Assembly: GCF_024628865.1 (NCBI RefSeq)
Contig: NZ_CP102384.1
Coordinates: forward strand, 2,615,001-2,679,000
Reading direction: 5' to 3'
Length of the DNA: 64,000 nt
Source: Sphingopyxis sp. DBS4
GTDB taxonomy: Bacteria > Pseudomonadota > Alphaproteobacteria > Sphingomonadales > Sphingomonadaceae
This document shows positions 1 to 64,000 of the stretch, piece after piece. Numbering within the stretch: the stretch's first letter is position 1; each line of letters begins with the position of its first letter. The notes beneath the pieces were generated by a model, which had not been told where the DNA came from, made no database searches, and saw nothing but the letters and a program-made list of their open reading frames with translations. The translations under genes were made by a program, and so were the position numbers.

Positions 1-542
1 GCGAGCCATTGCGGATCGGCCTGCCCCGGATCGGCGAGCAGCTTGCCGCGCGCGCGCAGCGCCGCTTCGTAGCGGTTGCTGTGCTGCGCGTGGCGCGGGT
101 CGAGCGCGAGAACGAGGCGATCGAGGAAACGCCGCCGGTTGCCCGCGCTCTCGACGAACAGCCGGTCCATCGCCGGGGTCAACCACAGGATCGCGATCCA
201 CTCGCCGAGCGAAGCCGCCGCGGCCGGTGCGCCGTTGATCCGCACGATCCGCCGTCCCGGATGCGCGGGCTCAATCCCCGTCCCCAGCGCCACCGGCGGC
301 AGGTCGGCCCCGGCGAGAACCTCGGCGAAAATGGCGAAGCCGCCGTTCGCGCCATCGCGCACCATGTCGGACAGTGGCGCGCGGCGCAGCCCGCGGCCGG
401 GCGCGAGCAGCGAGATCGCTTCCAATATGTTCGTCTTGCCCGCGCCATTGTCGCCGTGCAGCGCCACCAGCCCCGCCCCCGCCGCCATGTCCGCGCCGGC
501 ATGATTGCGAAAATCGGTCAGCGAAAGGCGGGTCAGCGTCAT
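1..542 (-). CDS. recF: RecF, DNA replication and repair ATPase (5' part; runs off the left edge)
   Basis: RecF loads RecA at single-strand gaps and is an SMC-like ABC ATPase. The first 180 codons are visible. The reading frame opens with [14 protein letters not shown], which is the usual RecF N-terminus, and has a Walker A loop GDNGAGKT at residues 30-37. A later segment, [10 protein letters not shown], is also typical of RecF. The C-terminal half, with the signature and Walker B motifs, lies outside the window. The gene is transcribed away from the mobile island to its right, and its upstream region carries the REP-like site in which the Cas1 element sits. The family call is secure; only completeness is unknown. 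Confidence 0.93.
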
Positions 543-599
543 GCCCGATTGCGACTACCGCACGTATCGACCCCGCGCCAGTCTTCAACAGTCTCGTCA

Positions 600-618
600 C
601 CCCGGACTTCATCCGGGG
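600..618 (+). repeat. Left copy of the 19-bp target-site duplication of the Cas1 element
   Basis: CCCCGGACTTCATCCGGGG, identical to the copy at 6266-6284 and in the same orientation. The centre CTTCA is not palindromic, so orientation can be judged. The flanking GGTATAGTGAT termini are inverted while this core is direct. Two independent inverted copies of one extended repeat would not give that arrangement. Confidence 0.75.
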
Positions 619-742
619 GGTATAGTGATTGCCGCCGGAATTATCGCTGCTGACCACACCGTCTCGGCAAACCTCGTTCGGCGGCACCCGAATCGCTCAT
701 TTCTTGAGCGTGACGTGACCCCCAGCTTTCCTCCAGCTGAGA

Positions 743-1651
743 TTAGAGCCGGGCGGTTGTTTTGCGCATCAGCGCGGTTGAAGCAATGGGCTGCGTAGCG
801 GAGCCCGGAGGGCGTAGCGAAGCAGGCCATTGCTTATTCAGTTCAGCGGCGAACGCCGCCGGGGTTGCGTAGCCAAGGGACGAGTGTGGTCTCTCCCGGT
901 TGTAATCCTCGACCCAGGCAGCGATCTCGACCCGAGCATGGGCAAGACTCATGAACAGGGTCTCATTCAGCAGCTCGTCGCGCATGCGACCGTTAAAGCT
1001 TTCCACGTAGCCGTTCTGCATCGGCTTGCCCGGGGCGATGTAATGCCACTCCACGCCGCTCTGGCCGCACCATGCGAGCACGGCATTGCTGGTGAGCTCG
1101 GTGCCATTATCGCTGACGATCATCCCCGGCTTGCCGCGCTGTGCGATCAGCTCGGTCAGCTCGCGCACGACACGGCGCCCCGAGATCGAGGTGTCGGGCA
1201 CCGCTGCCAGGCACTCCCGGGTCACGTCATCGACCACGTTGAGAACGCGGAATCGCCTGCCCGACGCCATCTGGTCATGAACGAAGTCGAGGCTCCAGCG
1301 CTGGTTCGCCAGTGCCAGCACCGGAGCAGGTGCCCTCGTGCCGACAGCACGCTTGCGGCTGCGTCGCCGCCTCACCGCCAGACCTTCTTCCTTGTAGAGC
1401 CGCTGGGTCTTCTTCCGGTTGATCATCACGCCTTCCCGGCGCAGCAGGATATGCAAACGGCGATAGCCGAACCGTCGACGCTGGTTGGCCAGCCCGCGCA
1501 GCTTCTCGCGCAGAGCAGTGTCATCGTCCCGGGTGGAACGATAGCGCACGCTCTTGCGATCGGCATCGATGACACGGCACGCCCGCCGTTCGCTCATCCC
1601 GTGGCACGCCTGCAGATGAGCGACAGCTTCCCGCTTCGCGGCGGGCGTCAA
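743..1651 (-). CDS. IS3-family transposase OrfB (DDE integrase core)
   Basis: 302 residues with an rve-type integrase core. The catalytic triad is visible as D122 (LDFVHD), D181 (VSDNGTEL) and E217 ([13 protein letters not shown]). A C-terminal [12 protein letters not shown] motif is characteristic of the family. The N-terminus holds the HTH_21-like region with [12 protein letters not shown]. It overlaps the end of orfA by 4 bp. The full transposase is probably made by -1 frameshifting from orfA. It looks intact. Confidence 0.93.
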
Positions 1652-1914
1652 AACTTTTTTGCCAGAAGATCCTTCAACGCAGCCTGGTCCAGCATTGCAT
1701 CGGCCAGAAGCCGCTTGAGCCTGGCGTTCTCGCTCTCGAGCTCTCGCAGGCGCCGGGCCTCGGATACCTCTAGGCCGCCATACTTGGCCTTCCAGTTATA
1801 GATCGTCGCTTCAGACACACCGTGCCGCCGGGCGAGATCAGCGGTCTTCGCGCCCGCTTCTGCCTCCTTCAGCACCCCAATGATCTGCTCTTCTGAAAAC
1901 CTTGCACGCTTCAT
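1648..1914 (-). CDS. IS3-family transposase OrfA (HTH)
   Basis: 88 residues: an HTH_Tnp_1 domain ([14 protein letters not shown], then [17 protein letters not shown]) followed by a leucine-zipper-like coiled coil ([19 protein letters not shown]). It binds the IS termini. Near its 3' end the minus strand reads GCA AAA AAG TTT TGA, a classical A-AAA-AAG slippery site that would shift ribosomes into orfB. Confidence 0.92.
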
Positions 1915-1977
1915 CGTCTGTCCTTCCTTCAGGCCAGACTCTAATCGTTCGTGGAGGAAAATCAGGGGGTCACGTCA

Positions 1978-2098
1978 ATCGGACTGGCGCTTCGTTGGCG
2001 CGCGCATGGCCTCGCGCCTGTGACCGGCTCAAACCGCGCTTGGCCGCATTGGCAATGCGGCGCCGATATTCTGCACGAAAATCTCGTGTTCTGGCCAC
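1978..2098 (-). pseudogene. Small gene fragment cut by IS no. 1 (5' part only)
   Basis: A GTG start preceded by GGGAG opens a frame beginning VARTRDFRAEYRRR and containing RGLSRSQARGHAR. I recall this pattern from short uncharacterised proteins carried by alphaproteobacterial plasmids and islands. The frame runs into the IS terminus at 1977 after about 40 codons. If the IS and one 4-bp duplicate were removed, the frame would resume on the left side (RFGCRRTRFAETVW) and stop inside the REP sequence near 609. The 3' reconstruction is uncertain. Confidence 0.5.
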
Positions 2099-2211
2099 GT
2101 TAGACTCCCTACTTCGCAGCGAATCATTCGCTGCACTTCTGGGAGCTTGCGGCCGTTGCCGGGGCCGTTAGGAGAGTCCGAAATTGCTCAAATGATTATG
2201 GTCTGTTTCGA

Positions 2212-2817
2212 TCAGGTGAACAGATCGGGATGCGTCCTGCGATGACGCCGGATTGTGCTTTCGCCAATTCTGCATTTGCCGGGAAATTGCGCCGGAAACA
2301 TCGTCGCCGCCATTTCCTGAATCTCGATGTTTTGCGTCGATTTAGGCACGTTTAGAAAATTGGGATTTGCCGATTTCAAAGCGTCCCATGCAACTTTCGC
2401 TATCATTATCAGGGTGGGACGACCCGAAGAGTTTGCCTTCGATGCTTCCAAAGGATTTGCAGGCGGCGCACGGCAAATTCGGACATCGCGGAATTCACGG
2501 CCCAAGCCCCCTATTGCCGAATTAACGGCATCAATTTCCAATTCTGCCGACAAGAACAGATTTTGGGGAATTTCTCGAATATCGAGAGAATTGTCATCCG
2601 GTGAAATGCCCAAAGCGATGAATTCGCCGTCTGCTAAGGCATCCGTCAATATTCCAAGCCGCTCGCGTTCCAGCCACTTTGATCGAGCAGGCGATTGACC
2701 GCTATCGCGATATTTTTCCCGATGTTCATGGCCCGCCGATTCCCACGCGGCAAAGGCCACGTCATCAGCGTTTTGCCAATTGGTCCTGAGCGGAGAATTA
2801 GGGTCGAATATGTGCAT
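2212..2817 (-). CDS. Hypothetical protein, possible C-terminal HTH
   Basis: 201 residues, divergent from cas1 with only 63 bp between the starts, so the two genes share a promoter region. I do not recognise the family. The last about 30 residues (GESTIRRHRRTHPDLF) look like the recognition-helix part of a resolvase/homeodomain-type HTH. The central part (SSGRPTLIMIAKVAWDAL) is otherwise unremarkable. No membrane segment or signal peptide is visible. Codon use is AT-richer than in the core genes, as for cas1. Its position suggests a regulator or accessory DNA-binding factor of the Cas1 element, but this is inference from context. Confidence 0.65.
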   Translation of the reverse strand: MHIFDPNSPLRTNWQNADDVAFAAWESAGHEHREKYRDSGQSPARSKWLERERLGILTDALADGEFIALGISPDDNSLDIREIPQNLFLSAELEIDAVNSAIGGLGREFRDVRICRAPPANPLEASKANSSGRPTLIMIAKVAWDALKSANPNFLNVPKSTQNIEIQEMAATMFPAQFPGKCRIGESTIRRHRRTHPDLFT

Positions 2818-2880
2818 TTAACGCCCAGAAAACAGGTTAATTCCAGCGACAATTACACGCGATTCTGCTAAAAATCGTGA

Positions 2881-3945
2881 ATGCTATATGCCGCCAATAT
2901 TCACGCCCGCGACGTTGCCGACGAATGGGCAATTCGCGCCGAAAACTGGCTTGCCGAATTGGAGGAATTGCAAAAGCCGCGACGGCTTCGCGAACGCAAT
3001 TCCAATTCGCTGATATTGGCCGGTCACGGCAATTCCCTTCGCGTCGAAAAAGGCGCGCTGATTATCAAACATGGGTTCACCCATTATCCCCAAAAGCAGG
3101 AATGCCGTCGCTATTTCAAAGGCGATTTGGAATTGCCGCGTATCATTGTCCTTTTGGACGGCAGCGGCTCGCTATCCTTCGACGTGCTGGATTGGCTGGC
3201 CGAGCAATCCATTGCGCTCGCCCGGATCAAGGCTTCCGGCGACGTGGCAATTGTGGCGAGCGGCGATGGCTTTGCTGCGGATCAAACCAAGATCGACTGG
3301 CAACGCGAAACATTGGCCTGCCCGAAACGGCGCATGGCGTTCGTGCAAGATTTGATCGCGGGGAAGCTGAGGAACAGCATCGCCACCCTTTCGGGGCATT
3401 TGCCGCAAACCGTGGATACCGATGCCGCTATCGCGAGGGCCGAACGCGGGATTGCGGAGCTTGGGAGGCCACTGGACGATTTACAGCAGGTGCGAGCGAT
3501 TGAGGGCGAATGCGCCTCGCTCTATTTTCGCGCTTGGCGGCACCTGCGTCCGCAATGGAAAATCTCGAAACGATATCCGGTGCCGGATAGCTGGCTGACC
3601 TATCGGGGTCGCAGTTCGGTCCACGAATGCAAACCGGAAAATCGCCGCGCTACCGACCCGATTAACGCCATGCTCAACTATGGCTATGCGGTCATACACA
3701 GCAAATTGCAGGTCATAGCCATCGCCGATGGCTACAGCCCGCTTCTCGGCATCATGCACCGGCAAAAGCGAACCAGCGTCAGCTATATTCTCGACATGCT
3801 GGAACCGGAACGCCCTCGCGTTGACGCCGCCATATTGGATTTTGTGCAATCCCGCACGTTCACCGGGGCCGATTTCATCTTGCGCAAAGATGGTGCTTGC
3901 CGCCTGTCGCCACAGCTAGCACGGGTTGTGGCCCAGTTGGTCTAG
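2881..3945 (+). CDS. Solitary Cas1-family integrase (casposase-like)
   Basis: 354 residues, close to normal Cas1 length. The N-terminal beta domain spans about 43-125, with LILAGHGNSLRVEKGALI and GSGSLSFDVLDWLAEQ. The alpha-helical catalytic domain follows. All expected active-site positions are present: E208 in IEGECASLYF, H293 in LLGIMH, and D305 and E308 in ILDMLEPERPRVD. The conserved DPINAMLNYGYAV segment lies at 259-271. No cas2, effector genes or CRISPR array were seen nearby. Known Cas1 proteins integrate DNA at repeats, and casposases move whole transposons. The terminal inverted repeats and direct repeat around this island suggest the second role. The gene ends 4 bp into the convergent XRE gene. 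No strong ribosome-binding site is visible, so the exact start is less certain than the family. Confidence 0.88.
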   Translation: MLYAANIHARDVADEWAIRAENWLAELEELQKPRRLRERNSNSLILAGHGNSLRVEKGALIIKHGFTHYPQKQECRRYFKGDLELPRIIVLLDGSGSLSFDVLDWLAEQSIALARIKASGDVAIVASGDGFAADQTKIDWQRETLACPKRRMAFVQDLIAGKLRNSIATLSGHLPQTVDTDAAIARAERGIAELGRPLDDLQQVRAIEGECASLYFRAWRHLRPQWKISKRYPVPDSWLTYRGRSSVHECKPENRRATDPINAMLNYGYAVIHSKLQVIAIADGYSPLLGIMHRQKRTSVSYILDMLEPERPRVDAAILDFVQSRTFTGADFILRKDGACRLSPQLARVVAQLV

Positions 3946-4208
3946 CTGGCGGGCTTCCGACCGGGCCGCAATCCCTTTTGCTGGCCAGCGTCATTCACCG
4001 GCTGGAAAAATTCGAGCAATTCGATGCCCAATATGCGGGCGATTTTCTCCAGCGTATCGACGCTCGGATTTTCCTCCCCGCGTTCGATGCCGCCGAGATA
4101 GGAGCGATCAACGCCAGCATCGAAGGCAAGCTGCTCTTGCGAAACAGCTTGGGCAACGCGAACGCGCTTCAAGTTTTGCCCGACAAGTTTCCGCCCTTGC
4201 ATGGGCAT
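3942..4208 (-). CDS. XRE-family transcriptional regulator
   Basis: 88 residues with a single lambda-repressor-type HTH (about 10-65): QNLKRVRVAQAVSQEQLAFD, then RSYLGGIERGEENPS, then TLEKIARILGI. It is convergent with cas1 and the stop codons overlap by 4 bp. Its upstream region faces the lipoprotein gene. It probably controls genes of the Cas1 element, as small Cro/C-type regulators often do in mobile elements; the target is not known. Confidence 0.9.
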   Translation of the reverse strand: MPMQGRKLVGQNLKRVRVAQAVSQEQLAFDAGVDRSYLGGIERGEENPSVDTLEKIARILGIELLEFFQPVNDAGQQKGLRPGRKPAS

Positions 4209-4306
4209 GATGGACAGTATTTGAAGGATATAAAACCACTGGATATATCCATCATATTAAGGTTTTCCCGCTAATTCCGACTGATCGAATGGCAGCGGAG
4301 GTGCGC

Positions 4307-4756
4307 ATGTTTCGGCAATTTTTTCCGGTCGCTTTTGGCTTGATGCTGGCAGGGTGCGGCATATCGGAACCAGACTATTCCGGTTCCTATGTGGGCGGTG
4401 ACGAGAACGCCCTTATCCAGTTGCAGATTGTCGAAGCGAGCGGCGGGAATATCAACGGCAGCGTCACCGCATCCCTGCTAGATTACAACGCCGGGAAATT
4501 GAAGCAGACGACAAAAGCAATCACTGGCGTTCGCCGGGGCGAGCAATTCAGCTTGCTTGCGCATCACAATGAATTCGGGGCAGCGGATGCGCCGCTATCT
4601 CTCGAAGCTGAGGGCAATTCCCTGATTCTTAAAGTTCCAGCCACCGGCCAGATAATCGAATTGGCTTCTATGGACCAAAATCAATACCGGGATCGGCTCA
4701 CCAAATTTGCCAGCGCCCTAAATGCTAACGACGTTGGTTTGCTCCCCGACGATTGA
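4307..4756 (+). CDS. Small lipoprotein of unknown function
   Basis: 149 residues from the ATG preceded by GGAGG; an upstream in-frame ATG at 4289 lacks a site and would spoil the signal peptide. The N-terminus MFRQFFPVAFGLMLAGCG is a lipoprotein signal with lipobox LAGC, so the protein should be anchored to a membrane through the cysteine. The remainder is soluble and beta-rich in appearance, with no motif I recognise. It lies between the XRE regulator and the nuclease inside the Cas1 element. Confidence 0.7.
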   Translation: MFRQFFPVAFGLMLAGCGISEPDYSGSYVGGDENALIQLQIVEASGGNINGSVTASLLDYNAGKLKQTTKAITGVRRGEQFSLLAHHNEFGAADAPLSLEAEGNSLILKVPATGQIIELASMDQNQYRDRLTKFASALNANDVGLLPDD

Positions 4757-4866
4757 AATTATCTCCGGGCGACACTTGCAGCGCAGGCAATTCGCAATGA
4801 TACTGATTGGCCGGATAAGCTGTCCGAACCCATCACCATGATAAACAGCGGGCCGAAGATTCTCTC

Positions 4867-6150
4867 ATGACTGAAATAGTCCAACACCCCAGCCATGCCG
4901 ATCTGGAAAACCTATTTGTTAATAACACCGACATCGATCGCCTAGAAATATATCTCAATCGCTTCAACCCTATTCGTGTCATGCGGATGGAAAGTATGGA
5001 GGTCCGCCATTCGAATATTCTCGGCTGGCTGCTCGATCCATCGGAAACGCATGGCCTAGGTGACCGCTTTTTGAGGGCATTCCTAGCTGAAGCTATGAAG
5101 GGCGAGAGTGCAAAAGGCTGTCCGACTGCAATCGATATCGTCCAAGCTGATCTTCGCGACATGGAGGTGCGTCGCGAATGGCAGCACATTGACCTCTTCC
5201 TACTTTCCCGCCGGAACAACTGGGCCTTCATAGTCGAGAATAAATTCCATTCGTCCCAGCATAGCGGACAGCTTGCGAGATACGTTGAAAAGGTCAGGAC
5301 TGCATTCGAACCGGAAGAAGGGCGGCTGGACATCAAGGGGATATTCCTGACCCTGCACGATGAAGACCCCGAAGATGCCAGCTATGCGTCAATCGGGTAT
5401 GATGCAATCTGCGACCTGCTGCCTCGCGTAATAGATGCAGAGGGGCAGTCCCTCGCACAACAAGTTCGAATTTTTATCGAACACTATATCGAAATTATCA
5501 GAGAGGCGGCGGGCATGAGTGAAGAACGGGACCAGATGGAACAGTTAGCCCGTTCGCTATACCGCCAACACCGCAAAGTTCTTGATTTTATATGGGATTA
5601 TGGATCATCGACAAACTTCCTACTCGCCCGCGATGAAGTTTTCGGAGATGACTGGGGCGATGGGGCCGTAGTCAAAGCCGGAAAAATCAGCCTCGTTAGC
5701 TTTTGGAGCGGCGGGGAGCAGTTTAGTTTCCTGCCATTGAATTGGTATGAAGCACTTAGCAAAAATGGGCATTCTTGGACCGGATGCGAAAATTGGTGGT
5801 CGGGTTATCCGCTGATCTGCTGGATGCAGCTATTTCAGAGCGATAAAGGAACGGAAGGCTCCGTGCGCTTGGTCGCCGAGATTGGTCCTCTTCAGAATTT
5901 TGAATTGCGAAAAAAGCTGATCGAAGCAATTCAAGCCGTCGCGGCAGAAAAGGGAATACCGCAAATTCGGTTTCAAAAAACCGCGTCCAATGAAGGGAAA
6001 AAATACTCAAAATTCTTGAAGGACAATAGCATATCTATCAATGATGTTCAGGACGTCGAAGAGATAAGTAAGGCTATATCTAGGCTTCTAAAGAATTTCG
6101 TTCCATGTTTTGATGCTGTTTCGTTAGCCTTGGATGACTTTACCAACTGA
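4867..6150 (+). CDS. PD-(D/E)XK nuclease-superfamily protein
   Basis: 427 residues. The N-terminal 140 residues match the PDDEXK_4-type pattern. E45 lies in MEVRHSNILGWLLDP, D109 in HIDLFLL, E124 and K126 in FIVENKF, and Q135 in SGQLARYV; these are the metal-binding and catalytic positions of the superfamily. The C-terminal half is soluble and unassigned. Such proteins are common cargo of islands and some restrict foreign DNA. It is the last gene before the right terminus of the Cas1 element, 105 bp away. A role in host defence or in processing element DNA is inference. Confidence 0.8.
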   Translation: MTEIVQHPSHADLENLFVNNTDIDRLEIYLNRFNPIRVMRMESMEVRHSNILGWLLDPSETHGLGDRFLRAFLAEAMKGESAKGCPTAIDIVQADLRDMEVRREWQHIDLFLLSRRNNWAFIVENKFHSSQHSGQLARYVEKVRTAFEPEEGRLDIKGIFLTLHDEDPEDASYASIGYDAICDLLPRVIDAEGQSLAQQVRIFIEHYIEIIREAAGMSEERDQMEQLARSLYRQHRKVLDFIWDYGSSTNFLLARDEVFGDDWGDGAVVKAGKISLVSFWSGGEQFSFLPLNWYEALSKNGHSWTGCENWWSGYPLICWMQLFQSDKGTEGSVRLVAEIGPLQNFELRKKLIEAIQAVAAEKGIPQIRFQKTASNEGKKYSKFLKDNSISINDVQDVEEISKAISRLLKNFVPCFDAVSLALDDFTN

Positions 6151-6265
6151 CGAGCGAAAGCTGGAACGCACATGCGCCTTCCCACGGATGGCGGCAATCT
6201 CTCGCTTCCAGCCGAAATCCTGATCTGTGGTCATCCGAATAATTTATTCCCACGATCACTATACC

Positions 6266-6284
6266 CCCCGGACTTCATCCGGGG
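6266..6284 (+). repeat. Right copy of the 19-bp target-site duplication of the Cas1 element
   Basis: Same 19 bases as at 600-618. To its right the sequence continues TCCCGCTCAGCG and then a second hairpin arm up to about 6350, as expected for the remaining half of the interrupted REP-like element. Confidence 0.75.
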
Positions 6285-6352
6285 TCCCGCTCAGCGACGG
6301 GGACAAGCGGGACCCCGGATCAAGCCTGTCCTGAGCTTGTCCAAGAGTCCGG
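6285..6352. repeat. Remaining half of the REP-like hairpin interrupted by the Cas1 element
   Basis: TCCCGCTCAGCGACGGGG is followed by AAGCGGGACCCCGGATCAAG and further complementary arms, a typical dispersed hairpin repeat. With the 19-bp direct repeat it forms the presumed pre-insertion site. Confidence 0.6.
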
Positions 6353-6467
6353 GTACCGATATTGTAAATTTCCCATAATCGGCAATTTTCACCATATCAC
6401 CGCAAAAATCTCGTTGAAATAAAATATCCGAACCCAAAAAACCCCGGTTAACCGCCAATGAATGAAA

Positions 6468-6485
6468 TTGGCACGCCTCCTGCAT
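6468..6485 (+). promoter_or_regulatory. Sigma-54 (-24/-12) promoter of the psp-like genes
   Basis: TTGGCACGCCTCCTGCAT matches TGGCACG-N4-TTGC except for one base. The GG and GC elements are 12 bp apart, the diagnostic spacing for RpoN. Transcription would start near 6495, about 45 bp before the first start codon. Phage-shock genes are classically RpoN dependent, which fits the PspC protein downstream. Confidence 0.75.
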
Positions 6486-6540
6486 TACATCGGGCATCCA
6501 CCGGATGGCCCGGCGGACCCATATAGGAAGGACAAGATCA

Positions 6541-6669
6541 TGGCCCATTTCAACGTCGACTCGCTCAAGAGCTACGCCATCGCGGCGGTTGCTTCGCTCT
6601 ATTGCTCGATGCTGTTCCTCGCCGCTGTCGGCCCGAACGCTGCGCATTTCAGTGGGCTGGTCGCCTGAC
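6541..6669 (+). CDS. 42-residue single-pass membrane peptide
   Basis: The start is the ATG preceded by AGGAAGGA; a longer upstream frame lacks a site. MAHFNVDSLKSYAIAAVAS begins a short protein with one hydrophobic segment (about 11-31), ending AAHFSGLVA. It is the first gene after the sigma-54 promoter and lies 57 bp upstream of the PspC-domain gene. Its job is unknown; position suggests an envelope-stress accessory peptide. Real expression is plausible because of promoter, site and spacing. Confidence 0.6.
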
Positions 6670-6726
6670 CAGCCCCGAAAGGCCACCAAGAACGCCGGCC
6701 GTCCGGCCGGGATCGAAAGGAAAGAC

Positions 6727-6906
6727 ATGAACCAGGGTTTTCGCAAGAATCGTCGCAGCGGGATGATCTTCGGCGTGTGCGCCGGGATGGCCGACCAGTT
6801 CGGCATCGACGTCTTGTGGACGCGCGTCGCTTTCGTCGCCCTGACATTGCTGGGCTTCGGCCTGCCGCTGCTGCTGTACCTCGCCGTCGCGATCCTCGCG
6901 CCCTAG
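6727..6906 (+). CDS. PspC-domain membrane protein
   Basis: 59 residues, almost entirely one PspC domain. FRKNRRSGMIFGVCAGMADQ is the domain's opening, followed by a transmembrane segment (about 29-57) ending in LYLAVAILAP. PspC proteins sense or relay inner-membrane stress. A site GAAAGGAAAG precedes the start. It is followed by a strong terminator. No PspA, PspB or PspF homologue lies in the window. Confidence 0.85.
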   Translation: MNQGFRKNRRSGMIFGVCAGMADQFGIDVLWTRVAFVALTLLGFGLPLLLYLAVAILAP

Positions 6907-6969
6907 GACAGCGAAGGGCCGGCGGCCGCAAAGGCCCATCGCGCCGGCCCGCATATTCCCCAAAGAACC

Positions 6970-7006
6970 AAGGGCCCGCCGGCCATGCCGGTGGGCCTTT
7001 TATTTT
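6970..7006 (+). terminator. Rho-independent terminator after the pspC-like gene
   Basis: A GC-rich hairpin (GGGCCCGCCGGC, short loop, GCCGGTGGGCC) is followed by TTTTATTTT. Confidence 0.8.
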
Positions 7007-7031
7007 GTCGAGCTACTATCTTTTATCGCGC

Positions 7032-7113
7032 CACTATTTCGTCATTCCCGCGAAAGCGGGAACCCAGAGCGTGCGTCGGCTGATCCCACACTGGGTTCCC
7101 GCTTTCGCGGGAA
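7032..7113. repeat. REP-like double hairpin, left part (split by the 15-kb element)
   Basis: CGTCATTCCCGCGAAAGCGG starts the first hairpin, and TTCCCGCTTTCGCGGGAA (7096-7113) is the second. In the intact copy at 54,712-54,785 the second hairpin continues into TGACGAAG; here it runs into ACACCGATGTTATAAC of the integrated element. The missing TGACGAAG is found 15 kb away at 22,128. Confidence 0.85.
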
Positions 7114-7131
7114 CACCGATGTTATAACTCG
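7104..7131. other. attL of the 15-kb serine-recombinase element
   Basis: The chromosomal half is the palindromic hairpin centred on the dinucleotide TT at 7104-7105. The element half is the arm ACACCGATGTTATAACTCG (7113-7131). TTCGCGGGAA (7104-7113) is repeated at 22,118-22,127. Both the symmetry of the hairpin and the symmetry of the rebuilt attP place the crossover at the same TT. Confidence 0.75.
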
Positions 7132-7423
7132 CTGAAGGTTGTTATTTGAACCTTGAGCAGTCCGCTGCTGCCTACACCCCCTTCCGGATATCGAAGAAGC
7201 CGACAATATTCGGATCGGTGGAGGAGTTGAGCGGAATAAGTGTAAGGGCGAGGGAGCCGATTTGGCGTATCCCGAAAAATCGATCCAATCTGGTCATAAT
7301 TCATTTGTTTTCAGAGGGGTGCGGCGATGTTCCGAATTGACGGTGGGAATAGCACCGGTACACATGCTCTAATACCTCGGAAGCACTGCTTTCATTCTGG
7401 CGAGTCGTTGGGGAGACGATTGC

Positions 7424-7660
7424 ATGGGGGCATTCAGGAATATAGCCAGCCCCGTAGCGTTTGCAGTCTTCATTGCCGGCTTGGCACCGCCTGCACTTGC
7501 GACAGAAACCATCACCTACACCTATGACGCCAAGGGCCGGTTGGTGAAGGTCGTGCGCACCGGCACGGTGAACAACAATGTCACCGCCGAATATACCCAT
7601 GACAAGGCCGACAACCGCACCCGGCTGAAAGTGACCAACTCGCCCAATCCGCCGCCCTGA
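7424..7660 (+). CDS. Small secreted YD-repeat protein
   Basis: 78 residues with a Sec signal peptide (about 1-27, ending ALAT) and one RHS/YD repeat (ITYTYDAKGRLVKVV). The C-terminus is DKADNRTRLKVTNSPNPPP. GGGGAGA lies upstream of the start. It is the first gene of the left RHS locus. A copy of its last about 22 codons lies inverted at 17,176-17,243. The 300 bp between attL and this gene hold no other gene I can support. Confidence 0.7.
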   Translation: MGAFRNIASPVAFAVFIAGLAPPALATETITYTYDAKGRLVKVVRTGTVNNNVTAEYTHDKADNRTRLKVTNSPNPPP

Positions 7661-7703
7661 GACTTGATCTCGTTCAGGGGCTAATTTGACGGGGGGCGAG
7701 TGG

Positions 7704-8396
7704 ATGTCGGGGCGAACGAGATTAGATGGTAGGCGATTTTCCTCCCGGCTGCTGTTTGGATGGTTTTTCCTTGTCATGGTCCTGGCTGGATCAGGCACAG
7801 CGAATGCTCAAGGTTGGCTCTTCAAAGGCGACATCACGCCCAATCGCGAAATCGTGGACGGCCGCGGCGTCGACGTGCAGTTTGGCGAAATCAGCGTCGC
7901 AACGGAACCGGTTGGCGTCGGCGATTTGTCTTCAGCGGCCAGTTGGTCTGGCATCACGGATTTTAGCAAGTTCCGTGCCTATGTGGCAGGAGGAACATCC
8001 GGTGATCGCTATGTCTTCCTGCATGGCAAGACCATCAAATTCCTGTCGAGCGGTGGGGTTTATGTACCCGCCGATGGCGATGGTTCGACGTTGGTCAAAT
8101 CGACATCTGCTCTTGAAGCGTACACCTATACAGACCCCGATGGCGCAATCTATTATTTCCAGCGCGTCAATGCCGACGATCAGCGGATGTCGGGTGCGAT
8201 GAATATTCGCGGGTATCTTATGACTGTAAGCCGGCCCGACGGACGCAAGCTCGAATATGCCTATAAGGGAGTAGAGGACGCCGAGGTCTGCGGACACACA
8301 TGCTATTATCCCTATATGGTGCGCGTGCAGGCGATCGTCAGCAGCGACGGCTATATGCTGAATGGACTGCCCGCGATGACTGGTCCGGTTGCATAG
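7704..8396 (+). pseudogene. RHS N-terminal (RHS-A) protein, truncated by IS no. 2
   Basis: The frame opens MSGRTRLDGRRFSSRLLFGW, followed by a signal peptide ending ANAQ, and continues as a beta-rich extracellular protein with FRAYVAGGTSGDRYVFLHGK and SRPDGRKLEYAYKG. It has the layout of the intact 556-residue partner at 15,444-17,114 but stops after about 230 codons, with its last codons inside the IS terminus. The downstream RHS-core toxin gene expected in this order is gone. It may still be translated, but the protein would be incomplete. Confidence 0.65.
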
Positions 8397-9293
8397 TTAG
8401 TTGAAGATCGCCTCCGATGCCAGCCTGGGCGGGAGGCGGAGCGCAGCGGAGCCGAGCGGCCAGGCTGGCATCTTGATCGTTTCCGGAGTCGGTGGTTGGT
8501 ATCCGAGGCTGCTGTGCGGCCGGAGGCGATTGTAATGATCGCGCCACCAGCCGGTGACGCACCGGACCTCCTCCAGGCTGTAGAAGATTTCACCATTGAG
8601 CAGTTCGTCGCGAAGACGGGCATTGAAGCTCTCGATATAGCCATTCTCCCATGGGCTGCCGGGCTCGATATAGAGGGTAGTGACGCCGAGCCGCCCGAGC
8701 CATTCACGCACCGCATGGGCAACGAACTCGGGGCCGTTGTCGGACCTAATATGCTCGGGTGGGCCATGTTCGATGAACAGATCGGCGAGGACCTCGATGA
8801 CGTCGTTCGACCGGAACCGCCGCAGCGGCACCATCGCCAGGCATTCCCGGCTATGCTCGTCGATGATGTTGAGCATCCGGAACTTCCGGCCGTTGTGCGT
8901 CTGATCCTCGACAAAGTCGTAGGACCACACATGCCCGCGGTGCAGCGGGCGCAACCGGATGCACGACCCGTCGCCAAGCCAGAGCCGGCGGCGCTTCGGT
9001 TGTCTCTTCGGCACCTTTAAACCCTCCCGCCGCCAGATGCGCTCGACCACCGACAGGCTGACCTGCCAGCCGGCATGCCCGAGCAGCGCATGGATACGGC
9101 GATAGCCGTAACGGCCATAATCCTTCGCCAGCGCGATGATGTCGGCCGTCAGGCGTCGCTCGTCGGCATCATCTCTCGGAGGATGTCGCTGTGTCGAGCG
9201 GTGCTGGCCGAGCACGCGGCAGGTCCGTCGCTCCGATACCGGCAACGCACGACGAACCTGCTCAATCGCCTCGCGGCGACGGGAGGGGCTCAA
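8397..9293 (-). CDS. IS3-family transposase OrfB (DDE integrase core)
   Basis: 298 residues. Catalytic residues are D126 (SYDFVED), D185 (RSDNGPEF) and E221 (YIESFNARLRDEL), with the family's [14 protein letters not shown] tail. The N-terminal RYGYRRIHALL is also typical. It is not closely similar to the transposase at 743-1651, so the two IS copies are different elements. It overlaps orfA by 4 bp. Confidence 0.93.
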   Translation of the reverse strand: MSPSRRREAIEQVRRALPVSERRTCRVLGQHRSTQRHPPRDDADERRLTADIIALAKDYGRYGYRRIHALLGHAGWQVSLSVVERIWRREGLKVPKRQPKRRRLWLGDGSCIRLRPLHRGHVWSYDFVEDQTHNGRKFRMLNIIDEHSRECLAMVPLRRFRSNDVIEVLADLFIEHGPPEHIRSDNGPEFVAHAVREWLGRLGVTTLYIEPGSPWENGYIESFNARLRDELLNGEIFYSLEEVRCVTGWWRDHYNRLRPHSSLGYQPPTPETIKMPAWPLGSAALRLPPRLASEAIFN

Positions 9294-9568
9294 AAAGTCA
9301 GCTTCGACGCCTCTTGCAGGATCGCCTTGTCCAGCGCGAGGTCAGCAACAAGCCGCTTCAACCGCGCATTCTCCCGCTCCAAATCCTTCATCCGCCGCGC
9401 CTGATCAACCTTCAGGCCGCCATATTCCTTGCGCCACCGATACAGCGTCTGCTCGGATATACCGATCTGGCGGCAAGCCTCGACCGCCGTCGATCCCCGC
9501 CCCACAAGCACATCCGCCTCACGCAGCTTCGCGATAATCTGTTCCGGCGTAAAACTTTGACGTCCCAT
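9290..9568 (-). CDS. IS3-family transposase OrfA (HTH)
   Basis: 92 residues from the ATG of MGRQSFTPEQIIAKLREAD. An HTH (GISEQTLYRWRKEYGGL) is followed by a coiled coil ([19 protein letters not shown]). Upstream in-frame ATGs would extend it outside the IS and were not used. The end of the gene contains CTTTTTGA, a possible slippage site for fusion with orfB. Confidence 0.9.
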   Translation of the reverse strand: MGRQSFTPEQIIAKLREADVLVGRGSTAVEACRQIGISEQTLYRWRKEYGGLKVDQARRMKDLERENARLKRLVADLALDKAILQEASKLTF

Positions 9569-9628
9569 AACTTTCTCCAATTCTTTCGCCACAATCGGCT
9601 CTCTCTCTAGAATTGGACCAGTTTTTCC

Positions 9629-9712
9629 AAGGCAGACCACCGGCAGCCGCGGCGACGGTGACCGATCCACGCGTGGCGGCCGGAGCGACGCAGCCGGTGC
9701 AGGCGCATCCAT
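9629..9712 (+). pseudogene. C-terminal tail of a virB8-like gene
   Basis: An open frame leaves the IS and ends in AAAATVTDPRVAAGATQPV and a short tail, with its TGA overlapping the ATG of virB9 (ATGA). This is the coupling expected for the gene before virB9 in a type IV secretion operon. Only about 27 codons remain. Assignment to VirB8 rests on position. Confidence 0.5.
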
Positions 9713-10415
9713 GAGGAGCCGGCCGCTCTGGATCCTGTTGGCGGCGCTGTTCGCGACCACGGCGCAGGCGCAGGTGCGCCCGCAGCCGAGTGGTGGCGAT
9801 CAGCGCATGCAGACGGTCGACTATCGGCGCGACCAGGTCGTCGAGATCGGGGGCGCGCCGGGCTATCAGGTTTTGATTGCACTCGCTCCCGACGAGCGAA
9901 TCCAGAATGTCGCGCTCGGCGACAGCGGTGCCTGGCAGGTGGTCGCGAGCCAGAGCGGTAACATGCTCTTCGTTCGCCCGACGCAGGATGGCGTCAGCAC
10001 AAACATGACCGTCATCACCAGCGCACGCTTCTATGCATTCGATCTGGTTCCGGTGGCCTATGGATCGCCGCCCTATGAGGTCCGGTTCAACTACCCCGCC
10101 GATACGGCAAACGGGGCGGCGGGGGCTCTCGACGCGATGGGCGAGCCGGTTGGCAGCTATAGGCTGAGCGGAGTCAAGGCGCTGTGGCCGGTCGCGATCC
10201 ACGACGATGGCGCGAAGACCTATATCGATTGGGCTGCCGATACACCGCTCCCGGCGGCCTTCGTCATCGACGAATATGGCCGCGAGCGGCTCGCGAACGG
10301 CAATATGCGCGGCGGACTCTATGTCATCGACAGCGTCCACCAACAGCTCCTGTTCCGGATCGACCAGAAGGCCGCGCGCGCGAAGCGATACATTCCGAAG
10401 GACAAAACGCCATGA
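9711..10415 (+). CDS. virB9: VirB9/TrbG/CagX-type conjugal transfer protein
   Basis: 234 residues with a signal peptide (about 1-20, ATTAQAQ). The CagX fold is recognisable: GAPGYQVLIALAPDERIQNV near 47-66, the central FVRPTQDGVSTNMTV and the C-terminal MRGGLYVIDSVHQQLLFRID. VirB9 forms the outer-membrane core complex with VirB7 and VirB10. Its stop overlaps the virB10 start (ATGA), so the genes are coupled. The upstream operon part is lost at the IS, so expression needs a promoter within or before the IS. Confidence 0.92.
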   Translation: MRSRPLWILLAALFATTAQAQVRPQPSGGDQRMQTVDYRRDQVVEIGGAPGYQVLIALAPDERIQNVALGDSGAWQVVASQSGNMLFVRPTQDGVSTNMTVITSARFYAFDLVPVAYGSPPYEVRFNYPADTANGAAGALDAMGEPVGSYRLSGVKALWPVAIHDDGAKTYIDWAADTPLPAAFVIDEYGRERLANGNMRGGLYVIDSVHQQLLFRIDQKAARAKRYIPKDKTP

Positions 10416-11515
10416 CGGCGCCCGATGCACCACCGGACGGTCCGGTAGAACCGGCTGAGCGCGGCACGATGCCGCGCGTTGCCCGGCCTTCCTCGGGGCT
10501 GTCCGGCACGGCGATCCTGATCGGCGCGGTCTTGGCGGGCATCCTGCTTTTCTCGATCCTCGATGCGAGACGGCGGGCATTGAGCGCGCCGGCGGTGCGG
10601 CCCGCGCGCGCCGATCTGGTGGCCGCATCCGAAACGCCGCCACCACTTTATATTCCGCCCGCGCAGCCCGCGGCGATGGCGATCCCGCTCACGCAAGCGC
10701 CGGGCCCGGTGCCGATCCAGCCGGCTCCCCAAGGCCGATCGGCCGTGGTGCCGCCACAGGAGCCTGCGCCGATGACCCCGCCGCCACTCTCCTATGCGCC
10801 GCCTCCGCCGGTCGCGCCGCCTCGCTCGGCCAGCGGCGCGATTCTTGTCGTCGATTCATCGCAACCACAAGCGGCTGCGTCAGAGGGCGCTTCTGGTGCT
10901 GGTGGCAGCCCATTGCCCTCGGGAAGTGCCGACGTTGCCGGGCGTAGCAGGGCGGGCGCGATGTCCGACCGCGCGACCACTGTGCCGCAGGGCACGCTCA
11001 TTCCTGCGGTGCTCGAGACGGGGTTTAATTCGACGGGTTCGGGGTTTGCACGCGCTCTCGTCCAACGCGATGTCTATGGATTTGACGGCACGCGCGTGCT
11101 GATCCCGCGCGGCAGCCGGCTGATCGGGGATTATCGTTCCGAGACCAGTCCCGGGCAGAAGCGAGCCTTTGTAACCTGGACACGGCTGATCCGTCCTGAT
11201 GGCGTGACGATCGCGATCGGGTCGCCCACTACCGATCCCGTCGGTGTCGGCGGGGTGCGCGCTAAAGTCGACAGCCATTTCTTCGAACGCTTCGCTGGAT
11301 CGATCCTCCAGACGGCGATGCTGATCGGCGGCAACCTCGCGGCGCGATCGGCTGGGGACTCGGTGGTGGTCGCGTTGCCCGGCTCCTTCCCGGCCGCCGG
11401 CACTGCAACGCCAGCGACCGAGATTCCGCCGACGCTCAGTGTTCGGCAGGGTACGAGCATCAGCGTGTTCGTTGCGCGCGACCTCGACTTCACCGCGGTC
11501 GAGGCGCGGCGATGA
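10412..11515 (+). CDS. virB10: VirB10-type T4SS core-complex protein
   Basis: 367 residues from the ATG that overlaps the virB9 stop; longer upstream frames overlap virB9 and are not needed. There is a short cytoplasmic N-terminus, one transmembrane helix (about 30-48, AILIGAVLAGILLFSILD), a proline-rich periplasmic linker to about residue 145, and a C-terminal TrbI/VirB10 beta barrel. Barrel motifs include VPQGTLIPAVLETGFNS and IPRGSRLIGDYRS. The stop overlaps the virB11 start (ATGA). Its length is normal for the family. Confidence 0.93.
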   Translation: MTAPDAPPDGPVEPAERGTMPRVARPSSGLSGTAILIGAVLAGILLFSILDARRRALSAPAVRPARADLVAASETPPPLYIPPAQPAAMAIPLTQAPGPVPIQPAPQGRSAVVPPQEPAPMTPPPLSYAPPPPVAPPRSASGAILVVDSSQPQAAASEGASGAGGSPLPSGSADVAGRSRAGAMSDRATTVPQGTLIPAVLETGFNSTGSGFARALVQRDVYGFDGTRVLIPRGSRLIGDYRSETSPGQKRAFVTWTRLIRPDGVTIAIGSPTTDPVGVGGVRAKVDSHFFERFAGSILQTAMLIGGNLAARSAGDSVVVALPGSFPAAGTATPATEIPPTLSVRQGTSISVFVARDLDFTAVEARR

Positions 11516-12501
11516 CCGCAACGCAGCTCGCCGATCGGGTTTATCTACGAAGCTATCTTGCCCCGCTCGCCTTTGCGCTCGACCGTGACGATGTCACCGA
11601 TATCTATATCAATCGGCCCGGCGAGATATGGATCGAGACGCTCGGCGGCGGGATCGAGCGCCACGAGGCTTCTGAACTCGACGCCGCGCTATTGCCACGG
11701 CTGGCGCGGCAGGTGGCGGCGCTCAATCATCAGGGGATCAGCCGCGAGCATCCCTTGCTCTCGGCAAGTCTGCCCGACGGGTCGCGCATCCAGATCGCTC
11801 TGCCGCCGGCGACCCGCGGCGAAATCGCGATTGCGATCCGCAAGCATGTGTCCGCCGATTTGACGCTCGATGATTATGTGGCTGCCGATGCTTTCCGCAA
11901 TGTCCGGACCACGGGAGATGCGCAGTCGGCGGCGACTGAACGAGTACGGAAGCTGGCGGATGCCGGCGAGATCGCGGCGGCGCTGCGCGAAGCGGTGCGC
12001 GGGCGGCTCAATATCCTGATCTCCGGCGGCACCTCGTCGGGCAAGACCACCTTCCTCAATGCCTTGATCCGCGAAATCCCGAAAGCAGAGCGGTTGATCC
12101 TGATTGAGGATACGCCCGAGATACGGCTCGTGCACGACAATGCCGTCGGATTGATCGCGGCGCGTAGTGCGCTGGGCGAGGCTGCAGTCACGGCCAACGA
12201 TCTCGTGTCCGCATCGCTCCGCATGCGGCCCGATCGGATCATCCTGGGCGAATTGCGCGGGCCGGAGGCGTTCGCCTTCCTTCGCGCGATCAATACCGGC
12301 CATCCGGGATCAATGACGACGATTCATGCCGATAGTGTCGAGCGGGCGTTCGAGCAGTTGGCGCTACTGGTTCTGGAAGGCGGCTCGACGCTCCAGCGCG
12401 AGGATATTCTCGCTTACGTTCGAACAACCGTGGATTTGGTGTTGCAACTCGGCCGTGATGTGACGGGGCGAAGCGTCTCGGAGATCATGATACGAAAGTA
12501 G
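11512..12501 (+). CDS. virB11: VirB11-type secretion ATPase
   Basis: 329 residues. A Walker A motif GGTSSGKT is at 172-179, preceded by the family's N-terminal domain (DRDDVTDIYINRPGEIW). The Asp box ILIEDTPEIRL, RMRPDRIILGELRGPEAFAF and the His box TGHPGSMTTIHAD follow. VirB11 is a hexameric ATPase that powers pilus assembly and substrate transfer at the inner membrane. It looks intact, but no virD4 or relaxase follows and the T4SS part ends here. Confidence 0.95.
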   Translation: MTATQLADRVYLRSYLAPLAFALDRDDVTDIYINRPGEIWIETLGGGIERHEASELDAALLPRLARQVAALNHQGISREHPLLSASLPDGSRIQIALPPATRGEIAIAIRKHVSADLTLDDYVAADAFRNVRTTGDAQSAATERVRKLADAGEIAAALREAVRGRLNILISGGTSSGKTTFLNALIREIPKAERLILIEDTPEIRLVHDNAVGLIAARSALGEAAVTANDLVSASLRMRPDRIILGELRGPEAFAFLRAINTGHPGSMTTIHADSVERAFEQLALLVLEGGSTLQREDILAYVRTTVDLVLQLGRDVTGRSVSEIMIRK

Positions 12502-12578
12502 AGGGCGGAAAGGAGATTGGGCCAATACGGCGGCAACGGCGCAATGATATGGGTTCTCCCTAAGGACTAAACGACAAG

Positions 12579-12827
12579 TCAATCTGCCCTATCCGCTCGA
12601 TCAAATCTCGGATTCCAATTGCGTGGTTTTTCTAAGCCACCTCCCCACCACGGGCACCCAGCTTTGATCCATTGTTCGCGTAACTGTTCAAATGATTTTG
12701 TTACGTCATCGTAGCCAAATTCCGTTCCACAAGAAGGACAGATGACAAAGGTTGCTTCGCCATCGACATATGCTGGCTCTTCAAGTTCGGGAAAGCCGCA
12801 AACTGGGCAGATGTTCTGTTCGTTCAT
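12579..12827 (-). CDS. Putative immunity protein with CxxC zinc-ribbon pairs
   Basis: 82 residues with two CxxC knuckles, CPVCGFPE and CPSCGTEFGYDD, then LREQWIKAGCPWWGGG and a RNWNP motif. Proteins of this form are often found just downstream of RHS or polymorphic toxins. Its ATG overlaps the TGA of the RHS toxin gene (ATGA), the coupling usual for toxin-immunity pairs. The immunity role is inferred from position and family habit; it is not proven. Confidence 0.75.
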   Translation of the reverse strand: MNEQNICPVCGFPELEEPAYVDGEATFVICPSCGTEFGYDDVTKSFEQLREQWIKAGCPWWGGGLEKPRNWNPRFDRADRAD

Positions 12828-15406
12828 CTAGCGATCTCTCTCTCGAAATAGTCCAGATTAGTTTTCAAACCATGCTGAGCAGTATCCGGTTTGAAATAAG
12901 TTCTGATGTTGCCATCCTTCGACAAAACTCCAAACTCGTTCGTTTTGGGATTGTATCGTACAATGTCGCCGCTCTTCCTTGTTCCTTCGAGCACTCCGCG
13001 ACCCGCTTTTCCGCCGAGAAAATTGCTTGCCGCTTTTTCATAAGCCGCAGCCGTCTTGAAGCCAAATTCCCCGGAATGCTTGGCGAAGTGCGAACTGCGC
13101 AGCGAGCCGGAGGCAAAGCTAAGTGCTTTGGTCGCCGCTCCCTCCAGTCCCAATGCTCGAGCCGCAACTTTTCCGATCATGGTTGCAGCTTTTTCCACCG
13201 GAACGAAAAAAGACGCGATCAGAGGAGTATGATATTTCTCCTGAGCATTCGCTATCTGCTCTGGTACTGGTGTTGGATTCTCACCCCGTTGCGCGGCCTC
13301 GGAATAATCTCGATAGGCCGCCACATATTGTGCCGACTGGTCTAGAGCCTGCTTTCCGTCAGAGTCGATATTATTAACCGGATCGTTCCCCACATAAGTG
13401 TAGAGGTTGACCTGATCGTCATATCCGATGGGATCGGTCTGGAGGAACCGCCCGAGCGTCGGCGAGTAGATGCGGGCCTTGTAATAGTACATGCCGATCT
13501 CGGGCAGCCACGCCTGCCCGGTATACTGGAACCGCCCGACGTTGCCGACCTTGGGGATGCCATATTCGTCGTAGCTGTTGATCGCGATCGCGGCGCCCGT
13601 CGCGTCGGTGACCGCGATAACGCTTCCCTGATGGTCGCTATGCAGCCAGCGCGGGCTCGCGGTGCCGCTGCCCTCGTACCACACCACCGGATCGTCGACG
13701 CTGCTGCCATGCGCATAGCGCCGCAGCAGTGTGCCGCTGCCATTATACTCAGCGACCAGCTCGTCGCCATCGTGCAAAAGGCGCGTCGTGCTACCGCCGC
13801 CCACCGTCTCATAGAGCCGCCCCAGCGGATCATAGCGCAGCGTCGCAGTCTTCGCCCCGCTCGCGCTTACCAGCCGGTTCTCGACGTCATAGACGAACGT
13901 CGTCGATCCGTCCGATGTCAGATTGCCATTCGCGTCATAGGTGAACGAGGCCGCGCCTGCCGCCGTATACTGGTTGAGACCGTTCGCCGTGTAGTTGCGA
14001 TCGACATTGAAGTGCCCGGTCCACGCATAGGCATCATTGTTGCGCACCTGCTGCGTCAGCTGCGACGCCGGCGTATACCCATAGGTAAAGGCCACATCGT
14101 TCGCCGTGCCGGTAACATTGTGCGACAGAGCGTTCAATCGACCGACCGGATCATAACCGAACACCGTGGCCTGGCCATATCGCCCATCCTGCGTCGCCCG
14201 CAGGCCGCGATTGTTATAGCCGTAAGTCACCATGTTGACCGTCGAACCGATCGCGCCCTCATACAGCGTCTTCATCCGGTCGAGCCCGTCGTAGCCATAG
14301 CTGGTCTTCGCAGCATCGGGCCATGTCAGCTCGGTGCGATTGCCGTTCTTGTCGGAAGCATAGGATAGCGTTCGCGTGACCCCATCCATCTTGAGCGCCG
14401 AGGAGGTCATCCGCCCGAACCCATCGTAGGCCGTGGTCAGTCCTTCCGAAGTCGCCGCCGCGCTGTCGAACCGGGCATAGGTCTGGAGGCCCTGCAGGTC
14501 ATAGCCATAATAGACGTCGCGCGTGTGCGTCACCGCCAGCCCGGTCCGCTCGGGCACAATCTTGACCGTGTTGCGATTCAGCGCGTCATACTGATAGGTA
14601 ATGGTACTGCCGTCGCGCTTACGCAGCGAGGTGCGATTGTCGTTGGCGTCATAGCCATATTGCTCGTAATCGGTCGTCGAGACCGTTCCGGTTGTCGTCA
14701 GCGACGGAAAATTCCATTTTACCTGCCGGTCGAACCCATCGTAGGTCATCGACGCCTTATAGCCCCGCGCGTCGGTCAGACTCGTTTGCTTACCATTCGG
14801 GCTATAGGTGTAAGTCGCGTAATCTTGCTGCAGTGCCGTGCCATAGGCCTTCTGGATCTTAAGAAGCCGACCGGTCGCATCGTAGGTGTTTTTAATGATG
14901 CGGTCAGGTCCAAAGCTGCCTTGGGTGCCCAAGGTGCAGGCGCTTGCTGGAAGGCTATCGTAGACCGCCGGGTTCATACGTTGCGCTATACACTCGAGTC
15001 TATCAAGCGCGTCGTAGCTATATTGGTTGAGACTATAACGGGTACCCGCACTCCATAGGCTTTCAGTCGCCTTCAACCCACGGTCGTTCCATGTGATCTC
15101 GGTCCAGCGGGCAACAGAAAAGCCTGTCCATGCTGCCGGTACTACATTGTCCGTTTGAAAGGTCGAGAGCTCGCCTTCCTCTACCTTGATCAGCTGTCCC
15201 GCCGCATTGTAAGTGAGGCGGTTGGCGCGGTAGTTGAGTGGACCCGCGCCATCGGGGTCGGCGTATATTTCCCCCGTCAGACTTCCCAAGATATCGTATC
15301 GATACGCCGTTGTATATTCGCTCGGCCCTTGCGCATAGGCGTGTGAAGTGATTGCCGTCAGCAAAGAGGCAAAGAGGGTTACCGGTGTAGCGCTGATTTT
15401 CTTCAT
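12824..15406 (-). CDS. Secreted RHS-repeat toxin with C-terminal polymorphic toxin domain
   Basis: 860 residues. A Sec signal peptide (about 1-25, SHAYAQ) is followed by many YD repeats (for example YDALNRNTVKIVP and YDGLDRMKTLYE) to about residue 590. The RHS-associated core follows (HSDHQGSVIAVTD, then FQYTGQAWLPEIGMYYYKAR, then GRFLQTDPIGY). After DPVNNIDSDGK the sequence changes to a variable tip (about 690-860) with HFAKHSGEFGF, GDIVRYNPKTNEFGV and GNIRTYFKPD. That pattern resembles tRNase-type toxins related to colicin D, but the assignment is tentative. The shell presumably encloses the toxin until cleavage at the core. The immunity gene follows directly. A signal peptide and no T6SS genes suggest Sec-dependent export. 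Confidence 0.87.
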   Translation of the reverse strand: MKKISATPVTLFASLLTAITSHAYAQGPSEYTTAYRYDILGSLTGEIYADPDGAGPLNYRANRLTYNAAGQLIKVEEGELSTFQTDNVVPAAWTGFSVARWTEITWNDRGLKATESLWSAGTRYSLNQYSYDALDRLECIAQRMNPAVYDSLPASACTLGTQGSFGPDRIIKNTYDATGRLLKIQKAYGTALQQDYATYTYSPNGKQTSLTDARGYKASMTYDGFDRQVKWNFPSLTTTGTVSTTDYEQYGYDANDNRTSLRKRDGSTITYQYDALNRNTVKIVPERTGLAVTHTRDVYYGYDLQGLQTYARFDSAAATSEGLTTAYDGFGRMTSSALKMDGVTRTLSYASDKNGNRTELTWPDAAKTSYGYDGLDRMKTLYEGAIGSTVNMVTYGYNNRGLRATQDGRYGQATVFGYDPVGRLNALSHNVTGTANDVAFTYGYTPASQLTQQVRNNDAYAWTGHFNVDRNYTANGLNQYTAAGAASFTYDANGNLTSDGSTTFVYDVENRLVSASGAKTATLRYDPLGRLYETVGGGSTTRLLHDGDELVAEYNGSGTLLRRYAHGSSVDDPVVWYEGSGTASPRWLHSDHQGSVIAVTDATGAAIAINSYDEYGIPKVGNVGRFQYTGQAWLPEIGMYYYKARIYSPTLGRFLQTDPIGYDDQVNLYTYVGNDPVNNIDSDGKQALDQSAQYVAAYRDYSEAAQRGENPTPVPEQIANAQEKYHTPLIASFFVPVEKAATMIGKVAARALGLEGAATKALSFASGSLRSSHFAKHSGEFGFKTAAAYEKAASNFLGGKAGRGVLEGTRKSGDIVRYNPKTNEFGVLSKDGNIRTYFKPDTAQHGLKTNLDYFEREIAR

Positions 15407-15443
15407 AACTTTCCCGGACTGATGACGAAAAATCTGCCCGCGG

Positions 15444-17114
15444 TCACGGGCAAGCCTGAAGAGATGCTGTGCCCTTGGCTGTGGTTTCGCTTATTTTGCG
15501 GCCGAGCTTGTCGTTGACGAAGCAGGTGCGCAGAATCTCGCCGTTGGCTTCTTCGGCAATACCTCTCAACCAAAGATTGTTTGGGCCGCTGTCGGGACCA
15601 TATTCGTAGCGCTTGACGACCTCAGCTCCTGCGACTTCGCATGTGTCGCCTATCGTTGCTCCGCTCGTGCAAAACTTCGCCGTGTCCAGGAGCCAAATAG
15701 GGTCAGGATCTTGGACATATTGCCCGGTAGAATTTAGGTACCAGGCCCGGCGCTGCACATATGCATAGCGGTGAACCGGCCGAACGCCATTGACTGCCGG
15801 CCCCGTTTCGCTGAGCAAATGCCCGCTCGACGCATGATAGGTGTAATCGGTGCGCGCGCCTCGTGGGTCGATCACCCAATTGGGCTTGTTGCATGTCTTA
15901 TAATTCACGCAAGTTGCATCGTATCCGAATGTTGTCACTTGGTCGGCGGCGCCACTGCCAGGTTTTGCCTTTTCGGTAATGCTGATGACATTTGCCCGTG
16001 CATCATAGGAAATCTGCTGGAGATTTCCTTCTTCAAGCACTAGAGAGATAATTTTTCGCGATTCATTCTGGGCATAATTGTAGGTAAAATTGTCATCTTT
16101 TAAATATATTGGCCAAGATTTTTGAGGGTCCATGTAGAAATAAGCCTTGCGGACAATCCCGGTTGGTGACGTTTCCTGATAGATATTGTAGTATGTCCCC
16201 AGATTCCATTGAAAGTTATAAGACCAAGTCTGCCCATTTCTGGTTGAGGAGATTGTCTTCGCGTATAGTGGCACGGTAGTTGTGCCGCCGATCCCGTTCG
16301 AAAAGGTGCGGTAGCAATCGTAAGGCGCCGTCCGGTTGCATTTGTCATAGGTAATCAGGCCGGCCGCCCCGGTGCCGGGGGGTTGGTAAGAGAGCACCTG
16401 ATTATAGAGATCGGCCTTGATCACATGCACCGCTCCGCGACTGTCAGTCGCAGTTCTTGTGCGGACAGATCCGGCATCCTGCTGGACGACAGAACCGGAA
16501 GGCCAGCCCGACAGGCCCGAGCAGGGCGATGCAGCGGGGCAATATTTATAGGCAAGATTGACCAGATATCCGCCGGTCGCCATCAGACCATCGTTTTGTG
16601 TGATGGTGCCGGCAGAAAATCGCAGCACGCGACCGCTGGGGAAGCGCACAATGTCGGCCGGCCCCGTAAAGCCGCTGGCATTTGGGATGTGCATCTCTGT
16701 TCCGTCACGAAACGTATAGGTGACGGATCCGTCGGGATTGATAACTACCTTACTTCCCTTGTAGGCCGCATAGGTAGAGTTAACTACGAGGATTTCGCTG
16801 GAGAGGCCGAGATACGCGATCGTCTGATTGCCTTCGGCGCGTATTCCCGCCCAGAGGCTGTTATTGGGATAACCGTCCCCGATATCCATCACACTTTCGA
16901 GAATCCGATCGCCTTGCCCACCCGACCATAAAGTTATGGGGATCGATGTCGTACCCGACATTAGGTCCACATAATTGTTACTGATGATCTTTCTTTCGAT
17001 ATCCATCGGCGGCGGTTGCTGGGCGATAACTGGCGTGGCTGTGGGAGCAAGGGTGCACAACAAAAGAGAGGGCAAAAATCCCCGTGATTTCGATCCTGTT
17101 TTGATATTAGTCAT
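15444..17114 (-). CDS. RHS N-terminal (RHS-A) partner protein, secreted
   Basis: 556 residues. The signal peptide ends about residue 31 (PVIAQ). The rest is a beta-rich extracellular protein with degenerate YD-type repeats late in the chain (ISYDARANVISITEKA, then RGARTDYTYHASSGHLL). It lies 37 bp upstream of the RHS-core toxin gene and likely forms the first part of a split shell, much as TcB and TcC-like halves do. The same gene order, with this gene truncated, is seen at the left RHS locus. Function beyond shell building is not known. Confidence 0.75.
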   Translation of the reverse strand: MTNIKTGSKSRGFLPSLLLCTLAPTATPVIAQQPPPMDIERKIISNNYVDLMSGTTSIPITLWSGGQGDRILESVMDIGDGYPNNSLWAGIRAEGNQTIAYLGLSSEILVVNSTYAAYKGSKVVINPDGSVTYTFRDGTEMHIPNASGFTGPADIVRFPSGRVLRFSAGTITQNDGLMATGGYLVNLAYKYCPAASPCSGLSGWPSGSVVQQDAGSVRTRTATDSRGAVHVIKADLYNQVLSYQPPGTGAAGLITYDKCNRTAPYDCYRTFSNGIGGTTTVPLYAKTISSTRNGQTWSYNFQWNLGTYYNIYQETSPTGIVRKAYFYMDPQKSWPIYLKDDNFTYNYAQNESRKIISLVLEEGNLQQISYDARANVISITEKAKPGSGAADQVTTFGYDATCVNYKTCNKPNWVIDPRGARTDYTYHASSGHLLSETGPAVNGVRPVHRYAYVQRRAWYLNSTGQYVQDPDPIWLLDTAKFCTSGATIGDTCEVAGAEVVKRYEYGPDSGPNNLWLRGIAEEANGEILRTCFVNDKLGRKISETTAKGTASLQACP

Positions 17115-17175
17115 CTTCTCTCACAGACGAGAACCTAATCCGCGAAAAGCCATCCGATTTCGGGTGCCCGCTGCC

Positions 17176-17243
17176 TTAGGGTGGAGGATTCGGAGAATTC
17201 GTTACCTTCAGCCGGGTGCGATTGTCGGCCTTGTCATGGGTAG
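17176..17243 (-). pseudogene. 3' remnant of a second small YD-repeat gene
   Basis: About 22 codons, DKADNRTRLKVTNSPNPPP plus stop, nearly identical to the end of the gene at 7424-7660 but inverted. It occupies the same relative place (just upstream of RHS-A) as the intact copy at the left locus. Its 5' side is fused to the truncated parB gene. Confidence 0.75.
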
Positions 17244-18151
17244 CCCTCGTGGAAGGTGACCTCACCGCGATGGCTGACGGACACGAAAACCTTGCCACCC
17301 TTCTTCTTCGGGCAGCGTTCATGCTCCCAGCCATTGAAGTAAGCCCCGCGCTCCATGACGACGACATCGGTCCAGCCGGTATCGCGATAGAAGCTGGCCT
17401 GCTTTTCGACCTCGGCCATCTGCGCGGTCCAGAAGCGATCCGCGTCGGCGAAATAGCTGTCCTCGCCGAACAGGTCCGAGACGATCTCGCCGGTATAATC
17501 GGCAACGTCGAACATCGCGACCTTGGCCGCAATCGCGCTGCCGCCGAACAGCCAAGCTTTCAAGATCGATCCCGTGGGCGCGTGCTTTTCGGGACAATCG
17601 ACCAGCGCCAGCCATTCGCGCTGCTGCGTCTTGGTGGCGAGGGTCAGATGCCGCATGGTGACAGCATCGATCTTGTCGGCCCGATACATGGTGCGGATGC
17701 GGGGGAGCAGATTGCCGATGGCGAGCGTTCGCTTCACCTGCAATTCGGTCAGCCCGAAGGTCAGGCCGATCTCCTCGACCTTTCGTCCTTCGCGGACGAG
17801 CCGGGTGAAGGATTCGCAGCGATTGATTTCGTCGGAATCGAGACGAGCGATATTCTCGATCAGCGAGGCTTCGAGTGCCGCCGCGTCGTCCCCGGCTTCC
17901 ATCACCGCGCAGGGCAGTGGGTCGATGCCGTCCTGTTCCTCGGCGACGGTCAGCGCCGCATGATAGCGCCGCTTGCCTGCAACGATCTCGTAAGCGCCTT
18001 CCACCCCATTGGGCCTGACGATCAACGGCACGAGAATGCCGCGCGCGCGCACCGACGGCAGGATGTTGGTGAGGTCGGGCTTCTTGGTCACCCCGCGCAT
18101 GTTGGCAGACGACACCGAAAGCTGCGAAAGTTCGATATGACGAAGTTCCAT
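17234..18151 (-). CDS. ParB/RepB/Spo0J-family protein, C-terminally truncated
   Basis: 305 residues from the ATG with AGGAG upstream (MELRHIELSQLSVSSANMRG); longer frames add a basic, unlikely N-terminus. The ParB N-terminal domain has the nucleotide-binding motif AGKRRYHAA, then LEASLIENIARLDSDEINR and the HTH region FGLTELQVKRTLAIGNLLP. Plasmid-type relatives I recall are about twice as long and continue beyond VSVSHRGEVTFHEGY. Here the frame ends exactly at that point, with the stop supplied by the RHS remnant. It is therefore a truncated partition-type protein. Loss of the C-terminus may abolish or change its function. Confidence 0.8.
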   Translation of the reverse strand: MELRHIELSQLSVSSANMRGVTKKPDLTNILPSVRARGILVPLIVRPNGVEGAYEIVAGKRRYHAALTVAEEQDGIDPLPCAVMEAGDDAAALEASLIENIARLDSDEINRCESFTRLVREGRKVEEIGLTFGLTELQVKRTLAIGNLLPRIRTMYRADKIDAVTMRHLTLATKTQQREWLALVDCPEKHAPTGSILKAWLFGGSAIAAKVAMFDVADYTGEIVSDLFGEDSYFADADRFWTAQMAEVEKQASFYRDTGWTDVVVMERGAYFNGWEHERCPKKKGGKVFVSVSHRGEVTFHEGYP

Positions 18152-18536
18152 GATCTGTCTCCTTTGCTCTTTAAACACCGCAGCCCCGGCTGAGCGGGGG
18201 GAGCGGCGAGAGCGACCGGAGAGACCCGCCATGAAGGCAGGGCGCACCCGAAGGGTCGAAATGCAATGGAGAACCCCGCAGGGGTTGCGCGCTGCCGGGC
18301 GGGTCTCAGAGGAGAGCGACGCTCCCATCGCACGGCCGGAGGCCACGCCAGCGCGCGGGACGCGCGATGACAATCAGGTCGGCAAGAGCCGGCCCCGAGT
18401 CATGCGATCGTCACGGCGTCAGCCGACGAGACGACGCGCAGCGGCGGCTCGGTGGAGCGAAGCGGAATAGAGCGCGGCCGCCGCAGGCGGGACGCCTTTG
18501 GCGTGCACAAAGTTTCAGCCTATTATGGCAGTGGCT
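18152..18536. other. Intergenic stretch upstream of parB
   Basis: A GC-rich region with no frame that has a convincing start or family pattern on either strand. It presumably holds the parB promoter. Nothing else could be supported. Confidence 0.4.
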
Positions 18537-19667
18537 TCATTGTGGGCCGACAGGTGGCTGTGCTGCTCCGAACACGCGCCAGAATGCGTCGATCAACGGC
18601 TGCACCGCAGCATCATCGATCGCGTCGCAAATTACCTCGCCCAGATAAGCCTCTTGCATCCATGATGGATCAGTCATTGCATTAAAGCCATCGGGTAGGC
18701 TGTATCCGACGCGGAAGCCTTCAATCTCAAGAAGGGTTGCCATTGCGGTCCACGGCCCTTCGATTCCGTGCTGAAGGAGGCGGGCGTAGGCGCTTCGTGC
18801 AGCGCCCCTCAACTGAGTTTCAACAAGGGCGCGCGGAATATATTCAACATTATCAATCGTGGTCCCAGTAATCTGCCAGGCGAAGTCCACAAAGCCGCGC
18901 CTGTGGTTTACAGACCAAGTGCGAACAGCATTCGGTTCCGGCCCGGTCGAGTGAACGATCAGCCCCTCCAGTCCAACCACGAAATTGATTGCCTGCGTGC
19001 TACGGGCTGGAAGCACCGCGTTTTGTTGGTCAATGTTCAAATCGCGTGCGTCACGCAGCACCGAAAGAGGCGCGACAGTGAGAACGACCTTGGGGCCACC
19101 GCCGACCCTCGTCGGCATGTCCTTGCCGCCAACCGCCAAGATGGCCTTGCTGTGCAAGTCGCGCATTTTTCTTGGCATTTCGTCTGTGGCGGCGAAGGCC
19201 ATGCGCAATTCCCCAACGTCCAATGGATATTTGCCGCGACTGTTTCTGGCATGAAAGCGGCTACTGGCTTTCACGCGATGGGGTGCTACCAGGCTTGCTG
19301 ACATGCGCAAAATGAGCGCAACCGTTCCGTTTTCCAGCGGAACGGTATGAATGTGGAAACCGGGGAGCCGAGGCTCCACACCATCGCGGACCATGTTCTC
19401 TATCCGCGTTATTTCGTTGTCCAGGCCGTCAGATGGAATGCCCACGACGGCAGCGGCGGTGCCATCTTCGTCCTGAATGCCGATGACGAGATCGCCTCCA
19501 TCGGTGTTGGAAAATGAAGTGACGTCGGCGAGAAACTCTTTTGTCGATTCAGCGCCTCCACCGGGAAGTGCCAACTTGTAATCGAGACGTCGGCCTTCGG
19601 GACGTTGCTGCGCAACAAGGGCGTGAAGGTCGACCGCTTCGATTTGGTCCAGCGCTTTTTCGATCAT
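18537..19667 (-). CDS. AlbA_2 (Schlafen-type) domain protein
   Basis: 376 residues. The N-terminal AlbA_2 domain (about 20-150) has ESTKEFLADVTSFSNTDGG, then LVIGIQDEDGTAAAVVGIP and RFHARNSRGKYPLDVGELR, which is the order usual for this DNA/RNA-binding fold. The C-terminal half has no recognised domain. Proteins of this group are frequent in islands and some act in phage defence or transcription control. It is divergent from the AlpA-like gene. Whether it serves the element or the host is not known. Confidence 0.82.
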   Translation of the reverse strand: MIEKALDQIEAVDLHALVAQQRPEGRRLDYKLALPGGGAESTKEFLADVTSFSNTDGGDLVIGIQDEDGTAAAVVGIPSDGLDNEITRIENMVRDGVEPRLPGFHIHTVPLENGTVALILRMSASLVAPHRVKASSRFHARNSRGKYPLDVGELRMAFAATDEMPRKMRDLHSKAILAVGGKDMPTRVGGGPKVVLTVAPLSVLRDARDLNIDQQNAVLPARSTQAINFVVGLEGLIVHSTGPEPNAVRTWSVNHRRGFVDFAWQITGTTIDNVEYIPRALVETQLRGAARSAYARLLQHGIEGPWTAMATLLEIEGFRVGYSLPDGFNAMTDPSWMQEAYLGEVICDAIDDAAVQPLIDAFWRVFGAAQPPVGPQ

Positions 19668-19837
19668 CTTTGCCCTATATCAACATCGGGAAGCTGGAAC
19701 AAAGCGGCATGATCGCACTACCGGATGGCGCTTGATTCGATTCGAACTTTTGCGCCGACCACCCGATCGAGTGCCGTAGACGGACCGCCAAGCTTACCGC
19801 CGGGACGTTATGGGAAAAATATTTGCGCATCGCCAAT

Positions 19838-19886
19838 TGACGCCAGGAAACGCCAGTGGACGCCAGGAGACGCCAACGCCCGCCAG
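19838..19886. repeat. Cluster of ACGCCAG/ACGCCAA repeats (iteron-like)
   Basis: ACGCCAG or a one-base variant occurs five times at about 10-11-bp spacing, one helical turn, between the divergent AlbA_2 and AlpA-like genes. Such spacing suits cooperative binding by a small DNA-binding protein, possibly the AlpA-like regulator. No function can be read from sequence alone. Confidence 0.5.
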
Positions 19887-19902
19887 TACCCGCGGCACGT
19901 CC

Positions 19903-20226
19903 ATGCCTATGCCCTTGCAAAGCAAAGCCAAACTGCCAATTCTGAAGCTCAGGGGAGCCCAGCAATCGTCAGCCGATGGAGTAGCCCCCTTGCACGCACC
20001 CGACCGGATCATCCGCCTCCAGACCGTCCTCGCCCGCACCGGGCTTTCCCGTTCCACCCTTTATCGCAAGATCGCCGAAGGAACCTTCCCACCGCAGGTG
20101 CGGATCAGCGTTCATGGTGCCGGATGGTATGAGTCCGCGGTCAACCGTTGGATCGCCAACCCGCTCGCCTATCGCGCCGACAATGACAATCGCGATGCGG
20201 AGCGGGCCGGTCGTGCAAGAGGGTGA
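19903..20226 (+). CDS. AlpA-family regulator
   Basis: The domain RIIRLQTVLARTGLSRSTLY, followed by RKIAEGTFPPQVRI and AVNRWI, is a typical AlpA/MerR-like winged HTH that often controls excision or integrase genes. The start is uncertain: ATGs at 19,810, 19,903 and 19,909 are in frame and none has a good ribosome-binding site. The chosen start lies after the repeat cluster. It is followed by a small overlapping gene and the recombinase, so a role in regulating excision is likely. Confidence 0.75.
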   Translation: MPMPLQSKAKLPILKLRGAQQSSADGVAPLHAPDRIIRLQTVLARTGLSRSTLYRKIAEGTFPPQVRISVHGAGWYESAVNRWIANPLAYRADNDNRDAERAGRARG

Positions 20227-20419
20227 TGCGCCGCGTCCGGGTCGCTTTGTGGCGGTAAACGACAATGACGCTATCTGCGACCCTATCGCCATCGATGCAG
20301 CGTTGACGCGCATCGCCGAAGCGATCGGGCGGCACATCGCCCGCGAGCATATCCGCGGCCGCAAGGCGGCGAATGACAACGCGCCAGTCTCAAAAAATCC
20401 ACCGCCGCCAAAGCGTTGA
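20183..20419 (+). CDS. Small hypothetical protein upstream of the recombinase
   Basis: 78 residues from MTIAMRSGPVVQEGDAPRPG; it overlaps the end of the AlpA-like gene in another frame. RFVAVNDNDAI and RKAANDNAP show the N-D-N patterns seen in short island proteins. No domain is recognised. It precedes the recombinase by 76 bp and is likely co-transcribed. Confidence 0.5.
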   Translation: MTIAMRSGPVVQEGDAPRPGRFVAVNDNDAICDPIAIDAALTRIAEAIGRHIAREHIRGRKAANDNAPVSKNPPPPKR

Positions 20420-20495
20420 CGCTAACGTCCGCACGCGCAACACTGTCTTATCCGTCTGTGCGGGCTTGTACCCGCCCTGCAAAAAGGAAGACAAG

Positions 20496-22130
20496 ATGAT
20501 CCGCGCCGCGCTTTACGCCCGCTATTCCTCCGACCAGCAGAATGCCGCGTCGATCGCCGACCAGCAGCGCATCTGCCGCGAGCGCGCGGAACGCGAGGGA
20601 TGGGAGATTGTCGGCAGCTACGAGGATGCCGCGATCTCGGGCGCGAGCATGATCCTGCGCCCCGGCGTTCAGAAACTGCTCGCCGATGCGCAGGCTGGCC
20701 AGTTCGATATTGTGCTCACCGAAGCGCTCGATCGTGTGTCGCGCGACCAGGCCGATGTCGCGACCTTCTACAAGCATTTGCAGTTCGCGCGTGTCCCGCT
20801 CATCACTCTGGCGGAGGGCGAGATTTCGGAGCTGCATGTCGGGCTCAAGGGGACGATGAACGCGCTGTTCCTCAAAGACCTTGCCAAGAAGACGCATCGC
20901 GGCCTGCGTGGGCGCGTCGAGAAAGGCTTCTCTGCCGGAGCCGTGGGTTACGGCTATCGCATGATCCGGCGTCTCAGCAGCGAAGGCGAGCTGGTGCGCG
21001 GCGAGCGCGAAATCGATCCGGTGCAAGCCCTCATCGTCGAGCGCATCTTCGCCGAGTTCGCGGCTGGCAAGAGTCCGCGCGCCATCGCTTGCGACCTCAA
21101 CGCGGACGGCATCGCCGGTCCCGCCGGTAAGCCGTGGCGCGACACGAGCATCCGCGGCGATGTGCGCAGGGGTACCGGCATATTGAACAACGAGCTTTAT
21201 GCCGGCGTCCGCGCATGGAACCACAAGCACAGCGTGAAAGACCCGAGCACCGGCAAGGAGGTCACCCGCCTCAATCCGGAATCCGAATGGATCAGGAATG
21301 CGGTTCCCGAGCTTCGTATTGTCAGCGACACGCTGTGGGAAGCGGTCAAGCGCCAGCAGCAGATGCTCGCTGAGCGCTACGCATCGGTCAAGCAAGCCGC
21401 GCAGTCGAGAAGTGCGCAAGGGCTGCGCCGCCCGGCCTATCTTCTGTCGGGACTGCTCGAATGCGGCACCTGTGGCGGAACCTATGCCGTCGTCGTCGGC
21501 GACCGCTATGGCTGCGTCGGCCATCATCGCAGCCGCTCCTGTTCCAATAACCGGACGATCCGGCGCGCCGAGCTTGAGCGCCGGGCACTCGCGGGCATCG
21601 CCGACCGGCTGGTGTCGGCCGACAAGATCGAGGCGGCGGTTGCCGCCTATGCGAACCATATCAACCGCGAGAACCGCGAGCGGCGCATTCAGGCCGATGC
21701 CGACCGGCGCGCGCTCGCTAGGGTCAATAAGGCGGTTGCGGGTATCATGGTTGCGATCGAGGATGGGCTGTATCAGCCGTCTATGAAAGCGCGCATGGCC
21801 GAACTTGAACGCGAGCGGCAAGAGATCAACGCGCGGCTGGCGGAAGCGCCGCAGGATGTTCCCGACGTCCATCCGGGCATCGCCGAAATCTACAAGCGCA
21901 AGGTCGCGCGGCTCACCGAGACGCTTGGCGATCCCGAAACACGTCTCGACGCCTCAAGCGACATCCGCTCGCTTGTCGGCAAGATCGTCCTCCACCCCGG
22001 CGAGAAGCGCGGCGAGGTTCATGCTACGCTGCACGGGTCGCTGATGGGCATTCTGGACTTTGTTAACGACAACCCGCAACCTGATGCTGACCGAGTTATA
22101 ACAAAGGTGTCCTCGGGTTCGCGGGAATGA
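20496..22130 (+). CDS. Large serine recombinase (integrase of the 15-kb element)
   Basis: 544 residues from the ATG with AAAAAGGAAG upstream. The resolvase catalytic domain has ALYARYSSDQQ (nucleophile probably S11), then ILRPGVQKLLADAQAGQFD and ALDRVSRDQADVATF. The recombinase domain follows (KGFSAGAVGYGYRMI). A zinc ribbon (CGTCGGTYAVVVGDRYGCVG) and a coiled coil (about 400-450) complete the large serine integrase layout. The gene sits at the right end and its last codons and stop lie within attR. It probably catalyses integration into the REP-like hairpin. Confidence 0.93.
   Translation: MIRAALYARYSSDQQNAASIADQQRICRERAEREGWEIVGSYEDAAISGASMILRPGVQKLLADAQAGQFDIVLTEALDRVSRDQADVATFYKHLQFARVPLITLAEGEISELHVGLKGTMNALFLKDLAKKTHRGLRGRVEKGFSAGAVGYGYRMIRRLSSEGELVRGEREIDPVQALIVERIFAEFAAGKSPRAIACDLNADGIAGPAGKPWRDTSIRGDVRRGTGILNNELYAGVRAWNHKHSVKDPSTGKEVTRLNPESEWIRNAVPELRIVSDTLWEAVKRQQQMLAERYASVKQAAQSRSAQGLRRPAYLLSGLLECGTCGGTYAVVVGDRYGCVGHHRSRSCSNNRTIRRAELERRALAGIADRLVSADKIEAAVAAYANHINRENRERRIQADADRRALARVNKAVAGIMVAIEDGLYQPSMKARMAELERERQEINARLAEAPQDVPDVHPGIAEIYKRKVARLTETLGDPETRLDASSDIRSLVGKIVLHPGEKRGEVHATLHGSLMGILDFVNDNPQPDADRVITKVSSGSRE
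22092..22127. other. attR of the 15-kb serine-recombinase element
   Basis: The element arm CGAGTTATAACAAAGGTGT (22,092-22,110) is complementary in 17 of 19 positions to the left arm. After a 7-bp spacer comes TTCGCGGGAA (22,118-22,127), the direct repeat shared with attL. Chromosomal TGACGAAG follows, restoring the end of the split REP-like repeat. Confidence 0.75.
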
Positions 22131-22172
22131 CGAAGAGGGAAGATATCCGTTTCCAACCCCCACGCGCCGCCC

Positions 22173-22216
22173 AAAGAAAAAGCCCCGCCGGATCGCTCCG
22201 GCGGGGCCTTTTTTGT
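22173..22216. terminator. Bidirectional terminator between recombinase and rpoC
   Basis: The stem GCCCCGCCGGA/TCCGGCGGGGC is flanked by AAAGAAAAA on one side and TTTTTT on the other. It can end rpoBC transcripts on the minus strand and transcripts from the element on the plus strand. Confidence 0.9.
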
Positions 22217-22237
22217 CGGGCCGTCGGGCCGAGGGGC

Positions 22238-26521
<4,284 letters not shown>

Positions 26522-26537
26522 ATATCTGCTCCATCTT

Positions 26538-26562
26538 CCCCTCTCGCGCCGGGCGAGAGGGG
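26538..26562. repeat. Hairpin in the rpoB-rpoC gap
   Basis: CCCCTCTCGC, loop GCCGG, then GCGAGAGGGG. No U-tract follows, so it is not a terminator. It may affect mRNA stability or the rpoB/rpoC ratio. Confidence 0.6.
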
Positions 26563-26574
26563 TGAGGAAAAATC

Positions 26575-30753
<4,179 letters not shown>

Positions 30754-30931
30754 AAGTGATTGTCTCGCCTTCGTAAAATTAGTCGCGAGCGCAGCAGAGA
30801 CGCAAAAAGGCCGCGACCAACCGTTGCCGGTTTACCGCAGCTTTCCAACGCATCTCGAAATCCCTACCGCCCTATTCCTGTGGCCCGTTGCGCAACGTCA
30901 GACCGCTTCCCGGACGATCGGGTGTGAAGGC

Positions 30932-30960
30932 GATATAGGATTTGGGGGGTGCAGTGTCAA
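30932..30960 (-). promoter_or_regulatory. Sigma-70-type promoter of rpoB-rpoC
   Basis: On the minus strand TTGACA (30,960-30,955) and TATATC (30,937-30,932) are separated by 17 bp. The spacing is ideal and both boxes are near consensus. The leader to the rpoB start is about 170 nt. Confidence 0.75.
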
Positions 30961-31116
30961 TGGAAGCGCATCACCGAAGACAGCAATCCGCTCGTCACCC
31001 CGGAACAGAACGGCTCATCCCGCCTCGGCCACGGTTCGGCCATTTTGGCATGGCCCATGCCGCCTTCGCGCGTTCAAGCGTCTCGACCGTTCAAAATGTC
31101 AGGAGAGATTACAACG

Positions 31117-31731
31117 ATGCGTAAATATGCAGCCTTTCTTACCTCCCTTGCCCTTGGCACCGCGATGGCCGCCGGTGCGCCCGCCTTCGCGCAGGCACCC
31201 GCCGCCGCGCCCGCCGGCCCGACGCTGACCGTCGGCACCACCGTCTACGACAGCGAAGGCCAGACCATCGGCCCGATCGCCAGCTCGGACGGCGCGACCG
31301 TCGTCGTCACCGTCGGCGACAAGCCCGCCGCGCTCCCCGCAAGCGCTTTCATGCAGACCGACAAGGGCACCGCGATCACGCTGACCCTCGCGCAGCTCAC
31401 TGCCGCGCTCGACCAGCAGGCCGCCGCCGCCGATGCGCAGCTCACCGCCGCGCTTCAGCCGGGCGCTGATATCAAGGGCGTGAACGGCGGTTCGGTCGTC
31501 GGCAAGGTGAAGACCGCCGACGCCGAGGGCGTCGTCGTCACCACCGCGCAGGGCGACGTCCGCCTGCCGCGCAAGGCCTTCTTCGTCGCGGCGCACGGCC
31601 TGTCGACCAGCTTCTCCGCCGAGCAGTTCGCGGCGGCGGTTGCCGAAGCCAAGGCGCCCGACGCAGCGGCGACGGATGATGCGGCGGCCGATGCCGACAC
31701 GACATCCGACGCGGCGAAACCCGCCAACTGA
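31117..31731 (+). CDS. Secreted Ala-rich protein with two PRC-barrel-like repeats
   Basis: 204 residues from the ATG with AGGAGA upstream. A signal peptide (about 1-26, ending PAFAQ) precedes two similar segments: GTTVYDSEGQTIGPIASSDG with ALPASAF, and SVVGKVKTADAEGVVVTT with RLPRKAF. These resemble PRC-barrel strands. The region between is Ala/Gln-rich and the tail is acidic. Located in the periplasm or outside; function not known. It is divergent from rpoB. Confidence 0.75.
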   Translation: MRKYAAFLTSLALGTAMAAGAPAFAQAPAAAPAGPTLTVGTTVYDSEGQTIGPIASSDGATVVVTVGDKPAALPASAFMQTDKGTAITLTLAQLTAALDQQAAAADAQLTAALQPGADIKGVNGGSVVGKVKTADAEGVVVTTAQGDVRLPRKAFFVAAHGLSTSFSAEQFAAAVAEAKAPDAAATDDAAADADTTSDAAKPAN

Positions 31732-31750
31732 TCTTCGCGATCGGCAGCAA

Positions 31751-31786
31751 AAGGCGCGAGGGCAACGCTCTCGCGCCTTTTTCTTT
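31751..31786 (+). terminator. Terminator after the PRC-like gene
   Basis: AGGCGCGAG and CTCGCGCCT form the stem, followed by TTTTTCTTT. Confidence 0.85.
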
Positions 31787-31838
31787 GCGCGATAACGCCG
31801 CCCGCAAACCCCATAGCCTTTGTCCTGTCTCCTGATCC

Positions 31839-31882
31839 CGATATATCGACTTGCAATATAGTTCATATCGTTTATCGATATG
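31839..31882. promoter_or_regulatory. Paired AT-rich palindromes upstream of the DUF2975-XRE operon
   Basis: CGATATATCG (31,839-31,848) and CATATCGTTTATCGATATG (31,864-31,882, 7-bp arms) are perfect inverted repeats in an otherwise GC-rich region, 29 bp or more before the start codon. They are likely operators, perhaps for the XRE protein of the same operon. Confidence 0.6.
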
Positions 31883-31910
31883 TCAGCCATCAACGTCGAA
31901 CGGGATGCCC

Positions 31911-32414
31911 ATGCTGCTCTGGAGCCGCCGGCTGCTGGCCGGATTGAATATCCTCAACTGGGTCACCGGCCTCTTGATCGTCGCCGCGCTGGGATGGGTC
32001 GGCTTCGCCGCGCCCGACCTCTTCCTCGCGCGGGCCCAGCCCTATCATGTCGCCCATCCCGAAGCCGCGATCGCGTGGCTGCGCTGGGTCACCTTCATCA
32101 CCGCCCCCGTCATCCTGCTCGCGCACGTCATCCTGACCCGACTGATCGCGATCATCGACGCGGCGCGCGCGGGAACGCCCTTCATCGCCGCCAACGCCGC
32201 GCGGCTGCGCCATATTGCCTGGGCGCTGCTCGGCATCCAGCTGCTCGACCTCGCCTTCGGGCTGGTCAGCATCCGCGCGAGCGCCGCGACCGGCGAATAT
32301 TTCGGCTGGAGCTTCGGAGTCACCGGCTGGCTCGCCGTCCTGCTCCTCTTCGTGCTCGCCCGCGTCTTCGAGCGCGGCGCCGCGATGCAGGACGAGATCG
32401 AGCGGACGATCTGA
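31911..32414 (+). CDS. DUF2975 membrane protein
   Basis: 167 residues with four hydrophobic segments, beginning MLLWSRRLLAGLNILNWVTG and with ARAGTPFIAANAARLRHIAW in the middle, which is the DUF2975 hallmark. The ATG at 31,911 has GGGA at good spacing; an alternative ATG lies 6 bp upstream. It overlaps the next gene by one base. DUF2975 proteins pair with small XRE regulators and may sense the membrane or sequester the regulator. Confidence 0.85.
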   Translation: MLLWSRRLLAGLNILNWVTGLLIVAALGWVGFAAPDLFLARAQPYHVAHPEAAIAWLRWVTFITAPVILLAHVILTRLIAIIDAARAGTPFIAANAARLRHIAWALLGIQLLDLAFGLVSIRASAATGEYFGWSFGVTGWLAVLLLFVLARVFERGAAMQDEIERTI

Positions 32415-32638
32415 TGGCGATCCGCGTCCAGCTCGACGACCTCCTCTGGCAGCGGCGCATGACGCTGACCGAGCTCAGCGAGCGGATCGGAATCACCGTC
32501 GCCAATCTGTCGATCCTCAAGACGGGCAAGGCGAAGGCGATCCGCTTCTCCACGCTCGACGCCATTTGCCGCGCGCTGGATTGCCAGCCCGGCGACCTGA
32601 TCCTGTTCGACCCGAAGGAGCCCGCCGATGAAGACTGA
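32414..32638 (+). CDS. Small XRE regulator (YozG-like)
   Basis: 74 residues, a single HTH: LLWQRRMTLTELSERIGITV, then ANLSILKTGKAKAIRFSTLD and DCQPGDLI. Translationally coupled to the DUF2975 gene (TGATG) and overlapping the next membrane gene by 11 bp. It probably represses its own operon at the upstream palindromes. Confidence 0.9.
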   Translation: MAIRVQLDDLLWQRRMTLTELSERIGITVANLSILKTGKAKAIRFSTLDAICRALDCQPGDLILFDPKEPADED

Positions 32639-33410
32639 CATCCAGGCCATCTATCGCCACGCCTGGGCGTTCGCGCGGCTTTGCCCGCTGCTGTTTCTCG
32701 TCCCCGTGCTGGCCGAACTGGCGCAGCATGTCGTCGAGTGGCAGGCCGGCATGTACGACGGTATTGCGGGCGCCAAGGCCGCCGAAGCCGGTATGCTGCG
32801 GATGCAGTTCGGTTTCGCCAAGACGCTGGCGCTGCTGCTGCCCGGCTATTGGTTCATGCGCTATATCCTGTTCAGCGGCGACGCGGCGCGGGCACGGCGG
32901 ATCGAATGGCCCGCGATCGGGCTGTGGCTGATCCTCTTCGCGATCCAGGCAACCGAGCAATGGTGGGCGCTGTTCGGCCCGCCGCTGACCGGCCTCCTTG
33001 GCCTTGCAGGCGAGCCCGCGCGCTGGACCGGCTACGGCCTCGCGCTCGCCGGAGTGATCCTCGGCGTCTATCTGACCGCGTGGAATGCGGCGTGGGCGGC
33101 GGGCAATGCGGCGATCGGGCCGGTCCGGTCGATCCGCATCATGGCGGGCAGCTTCTGGTACACGATCCTGCTGATGCTCGCGGGCATCGTGCCGTTGATG
33201 GTCCTCCATTATGCGCTGAGCTTCGGCGCAATCTTCGCGCCCGCCTTCCTCGACTGGCCGCTGCTGATCGTCGACGCGCTGGCCGTCGGCTATCTTGCGC
33301 TGGCGATGACCGGCGTCTCGGCGATCGCGGCGCGCCACGCGGCGGATCGCAAGGCGGTCGATCTGGTCGGCGGCGGCGCGGATGCCCGATCCGCGACGCC
33401 TGCGATCTAG
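32628..33410 (+). CDS. Multi-pass membrane protein of unknown function
   Basis: 260 residues with about six hydrophobic segments (for example LCPLLFLVPVLAELAQHV and ILLMLAGIVPLMVLHYALSF). No family is recognised. It overlaps the XRE gene and is the last gene of the operon. The charged C-terminal tail (RHAADRKAVDLVGGG) should be cytoplasmic. Confidence 0.75.
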   Translation: MKTDIQAIYRHAWAFARLCPLLFLVPVLAELAQHVVEWQAGMYDGIAGAKAAEAGMLRMQFGFAKTLALLLPGYWFMRYILFSGDAARARRIEWPAIGLWLILFAIQATEQWWALFGPPLTGLLGLAGEPARWTGYGLALAGVILGVYLTAWNAAWAAGNAAIGPVRSIRIMAGSFWYTILLMLAGIVPLMVLHYALSFGAIFAPAFLDWPLLIVDALAVGYLALAMTGVSAIAARHAADRKAVDLVGGGADARSATPAI

Positions 33411-33453
33411 GCGCAGAGAGAATGTCCGCTTGCGACCGATTGCGGACTTAAGA

Positions 33454-33595
33454 TCCTCCCCGGCACGGGGAGGGGGACCACCGAAGGTGGTGGAGGGGCA
33501 GGTGGGTCATGGCGCGCCTTTTCTGGATCGAAGCGTAAACCGAGGGTGCCCCTCCACCATGCTTCGCATGGTCCCCCTCCCCGTGCCGGGGAGGA
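33454..33595. repeat. Long inverted repeat with 27-bp perfect arms
   Basis: TCCTCCCCGGCACGGGGAGG begins the left arm; the right arm is its exact complement over 27 bp, with a second inner hairpin pair (CCACCGAAGGTGGTGG). It lies in the gap between two convergent genes. Confidence 0.8.
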
Positions 33596-33661
33596 GCGGC
33601 GGCGACAGCCAACCACCCCAATGCCGCCACTCCCGCAAATGCGGAACGTTCCGGGACCGCC

Positions 33662-34330
33662 TTAGAATATCCCCTTGAGCAGCTTGCCCGGATCCCTGCG
33701 CAGCGCGGCTTCCTCATTGCCCATATAGAGGAAAATGCCCTTGAGCGCCTGATCGGTGACCGAATGGGTCAGGCCGTCGTGGCTGATCCCCGCGATCGAA
33801 AGGAGCTGGCTGCTGCCCGATAGCTGGTCGAGCTGGCGATAGGCGCCGACCTCGTCCAGCGCCCCCGCGATCAGCGGGCGTACCTTGTCGCCGAGCAACC
33901 CGCCGGCGCTCGATTGCAGATAGCGCGTCGCGCCATCGCGCTTCGACACCAGCGATGGCACGTCGTTCCAGCCCAGATTGTCGATCGCGGCGCGAAAGAT
34001 CGGCTTCGCCTCGCCCGCCGCCTTGCCGCCCGCATCGTTCAGGCTTTTGGTGAGCCCGGCCGTCAGCCCCAGCTTATCGCCCGCGCCGAGCAATTTCGAC
34101 GCGAGCTTGCCGCTCGCACCGGGAAGCAGGATGCGCACCGCGGTATCGGCATAGAAAGCGCCCGGCTGCGCCAGCCGGTCGAGCGCATTGTCCGACGCAT
34201 TGGCGATCAAGCCCTTGACGCCGGGCTTCGCGGCTTTCGCCAGCGCCGCGGGGATCAGCCCGGCCACCGCCAGTCCCGCCGCACCCGCCAGCAGCATCCG
34301 CCGCGCGATATAGTCCTCGTTGCGTTCCAT
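33662..34330 (-). CDS. DUF4197 protein with signal sequence
   Basis: 222 residues from the ATG with GGGAGG upstream (MERNEDYIARRMLLAGAAGL). A signal-like hydrophobic segment (about 12-31) precedes the DUF4197 domain: FYADTAVRILLPGASGKLAS, then ATRYLQSSAGGLL and DQALKGIFLYMGNEEAALR. The family is exported and of unknown function. The start was moved from longer frames that run through a repeat. Confidence 0.85.
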   Translation of the reverse strand: MERNEDYIARRMLLAGAAGLAVAGLIPAALAKAAKPGVKGLIANASDNALDRLAQPGAFYADTAVRILLPGASGKLASKLLGAGDKLGLTAGLTKSLNDAGGKAAGEAKPIFRAAIDNLGWNDVPSLVSKRDGATRYLQSSAGGLLGDKVRPLIAGALDEVGAYRQLDQLSGSSQLLSIAGISHDGLTHSVTDQALKGIFLYMGNEEAALRRDPGKLLKGIF

Positions 34331-34443
34331 GGCGCCCTCCCGTTCCGTAAGATGCGGGTTTATCAGCAAAACGGGCCGCGCCAAAGCCTGCTTTGTTTGT
34401 CTGTTTTGGGGTGGGAAGCGGACGGTGAGGGATGGCGCTACTT

Positions 34444-34562
34444 TCCCCTCCCGCAAGCGGGAGGGGCAGCGAGACTTACGAACTTTGTTCGTTAGTCGCA
34501 GCGGGGTGGGCCCTTGCACCGTCGCTGCCCACCCCCGACCCCTCCCGCCTGCGGGAGGGGAG
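34444..34562. repeat. Dispersed hairpin repeat (CCCTCCCGC type)
   Basis: TCCCCTCCCGCAAGCGGGAG at one end and CCTCCCGCCTGCGGGAGGGG at the other, with a central section TTACGAACTTTGTTCGTTAG. It fills the gap between the DUF4197 and diguanylate cyclase genes. Confidence 0.75.
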
Positions 34563-34595
34563 AGGAGCGGCCGCAACCGGACTCTTCGCCCCCCT

Positions 34596-36407
34596 TCACG
34601 CCGCCATGCGCAGCCGGTTCCGTCCCTCGCGCTTGGCGATATACAGCGCCTGGTCGGCGCGCTGAAGCAGTGCTTCGGCGTCGCCCTCGCCGTCATAGAC
34701 GGCAAGCCCGATGCTGACCGTCGCGGGCGGCAGGCCACCGTCCGCGCCGCCGTCGGCCTCGATTGCGATACGCAACCGCTCGGCGACCATTTCGGCCGCC
34801 TGCGCGCTCGACCGCTGCAGGATGCAGACGAACTCCTCGCCGCCGAAACGGCCGACCAGATCCTCCTCGCGCAGCGACGCCTTGGCGCGGCGTGCGACGC
34901 GGCGGATCACTTCGTCGCCGGCGGCGTGGCCGTGATCGTCGTTGATCCGCTTGAAATGATCGATGTCGAAGATCGCCAACGCCAGCGGCACCCCCTGCTC
35001 GCGCGCGCCGGTCAGCGCGGTTTCCAGAAAGGCCAGCGTGTGGCGGCGGTTCGGCAGGCCGGTCAGCATGTCGGTGTTGGCGACGCGCTCGGCGGCGCTG
35101 CGGGCCGCCTCCAGAATGCGGGCATTCTCGACCGTCTCGGTCACGTCCTGCACGGTGCCGAAGATGCCGACCGCGCGGCCGCCGCGGCCCCGTTCGATCG
35201 AGCCGTGCGATTTGACATGGCGGATCGCCCCGTCGGCGCGGACGATCCGGCCCTGATATTCGAACGGCTCGCCGGTGCGCACCGCGCGCTCCAATATCGC
35301 GCGCACGGCGGCGCGATCCTCGGGCAGATATTGCTCGACGCTATACTCGACATCGACCGGCTCGCCGGGCTCGAGCCCGTGGACGCGATAGGCCTGGTCG
35401 GACCATTGAATCGTCCAGCGGACGAGGTCGACGCGCCAATGACCGACGAGCGCCGCGGCTTCGGCCTGGAGCAGCCAGCGGTTGCTCTGCTCGAGCCGTT
35501 TCGCGAGCCGGCGCTGCACCACCAGCAGCGCCGCGAGCGGCAGTGCGGTGAACAGCAGGGTGATGAAATAGAATTGCAGGAACAGCACCCGGCTTCGCTG
35601 GCTGCCCTCGATCGCGGCGACCGGCCCGATCCCCTGCCCCGTCATCCACGACGCGACGATCGCGACGATCAACATGCCCGCGGCGGCACCGAAGGGGCCG
35701 AGCCGATAGGAAGCGGCGATCACCGCGACGGTCGGCAGAAAGGTGGCGGGGAAATGCGACTGCGAAAAGGACAAGGCGGTGAGCGCTGCCGCAAAAGTCA
35801 GCAGCGCGACCGCTTCGACGATCGTGGCACGCGGGACGTTGGCAAGCGCGCGCGTGTCGACCAGCCGCGCAAGCATCACGATCGGCGGCGCGACGATCAG
35901 CATGCCGAGCGTCACGGTGGTCAGCCACGAAAAGAAGAAGTCGACGCCGCGGCCCGTGAGACCGGGGGCCGCAAGCGTTCCGGCGAGCGCGGCGGCGACC
36001 GAAGCGCTGAGCGCACCCGCCGCCAGCACGGCAACACAGAAATTGGCGACTGCGCGCGGCTCCATGAAGGACAGTTCGCCTGGAACGCGGCGGCGGATCA
36101 GCCACAGCGCCGCCCCCGCCTCGGCCGCATTCGCGATCGTGAACGCGGCGGAGATGACGGCGCTTGTCCCGCTCAGCATATTCGCCGCGACGCTGGCGGC
36201 GGCCATGGCGACGAAGGACGCCGGGCGCGCCCGCGCGGGCATCAGCAGCAACAGCGCGAGGAAATAGCCGCTCGGCGGCCAGATCGCGGCGATGTTGTCG
36301 GCCCCTCTGGTCGCGTGAAGCGACAGGCTGGCGAGCAGGCCATAGCCCGCCATCGTCAGCAACGGCCAGAACACCGTTTCGACTCCGGGGGAAAGCGACC
36401 GCTTCAT
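34596..36407 (-). CDS. MASE1-PAS-GGDEF diguanylate cyclase
   Basis: 603 residues. The N-terminal MASE1-like membrane sensor (about 10-285, eight hydrophobic segments, with AAIWPPSGYFLALLL) is followed by a PAS domain (about 310-430: EAAALVGHWRVDLVRWTIQW, then GRIVRADGAIRHVKSHG). The GGDEF domain has LTGLPNRRHTLAFL and the active-site GGEEF at 522-526. RxxD at 513-516 is five residues before the active site, a complete inhibitory I-site. It makes cyclic di-GMP at the inner membrane in response to an unknown signal. Confidence 0.94.
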   Translation of the reverse strand: MKRSLSPGVETVFWPLLTMAGYGLLASLSLHATRGADNIAAIWPPSGYFLALLLLMPARARPASFVAMAAASVAANMLSGTSAVISAAFTIANAAEAGAALWLIRRRVPGELSFMEPRAVANFCVAVLAAGALSASVAAALAGTLAAPGLTGRGVDFFFSWLTTVTLGMLIVAPPIVMLARLVDTRALANVPRATIVEAVALLTFAAALTALSFSQSHFPATFLPTVAVIAASYRLGPFGAAAGMLIVAIVASWMTGQGIGPVAAIEGSQRSRVLFLQFYFITLLFTALPLAALLVVQRRLAKRLEQSNRWLLQAEAAALVGHWRVDLVRWTIQWSDQAYRVHGLEPGEPVDVEYSVEQYLPEDRAAVRAILERAVRTGEPFEYQGRIVRADGAIRHVKSHGSIERGRGGRAVGIFGTVQDVTETVENARILEAARSAAERVANTDMLTGLPNRRHTLAFLETALTGAREQGVPLALAIFDIDHFKRINDDHGHAAGDEVIRRVARRAKASLREEDLVGRFGGEEFVCILQRSSAQAAEMVAERLRIAIEADGGADGGLPPATVSIGLAVYDGEGDAEALLQRADQALYIAKREGRNRLRMAA

Positions 36408-36507
36408 GACCCCGGCCTAACCGAAAACGGGAAAATAAACCGCTAATATCGCTCGCGGCCACCCCGCATTTCGTCGCAGGATCAGCCGATTTCGCAGCAC
36501 CGGGGCC

Positions 36508-37116
36508 TCAGTCGACGCCGCCGAAGGTCATACCCACCACCTGCTCGACGAGCGCTTCGTCCCATTCGATGCGCCGGTCGAGCACCAGCATCGCGAGGCC
36601 GTGGACGAGCGACCAGGCGTGGAGCGCGGCGACTTCGGGATTGTCGAGATAGGGCATCGTCTGCGCGACCCCGGCGCGGAGCAGATTATAGCCGACCTCG
36701 CCCCCGTCGGCGCCCGGCTCGCAGCGTTCGGACATCTGGCGCGTGAAGCTCAGCCGGAACACGGCGGGTTCGTCGTGCGCGAAGCGGACATAGGCGATGC
36801 CGGTCGCGAGGAAGCCGGCGCGGCCGCCGCCCGCCTTGAGCCAGGCCTGCGACTGGAGCGCGCCGAGCCGCCGCAACCCCTCGTCGGCGAGCGCGTCGAG
36901 CAGCGCCTCCTTGTCGGGGAAATGGCGGTAGAGCGCGGTCGCGCTGACCCCGACGTCGCGCGCGAGCGCGCGCAAACCGAGGTCGGTTCCATCGCCGTCC
37001 GCAAGCCGCTTGAGCCCCGCCGCGATCACTGCGGCGCGCAGGTCGCCATGGTGATAGGAACCACCGCTCCTTGTGCTGGCGATTTCCATGTTGACACTGT
37101 TATCTTCATCGGCCAT
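36508..37116 (-). CDS. TetR-family regulator, divergent from the carotenoid oxygenase
   Basis: 202 residues from MADEDNSVNMEIAST; a start 27 bp later (MEIAST) is possible. The N-terminal HTH reads YHHGDLRAAVIAAGLKRLA, then GLRALARDVGVSATALYRHF and PDKEALLDALADEG. A TetR_C-type ligand domain follows. The two TGACAACATGG/TGTCAACATGG copies around the start codons could be operator half-sites. It probably controls the divergent carotenoid oxygenase gene 85 bp away. Confidence 0.9.
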   Translation of the reverse strand: MADEDNSVNMEIASTRSGGSYHHGDLRAAVIAAGLKRLADGDGTDLGLRALARDVGVSATALYRHFPDKEALLDALADEGLRRLGALQSQAWLKAGGGRAGFLATGIAYVRFAHDEPAVFRLSFTRQMSERCEPGADGGEVGYNLLRAGVAQTMPYLDNPEVAALHAWSLVHGLAMLVLDRRIEWDEALVEQVVGMTFGGVD

Positions 37117-37201
37117 GTTGTCACCGTAAACATTTCGAGTCGGCCGTGCAAGCCTGACGCTGCGCGGCACTTTCGCAAACATCCGCTTAAGGAGCATCAT
37201 C

Positions 37202-38647
37202 ATGGCGAGCAACGTCGAAACCCTGATCCGCGGTGCGGTCAAGAAAGGCATCGGCAAGGTCGCCGACTTCAACCGCAAGCGCCTCCCCCGCCCGACCGAC
37301 GCGCACCCCTTCCTCACCGGCATCCACAAACCGATGGGGGAGGAAGTCACGCTCGAAGCGCTCCGCGTCGACGGCGATATCCCGGCCGCGCTCACGGGCC
37401 GCTATCTCCGCAACGGTCCCAATCCCGCAATCGCGCCCGATCCCGCAAGCTATCACTGGTTCTCCGGCGCCGGCATGGTCCACGGCATCCGCATCGAAGG
37501 CGGCAAGGCCGACTGGTACCGCAACCGCTGGGTGCGTGGCACCGAAGCCTGCGCGGCGCTGGGCGAGGCGATTCCGGCGGGCCCGCGCGAGGAGGGCGGC
37601 TTCGACGCCCCCAACACCAATGTCGTCGGCATCGCCGGCCGCACCTTCGCGATCGTCGAGGCGGGCGGCAAGCCGGTCGAGCTCGACTATGAGCTGGGCA
37701 CGATCGCGCACAACCCGTTCGACGGCACGCTGACCGGCAGCTACACCGCGCACCCGCACGAAGACCCGTTCACCGGCGAACTCCACGCGATCACCTACAA
37801 GGGCGACGCCCCGAACAGCGTCTGGCATGTCGTCGTCGACAAGGACGCGCATGTCGTCCGCGAGGAAGCCGTCGCGGTCAGCGACGGTCCATCGATCCAC
37901 GACTGCGCGATCACCGAACATTATGTGCTCGTCTTCGACCTGCCGGTCACCTTGTCGATGAAGATGCTGCTCGCGGGCTATCGCTTCCCCTATGCCTGGA
38001 ACGAAGCGCATCCGGCACGCGTCGGTCTCCTCCCCAGGACAGGTCGGGGCGACGAGATCGTCTGGGTGCCGGTCGAGCCCTGCTATGTCTTCCACCCGGC
38101 CAACGCGTACGAGACCGCGGACGGCAAGGTGATCGTCGACGTCGTCGCGCACGAGACGATGTTCGCGAGCTCGAAGCGCGGTCCCGACAGCGAGACATCG
38201 CGCATGGAGCGCTGGACGATCGATCCCGCCGCCGGCACGACGGTGCGGACGGTCATCCACGATCATGCGCAGGAATTCCCGCGCTACGACGAGCGGCTGA
38301 CGACGCGGCCCTATCGCTATATCACCAGCGTCGCGATCCCCGACGGCGCCGCATCCGAATGGGCGCTCGCCGATACGCGGCTGTTCCGCCACGATCTCGC
38401 CGAGGGCACGACCGCGATCCATGACTTCGGCCCCGGCCGCCACCCCGGCGAATTCGTCTTCGTGCCGCGAAGCGAAACGGGCACCGAGGATGACGGCTGG
38501 CTGATCGGCCTCGTCGTCGACATGAACGACGAGACCACCGATCTCGTCATCCTGAACGCCGACGACTTCAGCGGATCACCGCAAGCCGTCGTTCACCTGC
38601 CGCATCGCGTTCCGCCGGGATTCCACGGCAACTGGGTCGCGGATTGA
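37202..38647 (+). CDS. Carotenoid oxygenase-family dioxygenase
   Basis: 481 residues, full length. Family motifs: GRYLRNGPNP (67-76), WFSGAGMVHG (86-95) and the four iron-binding histidines, H184 (TAHPHED), H233 (SIHDCAI), H298 (YVFHPANAY) and H475 (GFHGNW). Members cleave carotenoids, apocarotenoids or stilbenes such as lignostilbene with O2. The substrate cannot be told from sequence. Its 3' end overlaps the convergent nucleotidyltransferase gene by 80 bp. Confidence 0.92.
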   Translation: MASNVETLIRGAVKKGIGKVADFNRKRLPRPTDAHPFLTGIHKPMGEEVTLEALRVDGDIPAALTGRYLRNGPNPAIAPDPASYHWFSGAGMVHGIRIEGGKADWYRNRWVRGTEACAALGEAIPAGPREEGGFDAPNTNVVGIAGRTFAIVEAGGKPVELDYELGTIAHNPFDGTLTGSYTAHPHEDPFTGELHAITYKGDAPNSVWHVVVDKDAHVVREEAVAVSDGPSIHDCAITEHYVLVFDLPVTLSMKMLLAGYRFPYAWNEAHPARVGLLPRTGRGDEIVWVPVEPCYVFHPANAYETADGKVIVDVVAHETMFASSKRGPDSETSRMERWTIDPAAGTTVRTVIHDHAQEFPRYDERLTTRPYRYITSVAIPDGAASEWALADTRLFRHDLAEGTTAIHDFGPGRHPGEFVFVPRSETGTEDDGWLIGLVVDMNDETTDLVILNADDFSGSPQAVVHLPHRVPPGFHGNWVAD

Positions 38648-39428
38648 TCGCATCTAGGCGCCGCATCAGCGCCTCGGTCACGCGCAGCGACCGTTCGTTG
38701 TCGACATCGATCGCCGTCGCCCCGTTGCTGACCAGCAGCGGGGCGATGTCGACTTTCAGATGGCGCGAGATGCGCTGGAAGACATGGTGAATCGGCCCCA
38801 GCCCGAAGCGGAAGCGGAGCAGGTTGACGAGGCCGAAGGCCCGCATGATGCGGAACGGCTTCTTGACGAACTGTCCGCCGCCACGAAACGCCTCGGCGGC
38901 TTTCAGCGCGCTGCGATCGCCGATCCAATAGGCGTTGCAGTTCGACACCGCGACGTCGGAAAATTCATAGAAGCGCCGCTGCCCCTCGGGATGGACCGCC
39001 AGCACATCCTCGCGCCGCGCGAGCGCAACTCCCACGCCGGCGCCGAGCCGGGCGGCTTCGCTGCCAATCTCGGCGATCGTTTCGGGGGTGAGCAGGCAAT
39101 TGTCGGCGGTGGTGATGAACAGTGGAAACGGGGCCTGGTCGGCCACCGCGAGCACCGAGTCCGCCAGATTGTCGGCAGCGGGCACCAAGACGAGCCGTTC
39201 GCCGAGCCGGTCGATCACCGGATCGGCGAGATCATCGAGCAACGTTCGATGATGCGTCGAAACGAAGATCCGCTGCGCCGGGGTCCGGGCCGCGCTTTCG
39301 AGGACATGCGCGATCATCGGCCGTCCGGCAACGGGGACCAGGCATTTGTCACCGACGCCATGCGCCTCGGCCAGCGCATCGACCGCACCGGGACGGCGGC
39401 CCGCGAGGATGAGGATCGAGCCGGTCAT
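38568..39428 (-). CDS. MobA-like nucleotidyltransferase
   Basis: 286 residues. The Rossmann-like NTP-transferase N-terminus has SILILAGRRPGAVDALAEAH, GDKCLVPVAGRPMIAHVLES and the metal-binding FITTADNCLLTPETI. The G-rich loop departs from the usual LAGGxGxR. The C-terminal part (RFRFGLGPIHHVFQRISR, then ATAIDVDNERSLRV) resembles sugar or alcohol nucleotidyltransferases. It overlaps the upstream ATP-grasp gene by 4 bp, so they act together. The product is unknown. Confidence 0.82.
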   Translation of the reverse strand: MTGSILILAGRRPGAVDALAEAHGVGDKCLVPVAGRPMIAHVLESAARTPAQRIFVSTHHRTLLDDLADPVIDRLGERLVLVPAADNLADSVLAVADQAPFPLFITTADNCLLTPETIAEIGSEAARLGAGVGVALARREDVLAVHPEGQRRFYEFSDVAVSNCNAYWIGDRSALKAAEAFRGGGQFVKKPFRIMRAFGLVNLLRFRFGLGPIHHVFQRISRHLKVDIAPLLVSNGATAIDVDNERSLRVTEALMRRLDAINPRPSCRGIPAERDAAGERRLAVIR

Positions 39429-40453
39429 GCCGCGTCGCGCTCGCGGCCCGCGCCGAGCTGGCGGATCATGCTCTCAGCGACGATCGTCTCGATGAGGTCG
39501 GCCTGGGTGAAGCCCGCGGCGACCGCGGCGCGGCCGAAGACCTTCTCGGACCACAGGTTGCAGTTGAGATTGACCTCGAGCAGCCGGATTTCGCCGGTTT
39601 CGAAATCGATCCGAAACTCGAAGCGGCCATAATCGAACGGCCGGAACACCTCCGCCATCCGCGCCGTATAATCGATGATCTTGTCCGCCAGCGCGTCCGC
39701 TTCGAACAGCTTGAGGCTGTATTTGGCGCTGCGATCGACGAGGTCGCGCTTTTCCTGATAGGTGCGCAGATGCGTCGGATCGGCCTGCTCGAAAATCATC
39801 ATCGGCAGCAGCGCGGGCGCGCCGCGGCAGGTGATCACCGGCACCTCAACGTCGCTGCCGTCGAGGAAGGGTTCGACCATCGCGTCATGGTCGAGCGCGT
39901 GGACCTCGGCGATCGCCTGCGCGAGTTCGGCGCGGTCGTGCGCGTCGCGAATGCCCCATGATGCCGAGCTGTTGTTCGGCTTGACCACCCACCGCCGCGC
40001 CGGCGGACAGCGCGCCGCATCGACCGGCGCACCGCGCCGGAACAGCGCCCAGGGCGCGGTCGGGACGCCGCGCGCGGCGGCTTCGAGCTTGGTCAGATGC
40101 TTGTCGTCCGACAGCCCGCGCACGATCGGCGACGCGCCGACGTAAGGCAAACCGAGCCGGTTGCAGAGCAAGGGCAGCAGCATCTCCGAATTATAGAAAC
40201 CACCGCGGTTGAGCAGCGGAAAGACGAAATCGGCCTCGGGCCGCGCGAACAGCGCGGCATAATCGTCGGCGACGACGAGCGGAATGCCGAGCCCCTCCAA
40301 TATCTCGCGCGTCTCGCGGTGATAGAGGGCGTGATTGCCGTCGTCGGGGTGCAGGCCGCCGGTCCAGCGGGCGTGCTTGGCGATGAAGAGAAGCCGCTGC
40401 GTATCGCGAAGACGATCGGGCAGGCGCGTCGGTTCAAGATGGGTCATTTGCAT
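39425..40453 (-). CDS. ATP-grasp ligase (D-Ala-D-Ala ligase-like)
   Basis: 342 residues with the ATP-grasp layout: N-terminal domain to about 110 (FVFPLLNRGGFYNSEMLLPL), SDDKHLTKLEAAARGVPTAP, the ATP loop RRWVVKPNNSSASWGIRD, and the metal-binding EFRIDFETGEIRLLEVNLNC. D-Ala-D-Ala ligases have the ExN pattern seen here as EVN. It likely joins a carboxylate to an amine. It is translationally coupled to the nucleotidyltransferase and divergent from a PLP enzyme. Confidence 0.85.
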   Translation of the reverse strand: MQMTHLEPTRLPDRLRDTQRLLFIAKHARWTGGLHPDDGNHALYHRETREILEGLGIPLVVADDYAALFARPEADFVFPLLNRGGFYNSEMLLPLLCNRLGLPYVGASPIVRGLSDDKHLTKLEAAARGVPTAPWALFRRGAPVDAARCPPARRWVVKPNNSSASWGIRDAHDRAELAQAIAEVHALDHDAMVEPFLDGSDVEVPVITCRGAPALLPMMIFEQADPTHLRTYQEKRDLVDRSAKYSLKLFEADALADKIIDYTARMAEVFRPFDYGRFEFRIDFETGEIRLLEVNLNCNLWSEKVFGRAAVAAGFTQADLIETIVAESMIRQLGAGRERDAA

Positions 40454-40585
40454 GTCGGGGTTTCACCACGTCGAGGTTGCACCGCGATGACTCTTCAGTG
40501 ACGGCGCTGAAACCAAAGCGCAAAATCCCTGTCATCTTCGCGCGCTAGGCGTCCTGCATCTCCCCCTTCCCAGGACGCACCCGCC

Positions 40586-42100
40586 ATGTTGTTCGCCGCC
40601 GACGCCTTCGACGATCGTCGCCCGCCCCCCGTCGACCCTGCCCTCGCCGCCCGGCTCGCCGACACGCTTGCGAGCGGCGGCGATCGGCGCATCCGGCCCG
40701 GCGCGGACGGCCGCAACCTCTATCATGCCACGGTGCTGCCGACCGACGCGCTCGCTTATGGCTCGTCGACGATCAGCAGTCTATCGGAGCATGGTTTCAA
40801 CGCGCTGCTCGATCACTGGCGCGACCGGCTCGACCGGCCGATGACGGCGGACGCCTATGCCGAGGCGCTGGCGATGCTGCGCTCGCGGCTGGCGGATCAT
40901 TTCGGCCTGACCGATACCGCGATCGTCTTTGCTGCATCGGGAACCGACCTCGAATATGTCGGCCTGGCCGCCGCATACGACGGCCGGCCAGTTACCGCCG
41001 TGCTGCTCGGCCGCGACGAGGTCGGCAGCGGCTGCGTGCACAGCGCCGCGGGCCGCTTCTTCGCCGACGAAACCGCGATCGGCGCGGGCGTCGTGGCGCG
41101 AACCCCGATCGATCCCGCCTTCGCGGACACCGAACTCGTCGATGTCGCGGTGCGCGACGCGGCGGGGCGTCCGCGCGCATCGGCAGCGGTCGCCGCCGAA
41201 CTTGCCCTGCACATCGAGCGCGCCGCCGCGCAGGGCCGCCGCGCGGTCGTCCATGTCGTCCACGGATCGAAATCCGGACTGACGCTGCCCGCCATCGCCG
41301 ACGTCGAGCGACTGGCCGCGACGCACAGCGACGCCGCACTCTTCGTCGTCGATGCCTGTCAGCTTCGCATGGCGCCAGGTGCCGTGCGCCGCTACCTCGC
41401 GCTCGGCTGCGTCGTGCTGATGACCGGGTCGAAATTCGTCGGCGGTCCGCCGTTCAGCGGCATCGCGCTGGTTCCGGGCGCGGTCCGCGACCGGGTCCGC
41501 CCGCTGCCCGGCGGCTATCGCCGCCTCGCGGCGCGCGCCGAATGGCCGGCGGACTGGCCCGGCGCGGATGGGCTGATCGCATCCGGCAATTTCGGGCTGC
41601 TGCTACGCTTGCAAGCCGCGATGATCGAGATGGAGCGCTTTGCCGCGCTTCCGGGCGAACGGGTTGCGCATGTGATTGCACGCTTCAGCCATCATGTTCT
41701 GCGGCTGGTCAAGCGGCTCGAACTCGCCGAAGTCCCCGGCGCGGGAACGAGCTGCCTCGCGACCGAAACGCTGCGCACGCTCGACCTGTCGGCGCGCTGG
41801 CCGGGCTGCGACTTCGACGCGGCGCGGGCCATGCACGGGCTCATCGCGCGGCAATCGCGCCAGTGGCTGGGGCGCGAGATTCGCCTGGGCCAGCCGGTTC
41901 GGACGCACCAGATGTCCGACGGGCGCCCCGCGGGAACGCTGCGCCTCGCGCTCTCGATGCCGCTGATCGCGGACCTCGCGGCGCTTCCCGTCCCGGCGCT
42001 CGACGCGCGGCTCGATCGCGACATGGCGCTCGTCGGCGCGGCGATATCGGCGGCCGCCTCGATTGCGCTGGCGGGCCCCCGCCCCGCTCTCGCTGGCTGA
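40586..42100 (+). CDS. PLP-dependent aminotransferase/lyase-like protein
   Basis: 504 residues of fold-type I. FAASGTDLEYVGLAA marks the phosphate-binding region, VVHVVHGSKSGL and FVVDACQLRM the cofactor-ring aspartate, and TGSKFVGGPPFSG the Schiff-base lysine K283. The C-terminal domain is Ala-rich. It is nearest in pattern to class V aminotransferases, but substrate residues are unfamiliar. It is divergent from the ATP-grasp/nucleotidyltransferase pair with 132 bp between starts and probably works with them. Confidence 0.75.
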   Translation: MLFAADAFDDRRPPPVDPALAARLADTLASGGDRRIRPGADGRNLYHATVLPTDALAYGSSTISSLSEHGFNALLDHWRDRLDRPMTADAYAEALAMLRSRLADHFGLTDTAIVFAASGTDLEYVGLAAAYDGRPVTAVLLGRDEVGSGCVHSAAGRFFADETAIGAGVVARTPIDPAFADTELVDVAVRDAAGRPRASAAVAAELALHIERAAAQGRRAVVHVVHGSKSGLTLPAIADVERLAATHSDAALFVVDACQLRMAPGAVRRYLALGCVVLMTGSKFVGGPPFSGIALVPGAVRDRVRPLPGGYRRLAARAEWPADWPGADGLIASGNFGLLLRLQAAMIEMERFAALPGERVAHVIARFSHHVLRLVKRLELAEVPGAGTSCLATETLRTLDLSARWPGCDFDAARAMHGLIARQSRQWLGREIRLGQPVRTHQMSDGRPAGTLRLALSMPLIADLAALPVPALDARLDRDMALVGAAISAAASIALAGPRPALAG

Positions 42101-42230
42101 CCGCGAAGACGGTTTTCGAACGCGACGGATGGAACGGATTCCTCGTTCCGTCCCCGGTCGCGCACGACTTGCCCCGGAAACCGACGGTTTTCGGCAGCGC
42201 TTTTCGCGCGCCATTCGTTTGTCCGTCACT

Positions 42231-43202
42231 ATGAAGAAGACTATCGCCCTCTCCCGCCCCGCCTTGAGCGCGATTGCCGCGTTCGTGGCTCTCTCCACCC
42301 CCGCTGCCTTCGCGCAGGAAATGCCGACGGTGACGATGACTCCGCCGGTCGCGCCGACAACGGTCCCGGCGCCGACGATCACTGCGCCGCCGACTGCCGA
42401 AACGGTCGCCCCGCAGCCGGTCATTCGCGTCCCCCTCGACATCGCACCGGCCGAACCCGCGCCCAAGGCTGCCGCGCCGAAGACATCGGCTCCCGCGCAG
42501 TCGAAGCGTGCCGCCGAAAAGCCCCGTCCTGCGGCCCCCACTCCCGCCGCGCCGCGCGAAGCCGTCGCACCCGTCACGCCTGCCCCCGCGCTGGCGATCG
42601 ATGAGGCTGCACCGATCGCGGCACCGATCGAACCTGTTGCAGAAGCTGCTCCCGCTCCCGCGCCGGTCGAACGCGCCGCCGCCAGCGACAGCAATCTTCC
42701 TTGGGAAATCGCGGGCGGTGCCGCCGCGCTACTTCTGATCGGCGGCGCCGGTCTCGCCTTCGCTCGTCGTCGTCGCGCGTCGAACGAGGTCTGGGAGTTC
42801 GACGAAGCCCCCGCCGATGCCGAATGGGTTCCGGGCGCGGCCACGGTCGCAACCGAACCGGAGTCCAAGCCGGTGATCGCACCGCAGACCTCCCCAACCT
42901 TCGCGGCGGCGCCGAGTGGCAGCATGGGCCGCCACGAAGCGATGGCGATGGCGGGCCCGACGCCCGACAATCCCTTCGCCACGCTACAGAAGCGCCTCGC
43001 CCGCGCCCGCTTTCTCGACCGGCAGGAACGCGCCGAATATGAAGCGACGCTCGCGGCCCAGAAGGACATGCGCCGCAAGCCGGTGAGCGCTTGGGAAATC
43101 GCGCAGCGCGAAACCTCGGCCGCCCCTGCCGAGCAGGAGGTCCACCGCCTCGAACCCGGCCGCGCCCGCAAGGATCTGAAGCCCGGCTGGACGCGCAACT
43201 GA
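42231..43202 (+). CDS. Secreted/anchored Pro-Ala-rich protein
   Basis: 323 residues from MKKTIALSRPALSAIAAFVA. A signal peptide (ending AAFAQ), a long Pro/Ala/Thr-rich segment (about 30-155), one transmembrane helix (about 163-181, GGAAALLLIGGAGLAFA) followed by RRRR, and a soluble C-terminus with DNPFATLQKRLARARFLDRQ. The layout is a periplasmic stalk with a cytoplasmic tail. The family is not recognised. It converges with rplL, sharing a bidirectional terminator. Confidence 0.75.
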   Translation: MKKTIALSRPALSAIAAFVALSTPAAFAQEMPTVTMTPPVAPTTVPAPTITAPPTAETVAPQPVIRVPLDIAPAEPAPKAAAPKTSAPAQSKRAAEKPRPAAPTPAAPREAVAPVTPAPALAIDEAAPIAAPIEPVAEAAPAPAPVERAAASDSNLPWEIAGGAAALLLIGGAGLAFARRRRASNEVWEFDEAPADAEWVPGAATVATEPESKPVIAPQTSPTFAAAPSGSMGRHEAMAMAGPTPDNPFATLQKRLARARFLDRQERAEYEATLAAQKDMRRKPVSAWEIAQRETSAAPAEQEVHRLEPGRARKDLKPGWTRN

Positions 43203-43221
43203 CCGCATCTTTCGCGGCCAA

Positions 43222-43262
43222 GAAAAAAGGGCGGTGCCTCGCGGCGCCGCCCTTTTTCTTTT
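43222..43262. terminator. Bidirectional terminator between the Pro-Ala-rich gene and rplL
   Basis: GGGCGGTGCC, loop, then GGCGCCGCCC, with AAGAAAAAA on the left and TTTTTCTTTT on the right. Confidence 0.9.
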
Positions 43263-43306
43263 CGTCGGAATGGAGCCGGCGATCCGGCCCCCGCCCGCAA
43301 ACCGAA

Positions 43307-43684
43307 TTACTTCAGTTCGACGGTCGCGCCGGCGGCGGTCAGCTTGGCCTTCAGCTCTTCGGCTTCGGCCTTGCTCACGCCTTCCTTGACGGCCTTCGGC
43401 GCACCTTCGACGAGCGCCTTGGCTTCGCCCAGGCCCAGGCCGGTGATCGCACGGACTTCCTTGATGACGTTGATCTTGTTGCCGCCGTCACCCGTCAGGA
43501 TAACGTCGAATTCGGTCTGCTCTTCAGCAGCAGCGGCGCCGGCGCCACCAGCGGCCGGAGCGGCAACCGCAACGGCAGCGGCGGCCGAAACGCCCCATTT
43601 TTCTTCGAGCAGCTTCGAAAGCTCGGCAGCTTCCAGAACGGTCAGCGCCGACAGGTCTTCAACGATCTTTGCGAGATCAGCCAT
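43307..43684 (-). CDS. rplL: 50S ribosomal protein L7/L12
   Basis: 125 residues. The start is the second ATG ([16 protein letters not shown]), which has GGAGA at correct spacing; the ATG 6 bp upstream is too close to it. The N-terminal dimerisation domain, an Ala-rich hinge (about 35-55) and the factor-binding domain ([20 protein letters not shown], then [19 protein letters not shown]) are all present. It forms the stalk with L10. A CCGGG-AAAG-CCCGG hairpin in the gap to rplJ may help raise rplL output. Confidence 0.98.
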
Positions 43685-43740
43685 TTTCATTCTCCATCAG
43701 AACCGGGAAAGCCCGGTGAATTGTTACGGTAGGTAAAAGT

Positions 43741-44256
43741 TTATGCCGCTTCCTTGGCGCCATAGGCACCAAAGACCCGCGCCAGCTGACCAGCCGGGGC
43801 TGCCGCGATCTGGGCAACCTTGGTGGCCGGAGCCTGGAGCAGACCGACAAGCTTGCCACGCAGTTCGTCGAGCGACGGCAGCGATGCAAGCGCCTTCACG
43901 CCTTCCACGTCGAGGATCACATCCCCCATGCCGCCACCAACGATTTCAAGCTTGTCGTTGGTCTTGGCAAATTCCACCACGATCTTCGCGGCCGCGACCG
44001 GATCGGTCGAAGCGGCGATTGCCGTGGGGCCGGCCAGCAGATCGCCGATACCGGTGTAGGAGGTGCCATCGAGCGCGATCTTGGCCAGGCGGTTCTTCGC
44101 GACCTTGAAGCTCGCGCCCGCGTCACGCATCTGCTGGCGAAGCACCGTCGACTGGGCGACGGTGAGGCCGAGGTTGCGAACAATCACAACCGAGGCGGCA
44201 TTCGACAGCGTAGCGTTCAGCGAGGATACGGCTTCGGCCTTTTCAGCACGATCCAT
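43741..44256 (-). CDS. rplJ: 50S ribosomal protein L10
   Basis: 171 residues from [20 protein letters not shown], with GGAGA upstream. [20 protein letters not shown] and [13 protein letters not shown] are standard. L10 anchors L7/L12 dimers to the ribosome. The gene is followed after 56 bp by rplL. In most bacteria rplKA lie just upstream; here they are 15 kb away. Confidence 0.98.
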
Positions 44257-44520
44257 GCCTGTTTCTCCACTCATGCCCGAACGCACGCGGAAACGTGCGA
44301 CCGGGCCGCTAATACACGCAAAGGCCATGCGGGACGAATCCCGCCTGTTCTTTACGCAACGATGTCCGATGGGGTCGGTCAAGCCGCGTCACCTGCATAG
44401 CAGGCGGGCGACCGATAAAAGACTGTCCCCGTCTCGGTTGGACATTAAGAAGGGCAAATTCCCTTCACCAACTGTCTCGGACGGAATTGCCGCAAGCGGA
44501 CCCGCGACAACACGGGGGCG
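44257..44520 (-). promoter_or_regulatory. rplJ leader region (probable L10 autoregulatory leader)
   Basis: About 260 nt of untranslated leader between the promoter and the rplJ start, with several inverted repeats (for example GCACGCGGAAACGTGC near 44,283). Most bacteria bind L10-L7/L12 to such a leader. I could not draw the kink-turn motif with confidence, so the claim rests on position and length. No gene is supported here. Confidence 0.4.
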
Positions 44521-44548
44521 CTCATAGCGGCTATGGGGTGGAAGTCAA
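44521..44548 (-). promoter_or_regulatory. Sigma-70-type promoter of rplJ-rplL
   Basis: On the minus strand TTGACT (44,548-44,543) and TATGAG (44,526-44,521) are spaced 16 bp apart. Confidence 0.6.
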
Positions 44549-44614
44549 GGATAGCGGCGGATGTGGGCGAAAGTGTCGCGCAATGTGCGGAAAGCCTCTT
44601 GCAAAGTCTGTTTC

Positions 44615-44626
44615 AAGATATATCTT
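44615..44626. promoter_or_regulatory. Palindromic operator AAGATATATCTT upstream of padR
   Basis: A perfect 12-bp AT-rich palindrome 31 bp before the PadR start codon in a GC-rich surrounding. It is probably bound by the PadR protein itself. Confidence 0.6.
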
Positions 44627-44657
44627 AGACACATCGAATCGCACGAAGGAGTTTAGA

Positions 44658-45296
44658 ATGCGACACGAAATGAACCGGCACGGCTGCGACAAGCGCCATG
44701 CCATGCACCGCGCGATGATGCGCGAGACGATGCGCCGCGCCATGCACCGGGGCGGACGCGGCTTCGGCCATGGCGGCGGTTTCGGCCGCGGCTTCGGCGG
44801 ACGCCACGGGCATGACGACGATGGCCGCGGGCGGCGCCGGCGGATGTTCGATAGCGGCGAGCTACGGCTCGTGCTGCTGAAACTGATCGCCGACGAACCG
44901 CGTCACGGATACGACCTGATCCGCCAGATCGAGGAGCTGACCGGCGGTGCCTATGCGCCGAGCCCGGGGGTCATCTATCCCACCCTCACCCTGCTGGGCG
45001 ACATGGGGCTGATCGAGACGGCCGACAGCGACGGCGCGAAGAAATTGTTCGCCGCCACCGACGCCGGCCGGGCCGAGCTCGACACCAACGCCGATGCCGT
45101 CGCGGCGCTGATCACCCGCCTGACCGAAGTCGGCGAAGAGCGCCAGCGCACCGACAGCGCCTCGGTCCGCCGCGCGATGGGCAATCTGCGCACGGTGCTG
45201 ATGAACCGGCTCGGCGACCGCGACCTCGAGGAAGCGACGCTGCACGACATCGTCGCGCTGATCGACGAGGCCGCGCAAAAGATCGAGCGGCTGTGA
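44658..45296 (+). CDS. PadR-family regulator with His/Gly/Arg-rich N-terminus
   Basis: 212 residues from the ATG with AAGGAG upstream. The first 60 residues are rich in His, Met, Arg and Gly (GFGHGGGFGRGFGGRHGHDD), possibly metal binding. The PadR winged HTH follows: LVLLKLIADEPRHGYDLIRQ, then GAYAPSPGVIYPTLTLLGDM. A C-terminal dimerisation helix completes it. It is coupled to the DUF2218 gene, whose ATG overlaps its stop. Relatives often control transport or stress genes. Confidence 0.9.
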   Translation: MRHEMNRHGCDKRHAMHRAMMRETMRRAMHRGGRGFGHGGGFGRGFGGRHGHDDDGRGRRRRMFDSGELRLVLLKLIADEPRHGYDLIRQIEELTGGAYAPSPGVIYPTLTLLGDMGLIETADSDGAKKLFAATDAGRAELDTNADAVAALITRLTEVGEERQRTDSASVRRAMGNLRTVLMNRLGDRDLEEATLHDIVALIDEAAQKIERL

Positions 45297-45613
45297 TGCA
45301 TAGCGCAGCCGCCGACGTGCCGACCCCTCACGCGAGCAAATATCTGCAGCAGCTCTGCAAGCATTGGCAGCACAATCTCGCGGTCGTCTTCACCCCCGAG
45401 CACGGCACCGTGACCTTCCCCAGGGATGCGCGCGGCGCCGACTGGGCGGCCGATGCGCTGGTGACGTTCGATGCCGGACCCGACGCGCTGTCGGTCCGCA
45501 TCGACGCCAGCAGCGACGCGCATCTGGAGGCGATGCAGGAGGTGGTCGCGCGCCACCTCGACCGCTTCGCGTTTCGCGAAGCGCCGCTGGCGTTCGACTG
45601 GCAGCGGGGGTGA
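45296..45613 (+). CDS. DUF2218 protein
   Basis: 105 residues; the ATG shares one base with the PadR stop codon. ASKYLQQLCKHWQHNLAVVF and HLEAMQEVVARHLDRFAFRE are typical of the DUF2218 family, whose function is unknown but which often accompanies iron or siderophore genes. Here it is coupled to PadR only. Confidence 0.85.
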   Translation: MHSAAADVPTPHASKYLQQLCKHWQHNLAVVFTPEHGTVTFPRDARGADWAADALVTFDAGPDALSVRIDASSDAHLEAMQEVVARHLDRFAFREAPLAFDWQRG

Positions 45614-45614
45614 G

Positions 45615-48413
45615 CTAAGGCTTCAGCCCGAAGCGGGCATAGTCGCGCTCGGTCGACGGCGACATCTGGCGCGCGATGGCGAGATCGGTGGCGGCGTCGG
45701 CCCCGCGCCCCGTCCGTTTGTAGACGAGCGCGCGCAGAAAGCGGCTCGACCCCATAGCCGGCACCTGCAACAGCGCGGCGTCAAGGTCGCGCAACGCGTC
45801 TTCGTCGCGCCCCATACGCATCCACACGAGTGCGCGGCTATCGAGGATCGCGGCGCTGCTGTCGCTGAGCTCCATCGCCGAAGTGCAGTCCTTGAGCGCG
45901 GTATCGAGCGCGACGTTGCGCGTCGCCTTGATCCAGCAGCGCTGGTTGAGCATCGCCGGATTGCCGGGCTTGGTCGCGATCAGCGCGTCGAGTTCGTCGA
46001 TCGCGGCCTGTGCGTCGCCATATTCGCCGACCAGCGCCGCCTTGACCGCGCGATAATCGTCGCGCGTCTTGCCGCCGAGCGCGATCCGGTCGTCGAGCAT
46101 CTTCGTCGCCGCGGCAACGTCGCCGCGCTCGGCGGTCAGATTCGCAACGGTCGCTATGGCGTCGATCGACGAGGGGTCGAGCTTGCGCGCCGCCTCGGCA
46201 TCAACGAGCGCGCCGGCGCTGTCGCCCAGTTCGCGCCGCGCCGAAGCGCGCGCCAGATAGGTGTCGACCGAGGGCAGCAGCGCGATCTGCCGCGTCAGCG
46301 TCTGAACCGCGCCCTTGTAATCGCCGATTCCCCGCTGAAACGAAGCACTGCTGGTCAGCGCGGTGATATTTTCCTCGTCGGCCTCGGCGGCGTTCTTTTT
46401 GTATATGGCTTCGATCGCGTCGATCTGCGAGCGCGACGCCGCCTGCGCGAGGTTCCAGCGCCGTGTCGCCGTGTCGGGCGCGACAAGGCGCGGAGTGCGC
46501 GCGAGGATCGTCGCCACCTTGTCACGCTGGGCGGCAACCTCCGCCGCCGGAATCTCGATTCCAGACGAGGTCAGCGTTTCGTCGACGGTGACCGTGCCGC
46601 CCGCGAGCGTCACCGATCGGTCGACGTCATAACCGGCAAAGCGATCGTCCAGCGGCGCCACCCCGTCGAGCGTATAGCCGCGCCCGCCATCGGGAAGCTT
46701 GATCCGGAACCGGTAGCGCGCCCGGTCGGGAGCGGCGGTCACGACCGGAATATCGGCCCACGCGGTGCGGGCGCGGTCGGGCTCGAACGAAATCAGGTCG
46801 GGCACGCGCGAAATCCAGCGCTCGGTGCGCAGATCGCGACGTTCCCATCCCGACGCGAACACGCCGCGCGCCTTGATCGTCACGCTGCCGTCGGCGGTGT
46901 CGGGAGTGGCGGCCAAGGTGTCATATTGCGCCTCGCCGACATAATGCTGGAGGAATTGCTCGTAGAGCTGGCGCGCTTCCTTCGGCCCGAGCTGCGACCC
47001 CGCCAGCGTCAGCAGATTGGCGAGCTGGCCGCGCACGACCATATCGAGATCGATCACCGACGGCAGGTCGATGCTGCTGCTTTCGTCGGCGGCGATCTGA
47101 AGGTCGACGGCGGGCCGCGCCGGGGCGTGCAACTCGATCTTCACCGGATCCGCGCCCCCGGCGCGAACGGGCAGCACATAGCCGAGCGCGGGAGTATCGC
47201 GAATGTCGGCAAGCCGGGTGCCGAGCATCGTTCCGTCGAGCCACAGGCTGTCGCCGCCGATCGTCGCGCGCACCAGAACATGGTTGAAGGCGAGCGCACT
47301 CGGCACGCGCGACGGCACCATGTCGCCGAGCGACGCGTGCGCCATTACCGGTTCGGCCTCGATCTTCATCGCGCGCAACATCGCCAGCAGCAGCAGCGTC
47401 TTTGCCTTGCAGTCGCCATAGCGCACGTTCCACGTCTTGGCCGGCGGCTGCGGCACATAGTTGCCGCCGTCCATCCCGACCGCGAGATAGCGGACCTTGT
47501 CCTGCACCAGTTGCAGCGCCATCGCCGCGCGCTTCAGCGGATCGTCGGTCGCCGCCATGATCGCGGCGACCTCGTCCGCGAGCGGGCTGCCGTCCGCAAT
47601 CGTCCCCTCGGTCGCATAGAGCGGCGCCATCACCTTCGACACATCGGCCCAGCTCGTGAAGGTCGACGCCTCGATGATCGGCAGGCGCTGATAACGGACC
47701 GGCGCGTCGTCGGGCACTTCGGCCGGCTTGGGCAGCGGCAGCGCGACCGGCAGTTCCATGAAATCGCCGCTGCGCCGCGCCTTGGGTTCGGCGCCGCCCG
47801 CAAGAATTTTCCACCGCGCCGCTTCATCGGCGCGCCACGACAGCTTGTAACCCGCCTGTGCGACCCGCGCCGGCTCGGCAATCAGCGGCAGCATCGCCTG
47901 CGCCCGCCCTCCGAGCGCACCGTCCTTGACCGTCGTCGACATGCGCAGCCGCAGAATGTCGCCGGCGCGCAGCCCCTCAACCGGCAGCGTCGCCGACAGG
48001 ATGCCGGTCAACTCGCGCTGTTCGAGCGATTGCTCGCGGCGCAGCACGGTAAATTTCTGCCCGCCGGCGAGCGCGTCGATCTCCGCCCCGTCGCGCAGGA
48101 TCACGAGCTGGTGAATGATCAGGTCGCCCTTGTCGGGCGCCCAAGCCACGGTGATATTGCTATATTGCGACAGCTCCTCCGGGGTGCTGAGCTTGATCGC
48201 GGTGTCGGCGTAATTCCACACCGTCGCGCCGTCGATCCGCTGCTGAAAATCGAGCACCGCGAGCCCGCCGGTTACATTTTGCGGGTCGGCCAGCTTCGCC
48301 GGGGTGACCCATGCGGGTGCGGGCTCGTACAGCGGCTGCTCGCCCGCCATCGCCATGTTCGCCGGTGCGACCAGCATCGTCGTCGCCAGCGCAAACCGCC
48401 TCCATCGGGTCAT
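45615..48413 (-). CDS. DUF3857/transglutaminase-like protein with TPR C-terminus
   Basis: 932 residues. The signal peptide ends about residue 23 (NMAMAG). A DUF3857 domain (about 60-230, with VWNYADTAIKLSTPEELSQY) precedes a transglutaminase-like core with C335 (RYGDCKAKTLLLLAML), H378 (FNHVLV) and an aspartate in LWLDGT. The last 280 residues are TPR-like helices (YLARASARRELGDSAGALVD, then MRMGRDEDALRDLDAAL). Probably periplasmic. The three catalytic-type residues are present, but the substrate is unknown. Confidence 0.87.
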   Translation of the reverse strand: MTRWRRFALATTMLVAPANMAMAGEQPLYEPAPAWVTPAKLADPQNVTGGLAVLDFQQRIDGATVWNYADTAIKLSTPEELSQYSNITVAWAPDKGDLIIHQLVILRDGAEIDALAGGQKFTVLRREQSLEQRELTGILSATLPVEGLRAGDILRLRMSTTVKDGALGGRAQAMLPLIAEPARVAQAGYKLSWRADEAARWKILAGGAEPKARRSGDFMELPVALPLPKPAEVPDDAPVRYQRLPIIEASTFTSWADVSKVMAPLYATEGTIADGSPLADEVAAIMAATDDPLKRAAMALQLVQDKVRYLAVGMDGGNYVPQPPAKTWNVRYGDCKAKTLLLLAMLRAMKIEAEPVMAHASLGDMVPSRVPSALAFNHVLVRATIGGDSLWLDGTMLGTRLADIRDTPALGYVLPVRAGGADPVKIELHAPARPAVDLQIAADESSSIDLPSVIDLDMVVRGQLANLLTLAGSQLGPKEARQLYEQFLQHYVGEAQYDTLAATPDTADGSVTIKARGVFASGWERRDLRTERWISRVPDLISFEPDRARTAWADIPVVTAAPDRARYRFRIKLPDGGRGYTLDGVAPLDDRFAGYDVDRSVTLAGGTVTVDETLTSSGIEIPAAEVAAQRDKVATILARTPRLVAPDTATRRWNLAQAASRSQIDAIEAIYKKNAAEADEENITALTSSASFQRGIGDYKGAVQTLTRQIALLPSVDTYLARASARRELGDSAGALVDAEAARKLDPSSIDAIATVANLTAERGDVAAATKMLDDRIALGGKTRDDYRAVKAALVGEYGDAQAAIDELDALIATKPGNPAMLNQRCWIKATRNVALDTALKDCTSAMELSDSSAAILDSRALVWMRMGRDEDALRDLDAALLQVPAMGSSRFLRALVYKRTGRGADAATDLAIARQMSPSTERDYARFGLKP

Positions 48414-48507
48414 CGCCCCATTCCCCCGTCATCGACTGCCCTTCACCCTGCCTGCATGGGCAAGGCGTTCAATGCAACCGCTTTTGCATCCGGAATACGC
48501 CCATCGA

Positions 48508-49905
48508 TCAGGCCACGATGGCGTTGCGCCGGGCGTAGAGGAAATAGACGGCGAGCCCCGCGATGTTCCAGACGCCGAACCAGAGCTGCGTCTTCACCGG
48601 CAGGCTCAGAAAGAGATAGAAGCAGCCGAGCACTGCGATGATGCCGACCACCCACGGCATCGGCGCGCGAAAGGTGCGCGGCGCTTGCGGAGCGCGACGG
48701 CGCATGATCAGCATGCACACCGACACCGCCGTGAAAGCGGCGAGCGTCCCGGCATTGGCGAGCGCCGCGAGTTCGTCGAGCGGAATGAAGCCCGCGAGGA
48801 TCGCGACGACGATCGCGGTGAAGATGGTGATGCGCACCGGGGTTCCGCGCGCCGACACTTTGGCAAGGCTCGCCGGGAGCAGCCCGTCGCGCGCCATGGT
48901 GAAGAAGATGCGGCTCTGCCCGAAGAAGAAGGCGAGGATGACGGTCGGCAGCGCGACGACCGCCGAAATGCCGAGATACTGCGCAGCGCGCGCCTGTCCC
49001 AGTTCACGCAGGATCAGCGCCAGCGGCTCGGGACTGTTCGCAAAGCGGCTGTAGGCGATGGCGCCGACCGCCGCGACCGCGACCGCGACATAGATGATGA
49101 CGCAAGCGACCATCGACCCGACGATCCCGATCTTGAGGTCGCGGTCGGGATTCTTCGTTTCTTCGGCCGCGGTCGCGATCGCATCGAAGCCATAGAAAGC
49201 GAAGAAGATGATCGCCGCCGCCGCCATCACCCCGCGCTCGACGCCGTCGGCGCCCATATGCTTGGCAAAGCCATAGGGGCTGAAGGGCTCCAGATTGGCG
49301 GCATCGAAGGCGGGAAGCGCCACCGCGACGAACACGACCAGCGCGGCGATCTTCACCAGCACCAGGATCGCGTTCACCGTCGCGCTTTCGCGGGTGCCGA
49401 ACAGCAGCATCCCCGCGACGACGGCGATGATCGCGATCGCCGGCAAATTGACGATGCCGCCAAGCTCCGGTCCCTGCATCAGCGCCATCGGCACGTCGGC
49501 CCAGGCGTGGAGCAACGGCGCGGCATAGCCCGACCAGCCGACCGCGACCGCGCTCACCACCAGCGAATATTCGAGGATCAGGCTCCACCCGACGACCCAG
49601 GCGATCAGTTCGCCGATCACCACATAGCTGTATGTATAGGCGCTGCCCGACGCCGGGATCATCGTCGCCATTTCGGCATAAGCGAGCGCCGCGCAGGCGC
49701 AGATCAGCCCCGCGATGGCAAAGGACAGGATCACTGCCGGCCCTGCCTTGTCGGCGCCGACGCCGATCAGCGTCAGGATGCCGGTGCCGACGATCGCTCC
49801 GACGCCGAGCGCGACGAGGTGCGGCCAGCTCAACGTCCGCGCGAGGCCCGCTCCGTGCGGCTGGTCGGGAACGATCGCCTTGCGGCGCAGCAGGCTGTCG
49901 GACAT
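48508..49905 (-). CDS. APC-family amino acid permease
   Basis: 465 residues with about 12 hydrophobic segments. The substrate-binding first helix has VALGVGAIVGTGILTLIG, and the sixth-helix region FFAFYGFDAIATAAEETKNP is diagnostic of the cationic amino acid transporter branch. It moves amino acids across the inner membrane, probably with protons. Standing alone, with no binding-protein partner. Confidence 0.92.
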   Translation of the reverse strand: MSDSLLRRKAIVPDQPHGAGLARTLSWPHLVALGVGAIVGTGILTLIGVGADKAGPAVILSFAIAGLICACAALAYAEMATMIPASGSAYTYSYVVIGELIAWVVGWSLILEYSLVVSAVAVGWSGYAAPLLHAWADVPMALMQGPELGGIVNLPAIAIIAVVAGMLLFGTRESATVNAILVLVKIAALVVFVAVALPAFDAANLEPFSPYGFAKHMGADGVERGVMAAAAIIFFAFYGFDAIATAAEETKNPDRDLKIGIVGSMVACVIIYVAVAVAAVGAIAYSRFANSPEPLALILRELGQARAAQYLGISAVVALPTVILAFFFGQSRIFFTMARDGLLPASLAKVSARGTPVRITIFTAIVVAILAGFIPLDELAALANAGTLAAFTAVSVCMLIMRRRAPQAPRTFRAPMPWVVGIIAVLGCFYLFLSLPVKTQLWFGVWNIAGLAVYFLYARRNAIVA

Positions 49906-50003
49906 GCGGTGGCTCCCCCTTTTCCTGATGCTGCTTGTAAGGGAGTGGCGCGTCAGCGCAAGATAACAACAAGGCGCTGTGCCGGGTGGGGCGGATATAT
50001 AAG

Positions 50004-50208
50004 TTCACGCGGAGACGCGGAGGCGCGGAGAAGAAAGAGAAATATTTCGCGCAGAGATCGCAGAGATGATCGTTGCGGCCTGCGATCATGCGCTTCCCTT
50101 CCGCCTTCAAGGGGCGGCTACGCCGCCGATATATTCCCTTTCTCTGCGCTCTCTGCGCGAATTTTCTCTTCTCTCTTTCTTCTCCGCGCCTCCGCGTCTC
50201 CGCGTGAA
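50004..50208. repeat. 205-bp inverted repeat with 37-bp perfect arms
   Basis: The arms start TTCACGCGGAGACGCGGAGG and end in its complement at 50,208; inside are AGAGATCGCAGAGAT-like steps and a central GATCGTTGCGGCCTGCGATC palindrome. Within the arms GCGGAG recurs at short intervals. It occupies the gap between the permease and phhB. Confidence 0.85.
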
Positions 50209-50212
50209 CCCG

Positions 50213-50500
50213 TCAAAGCAGCCCCTCGATCGCTTCCGCCAGCTTGGCGTCGCGTTCGGACAATCCGTCCGCGTCGTGCGTCGTCAGCAATATGTCGACG
50301 CGGTTGTAGACATTCGACCATTCGGGGTGATGGTCCATCTTCTCTGCGATGATCGCGACGCTCGCCATGAAGCCGAAGGCCTGTGCGAAATCGTCGAATT
50401 TGAACTGGCGCGTGATCGCGTCGCGTGACGGCTCGTGCGTCCATTCGGGAAAGCGGGCGAGGAGCGCGTTGCGTTGCGCGTCATCGAGTTTCCGGACCAT
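50213..50500 (-). CDS. phhB: Pterin-4a-carbinolamine dehydratase
   Basis: 95 residues from [40 protein letters not shown] and [20 protein letters not shown] carry the catalytic His pair and Trp region of the family. It recycles the pterin cofactor of aromatic hydroxylases. No phhA lies in the window. A GGAGA-type site supports the start over longer frames. It is divergent from the metallopeptidase gene. Confidence 0.95.
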
Positions 50501-50551
50501 CTCTCTTCTCCCGCTGGTAAAGGCCGAGCGCTCGCCATAAGGAAGGGCGCG

Positions 50552-50983
50552 ATGAGTGACAACCACGCCCTGTCCACCAATCTACCCGGCGCCTGGACCG
50601 CGGCGGCCCCCGACGCCGACGCGATCTTCGCAATGGCCGAGGCAGCGCTCGAAACGCTGCCCGCGGTGTTCCGGCCGCATATCGAGGGGGTGGTAATCGC
50701 GGTCGAGGAGTTCGCCGACGACGAAACCCTTGCCTCGCTCGGCATCGAGCATCCCTACGACCTGACCGGCCTCTATGAAGGCCGCCCGCTGACCGAGCGC
50801 AGCATCGACCAGAGCGGCGGGATGCCCGACCGCGTGACGCTTTATCGCATCCCCATCCTCGTCGAATGGATCGAGGAGGGCGAGCGGCTCGACGGACTGG
50901 TGCGCCATGTGCTGATCCACGAGATCGGCCATCATTTCGGTTTTTCGGACGAGGATATGCACGCGCTCGAGGACATGGCGTGA
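50552..50983 (+). CDS. Zinicin-like metallopeptidase family protein (HExxH)
   Basis: 143 residues from [20 protein letters not shown], with AAGGAAGGG upstream. A zinc motif HEIGHHFG at 123-130 and [20 protein letters not shown] just before it are typical of a small family usually encoded near ccm or housekeeping genes. Its stop overlaps the ccmA GTG start by 3 bases. Substrate unknown. Confidence 0.88.
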
Positions 50984-51564
50984 ACGCCTTGTTGCGGCTC
51001 GACGGCATCGCGTGCATCCGCGGCGACCGGCTGCTGTTCGAGGGGCTGTCGCTGACGCTGGCCCGCGGCGACGCGCTGTGGCTGCGCGGCCCCAATGGCG
51101 CCGGCAAGTCGAGCCTGATCCGCCTCGCCGCCGGGCTGCTCCGCCCCGCCGCAGGCACGGTGACGCACCGCGAGCGCATCGCGCTGATCGACGAGGCGAC
51201 GGCGCTCGATACCGAACTTCCCCTGCGCCGCGCGCTCGATTTCTGGGCGCGGGTCGATACCGTCGACGGCCATGCGGTGGACCGGGCGGTGGCCGAGATG
51301 GCGCTGGCGCCGCTGTCCGACGTGCCGGTGGCGATGCTCTCGACCGGGCAGCGCAAGCGCGCCGCGATGGCGCGCGTGATCGCGAGCGGCGCGCCGATCT
51401 GGCTGCTCGACGAGCCCGCGAACGGCATGGACGACGCGGCGCAGGCGCGGCTGGTCGGTGCGATCGCAAGGCATCGCGCGAACGGCGGCGCGGTGCTGCT
51501 GGCGTCGCATTTTGCGCTGGGCGTTCCCGACCTTGCCGAACTGGATATGGGGGCGCTGGTATGA
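50980..51564 (+). CDS. ccmA: Heme exporter ATPase CcmA
   Basis: 194 residues starting at GTG, placed after GAGGACATGGC and overlapping the previous stop. Walker A GPNGAGKS (37-44), signature LSTGQRKRAAMARVI and Walker B IWLLDEPANGMDD are present. The short length is normal for CcmA. It energises the CcmAB complex used in cytochrome c maturation. The ccmB start overlaps its stop (ATGA). Confidence 0.92.
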   Translation: MNALLRLDGIACIRGDRLLFEGLSLTLARGDALWLRGPNGAGKSSLIRLAAGLLRPAAGTVTHRERIALIDEATALDTELPLRRALDFWARVDTVDGHAVDRAVAEMALAPLSDVPVAMLSTGQRKRAAMARVIASGAPIWLLDEPANGMDDAAQARLVGAIARHRANGGAVLLASHFALGVPDLAELDMGALV

Positions 51565-52208
51565 CCGCGCTCCTCGCCCTCTTCTGGCGCGACCTCAGGC
51601 GCGCGTGGGGCAGCGGGGCGCTGTGGCTGCCGGTGGTCTTCTTCCTGCTCGTCGCGACCGCCTTTCCCTTTGCGGTCGGTCCCGATGCGCCCCTGCTCGC
51701 GCGGACCGGCGGCGGGATGATCTGGGTCGCGGCGCTGCTCGCGGCACTGCTGCCGATCGACCGCCTGATCCGCCCCGACCGCGAGGCGGGGGTGCTCGAT
51801 CAGCTTGCCGTGCGCGGCTTCGCCGACGAGGCGATCGCCGCGATCAAGATCGCCGCGCACGCCATCGGTTTCGGTCTGCCGCTACTGATCGCGCTGCTCC
51901 CCGCCGCCGCGCTGCTCGCGCAGGATGCGGCGCGGGTCGAAACGCTCGCGACCGGGCTGCTGGTCGCGATCCCCGCCCTCGCCTCGCTCGCGGTGCTGAG
52001 CGCGGCGCTGACCGCGAATTTGAAGGGCGGGAGCGCGATCGGCGGGCTGCTGGTGCTGCCGCTCGCGGTGCCGCTGCTGATCTTCGGCGCCGGAATGCTC
52101 GACCCGTCGGGGCGCGGGGCGCTCAAGCTGCTCGCGGCGGCGAGCCTGCTACTGACGGGGATCGGGCCGTTCGCGGCAGGCGCGGCGCTGCGAGGGTTGC
52201 GGGAATAG
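51561..52208 (+). CDS. ccmB: Heme exporter membrane subunit CcmB
   Basis: 215 residues with six hydrophobic segments. FWRDLRRAWGSGALWLPVVF, RPDREAGVLDQLAVRGFADE and GGSAIGGLLVLPLAVPLLIF are family regions. Coupled to ccmA by ATGA. The rest of the cytochrome c maturation set (ccmC-ccmH) is not in the window. Confidence 0.92.
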   Translation: MTALLALFWRDLRRAWGSGALWLPVVFFLLVATAFPFAVGPDAPLLARTGGGMIWVAALLAALLPIDRLIRPDREAGVLDQLAVRGFADEAIAAIKIAAHAIGFGLPLLIALLPAAALLAQDAARVETLATGLLVAIPALASLAVLSAALTANLKGGSAIGGLLVLPLAVPLLIFGAGMLDPSGRGALKLLAAASLLLTGIGPFAAGAALRGLRE

Positions 52209-52224
52209 CGGCGTTCGCCCGCAG

Positions 52225-52455
52225 TCAGCCGCCCCCGGTCTTGGCGCGGTAAAGCGGCATCGGTGCAAGGGCCGCCAGAATAACGAAGATCGTCATCATC
52301 GCCGGCTTGTCGTGCAGCAGCGCCGAAACTCCGGCGATCAGCGCGACATGCGCCGCCAGCAGCGCCCAACCCTGCCACGCGATCGGCAGGCCGCTGCCAT
52401 AGCCGCGCTTCTTGGGGCGAAACCAGGGACGTCCATCGAACAGCAGGTGCAGCAT
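52225..52455 (-). CDS. Small two-helix membrane protein
   Basis: 76 residues: a polar N-terminus with RPWFRPKKRGYGSG, then two hydrophobic segments (about 27-46, 52-68). GGAAAG precedes the start. It lies 26 bp downstream of the hydrolase gene and is likely the last gene of that operon. Function unknown. Confidence 0.7.
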   Translation of the reverse strand: MLHLLFDGRPWFRPKKRGYGSGLPIAWQGWALLAAHVALIAGVSALLHDKPAMMTIFVILAALAPMPLYRAKTGGG

Positions 52456-52481
52456 GGCTTTCCTTTCGGGGTTTCGGCCCG

Positions 52482-53453
52482 TCAGCTCCGGGGCCGGACG
52501 AAAGCGGCAATCGCCTCGACCACCGCCGGATCGATGGGCAGCGCCGGGTTGGTGTAGGTGGCGATATTGGCCGCCGGACCATCGCCCACGACCTGTTTCA
52601 GCGTGTGGCTCATCCCTTCGACCAGCACGAGCCGCGCTTTCGGCTGGGCGGCAGCGAGCGCTTCGGCATCCCGCCGCGACACCTGTTTATCCTCGAGGCC
52701 CGAGACGATCAGGACCGGCTTGCCGATCTTCGCGATCAGCAGGGCGGGATCGTAGCGGAAGACGTCGATCAGATAATCCTGGACCGCGGGATTGAACAGT
52801 CCTTGCGCCAGCGCCGGGTGCATGGCGGACACGTCGACATGCTCGCCCTTGGCGAGCGCGTCGATCGCGGCATCGGCGTCGGCGGCGATCGGCGCATTGG
52901 CGGGGTTCGCCGCAATCTGTTCGTGCATCACGACATTCAGCTTTCGCCCGGCCGTCGAAAGCAGGACGAGGCCGCAGACGTCGGGATCGTTCGCGGCGGC
53001 GAGCGCGACGAGCCCGCCCTCGCTATGGCCCGCGACCCAGATGCAGGGCCGGCCGGAGCGCTCCTTGAGCATCTTGACCCAACTCGCGACGTCGGCGGCA
53101 TAATCGCCGATCGTTACCTTGTTGGGGTCAGCGATCGCGGCCTTGCTGCCGAACATGCCGCGCTTGTCGATGCGCGCGGTCGTAACGCCTTTGGTCGCCA
53201 GTGCTTCGGCCAGCAGCCGATAGGTCGATGCCGCGACGCCCAGCGGATTGTTGCCGTCACGGTCGGTCGGCCCCGATCCGGGGATGATCAGCATCACCGG
53301 CGCGTCGGGCGCTTCGGCGGTCAGCAGCGTGCCCGCGAGCGGACCGGCCGGACCGGGCGCCTCTATCCCGGCACTTTGCGGGACGGCCGCCACGGAGACG
53401 CCGGCCAAAGCGCCGGCCGCCGCGATCGCGACAAAAAGCCTGGCTGTTTTCAT
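52482..53453 (-). CDS. Secreted alpha/beta hydrolase
   Basis: 323 residues with a signal peptide (about 1-23, VSVAA). Nucleophile S144 in GHSEGG, an acid in VSGLEDKQVSRRD and a histidine in GMSHTLKQV form the triad. LIIPGSGPTDRDGNNPLG gives the oxyanion loop. Substrate unknown. It overlaps the ribbon-helix-helix gene upstream by 4 bp, suggesting translational coupling. Confidence 0.88.
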   Translation of the reverse strand: MKTARLFVAIAAAGALAGVSVAAVPQSAGIEAPGPAGPLAGTLLTAEAPDAPVMLIIPGSGPTDRDGNNPLGVAASTYRLLAEALATKGVTTARIDKRGMFGSKAAIADPNKVTIGDYAADVASWVKMLKERSGRPCIWVAGHSEGGLVALAAANDPDVCGLVLLSTAGRKLNVVMHEQIAANPANAPIAADADAAIDALAKGEHVDVSAMHPALAQGLFNPAVQDYLIDVFRYDPALLIAKIGKPVLIVSGLEDKQVSRRDAEALAAAQPKARLVLVEGMSHTLKQVVGDGPAANIATYTNPALPIDPAVVEAIAAFVRPRS

Positions 53454-53662
53454 GTGTCGTCTCCGCTTTCCGCGCGCGGGCGTCCGCGCTTCGGCTGTTC
53501 GCTTGGCTTGAAGCTCACGCCGCGGCGGCCAAGCGCTTCACGCAGCAGGATTTCGATCTCGGCGTTGGCGCTGCGCAGTTCGGCGGCCGCCAGCCGCTCG
53601 ATCGCGGCGAAGAGCGCCGGATCGAGGCGGAGGGCAAAGGCTTTCTTGGCGGGCGCGGGCAT
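53450..53662 (-). CDS. Arc-type ribbon-helix-helix DNA-binding protein
   Basis: 70 residues: KKAFALRLDPALFAAIERLA, then LRSANAEIEILLREAL, the beta strand and two helices of an Arc/MetJ-type repressor. It lies 10 bp after the SPFH gene and overlaps the hydrolase. A candidate ligand for it is the large palindrome in front of the operon. Confidence 0.85.
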   Translation of the reverse strand: MPAPAKKAFALRLDPALFAAIERLAAAELRSANAEIEILLREALGRRGVSFKPSEQPKRGRPRAESGDDT

Positions 53663-53672
53663 CGCTCGATCC

Positions 53673-54575
53673 TCAATAGAGCGAGCCGGCGTTGACCACG
53701 GGCTGGGTGTCGCGCTCGCCGCACAGGACGACCATCAGGTTCGAGACCATCGCCGCCTTGCGCTCGTCGTCGAGCTCGACGACATTTTTTTCGCTGAGCT
53801 GGGTCAGCGCCATCTCGACCATCGTCACCGCGCCCTCGACCAGCTTCTTGCGCGCCGCGATCACCGCCTCGGCCTGCTGGCGGCGCAGCATCGCGCCGGC
53901 GATTTCCTGCGCATAGGCCAAATGGGTGAGGCCGCATTCGTCGACGGTGATGCCCGCAACCTCGAGCCGTTCGATCAGCGCCTTCCTGAGTTCGACCCCG
54001 ACCTCGTCGTGATTGCCGCGCAGCGTGATCTCCTGATGCTCGATATCGTCATAGGGGTAGCGCGAGCCGATCGCGCGCACCGCGGCCTCGATCTGCGCCA
54101 TGACGAATTCCTTGTAGTCGTCGACGTCGAACAGCGCCTGCGCGGTGTCGGTGACGCGCCACACGACCTGCGCCGCCATCTCGACCGGATTGCCGCGCAG
54201 GTCATTGACCTTGATCTTGTCCGAAATGACGTTGTTCGCACGCACCGCGATCTTCTTGCGCGACAGCCAGGGGAGGATCCAGCGCAGCCCGGTCTCGCGG
54301 TCGGTGCCCTTATAGGCGCCGAACAACTGGATCGCGGCGGCTTCGTTCGGGTTGATGAGATAGAAGCCGCAAAGGATGAGCGTACCCGCGATTGCGGCGA
54401 GAATCACGACCACCCATTTCCAGACGAGCTGAACTTCCGCCGCCCCGTTGCTGATCCCCGCCCACAGCGCAACGCCGAGCAGCGCGAGCCAGATCAACAG
54501 CATCAGATAGCCGCTTTGCGTATTGGCGCGCGTCTCGCGACTGCGGTTCAGCGCCGGTGTCCCACTCTCGACCAT
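53673..54575 (-). CDS. SPFH/Band 7 membrane protein (slipin/HflK-like)
   Basis: 300 residues. Two hydrophobic segments near the N-terminus (about 22-45 and 52-74) precede the SPFH domain (about 75-260: [20 protein letters not shown], then [20 protein letters not shown]). The C-terminus [20 protein letters not shown] is typical. Such proteins scaffold membrane microdomains. GGAGGG precedes the start. First gene of an operon with a ribbon-helix-helix protein, a hydrolase and a small membrane protein. Confidence 0.88.
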
Positions 54576-54593
54576 GTTTCCCTCCGAATCACT

Positions 54594-54623
54594 CGATATA
54601 AAGATGATATCATATTTATATCG
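54594..54623. promoter_or_regulatory. 30-bp nearly perfect AT-rich palindrome before the SPFH operon
   Basis: The arms CGATATAAAGATGAT and its near complement meet at TATCAT; only one base pair departs from symmetry. It lies 19 bp from the SPFH start codon, where a repressor would block transcription or elongation. It is the strongest operator-like signal in the core part of the window. Confidence 0.75.
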
Positions 54624-54711
54624 TTTTCGAGGACGGTCAATCGGGATTGTGGAGGCGAGTGTCGTGATGACAGCTTAGGAGTGAAAGCGGATGTTCCCCC
54701 CATTCGTCATT

Positions 54712-54785
54712 CCCGCGAAAGCGGGAACCCAGAGCACGCGTCGGCCGACCCCACTCTGGGTTCCCGCTTTCGCGGGAATGACGAA
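54712..54785. repeat. Intact REP-like double hairpin (reference copy of the attB repeat)
   Basis: CGTCATTCCCGCGAAAGCGG opens and CGCTTTCGCGGGAATGACG closes two hairpins separated by about 30 bp. The sequence matches the joined flanks of the 15-kb element (7032-7113 plus 22,118 onward). Confidence 0.9.
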
Positions 54786-54843
54786 GTGATTGAGATGCGG
54801 AGTGTCGCCTTTCGACCGTCAACGGACATCCGCCAGACAAAAC

Positions 54844-54868
54844 AAAGGGGGCGCGGCGGCCCCCTTTG
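54844..54868. repeat. Hairpin AAAGGGGGC...GCCCCCTTT
   Basis: A strong 9-bp stem with a short GC loop between the SPFH upstream region and the dipeptidase-related cassette. It lacks a clear U-tract on the minus strand. Confidence 0.55.
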
Positions 54869-54890
54869 CTCCCCGGTTAACCGTTAACTC

Positions 54891-54956
54891 CTGGTCTATT
54901 CGACCGGAACCCCCGCTTCGCCAGCAAGGCTTTCACGTCGGGATCGCGACCGCGGG
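54891..54956 (-). pseudogene. Duplicated 3' end of an M3 dipeptidase gene
   Basis: About 65 bp nearly identical to the end of the dipeptidase gene at 55,671 (DPDVKALLAKRGF), with a one-base deletion so that the frame does not end at the same stop. It is a direct repeat flanking the hypothetical gene between the two copies. Confidence 0.75.
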
Positions 54957-54967
54957 GGGCGATCTTG

Positions 54968-55654
54968 CTATCGTCGTGCGTCGCCCTCGACGGGCTTCTC
55001 ACCCTCAAGATATTCGATGGCCTTCGCTTTCGGCGATACATGGAGGTTCAGCAACGTGTGCATCAAGACGAGTTGGCCGGCCGAAAAGCCGGCACTGTTG
55101 CGCGCTATGACATGGTAGCCGTGCGCGTCGGCGATTTCGAAGAAGACCGTCATGCCGTCGCATACCGGCCTGTCATTGTCGAAGGGTGCGGACGCCAACT
55201 GCGCCTTTTCTGCGAGCGCTTGAATTCGAGCCAGGCTGGCCGGAGGCAGAGCGATCCTCGTTTGTTCGGCGAGCGCGGGCGGCATGTCCGCTCTATGGTC
55301 GAGCGTCGAGATGAAAGCTTCGCCGCTGCGCCCGTCGCGGGATGAAATCCGAATGATCGTCGCACCATCGAACGAGGGGAGGAAGCTGACGCGAAGGACA
55401 TAGGCTTGACCGTGACGATCACCCTCACGGGACAGGATGGGTTCACCGGCGGCCTGCAACGGCTTTGCAATCCAGTCCTCGGTGAATTCTCCTTCACCCT
55501 CGAATCGATCGAATGCGATATTGCCGAGCGGCAGATAGGTGGCGGCATCCCTCCCTTGTGTCTGATCAAGTGGGGCTTTGTGACGAGCCGTCCAGGCGAT
55601 ACCCGCCACAATTGCGATCAGGGCAGTCAGCGCCAGCAAAACGGCTCTTCGCAT
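54968..55654 (-). CDS. Membrane-anchored hypothetical protein
   Basis: 228 residues. An N-terminal hydrophobic segment (about 4-22, VLLALTALIAIVAGIAWTA) is followed by a periplasmic domain with no family I recognise. The middle has a single cysteine (VCDGMTVFFEIADAHG). It starts 17 bp after the dipeptidase stop and is probably co-transcribed with it. It is flanked by direct copies of the dipeptidase 3' end, which suggests it arrived as a cassette. Confidence 0.7.
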   Translation of the reverse strand: MRRAVLLALTALIAIVAGIAWTARHKAPLDQTQGRDAATYLPLGNIAFDRFEGEGEFTEDWIAKPLQAAGEPILSREGDRHGQAYVLRVSFLPSFDGATIIRISSRDGRSGEAFISTLDHRADMPPALAEQTRIALPPASLARIQALAEKAQLASAPFDNDRPVCDGMTVFFEIADAHGYHVIARNSAGFSAGQLVLMHTLLNLHVSPKAKAIEYLEGEKPVEGDARR

Positions 55655-55670
55655 GACTGCCCTCTCTGGT

Positions 55671-57857
55671 CTATTCGGTCGGAAACCCGCGCTTCGCCAG
55701 CAAGGCCTTCACGTCGGGATCGCGGCCGCGGAAGGCGCGATAGGCTTCGGCGCGGTCGGTCTCGTTGCCGGTCATCAACAATATGGTACGGAACTTGTCG
55801 GCGACGGTGCGGTCCCACGGGCCGCCGGCTTCCTGGAACGCCGCCCAGGTGTCGGCGTCCATCGTCTCCGACCAGAGATAGGAATAATAGCCCGCCGAAT
55901 AGGCGTCGCTCGAAAACAGGTGCCCGAACTGCGGCAGGCGGTGCCGCATGACGATTTCCTTCGGCATGCCGATTTCGGCCAGTGTATCGCGTTCGAACTT
56001 GTCGATGTCGGTCACCGGCACCTCGCGGTCGTGGAGCTTCATGTCAAGGATCGCGCTCGCCAGATATTCGACCGTCTCGAACCCCTGGTTGAACTTGTTC
56101 GAGGCGAGAATCTTGTCGACCAGCGCCTGCGGCATCGGCTCGCCCGTCTGATAGTGCGTCGCGAATTTCGACAGCACCTCGGGCGTCATCAGCCAATTCT
56201 CGTTCACCTGGCTCGGATATTCGACGAAGTCGCGCGGTACCCCGGCGAGCGCGGGATAATAGACGTGCTGCAGGAAATAATGGATGCCGTGCCCGAATTC
56301 GTGGAACAAAGTCGTCGCATCGTCGAGGCTGACGAGCGTCGGTTCGCCCTTCGCGCCCTCGGTGAAATTATTGTTGTTCGATGCGAGCACGTTGCGCTCG
56401 CCGCCGAGACCCTGCTCGCTGCGATAGGTCGTCATCCACGCGCCCGAACGTTTGCCGTCGCGCGCGAAATTGTCGAGATAGAGGACGCCGACATTGGCAT
56501 TCGTCTTGAGGTTATAGACCTCGAACGTCTTCACCTTGGGGTCGAAGACCGGGATCGTCCCGGTGTTTTCGCGGAAGCCGAGGTCGTAGAGCTGCCCCGC
56601 CTCCCAGAACATCGCGTCGCGCAGCTTGTCGAGTTGAAGATAAGGCTTCACCTCGCTTTCATCGAGGTCGTATTTCGCCTTGCGGACCTTTTCGGCATAA
56701 TAGCGATAGTCCCACGGCTCGATCGTCAGCTTCGGACCCTTGCCGGCCTTGGCTTCGGCGTCGGCGATCGCCTGCATGTCGGCGACTTCCTCGTGGACGC
56801 GCGCGACCGCGGCGGGCCAGACCTTCATCATCAGGGCCATCGCGTTTTCGGGCGTCTTCGCCATGGTGTCAGCCATGCGGTAGTTCGCATGGGTCGCGAA
56901 GCCGAGCAGCACCGCGCGCTCCTGGCGCAGTTTCAGAATATCGGCGATCGTCGCATTGGTGTCGTTGGCGTCGCCATTGTCGCCGCGATTGACGAAGGCG
57001 CGCCACACCTTTTCGCGCAGGGCGCGGTTGGTCGCGTTCTGGAGCACCGGCTGCGCCGAGGAGCGGGTGTTCTTGATCGCCCACTGGCCGGGCTTGCCCT
57101 GCGCCTCGGCGGCGTCGGCGAGCGAAGCGACGAAGCCCGGCGCGAGGCCGTCGAGTTCGGCCTTGTCGGTGACATAGGTATAGAGCTTTTCGTCGCCGAG
57201 CAGCTTCGACGAAAAGGTCGAGAACAGCCCTTCGAGCTTTGCGTTCAGATCGACGAGCTTCGCCTTGTTCGCGGGCGACAGGTTCGCGCCGTCGCGCACC
57301 ATCTCGTCATAGCTGCGCTCGACGATGCGGATTTGCTGGGCGTTGAGGCCGCTGGTCAGCCTTTTGTCGTAGACCGCCTTGTAGCGCGCGAAGAGCTTCG
57401 GATCGAGGAACAGCTCGGTGTAGAATTTGGTGAGTTTCGGGCTCCATTCGGCGTCGATGTCCTCGACGCGGTCGTTCGACTTGTTCGACGTCTGGACGCC
57501 CCACAGGGCGAAAACGCGGTCCATTGTCTCGCCCGCGAGCTGCATCGGGACATGGGTATTCTCGAACGTCGGCTCGGCGGGATCGTCGATCACCGCCTGC
57601 ACCTCGGCCTTCACCTCGGCCATGCCCTTGGCGAAGGCGTCGGGGAAGAGTTCGGGGTCGAGCTTGTCCCACGGCGGCACCCCTTCATAGGGGCCGGTCC
57701 AGGGCTGGAGCAGCGGATTGGCGTCGGTGGCGGCGGCGGGCTGGGGAGCGGTCTCGGCGGCGATGGTCATTGGACTATAACCCACAAGCAGGGCGGTCGA
57801 TGCAAGCAGGACCGACATGGAACGGACAAAAGGCGGCGCGCGGCGCGGCATCATCAT
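55671..57857 (-). CDS. dcp: M3-family peptidyl-dipeptidase, secreted
   Basis: 728 residues. A signal peptide (about 1-34, ending IAAE) directs it to the periplasm. The zinc motif HEFGHGIH is at 519-526, followed by EYPSQVNENWLMTPEVLSKF and the C-terminal SSDAYSAGYYSYLWSETMDA that closes the substrate channel. It removes dipeptides from peptide C-termini. The start MMMPRRAPPF has GGGAGA upstream. Symbol given by family resemblance. Confidence 0.9.
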   Translation of the reverse strand: MMMPRRAPPFVRSMSVLLASTALLVGYSPMTIAAETAPQPAAATDANPLLQPWTGPYEGVPPWDKLDPELFPDAFAKGMAEVKAEVQAVIDDPAEPTFENTHVPMQLAGETMDRVFALWGVQTSNKSNDRVEDIDAEWSPKLTKFYTELFLDPKLFARYKAVYDKRLTSGLNAQQIRIVERSYDEMVRDGANLSPANKAKLVDLNAKLEGLFSTFSSKLLGDEKLYTYVTDKAELDGLAPGFVASLADAAEAQGKPGQWAIKNTRSSAQPVLQNATNRALREKVWRAFVNRGDNGDANDTNATIADILKLRQERAVLLGFATHANYRMADTMAKTPENAMALMMKVWPAAVARVHEEVADMQAIADAEAKAGKGPKLTIEPWDYRYYAEKVRKAKYDLDESEVKPYLQLDKLRDAMFWEAGQLYDLGFRENTGTIPVFDPKVKTFEVYNLKTNANVGVLYLDNFARDGKRSGAWMTTYRSEQGLGGERNVLASNNNNFTEGAKGEPTLVSLDDATTLFHEFGHGIHYFLQHVYYPALAGVPRDFVEYPSQVNENWLMTPEVLSKFATHYQTGEPMPQALVDKILASNKFNQGFETVEYLASAILDMKLHDREVPVTDIDKFERDTLAEIGMPKEIVMRHRLPQFGHLFSSDAYSAGYYSYLWSETMDADTWAAFQEAGGPWDRTVADKFRTILLMTGNETDRAEAYRAFRGRDPDVKALLAKRGFPTE

Positions 57858-57955
57858 ATCTCCCCGGAAGACTGGTTTCGAGCGAAACCATATGGGAGAG
57901 CCTTAGCGCGAGGGAGGATGAGGGGGCAAGGGTTGGGGAACGGTTTCTCCCATCT

Positions 57956-57981
57956 GTCACCCCCGCGCAGGCGGGGGTGAC
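57956..57981. repeat. Hairpin repeat GTCACCCCCGC...GCGGGGGTGAC
   Basis: A perfect 11-bp stem with a four-base loop between the lactonase and dipeptidase genes. It could also help end the upstream transcript, though no U-tract is present. Confidence 0.65.
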
Positions 57982-57994
57982 GGGGGACGTTGAT

Positions 57995-58864
57995 TCAGCC
58001 GCCGAACCCCGGTTGAACCAGCCCCGGTACATCGACGCGGAAGGTGAAGAGGCCGCCCGCGTGCGGTTGTTCCTTGCGTTCCTCGTCGGTCAGAGCCTTG
58101 CCCGAGCTCGTCACGAAGGCGGTTTTCATGTCCGCCCCGCCGAGCGCGATCATCGAGGGGCGCTGGACCGGCAATTCGACGGTCTGGAGAAGTTCCCCCG
58201 CGGGCGACAGGCGCACGACGCGCCAGCCGTCCCACAGCGCCGACCAGTAGCAACCCTCGGCGTCGACCGTGCCGCCGTCGGGACGCCCGGTGCCCATCTC
58301 GAACTGGTGGAACAGCCGCCCTTCGCCGAGCGCGCCGGTTGCGGGATCGGCCGCATAGGCGGTGAGCGCGTGGGTCGGCGTGTCGGCGTGGTAGAAAGTC
58401 CGCCCGTCGGGGCTGAATGCCGCGCCGTTGCTGGTCAGCAGCCCGCCCAGCATCACTGTCAGCGACCCGTCGGGGTCGAGGCGATAGAGGGTCGAGGCGG
58501 GATTCGTCTTGTCGCTCGTCACGCTGCCGACCCAGAAACGCCCCGCTGCGTCGACGCAGGCGTCGTTGCAGCGCTGCTCGGGGATGTCCGCCAGCATCTG
58601 CGGGCCGAAAGGGCGCGGCGGCTCGCCCCAATGGCCGATCAGCGCGCAGCCGTCCTTGAGGCCCGCGATCAGCCCGCCGCCCGCGCGGGGCGCGACACAG
58701 CCGACCGGACCATCGAGCTGCATCGTTTCGGTCCCGCCCGTCGCCGGGTCAGTGCGGTGGATGCGGTGCGCGTCGATATCGACCCAATAGAGTCGCGCCT
58801 CGGCGGCATGCCAACGCGGCGATTCGCCGAGCAGCGCGCCGGCGTCGAGAAGGAGGTCGACCAT
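57995..58864 (-). CDS. SMP-30/gluconolactonase-family protein
   Basis: 289 residues forming a six-bladed propeller. GALLGESPRWHAAEARLYWV contains the metal glutamate; CNDACVDAAGRFWVGSV and LLTSNGAAFSPDGRTFYHAD supply the metal-binding N and D; FHQFEMGTGRPDGGTVDAEG supplies another D. It probably opens a sugar lactone. It lies between rplA and the dipeptidase. Confidence 0.92.
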   Translation of the reverse strand: MVDLLLDAGALLGESPRWHAAEARLYWVDIDAHRIHRTDPATGGTETMQLDGPVGCVAPRAGGGLIAGLKDGCALIGHWGEPPRPFGPQMLADIPEQRCNDACVDAAGRFWVGSVTSDKTNPASTLYRLDPDGSLTVMLGGLLTSNGAAFSPDGRTFYHADTPTHALTAYAADPATGALGEGRLFHQFEMGTGRPDGGTVDAEGCYWSALWDGWRVVRLSPAGELLQTVELPVQRPSMIALGGADMKTAFVTSSGKALTDEERKEQPHAGGLFTFRVDVPGLVQPGFGG

Positions 58865-59032
58865 CGGCGAGGGCTTAGCGCGGGGCGCAGCGTCTGCCCA
58901 GCGTCCGCAAACCTATTCGCTGTGCTGTCTCCCCATTCCATACCGGCGCAGCGGGAAGGCCCCTCCGCGGGCAGCCCATATGAAAAGGGCCGGAGTTTCC
59001 CCGGCCCTTTCCCAAATCGATGTCGGTGCCGA

Positions 59033-59731
59033 TCAGGCGCCGGCGACGTCCGCCGTGTCGATCTTCACGCCCGGGCCCATCGACGACGACAGTGCGATCT
59101 TGCGGACATATTTGCCCTTTGCGCCGGCCGGCTTGGCCTTGACGATCGCGTCGACGAAAGCGTCGAAGTTCTGGCGGAGCTTTTCCTCGCCGAACGACAG
59201 CTTGCCGATGCCGGCGTGGATGATGCCGACCTTTTCGACGCGGAATTCGATCTGACCGCCCTTGGCGGCCTTCACGGCTTCGGCGACGTTCGGGGTGACG
59301 GTGCCCAGCTTCGGGTTCGGCATCAGGCCCTTCGGACCCAGCGTCTTGCCGAGGCGGCCGACGATGCCCATCATATCCGGCGTCGCGATGACGCGGCCAT
59401 AGTCGAGGTTACCCGCGAGCATGTCTTCCATCAGATCTTCGGCACCGACTTTGTCGGCGCCGGCGGCGAGCGCCTTGTCGGCATTGTCGCCGCGCGCGAA
59501 GACCGCGACCTTGACGTCCTTGCCGGTGCCGGCGGGCAGCGTGACGACGCCGCGGACCATCTGGTCGGCGTGACGCGGATCGACGCCCAGGTTCATCGCG
59601 ATTTCCAGCGTTTCGTCGAACTTGGCCGAGGCCAGCTCGCGCACCGTCTTGATCGCTTCGTCGACGCCGTGCAGCTTCAGCGCGTCGACCTTGCCCTCGA
59701 GGGCCTTCTGCTTCTTGGTCAGCTTGGCCAT
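59033..59731 (-). CDS. rplA: 50S ribosomal protein L1
   Basis: 232 residues. The start [20 protein letters not shown] has GGAGGG upstream. [36 protein letters not shown] and [20 protein letters not shown] are canonical. It binds 23S rRNA and its own mRNA. It lies 2 bp after rplK. Confidence 0.98.
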
Positions 59732-59733
59732 GT

Positions 59734-60165
59734 TCAGCCCTCCGTCACTTCGAGGCCCATCGAGCGGGCGCTGCCTTCGATGATCTTCGTCGCCTGTTCG
59801 ATGTCGTTGGCGTTGAGATCCTTCATCTTGATCTCGGCGATTTCGGCGAGCTTCGAGCGTGCGATCTTGCCGCCGCTGATCTTGCCGGGCTCCTTCGAAC
59901 CCGATTTCAGGTTCGCGGCCTTCTTGATCAGATAGGTCGCCGGGGGCGTCTTGGTGACGAAGGAAAAGCTCTTGTCGGCGAAGACGGTGATGATGGTCGG
60001 GGTCGGCGTGCCCTTTTCCATGGAATCGGTCGCGGCGTTGAATGCCTTGCAGAATTCCATGATGTTGACGCCGCGCTGACCCAGCGCCGGCCCGAGCGGC
60101 GGCGAGGGGTTGGCGGTGCCGGCGGGCACCTGCAGCTTGATGTAGCCGCTGATCTTCTTGGCCAT
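59734..60165 (-). CDS. rplK: 50S ribosomal protein L11
   Basis: 143 residues from [20 protein letters not shown]. The [19 protein letters not shown] region and the rRNA-binding C-terminus ([14 protein letters not shown]) are standard. An upstream in-frame ATG at 60,213 was rejected because it adds non-conserved residues. tesB, not nusG, lies directly upstream, an unusual order. Confidence 0.98.
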
Positions 60166-60322
60166 GATGGCCTCCTTTCTTTCTGTCGCCCCGGACCACG
60201 ATCCGGAGCTCAAAATAAGCGGTCGAACGGAAGGGCATCACCCCCTCCTCCCGCGCGGAATCACGCCCGTATCTGACGCGAAGCGGCGCCGTTAGCCGCA
60301 AACCGGCCGCAAAGCAAGGCTT

Positions 60323-61273
60323 TTAGCCCTGCGGAACCAGGCGGATCAGCCCTTCCTGCACCGCCGATGCGATCAGCGTGCCGTCCTGGCGATAGATGAG
60401 GCCGCGATTGATGCCGCGCCCGCCGCCGCCCCAGTCGCTGTCCATGACATAGACGAACCAGTCGTCGACGCGAATGTCGTCGTGGAACCACATCGCATGG
60501 TCGAGGCTGGTCGAGAACAGCCCCGGCTGGGTCCAGGTCAGTCCGTGCGGCACCATCGCCGACGACAGCAGGCCCATGTCCGACGCATAAGCGAGCAGCG
60601 CGCGATGGGTCAGCGGATCGTCGCCGACGGGGGCCGCGATGCGGAACCATTCATAATGCATCGTCGACGCGGCGCCCGCGGGCGGGCGGAAGCTGCGCAC
60701 CTCGAACGGGTGGTTGGTCGCCATTTGCTCGAGCCGCGCGTCGTCGATCAGCGGATCGGCAGCGATCACGTCGCCGAAATCGCGGCATTGTTCGGGCGGA
60801 AGCAGTTCGGGCATCGGCGCCTGATGCGTCAGCCCCTGTTCCGGCGCCTGGAACGAGGCGGTGAGGTTGAAGATCACCTTGCCGTCCTGTCGCACGACGA
60901 CACGGCGGTTCGCGAAGCTCCGCCCGTCGAAATCGCGGTGAACGCGGAAATGGAGCGGCTTCGCTTCGTCGCCGCCACGCAGGAAATAGGCGTGAAGCGA
61001 ATGGACGACCTTGCCCGGATCGACGGTGCGTGCGGCGGCCACCATCGCCTGCGCAATCACCTGTCCGCCGAAGATGCGCTGACGCATCGGCTTTCTGAAG
61101 GCCGGAAAGGTAAACTCATCGGGCTCTTCGGCTGCTTCGAGGTCGAACAGCTTGACGACACGGCGCACGACGCGCTCGCGGTCGATCGAGGCGTGAATGG
61201 CGCGCGCGCGATCGGCACGCGCCTGAATCGCCTCGGGAGAGAGAGTTGTCACTAGGGGGCCCCTTTCCGTCAT
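60323..61273 (-). CDS. tesB: Acyl-CoA thioesterase II
   Basis: 316 residues with two hot-dog domains. RIFGGQVIAQAMVAAARTVD and SLHAYFLRGGDEAKP mark the first; LDHAMWFHDDIRVDDWFVYV the second, with its catalytic-region aspartate. It hydrolyses acyl-CoA to free acid. The ATG lies inside a REP-like hairpin; a GTG at 61,252 would give 309 residues and is equally possible. It is inserted between nusG and rplK. Confidence 0.9.
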   Translation of the reverse strand: MTERGPLVTTLSPEAIQARADRARAIHASIDRERVVRRVVKLFDLEAAEEPDEFTFPAFRKPMRQRIFGGQVIAQAMVAAARTVDPGKVVHSLHAYFLRGGDEAKPLHFRVHRDFDGRSFANRRVVVRQDGKVIFNLTASFQAPEQGLTHQAPMPELLPPEQCRDFGDVIAADPLIDDARLEQMATNHPFEVRSFRPPAGAASTMHYEWFRIAAPVGDDPLTHRALLAYASDMGLLSSAMVPHGLTWTQPGLFSTSLDHAMWFHDDIRVDDWFVYVMDSDWGGGGRGINRGLIYRQDGTLIASAVQEGLIRLVPQG

Positions 61274-61341
61274 CCCGGCGAAAGCCGGGATCGCTCACGG
61301 TCACCCATGCCGCCAGCGGCCCCGGCCTTCGCCGGGACGGC
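61267..61341. repeat. Double hairpin repeat between nusG and tesB
   Basis: CCGTCATCCCGGCGAAAGCC opens the first hairpin and CGGCCTTCGCCGGGACGG closes the pair. It is a further relative of the dispersed hairpins. It includes the start region of tesB and ends 3 bp from the nusG stop. Confidence 0.7.
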
Positions 61342-61343
61342 GC

Positions 61344-61880
61344 TTATTTCATCCGTTCGACCTGCTCGAAATCGAGTTCGACCGGGGTTGCGCGGCCGAA
61401 GATCGACACGCTGACCTTGACACGCGCCTTGTCGAAATCGAGTTCCTCGACGACGCCGTTGAAGCTCGCGAACGGGCCTTCGAGCACCTTGACCTGATCG
61501 CCGATCTCGTAATCGACACGGATTTCGGTCTTGGGGCGCGCCGCGGCCTCTTCCTTGCTGTTGAGGATGCGCGCGGCCTCGGCCTCGCTGATCGCCTGCG
61601 GTTTGCCCATCGAGCCGAGGAAGCCCGTGACCTTCGGCGTGTTCTTGACGAGGTGATAGACATCGTCGGTCATCGTCAGCTTGGCGAGGACATAGCCGGG
61701 GAAGAATTTCCGTTCGGCCTGCACCTTCTTGCCGCGCTTCACCTCGGTGACGGTCTCGACCGGCACCTCGACCGATTCGACGAGCTGCGACAGCCCCATG
61801 CGCTCGGCCTCCGCGAGCACCGAATCGCGGACCTTGTTCTCGAAGCCCGAATAGGCGTGAATGATGTACCAGCGCGCCAT
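61344..61880 (-). CDS. nusG: Transcription factor NusG
   Basis: 178 residues. The NGN domain (MARWYIIHAYSGFENKVRDS, then RKFFPGYVLAKLTMTDDVYH) is followed by a KOW domain (IGDQVKVLEGPFASFNGVVE, then IFGRATPVELDFEQVER). It promotes processive elongation and contacts Rho or the ribosome. It lies 34 bp after secE. Confidence 0.98.
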   Translation of the reverse strand: MARWYIIHAYSGFENKVRDSVLAEAERMGLSQLVESVEVPVETVTEVKRGKKVQAERKFFPGYVLAKLTMTDDVYHLVKNTPKVTGFLGSMGKPQAISEAEAARILNSKEEAAARPKTEIRVDYEIGDQVKVLEGPFASFNGVVEELDFDKARVKVSVSIFGRATPVELDFEQVERMK

Positions 61881-61914
61881 GATGCGTGTCCCTTTTATCC
61901 CTGCGGTGCCGCGC

Positions 61915-62112
61915 TTAGCGCGCGAGCGACGTCAGCCAGCTGACGATGAATTTGAAAACCGAATCGACGCCGAAGAAGAAGAGCGCGAGGATGGTCGTCA
62001 TGATCAGCACCATGATCGTCGTCTGCACCGTCTCGCGGCTCGACGGCCACACGATCTTGGTGGCTTCGGTTTTCACCTGGTTGACGAATTCGCCAATCTT
62101 GGGCCTCGCCAT
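61915..62112 (-). CDS. secE: Preprotein translocase subunit SecE
   Basis: 65 residues from MARPKIGEFVNQVKTEATKI. VWPSSRETVQTT is the conserved amphipathic region and one membrane helix (about 33-52) follows. It clamps SecY in the inner membrane. The start has a GGACAG-type site. secE-nusG order is standard. Confidence 0.96.
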   Translation of the reverse strand: MARPKIGEFVNQVKTEATKIVWPSSRETVQTTIMVLIMTTILALFFFGVDSVFKFIVSWLTSLAR

Positions 62113-62306
62113 ATCGATCGTCCTGTCCTTCAAGCGTCCGTGGGTTCCGGCCAGATGGGTTGCCGCCCCTGCCGCGTCAAGCGGGCTTTGGGCAAGTGTC
62201 CGCCCACCCTCCCCGGCGATGCCGGCGAAAGGCGGAAGGAAACGGCGCAACTGTCCGAATGGGCGGCCTTTACCCGCGCGCCCCGGCCTTGGCAAGCGAT
62301 TGCGGC

Positions 62307-62627
62307 TCAGGCGGGCGCCGACAGCTTCATCAGCACCAGCCCCGACACGATCAGCAGCGCGGCAACGATCCGCATCGCGCTCGCGGTCTCGCCCAGGACC
62401 GCGATGCCGACCAGAAACGCCCCCACCGCGCCGATCCCGGTCCAGATGGTATAGGCGGTGCCCAATGGCAGCGATTTCATCGCCAGCGACAGCAAGGCAA
62501 AGCTCGCGATCATCGCGGCGATGGTGACGGCGGTCGGTCCGGGCCGCGTGAACCCTTCCGACTGCTTCATCGCGGCGGCCCAGACGACTTCGAACAGACC
62601 GGCGATGACAAGATAGATCCAGGGCAT
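62307..62627 (-). CDS. sugE: SugE-type small multidrug resistance transporter
   Basis: 106 residues with four membrane helices. MPWIYLVIAGLFEVVWAAAM carries the essential glutamate E13; LPLGTAYTIWTGIGAVGAFL is the second signature. Gdx/SugE members export guanidinium. GGAGG precedes the ATG. No guanidine riboswitch was found upstream; instead there is a nested inverted-repeat element. Confidence 0.9.
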   Translation of the reverse strand: MPWIYLVIAGLFEVVWAAAMKQSEGFTRPGPTAVTIAAMIASFALLSLAMKSLPLGTAYTIWTGIGAVGAFLVGIAVLGETASAMRIVAALLIVSGLVLMKLSAPA

Positions 62628-62642
62628 GTCAGCCTCCTTCGA

Positions 62643-62906
62643 GGACCCAGGCCCACGATTTACGGGTTCGAGGCGTCGAAATGGCGAAGAGATCGGGTTT
62701 GGGCGGGTGCAGCGGGTAGCATCGCTACCCGCAAGGCCGCGCAGGCCCGAGATCGAAGCCATTTCGGCGTCGCTTCGCGATTTGACCGATTTTGCCCATG
62801 GCTTCGTCGAAAAGTCTTGAAATATATTCATATTCCTTCGCCTTTCCTCCTCGCCCTGAGCAAAATCGCTTCAAACCTCGAGCCCGTAAATCGTGGGCCT
62901 GGGTCC
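62643..62906. repeat. 264-bp nested inverted-repeat (MITE-like) element
   Basis: The outer arms are 31 bp each (62,643-62,673 and 62,876-62,906) and agree at 30 positions after complementing, starting GGACCCAGGCCCACGATTTA. Inside are a second inverted pair (GTCGAAATGGC and GCCATTTCGGC) and a hairpin GCGGGTAGCATCGCTACCCG. No coding frame is supported. It lies 15 bp from the sugE start. Confidence 0.75.
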
Positions 62907-63039
62907 TAAGCTGCCGGGCCGTCCCGGACCTGACACCCGCCCCGAAACCCGACGAGGCCGGCGGGGACGTGGCCCCTTTTTTGGCGCGATCCGGCGCGAT
63001 GCGCACGCCTTCACAAATTCTTTAGATCGTCTTCAGGAC

Positions 63040-63139
63040 ATCCAAGTCAAGCGCCGATAGACCGGCCCCACCTCGCATCTCTCCATGCGACCCAGGGATG
63101 TGGGTAGCCCCGTCGCGCCATCGGCTCGGCGGGGTTTTT
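63040..63139 (+). ncRNA. Candidate structured RNA with terminator
   Basis: A hairpin TCGCAT-CTCTCC-ATGCGA sits inside a CCCAC/GTGGG helix, followed by a stem CCCCG...CGGGG with an inner GCC/GGC step and TTTTT. No gene overlaps it and no known family was recognised. It could be a small RNA or the end of an unannotated transcript. The start is a guess. Confidence 0.35.
63108..63139 (+). terminator. Rho-independent terminator of the candidate RNA
   Basis: CCCCGTCGCGCC-ATC-GGCTCGGCGGGG forms a long stem with two internal mismatches or wobbles, followed by TTTTT. Confidence 0.7.
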
Positions 63140-63302
63140 CCTGCACTCGTTTGTCCCGCGAAGGCGATCGCCACCCGGTCGGGGTGACCGGCCGCGCTTT
63201 CTATCGGCGCAGTCAGAGCGTCGCCAGCACAGCTCCCGCCCTCCAGCGCCCAGCGTATATGGTCCCCGGCCGCAACCGATGCATATTTCACGATGGACGT
63301 TG

Positions 63303-63325
63303 CTAATGAGATTGACTCGCATTAG
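63303..63325. promoter_or_regulatory. Fur box upstream of the TonB-dependent receptor
   Basis: CTAATGAGA-TTGAC-TCGCATTAG is an inverted repeat with 8 of 9 positions matching and resembles the AATGAGA-type Fur site. It lies 41 bp before the start codon, so iron would repress the receptor. Confidence 0.75.
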
Positions 63326-63366
63326 TAGCCCTCGCGAATAGCAATCGAGCTCGAAGGGGGCCTTTC

Positions 63367-64000
63367 ATGACAGCCGCGCGTTTCACCCTGCTGGTCTGCA
63401 CCGCACTTGCAAGCGGGCAGGTTCTCGCCGAGGAGGCCGCATCGACGGCAGAGGAGTCGCAGGACCAGATCGTCGTCACCGGCTATGCGGGAACCAAGAC
63501 CGATACCGCGTTGATGGAATTGCCGCAGCCGATCAAGGTGATCACCGCCGAACAATATGAGGCCCAGGGGGCGATCAACATCAGCGACACGGTGAAATAT
63601 GCCGCGGGTGTCCTGGCCAATCCCTATGGCCGCGACACCCGCGTCGACGGCTTCAACGTGCGCGGCCTCGACGCGTTGCAGTTCCGCGACGGCATGCGCG
63701 ACATCTTCTCCTATTATGCCAGCATCACTTCCGACCCCTATAATTTCTCGCGCGTCGAAATCGTGCGCGGCCCCGCCTCGGTGCTGTTCGGCCAGGGCTC
63801 GATCGGCGGCATCGTCAATCTCGTCAGCAAGACGCCCGACTTCGACACGCGCGGCGAAATCAACCTCGTCTATGGCAGCTATGACCGCAAGGAAGTGCTC
63901 GGCGACTTCAACCTCGCGCTCGCCGACAATCTCGCGGTCCGCTTCGTCGGCCGCGCGCGCGACGCCGACACTTATGTCGACCATGTGCCCGACGACCGCG
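63367..64000 (+). CDS. TonB-dependent siderophore receptor (5' part; runs off the right edge)
   Basis: 211 codons are visible. The signal peptide ends near residue 21 (QVLAEE). A TonB-box-like QDQIVVTGYAG is followed by the plug domain (ELPQPIKVITAEQYEAQGAI, then FNVRGLDALQFRDGMRDIFS and VEIVRGPASVLFGQGSIGGI). The plug sequence is of the ferri-siderophore group. GAAGGGGG precedes the start. The barrel lies outside the window. Confidence 0.93.
   Translation, partial: MTAARFTLLVCTALASGQVLAEEAASTAEESQDQIVVTGYAGTKTDTALMELPQPIKVITAEQYEAQGAINISDTVKYAAGVLANPYGRDTRVDGFNVRGLDALQFRDGMRDIFSYYASITSDPYNFSRVEIVRGPASVLFGQGSIGGIVNLVSKTPDFDTRGEINLVYGSYDRKEVLGDFNLALADNLAVRFVGRARDADTYVDHVPDDR

Follow-up and report, generated by a model that had tools for sequence, protein, structure and literature searches.

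The window analysed here, 64,000 nucleotides of the Sphingopyxis sp. DBS4 genome, contains a solitary cas1 gene enclosed by inverted termini, and the locus raises the question of what kind of element carries this gene and what that element uses as a landing site. Casposons are mobile elements and the foremost candidates for the ancestry of CRISPR adaptation. The element is very probably a decayed bacterial casposon, probably no longer self-sufficient, and belongs to a clade whose members, for the most part, insert at the dyads of hairpins.

Boundaries and genes of the element

The whole casposon-like element spans 617-6267 (5,651 bp), with recF, recognized by eye from its translation, as its left neighbour. 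The termini, first read as inverted, are so, and turned out to be longer than first noted: in pattern scans of the window and the genome, GGGGTATAGTGAT-N21-TGACC was found as the left terminal inverted repeat at 617-655 (plus strand) and as the right one at 6229-6267 (minus strand). No other match occurs in the window even at up to three mismatches (chance expectation 0.00 in 100 shuffles), and exact matches in the genome are limited to the two element ends, with no further exact copy that would mark the termini as an unpaired dispersed repeat.

Immediately outside lie two copies of the REP-like target hairpin, at 600-618 on the left and 6266-6284 on the right, seen as the direct repeat CCCCGGACTTCATCCGGGG. 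The two 19-bp copies are identical, as had been claimed, but their length has to be revised, the duplication proper being 15 bp (602-616 and 6268-6282) once the ends are written GGGGTATA; this is a typical casposon length (about 14-15 bp), and the centre of the duplication is unchanged on either count. The hairpin CCCCGGACTTNATCCGGGG is present in 33 copies in the genome, of which 31 read ACTTGATC, and the variant base ACTTCATC is confined to the two copies that flank the element, which strengthens the earlier argument from repeat orientation against two chance copies. All eight relatives with a lengthy right-flank match have an unoccupied site. No empty site is shown for the nearest relative, the Sphingopyxis element JAI128 (80% Cas1 identity), because its right flank matched none of the nine loci that its left flank matched.

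The cas1 gene (2881-3945, plus strand) is an open frame of 354 aa encoding a predicted casposase (PF01867, E 9.2e-34), and the residues E208, H293, D305 and E308, which had been read as in place, are indeed there and are invariant across eight aligned Cas1s. It lies outside any CRISPR-cas locus, as expected of a casposon: no cas2, effector or array was seen with it, no further cas family was found among the element ORFs scanned (five with PADLOC, seven with Pfam and NCBIfam), and a search of the genome for a second cas1 returned this one copy only. On its right are an XRE-family (HTH_3) regulator (3942-4208, minus strand), recognized by a domain match and with similar genes in relatives, a putative lipoprotein assigned by eye (4289-4756, plus strand; 68% identical to the corresponding JAI128 protein across 152 aa) and, as cargo, a PD-(D/E)XK nuclease (4867-6150, plus strand; PF14281), classed by PADLOC as the phage-defence candidate PDC-S26 (E 5.1e-73). 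On its left, a 201-aa frame from the ORF list (2212-2817, minus strand) holds the position of a 216-aa ORF in JAI128, the two having no similarity at E 1e-3.

Relatives, Cas1 phylogeny and the missing polymerase

The first inventory of the element overlooked an IS3-family insertion sequence at about 711-1977 (minus strand), whose transposase is encoded by ORFs 743-1651 and 1648-1914 and which recurs, unchanged, at two other places in the genome. Read by eye, its 4-bp flanks are AGCG and ATCG, those of the other two copies being perfect repeats (ATGT and ACCG); the AGCG/ATCG pair could stem from one point change and not from a deletion. At 1979-2098 (minus strand) the first ~40 codons of an HTH-protein gene (76% identity over 37 aa to JAI128) end at the IS3, and the gene is whole in relatives.

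The IS3 occupies the place held in relatives by a family B polymerase (PolB), an HNH-like gene and most of the HTH gene. These three genes stand beside cas1 in eight of 11 loci (JAI128 and seven others), and in further loci as well, and together with Cas1 they form the published casposon gene set. The PolB of the relatives was recognized by its motifs by eye, with weak Pfam matches of which one was above cut-off; phi29 DNA polymerase was the best Foldseek match (E 1.4e-7; TM-scores 0.25/0.39) to a PolB model of low confidence (mean pLDDT 55.6), which was used only jointly with the sequence motifs. The HNH-like protein was likewise recognized by motif by eye and has no significant Pfam match. 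PolB, itself expected of a casposon, is absent from the ORFs of the window copy, and a genome search with the PolB of JAI128, run without a positive control, gave no match. Since JAI128 and seven other loci carry PolB, and the IS3 and the HTH stump stand in its place here, comparison with the relatives suggests that this copy most likely once had the gene and lost it. The window copy is a decayed, not a complete, casposon, because PolB is absent here yet present in the eight related loci. The compact Cas1 transposon type of the original prediction, one that never had a polymerase, would agree with the PolB searches above and with ends and a cas1 that appear intact, but it is disfavoured by the relatives' gene set and by the IS3 and stump, and must be considered very unlikely. 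Insertion of the IS3, together with a deletion next to it, would have cost the casposon its polB, its HNH-like gene and the greater part of its HTH gene; after these losses it could probably be mobilized today only in trans.

Another candidate for the mover, with Cas1 as mere cargo, is the serine recombinase carried by JAI128, G245 and G168. It has no match in the elements of the window, G326 and G162, which have the same ends and a centred duplication, and passages of PMC6977970 describe duplications of 14-15 bp between inverted ends as casposase products; the recombinase is disfavoured as the mover, and a role of this kind is highly improbable. RepB/ParB genes are additionally present in some relatives.

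The element ends track cas1 across genomes. With spacers of 15-25 allowed, the ends pattern was found at 11 places in eight of 397 family genomes, always with a spacer of 21, and five of these eight fall among the seven genomes with a close Cas1. In G749 no ends were found in the 50 kb searched, and G536 has a Cas1 fragment only and no ends. An ends-pattern scan of IMG/VR yielded 16 stretches, about eight of them distinct by their flanks; tblastn of all 16 found cas1 in one, L119, and in that stretch alone the pattern is preceded by GG and bordered outside by a terminator-like hairpin. A scan of IMG/VR with the Cas1 alignment gave no relatives; of the 25 stretches in which a pattern was matched, none was confirmed. 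Among plasmids, 55 records matched, all below 60% identity; 27 of the 30 matches listed were named cas1 or Cas4/Cas1 and three had no annotation.

Twelve Cas1s of this kind form one clade, which the Methanosarcina mazei casposase (PDB 6opm) joins with support of 97/86, apart from 41 presumed CRISPR Cas1s. In a wider tree, which carries a long-branch warning, the grouping of Cas1 with the casposase has a support of 82; 6opm, a partial row, is the one reference casposase. The trees cover all Cas1s but those of G162, G872 and G536, which are split or partial, and those of L134 and L143, which come from the genomes already represented by L049 and L058; in the tree with 41 CRISPR rows, the most distant clade is represented by eight of its 29 rows. 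Neither tree places the Cas1 within a CRISPR type or among the presumed CRISPR Cas1s that were sampled. A profile search of the PDB ranked 6opm first (111.5 bits vs 78.9 for the next), and with a single-sequence query the CRISPR Cas1 7cr6 (48.6 bits) equals 6opm (47.6 bits). Sorted by E-value, Foldseek ranks 1-3 for Cas1 are all 6opm; in TM-score, 6opm (0.49-0.53) is exceeded by several of the CRISPR Cas1s, the highest of them at 0.61. Judged from sequence, the element is a casposon, because its relatives show the casposon gene set and its Cas1 clade includes the M. mazei casposase.

Insertion at hairpin dyads

In most of the close relatives that were examined, the insertion point is the middle of a short hairpin, which is copied on landing. 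Eight two-ended elements were tried and seven could be measured, with duplications of 14 bp (once), 15 bp (five times) and 17 bp (once); the centre of the duplication coincides with the dyad in five of the seven and is 0.5 and 1 base away in the other two. In the five zero-offset elements, of 15 or 14 bp, the parity of the length matches that of the dyad, while the 17-bp repeat of G1064 on an even dyad breaks this agreement.

Symmetry was scored at 14 sites, G749, G970, G536 and G154 (no usable end) having been left out before the count. Eight of the 14 reached 5/5, compared with a background of 0.36% that is not limited to intergenic DNA. Two-ended sites were scored by the better end (the other being 2 in G1064 and 1 in JAI128); when all 23 ends are counted singly, 12 score 5/5 and 17 score at least 4. 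The GGGG boundary for this scoring was picked after the sites had been seen, the centring of the duplications being independent of it. A run of extra Gs is present at the weaker end of JAI128. Three sites do not fit: G279 has a single end and no hairpin, in G090 a weak hairpin lies between two ends that face each other, and L119 has a clear hairpin with its best symmetry at 16 bp (4/5). The dyad rule is also not shown by two diverged relatives, G749 and G970, the latter having ends GGGATAAGG and a repeat that is, by eye, not centred on a dyad.

REP and terminator hairpins are common between genes, and their association with the elements might be a coincidence of insertion into intergenic DNA rich in them, to which the three sites without exact symmetry and the nature of the background lend some weight. 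Against this stand the centring and the parity described above, and a sliding control along the seven reconstructed sites in which local hairpin richness is kept: the mean of 4.57 at the true place drops to at most 3.14 at 40 displaced places, and 5/5, reached in four of seven at the true place, recurs elsewhere once, one base off, in G519. Coincidence is very unlikely. That the hairpins are palindromic ends of the element, and not its target, might be suggested by the same hairpin type at both ends in most members. This is exceedingly unlikely, as the hairpin varies by host while the ends hardly vary, stems or A/T tracts run into host DNA (G168, G1064 and L119), and the DBS4 genome has 31 further hairpin copies against two element ends in all. 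The new feature is a target made up of different hairpins, REP-like or terminator-like, in different hosts and hit at the dyad, a rule not stated in the open-access casposon papers searched. The predicted landing of a casposon-type Cas1 transposon in chromosomal palindromes holds, and the rule is wider than could be known from this locus.

In the fuller relatives, cas1 and the genes for the family B polymerase, the HNH-like and the HTH protein lie between inverted ends of ~40 bp. Most likely, Cas1, as a two-fold symmetric tetramer like that reported for the M. mazei casposase, would bring both ends together, and the CCCC-3' strands would be joined to both strands of the palindrome, equidistant from the dyad and about 14-15 bp apart, after which gap repair would leave the hairpin core duplicated on both sides. 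We infer such Cas1-catalysed integration for the present element as well. Palindromes would suit the Cas1 complex because each half meets the same half-site, and REP-like hairpins (31 more copies here) and terminators would provide many landing places outside genes. It is somewhat more probable than the contrary that symmetry as such, and not a fixed sequence, directs the clade to its targets; the casposase would then recognize the dyad of a G+C-rich hairpin, perhaps when extruded, and duplicate its core.

The duplication of a hairpin on landing resembles the copying of repeats in CRISPR. If targeting by symmetry is true, transposition would already leave the inserted DNA flanked by two palindromic repeats, tandem copies round one hairpin (as at the contig end of G090) would be repeat-element-repeat arrays, and there would be a plausible path from casposons to palindromic CRISPR repeats. 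An alphaproteobacterial clade with insertions centred on palindromes makes testable the long-standing question of how Cas1 came to recognize and duplicate such repeats, and it supplies probably mesophilic casposases, ready target hairpins and the clear prediction that symmetry, not sequence, sets the site.

Comparison with known systems

Dispersed REP palindromes are used as landing sites by IS1397, IS621 and others, which resemble the present elements in their targets but have transposases unrelated to Cas1. In CRISPR spacer integration by Cas1-Cas2, Cas1 inserts DNA at the two edges of a repeat that is often palindromic, and the repeat is duplicated; in this it is like the process proposed here. 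Unlike in CRISPR, the present cas1 was seen with no cas2, effector or array, its product lies outside the sampled CRISPR rows, and the duplication is 14-17 bp compared with repeats of 25-50 bp (range from passages of PMC6977970).

Family 3 casposons comprise HenMar-C1 (Henriciella marina), StrAlb-C1, NitAL212-C1 and AceAut-C1, and passages of the 2014 survey name four bacterial casposon hosts only (Krupovic 2014, PMC4046053). By that published description they are alike in having bacterial hosts, one of them alphaproteobacterial, PolB, HNH and HTH proteins, TIRs and TSDs, and a Cas1 without extra domains, as in HenMar-C1; PolB and the small proteins are present in the fuller relatives (HNH by motif only) and missing in the window copy. 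They differ in that these passages name no hairpin or REP target and no sphingomonad host, and in that the survey set is described without recombinases, whereas some relatives here have a serine recombinase and RepB/ParB. The 354-aa Cas1 leaves no room for the C-terminal HTH domain of family 2 casposases.

The M. mazei casposon MetMaz-C1 shares with the present elements a TIR that begins GGGATATAG (PMC10359463, in part), and its casposase is described as a tetramer giving a 14-bp TSD, with a symmetrised target that works as well as the native one in vitro; unlike the present elements, MetMaz-C1 inserts beside tRNA-Leu, where its CGCA-led site is asymmetric, and it depends on sequence upstream. 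The Aciduliprofundum boonei casposase likewise makes 14-15-bp duplications, its target being set by a one-sided leader motif with much loss of the TSD tolerated (passages of PMC6614799). Both archaeal casposases, as so described, use asymmetric, tRNA-adjacent sites, in contrast to the site found here, which is symmetric and of a dispersed kind.

The element and its flanking hairpins

The window element spans 5,651 bp (617-6267) and is bounded by inverted ends of the form GGGGTATAGTGAT-N21-TGACC. The exact pattern GGTATAGTGAT-N15..25-TGACC occurs at only two places in the Sphingopyxis sp. DBS4 genome (G000), both of them element ends, and its reversed control at none; besides the window copy, no second cas1 was found in this genome. 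The element contains an IS3 insertion, the stump of a gene, an ORF of 201 aa, cas1 (2881-3945, forward strand) and genes for an XRE-type regulator, a putative lipoprotein and a nuclease of the PD-(D/E)XK kind, the last matching the PADLOC defence candidate PDC-S26.

The insertion separates recF (by eye) from the next small ORF, and CCCCGGACTTCATCCGGGG borders it at both ends. There are 33 exact copies of CCCCGGACTTNATCCGGGG in the genome, the variable base being G in 31 and C in two, which are the element flanks. A duplication explains why both flanking copies, and only they, carry the variant, and the identical direct repeat noted outside both ends in the original prediction is a real one; two independent REPs sharing a variant found nowhere else would hardly be expected. 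The empty site at recF, proposed there as a check in relatives, was likewise found. Of 11 genomes searched, nine gave any match (one of these weak), and the site was empty in all eight whose right-hand flank matched at length, with 39-122 bp separating the anchors. Another REP-like hairpin occupies the empty site in G042 and G224 (by eye).

Elsewhere in the DBS4 genome (e.g. G000:C1:746118-746183), five REP hairpin copies among those listed form inverted pairs, 47-48 bp from start to start, resembling bacterial interspersed mosaic elements. Just downstream of the casposon, 7424-10415 holds the start of a YD-repeat-like protein, another IS3-type element and an ORF resembling VirB9/TrbG (by eye), and is perhaps a conjugation gene region.

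Gene content of relatives and probable decay of the window copy

The element of Sphingopyxis sp. JAI128, one flank of which shares 87% DNA identity with the window genome, measures 13.8 kb and encodes PolB, a 121-aa protein with the HNH-like pattern CxxCG...HH...CxNCHR (by eye), an HTH protein, a 216-aa ORF, cas1, XRE, a lipoprotein, two RepB/ParB proteins and a serine recombinase. The PolB assignment is a putative one drawn from family B motifs seen by eye, weak Pfam matches (one over the cut-off) and fold matches, the best of which was phi29 polymerase (E 1.4e-7), with low TM-scores and a low-confidence model.

With reference proteins from JAI128, G245 and G162, 11 loci were compared, and PolB, the HNH-like and the HTH protein adjoin cas1 in eight (JAI128, G245, G162, G168, G326, G154, G749 and G519). 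None of the three was found beside cas1 in the window, G090, where cas1 is the sole recognised gene on an 11-kb contig, or G536. Loci L148 and L149 and contig L151 of G872 are further cases of the PolB/HNH-like/HTH set.

At 1979-2098 the window retains about 40 residues from the start of the HTH protein, 37 of which align with JAI128 at 76% identity, and the IS3 element adjoins this stump. The same IS occurs twice more in the genome in identical form, flanked each time by a perfect 4-bp repeat (ATGT and ACCG), while the flanks of the window copy, AGCG and ATCG, are unequal (both by eye). A search of the rest of the genome, run with no positive control, found no PolB. The simplest account would be that an IS inserted and the polB side next to it was deleted. 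The G162 element (L044, 1744-15309), which contains one IS in triplicate and a cas1 divided between two reading frames, is another decayed copy. The cargo of the G245 element (L040, 11998-14183) includes a sigma-factor-like and a Na+/H+ antiporter NhaA-like protein (by eye).

Affinity and occurrence of the Cas1

Among solved structures, an eight-sequence Cas1 profile scored highest with the M. mazei casposase (6opm), at 111.5 bits against 78.9 for the next; the window Cas1 alone scored 48.6 bits with a CRISPR Cas1 and 47.6 with 6opm. A search with its predicted structure (mean pLDDT 72.7) placed 6opm at ranks 1-3 by E-value, several CRISPR Cas1s exceeding it in TM-score. Twelve casposon Cas1s formed one clade (100/100), which 6opm joined (97/86), apart from 41 rows whose CRISPR label, the PDB row excepted, is assumed from their distance. 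The same grouping was obtained in an earlier tree containing 62 CRISPR rows, with weaker support (82) and a long-branch warning.

A genome-contig scan with Cas1 returned one relative, JAI128. Cas1 matches were present in 43 of 397 family genomes, seven of them close (G000, G168, G326, G245, G090, G154 and G162, the window genome counted), and in 67 of 385 class genomes, where G749 and G519 were new and close and G536 a fragment. Among 388 phylum genomes there were 34 matches at E 1e-12, G1064, G970 and a split G872 being new and close. With spacers of 15-25 allowed, the ends pattern was found in eight of the 397 family genomes, at 11 places and with a spacer of 21 at each; its reversed control matched one genome. 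Five of the eight carry a close Cas1, and G117, G163 and G279 have single ends and gave no Cas1 match in the family-genome search. An unannotated stretch of plasmid NZ_CP147719.1 (Bradyrhizobium sp. 2S1; 223046-223391), which aligns with a third of the window Cas1 at 41% identity (E 9e-17) and is nearer to it than the named CRISPR Cas1s among the matches listed, is perhaps a casposon Cas1 remnant.

As a blind test, IMG/VR was searched with the ends pattern alone; this gave 16 stretches, of which only L119 (IMGVR_UViG_3300012268_000167) contained cas1 by tblastn. Its cas1, 40% identical over 309 aa to that of G245, begins ~150 bp in from the end and is cut short by the edge of the contig, which also has phage head genes (by eye); the ends pattern follows a terminator-like hairpin. 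Casposon end and cas1 lie directly behind the phage structural gene cluster, and the element is probably inserted in a prophage.

Symmetry of the target sites and known casposons

Among two-ended elements, duplications were identified for those of the window (CCGGACTTCATCCGG), G168 (CCCGCCTTCGCGGG), G326 (CCGGCTCAAGGTCGG), G245 (CCGGCACAAGGCCGG), G162 (CCGGACTTGATCCGG), G519 (CCCCATCAAGGGGGG) and G1064 (CCCCTGCACTAGCGGGG). JAI128 has CCCCGGACTTGATCCGGGG at both ends and failed the strict duplication test because of extra Gs at one. The duplication centre coincided with the best dyad centre in five of the seven measured elements, and was off by half a base in G1064 and one base in G519. The 14-bp duplication of G168 has an even dyad and the 15-bp cases an odd one; G1064 (17 bp, even dyad) breaks this parity. 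The G1064 and L119 hairpins, whose stems adjoin tracts of A and of T (by eye), look like Rho-independent terminators, and the remaining ones resemble REPs or other hairpins.

In the background set (156,415 positions, with elements and genes left in), 0.36% of positions reach five of five outer pairs and 4.3% reach four. Of 23 ends from 14 sites (G970 and G749 lying outside these), 12 reached five pairs and 17 reached four. Taking the better end per site, a choice that changes the outcome for JAI128 and G1064 only, eight of 14 reach five and 11 reach four (binomial 8e-17 and 3e-13); with the window, JAI128 and G162 counted once, the figures are 6/12 and 9/12 (2e-12 and 1e-10). The sites that fall short are G279, G090 and L119. 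As a local control, the scored stretch was shifted by as much as 20 bases along the seven sites that had been rebuilt; the mean score never exceeded 3.14 away from the true place, where it was 4.57, and 5/5 was reached at the true place in four of seven sites and elsewhere once, in G519, one base off. At the contig end of L041 (G090; 10870-10963), a single short hairpin lies between two casposon ends that face one another, an arrangement resembling tandem casposons with one shared target repeat.

These features would be explained by a complex of two-fold symmetry that acts on a palindrome. The bold reading is that Cas1 recognises symmetry rather than sequence; alternatively, the targets may be a family of related G+C-rich half-sites.

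In the open-licence literature, no report was found tying casposons to repetitive extragenic palindromic sequences, which does not imply absence from print overall; judged by title, casposon with 'Sphingo' gave only a meta-mobilome study, and with terminator and stem-loop only other topics. Family 3 casposons have been on record in bacteria since 2014, among them that of Henriciella marina, an alphaproteobacterium (PMC4046053), and a 2023 paper (PMC9966878) refers to an unpublished survey covering casposons of bacteria and archaea. According to PMC6977970 and PMC10359463, the known casposases form tetramers on DNA, produce duplications of 14-15 bp and can use a target made symmetric. As described there, the M. 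mazei casposon ends begin GGGATATAG.
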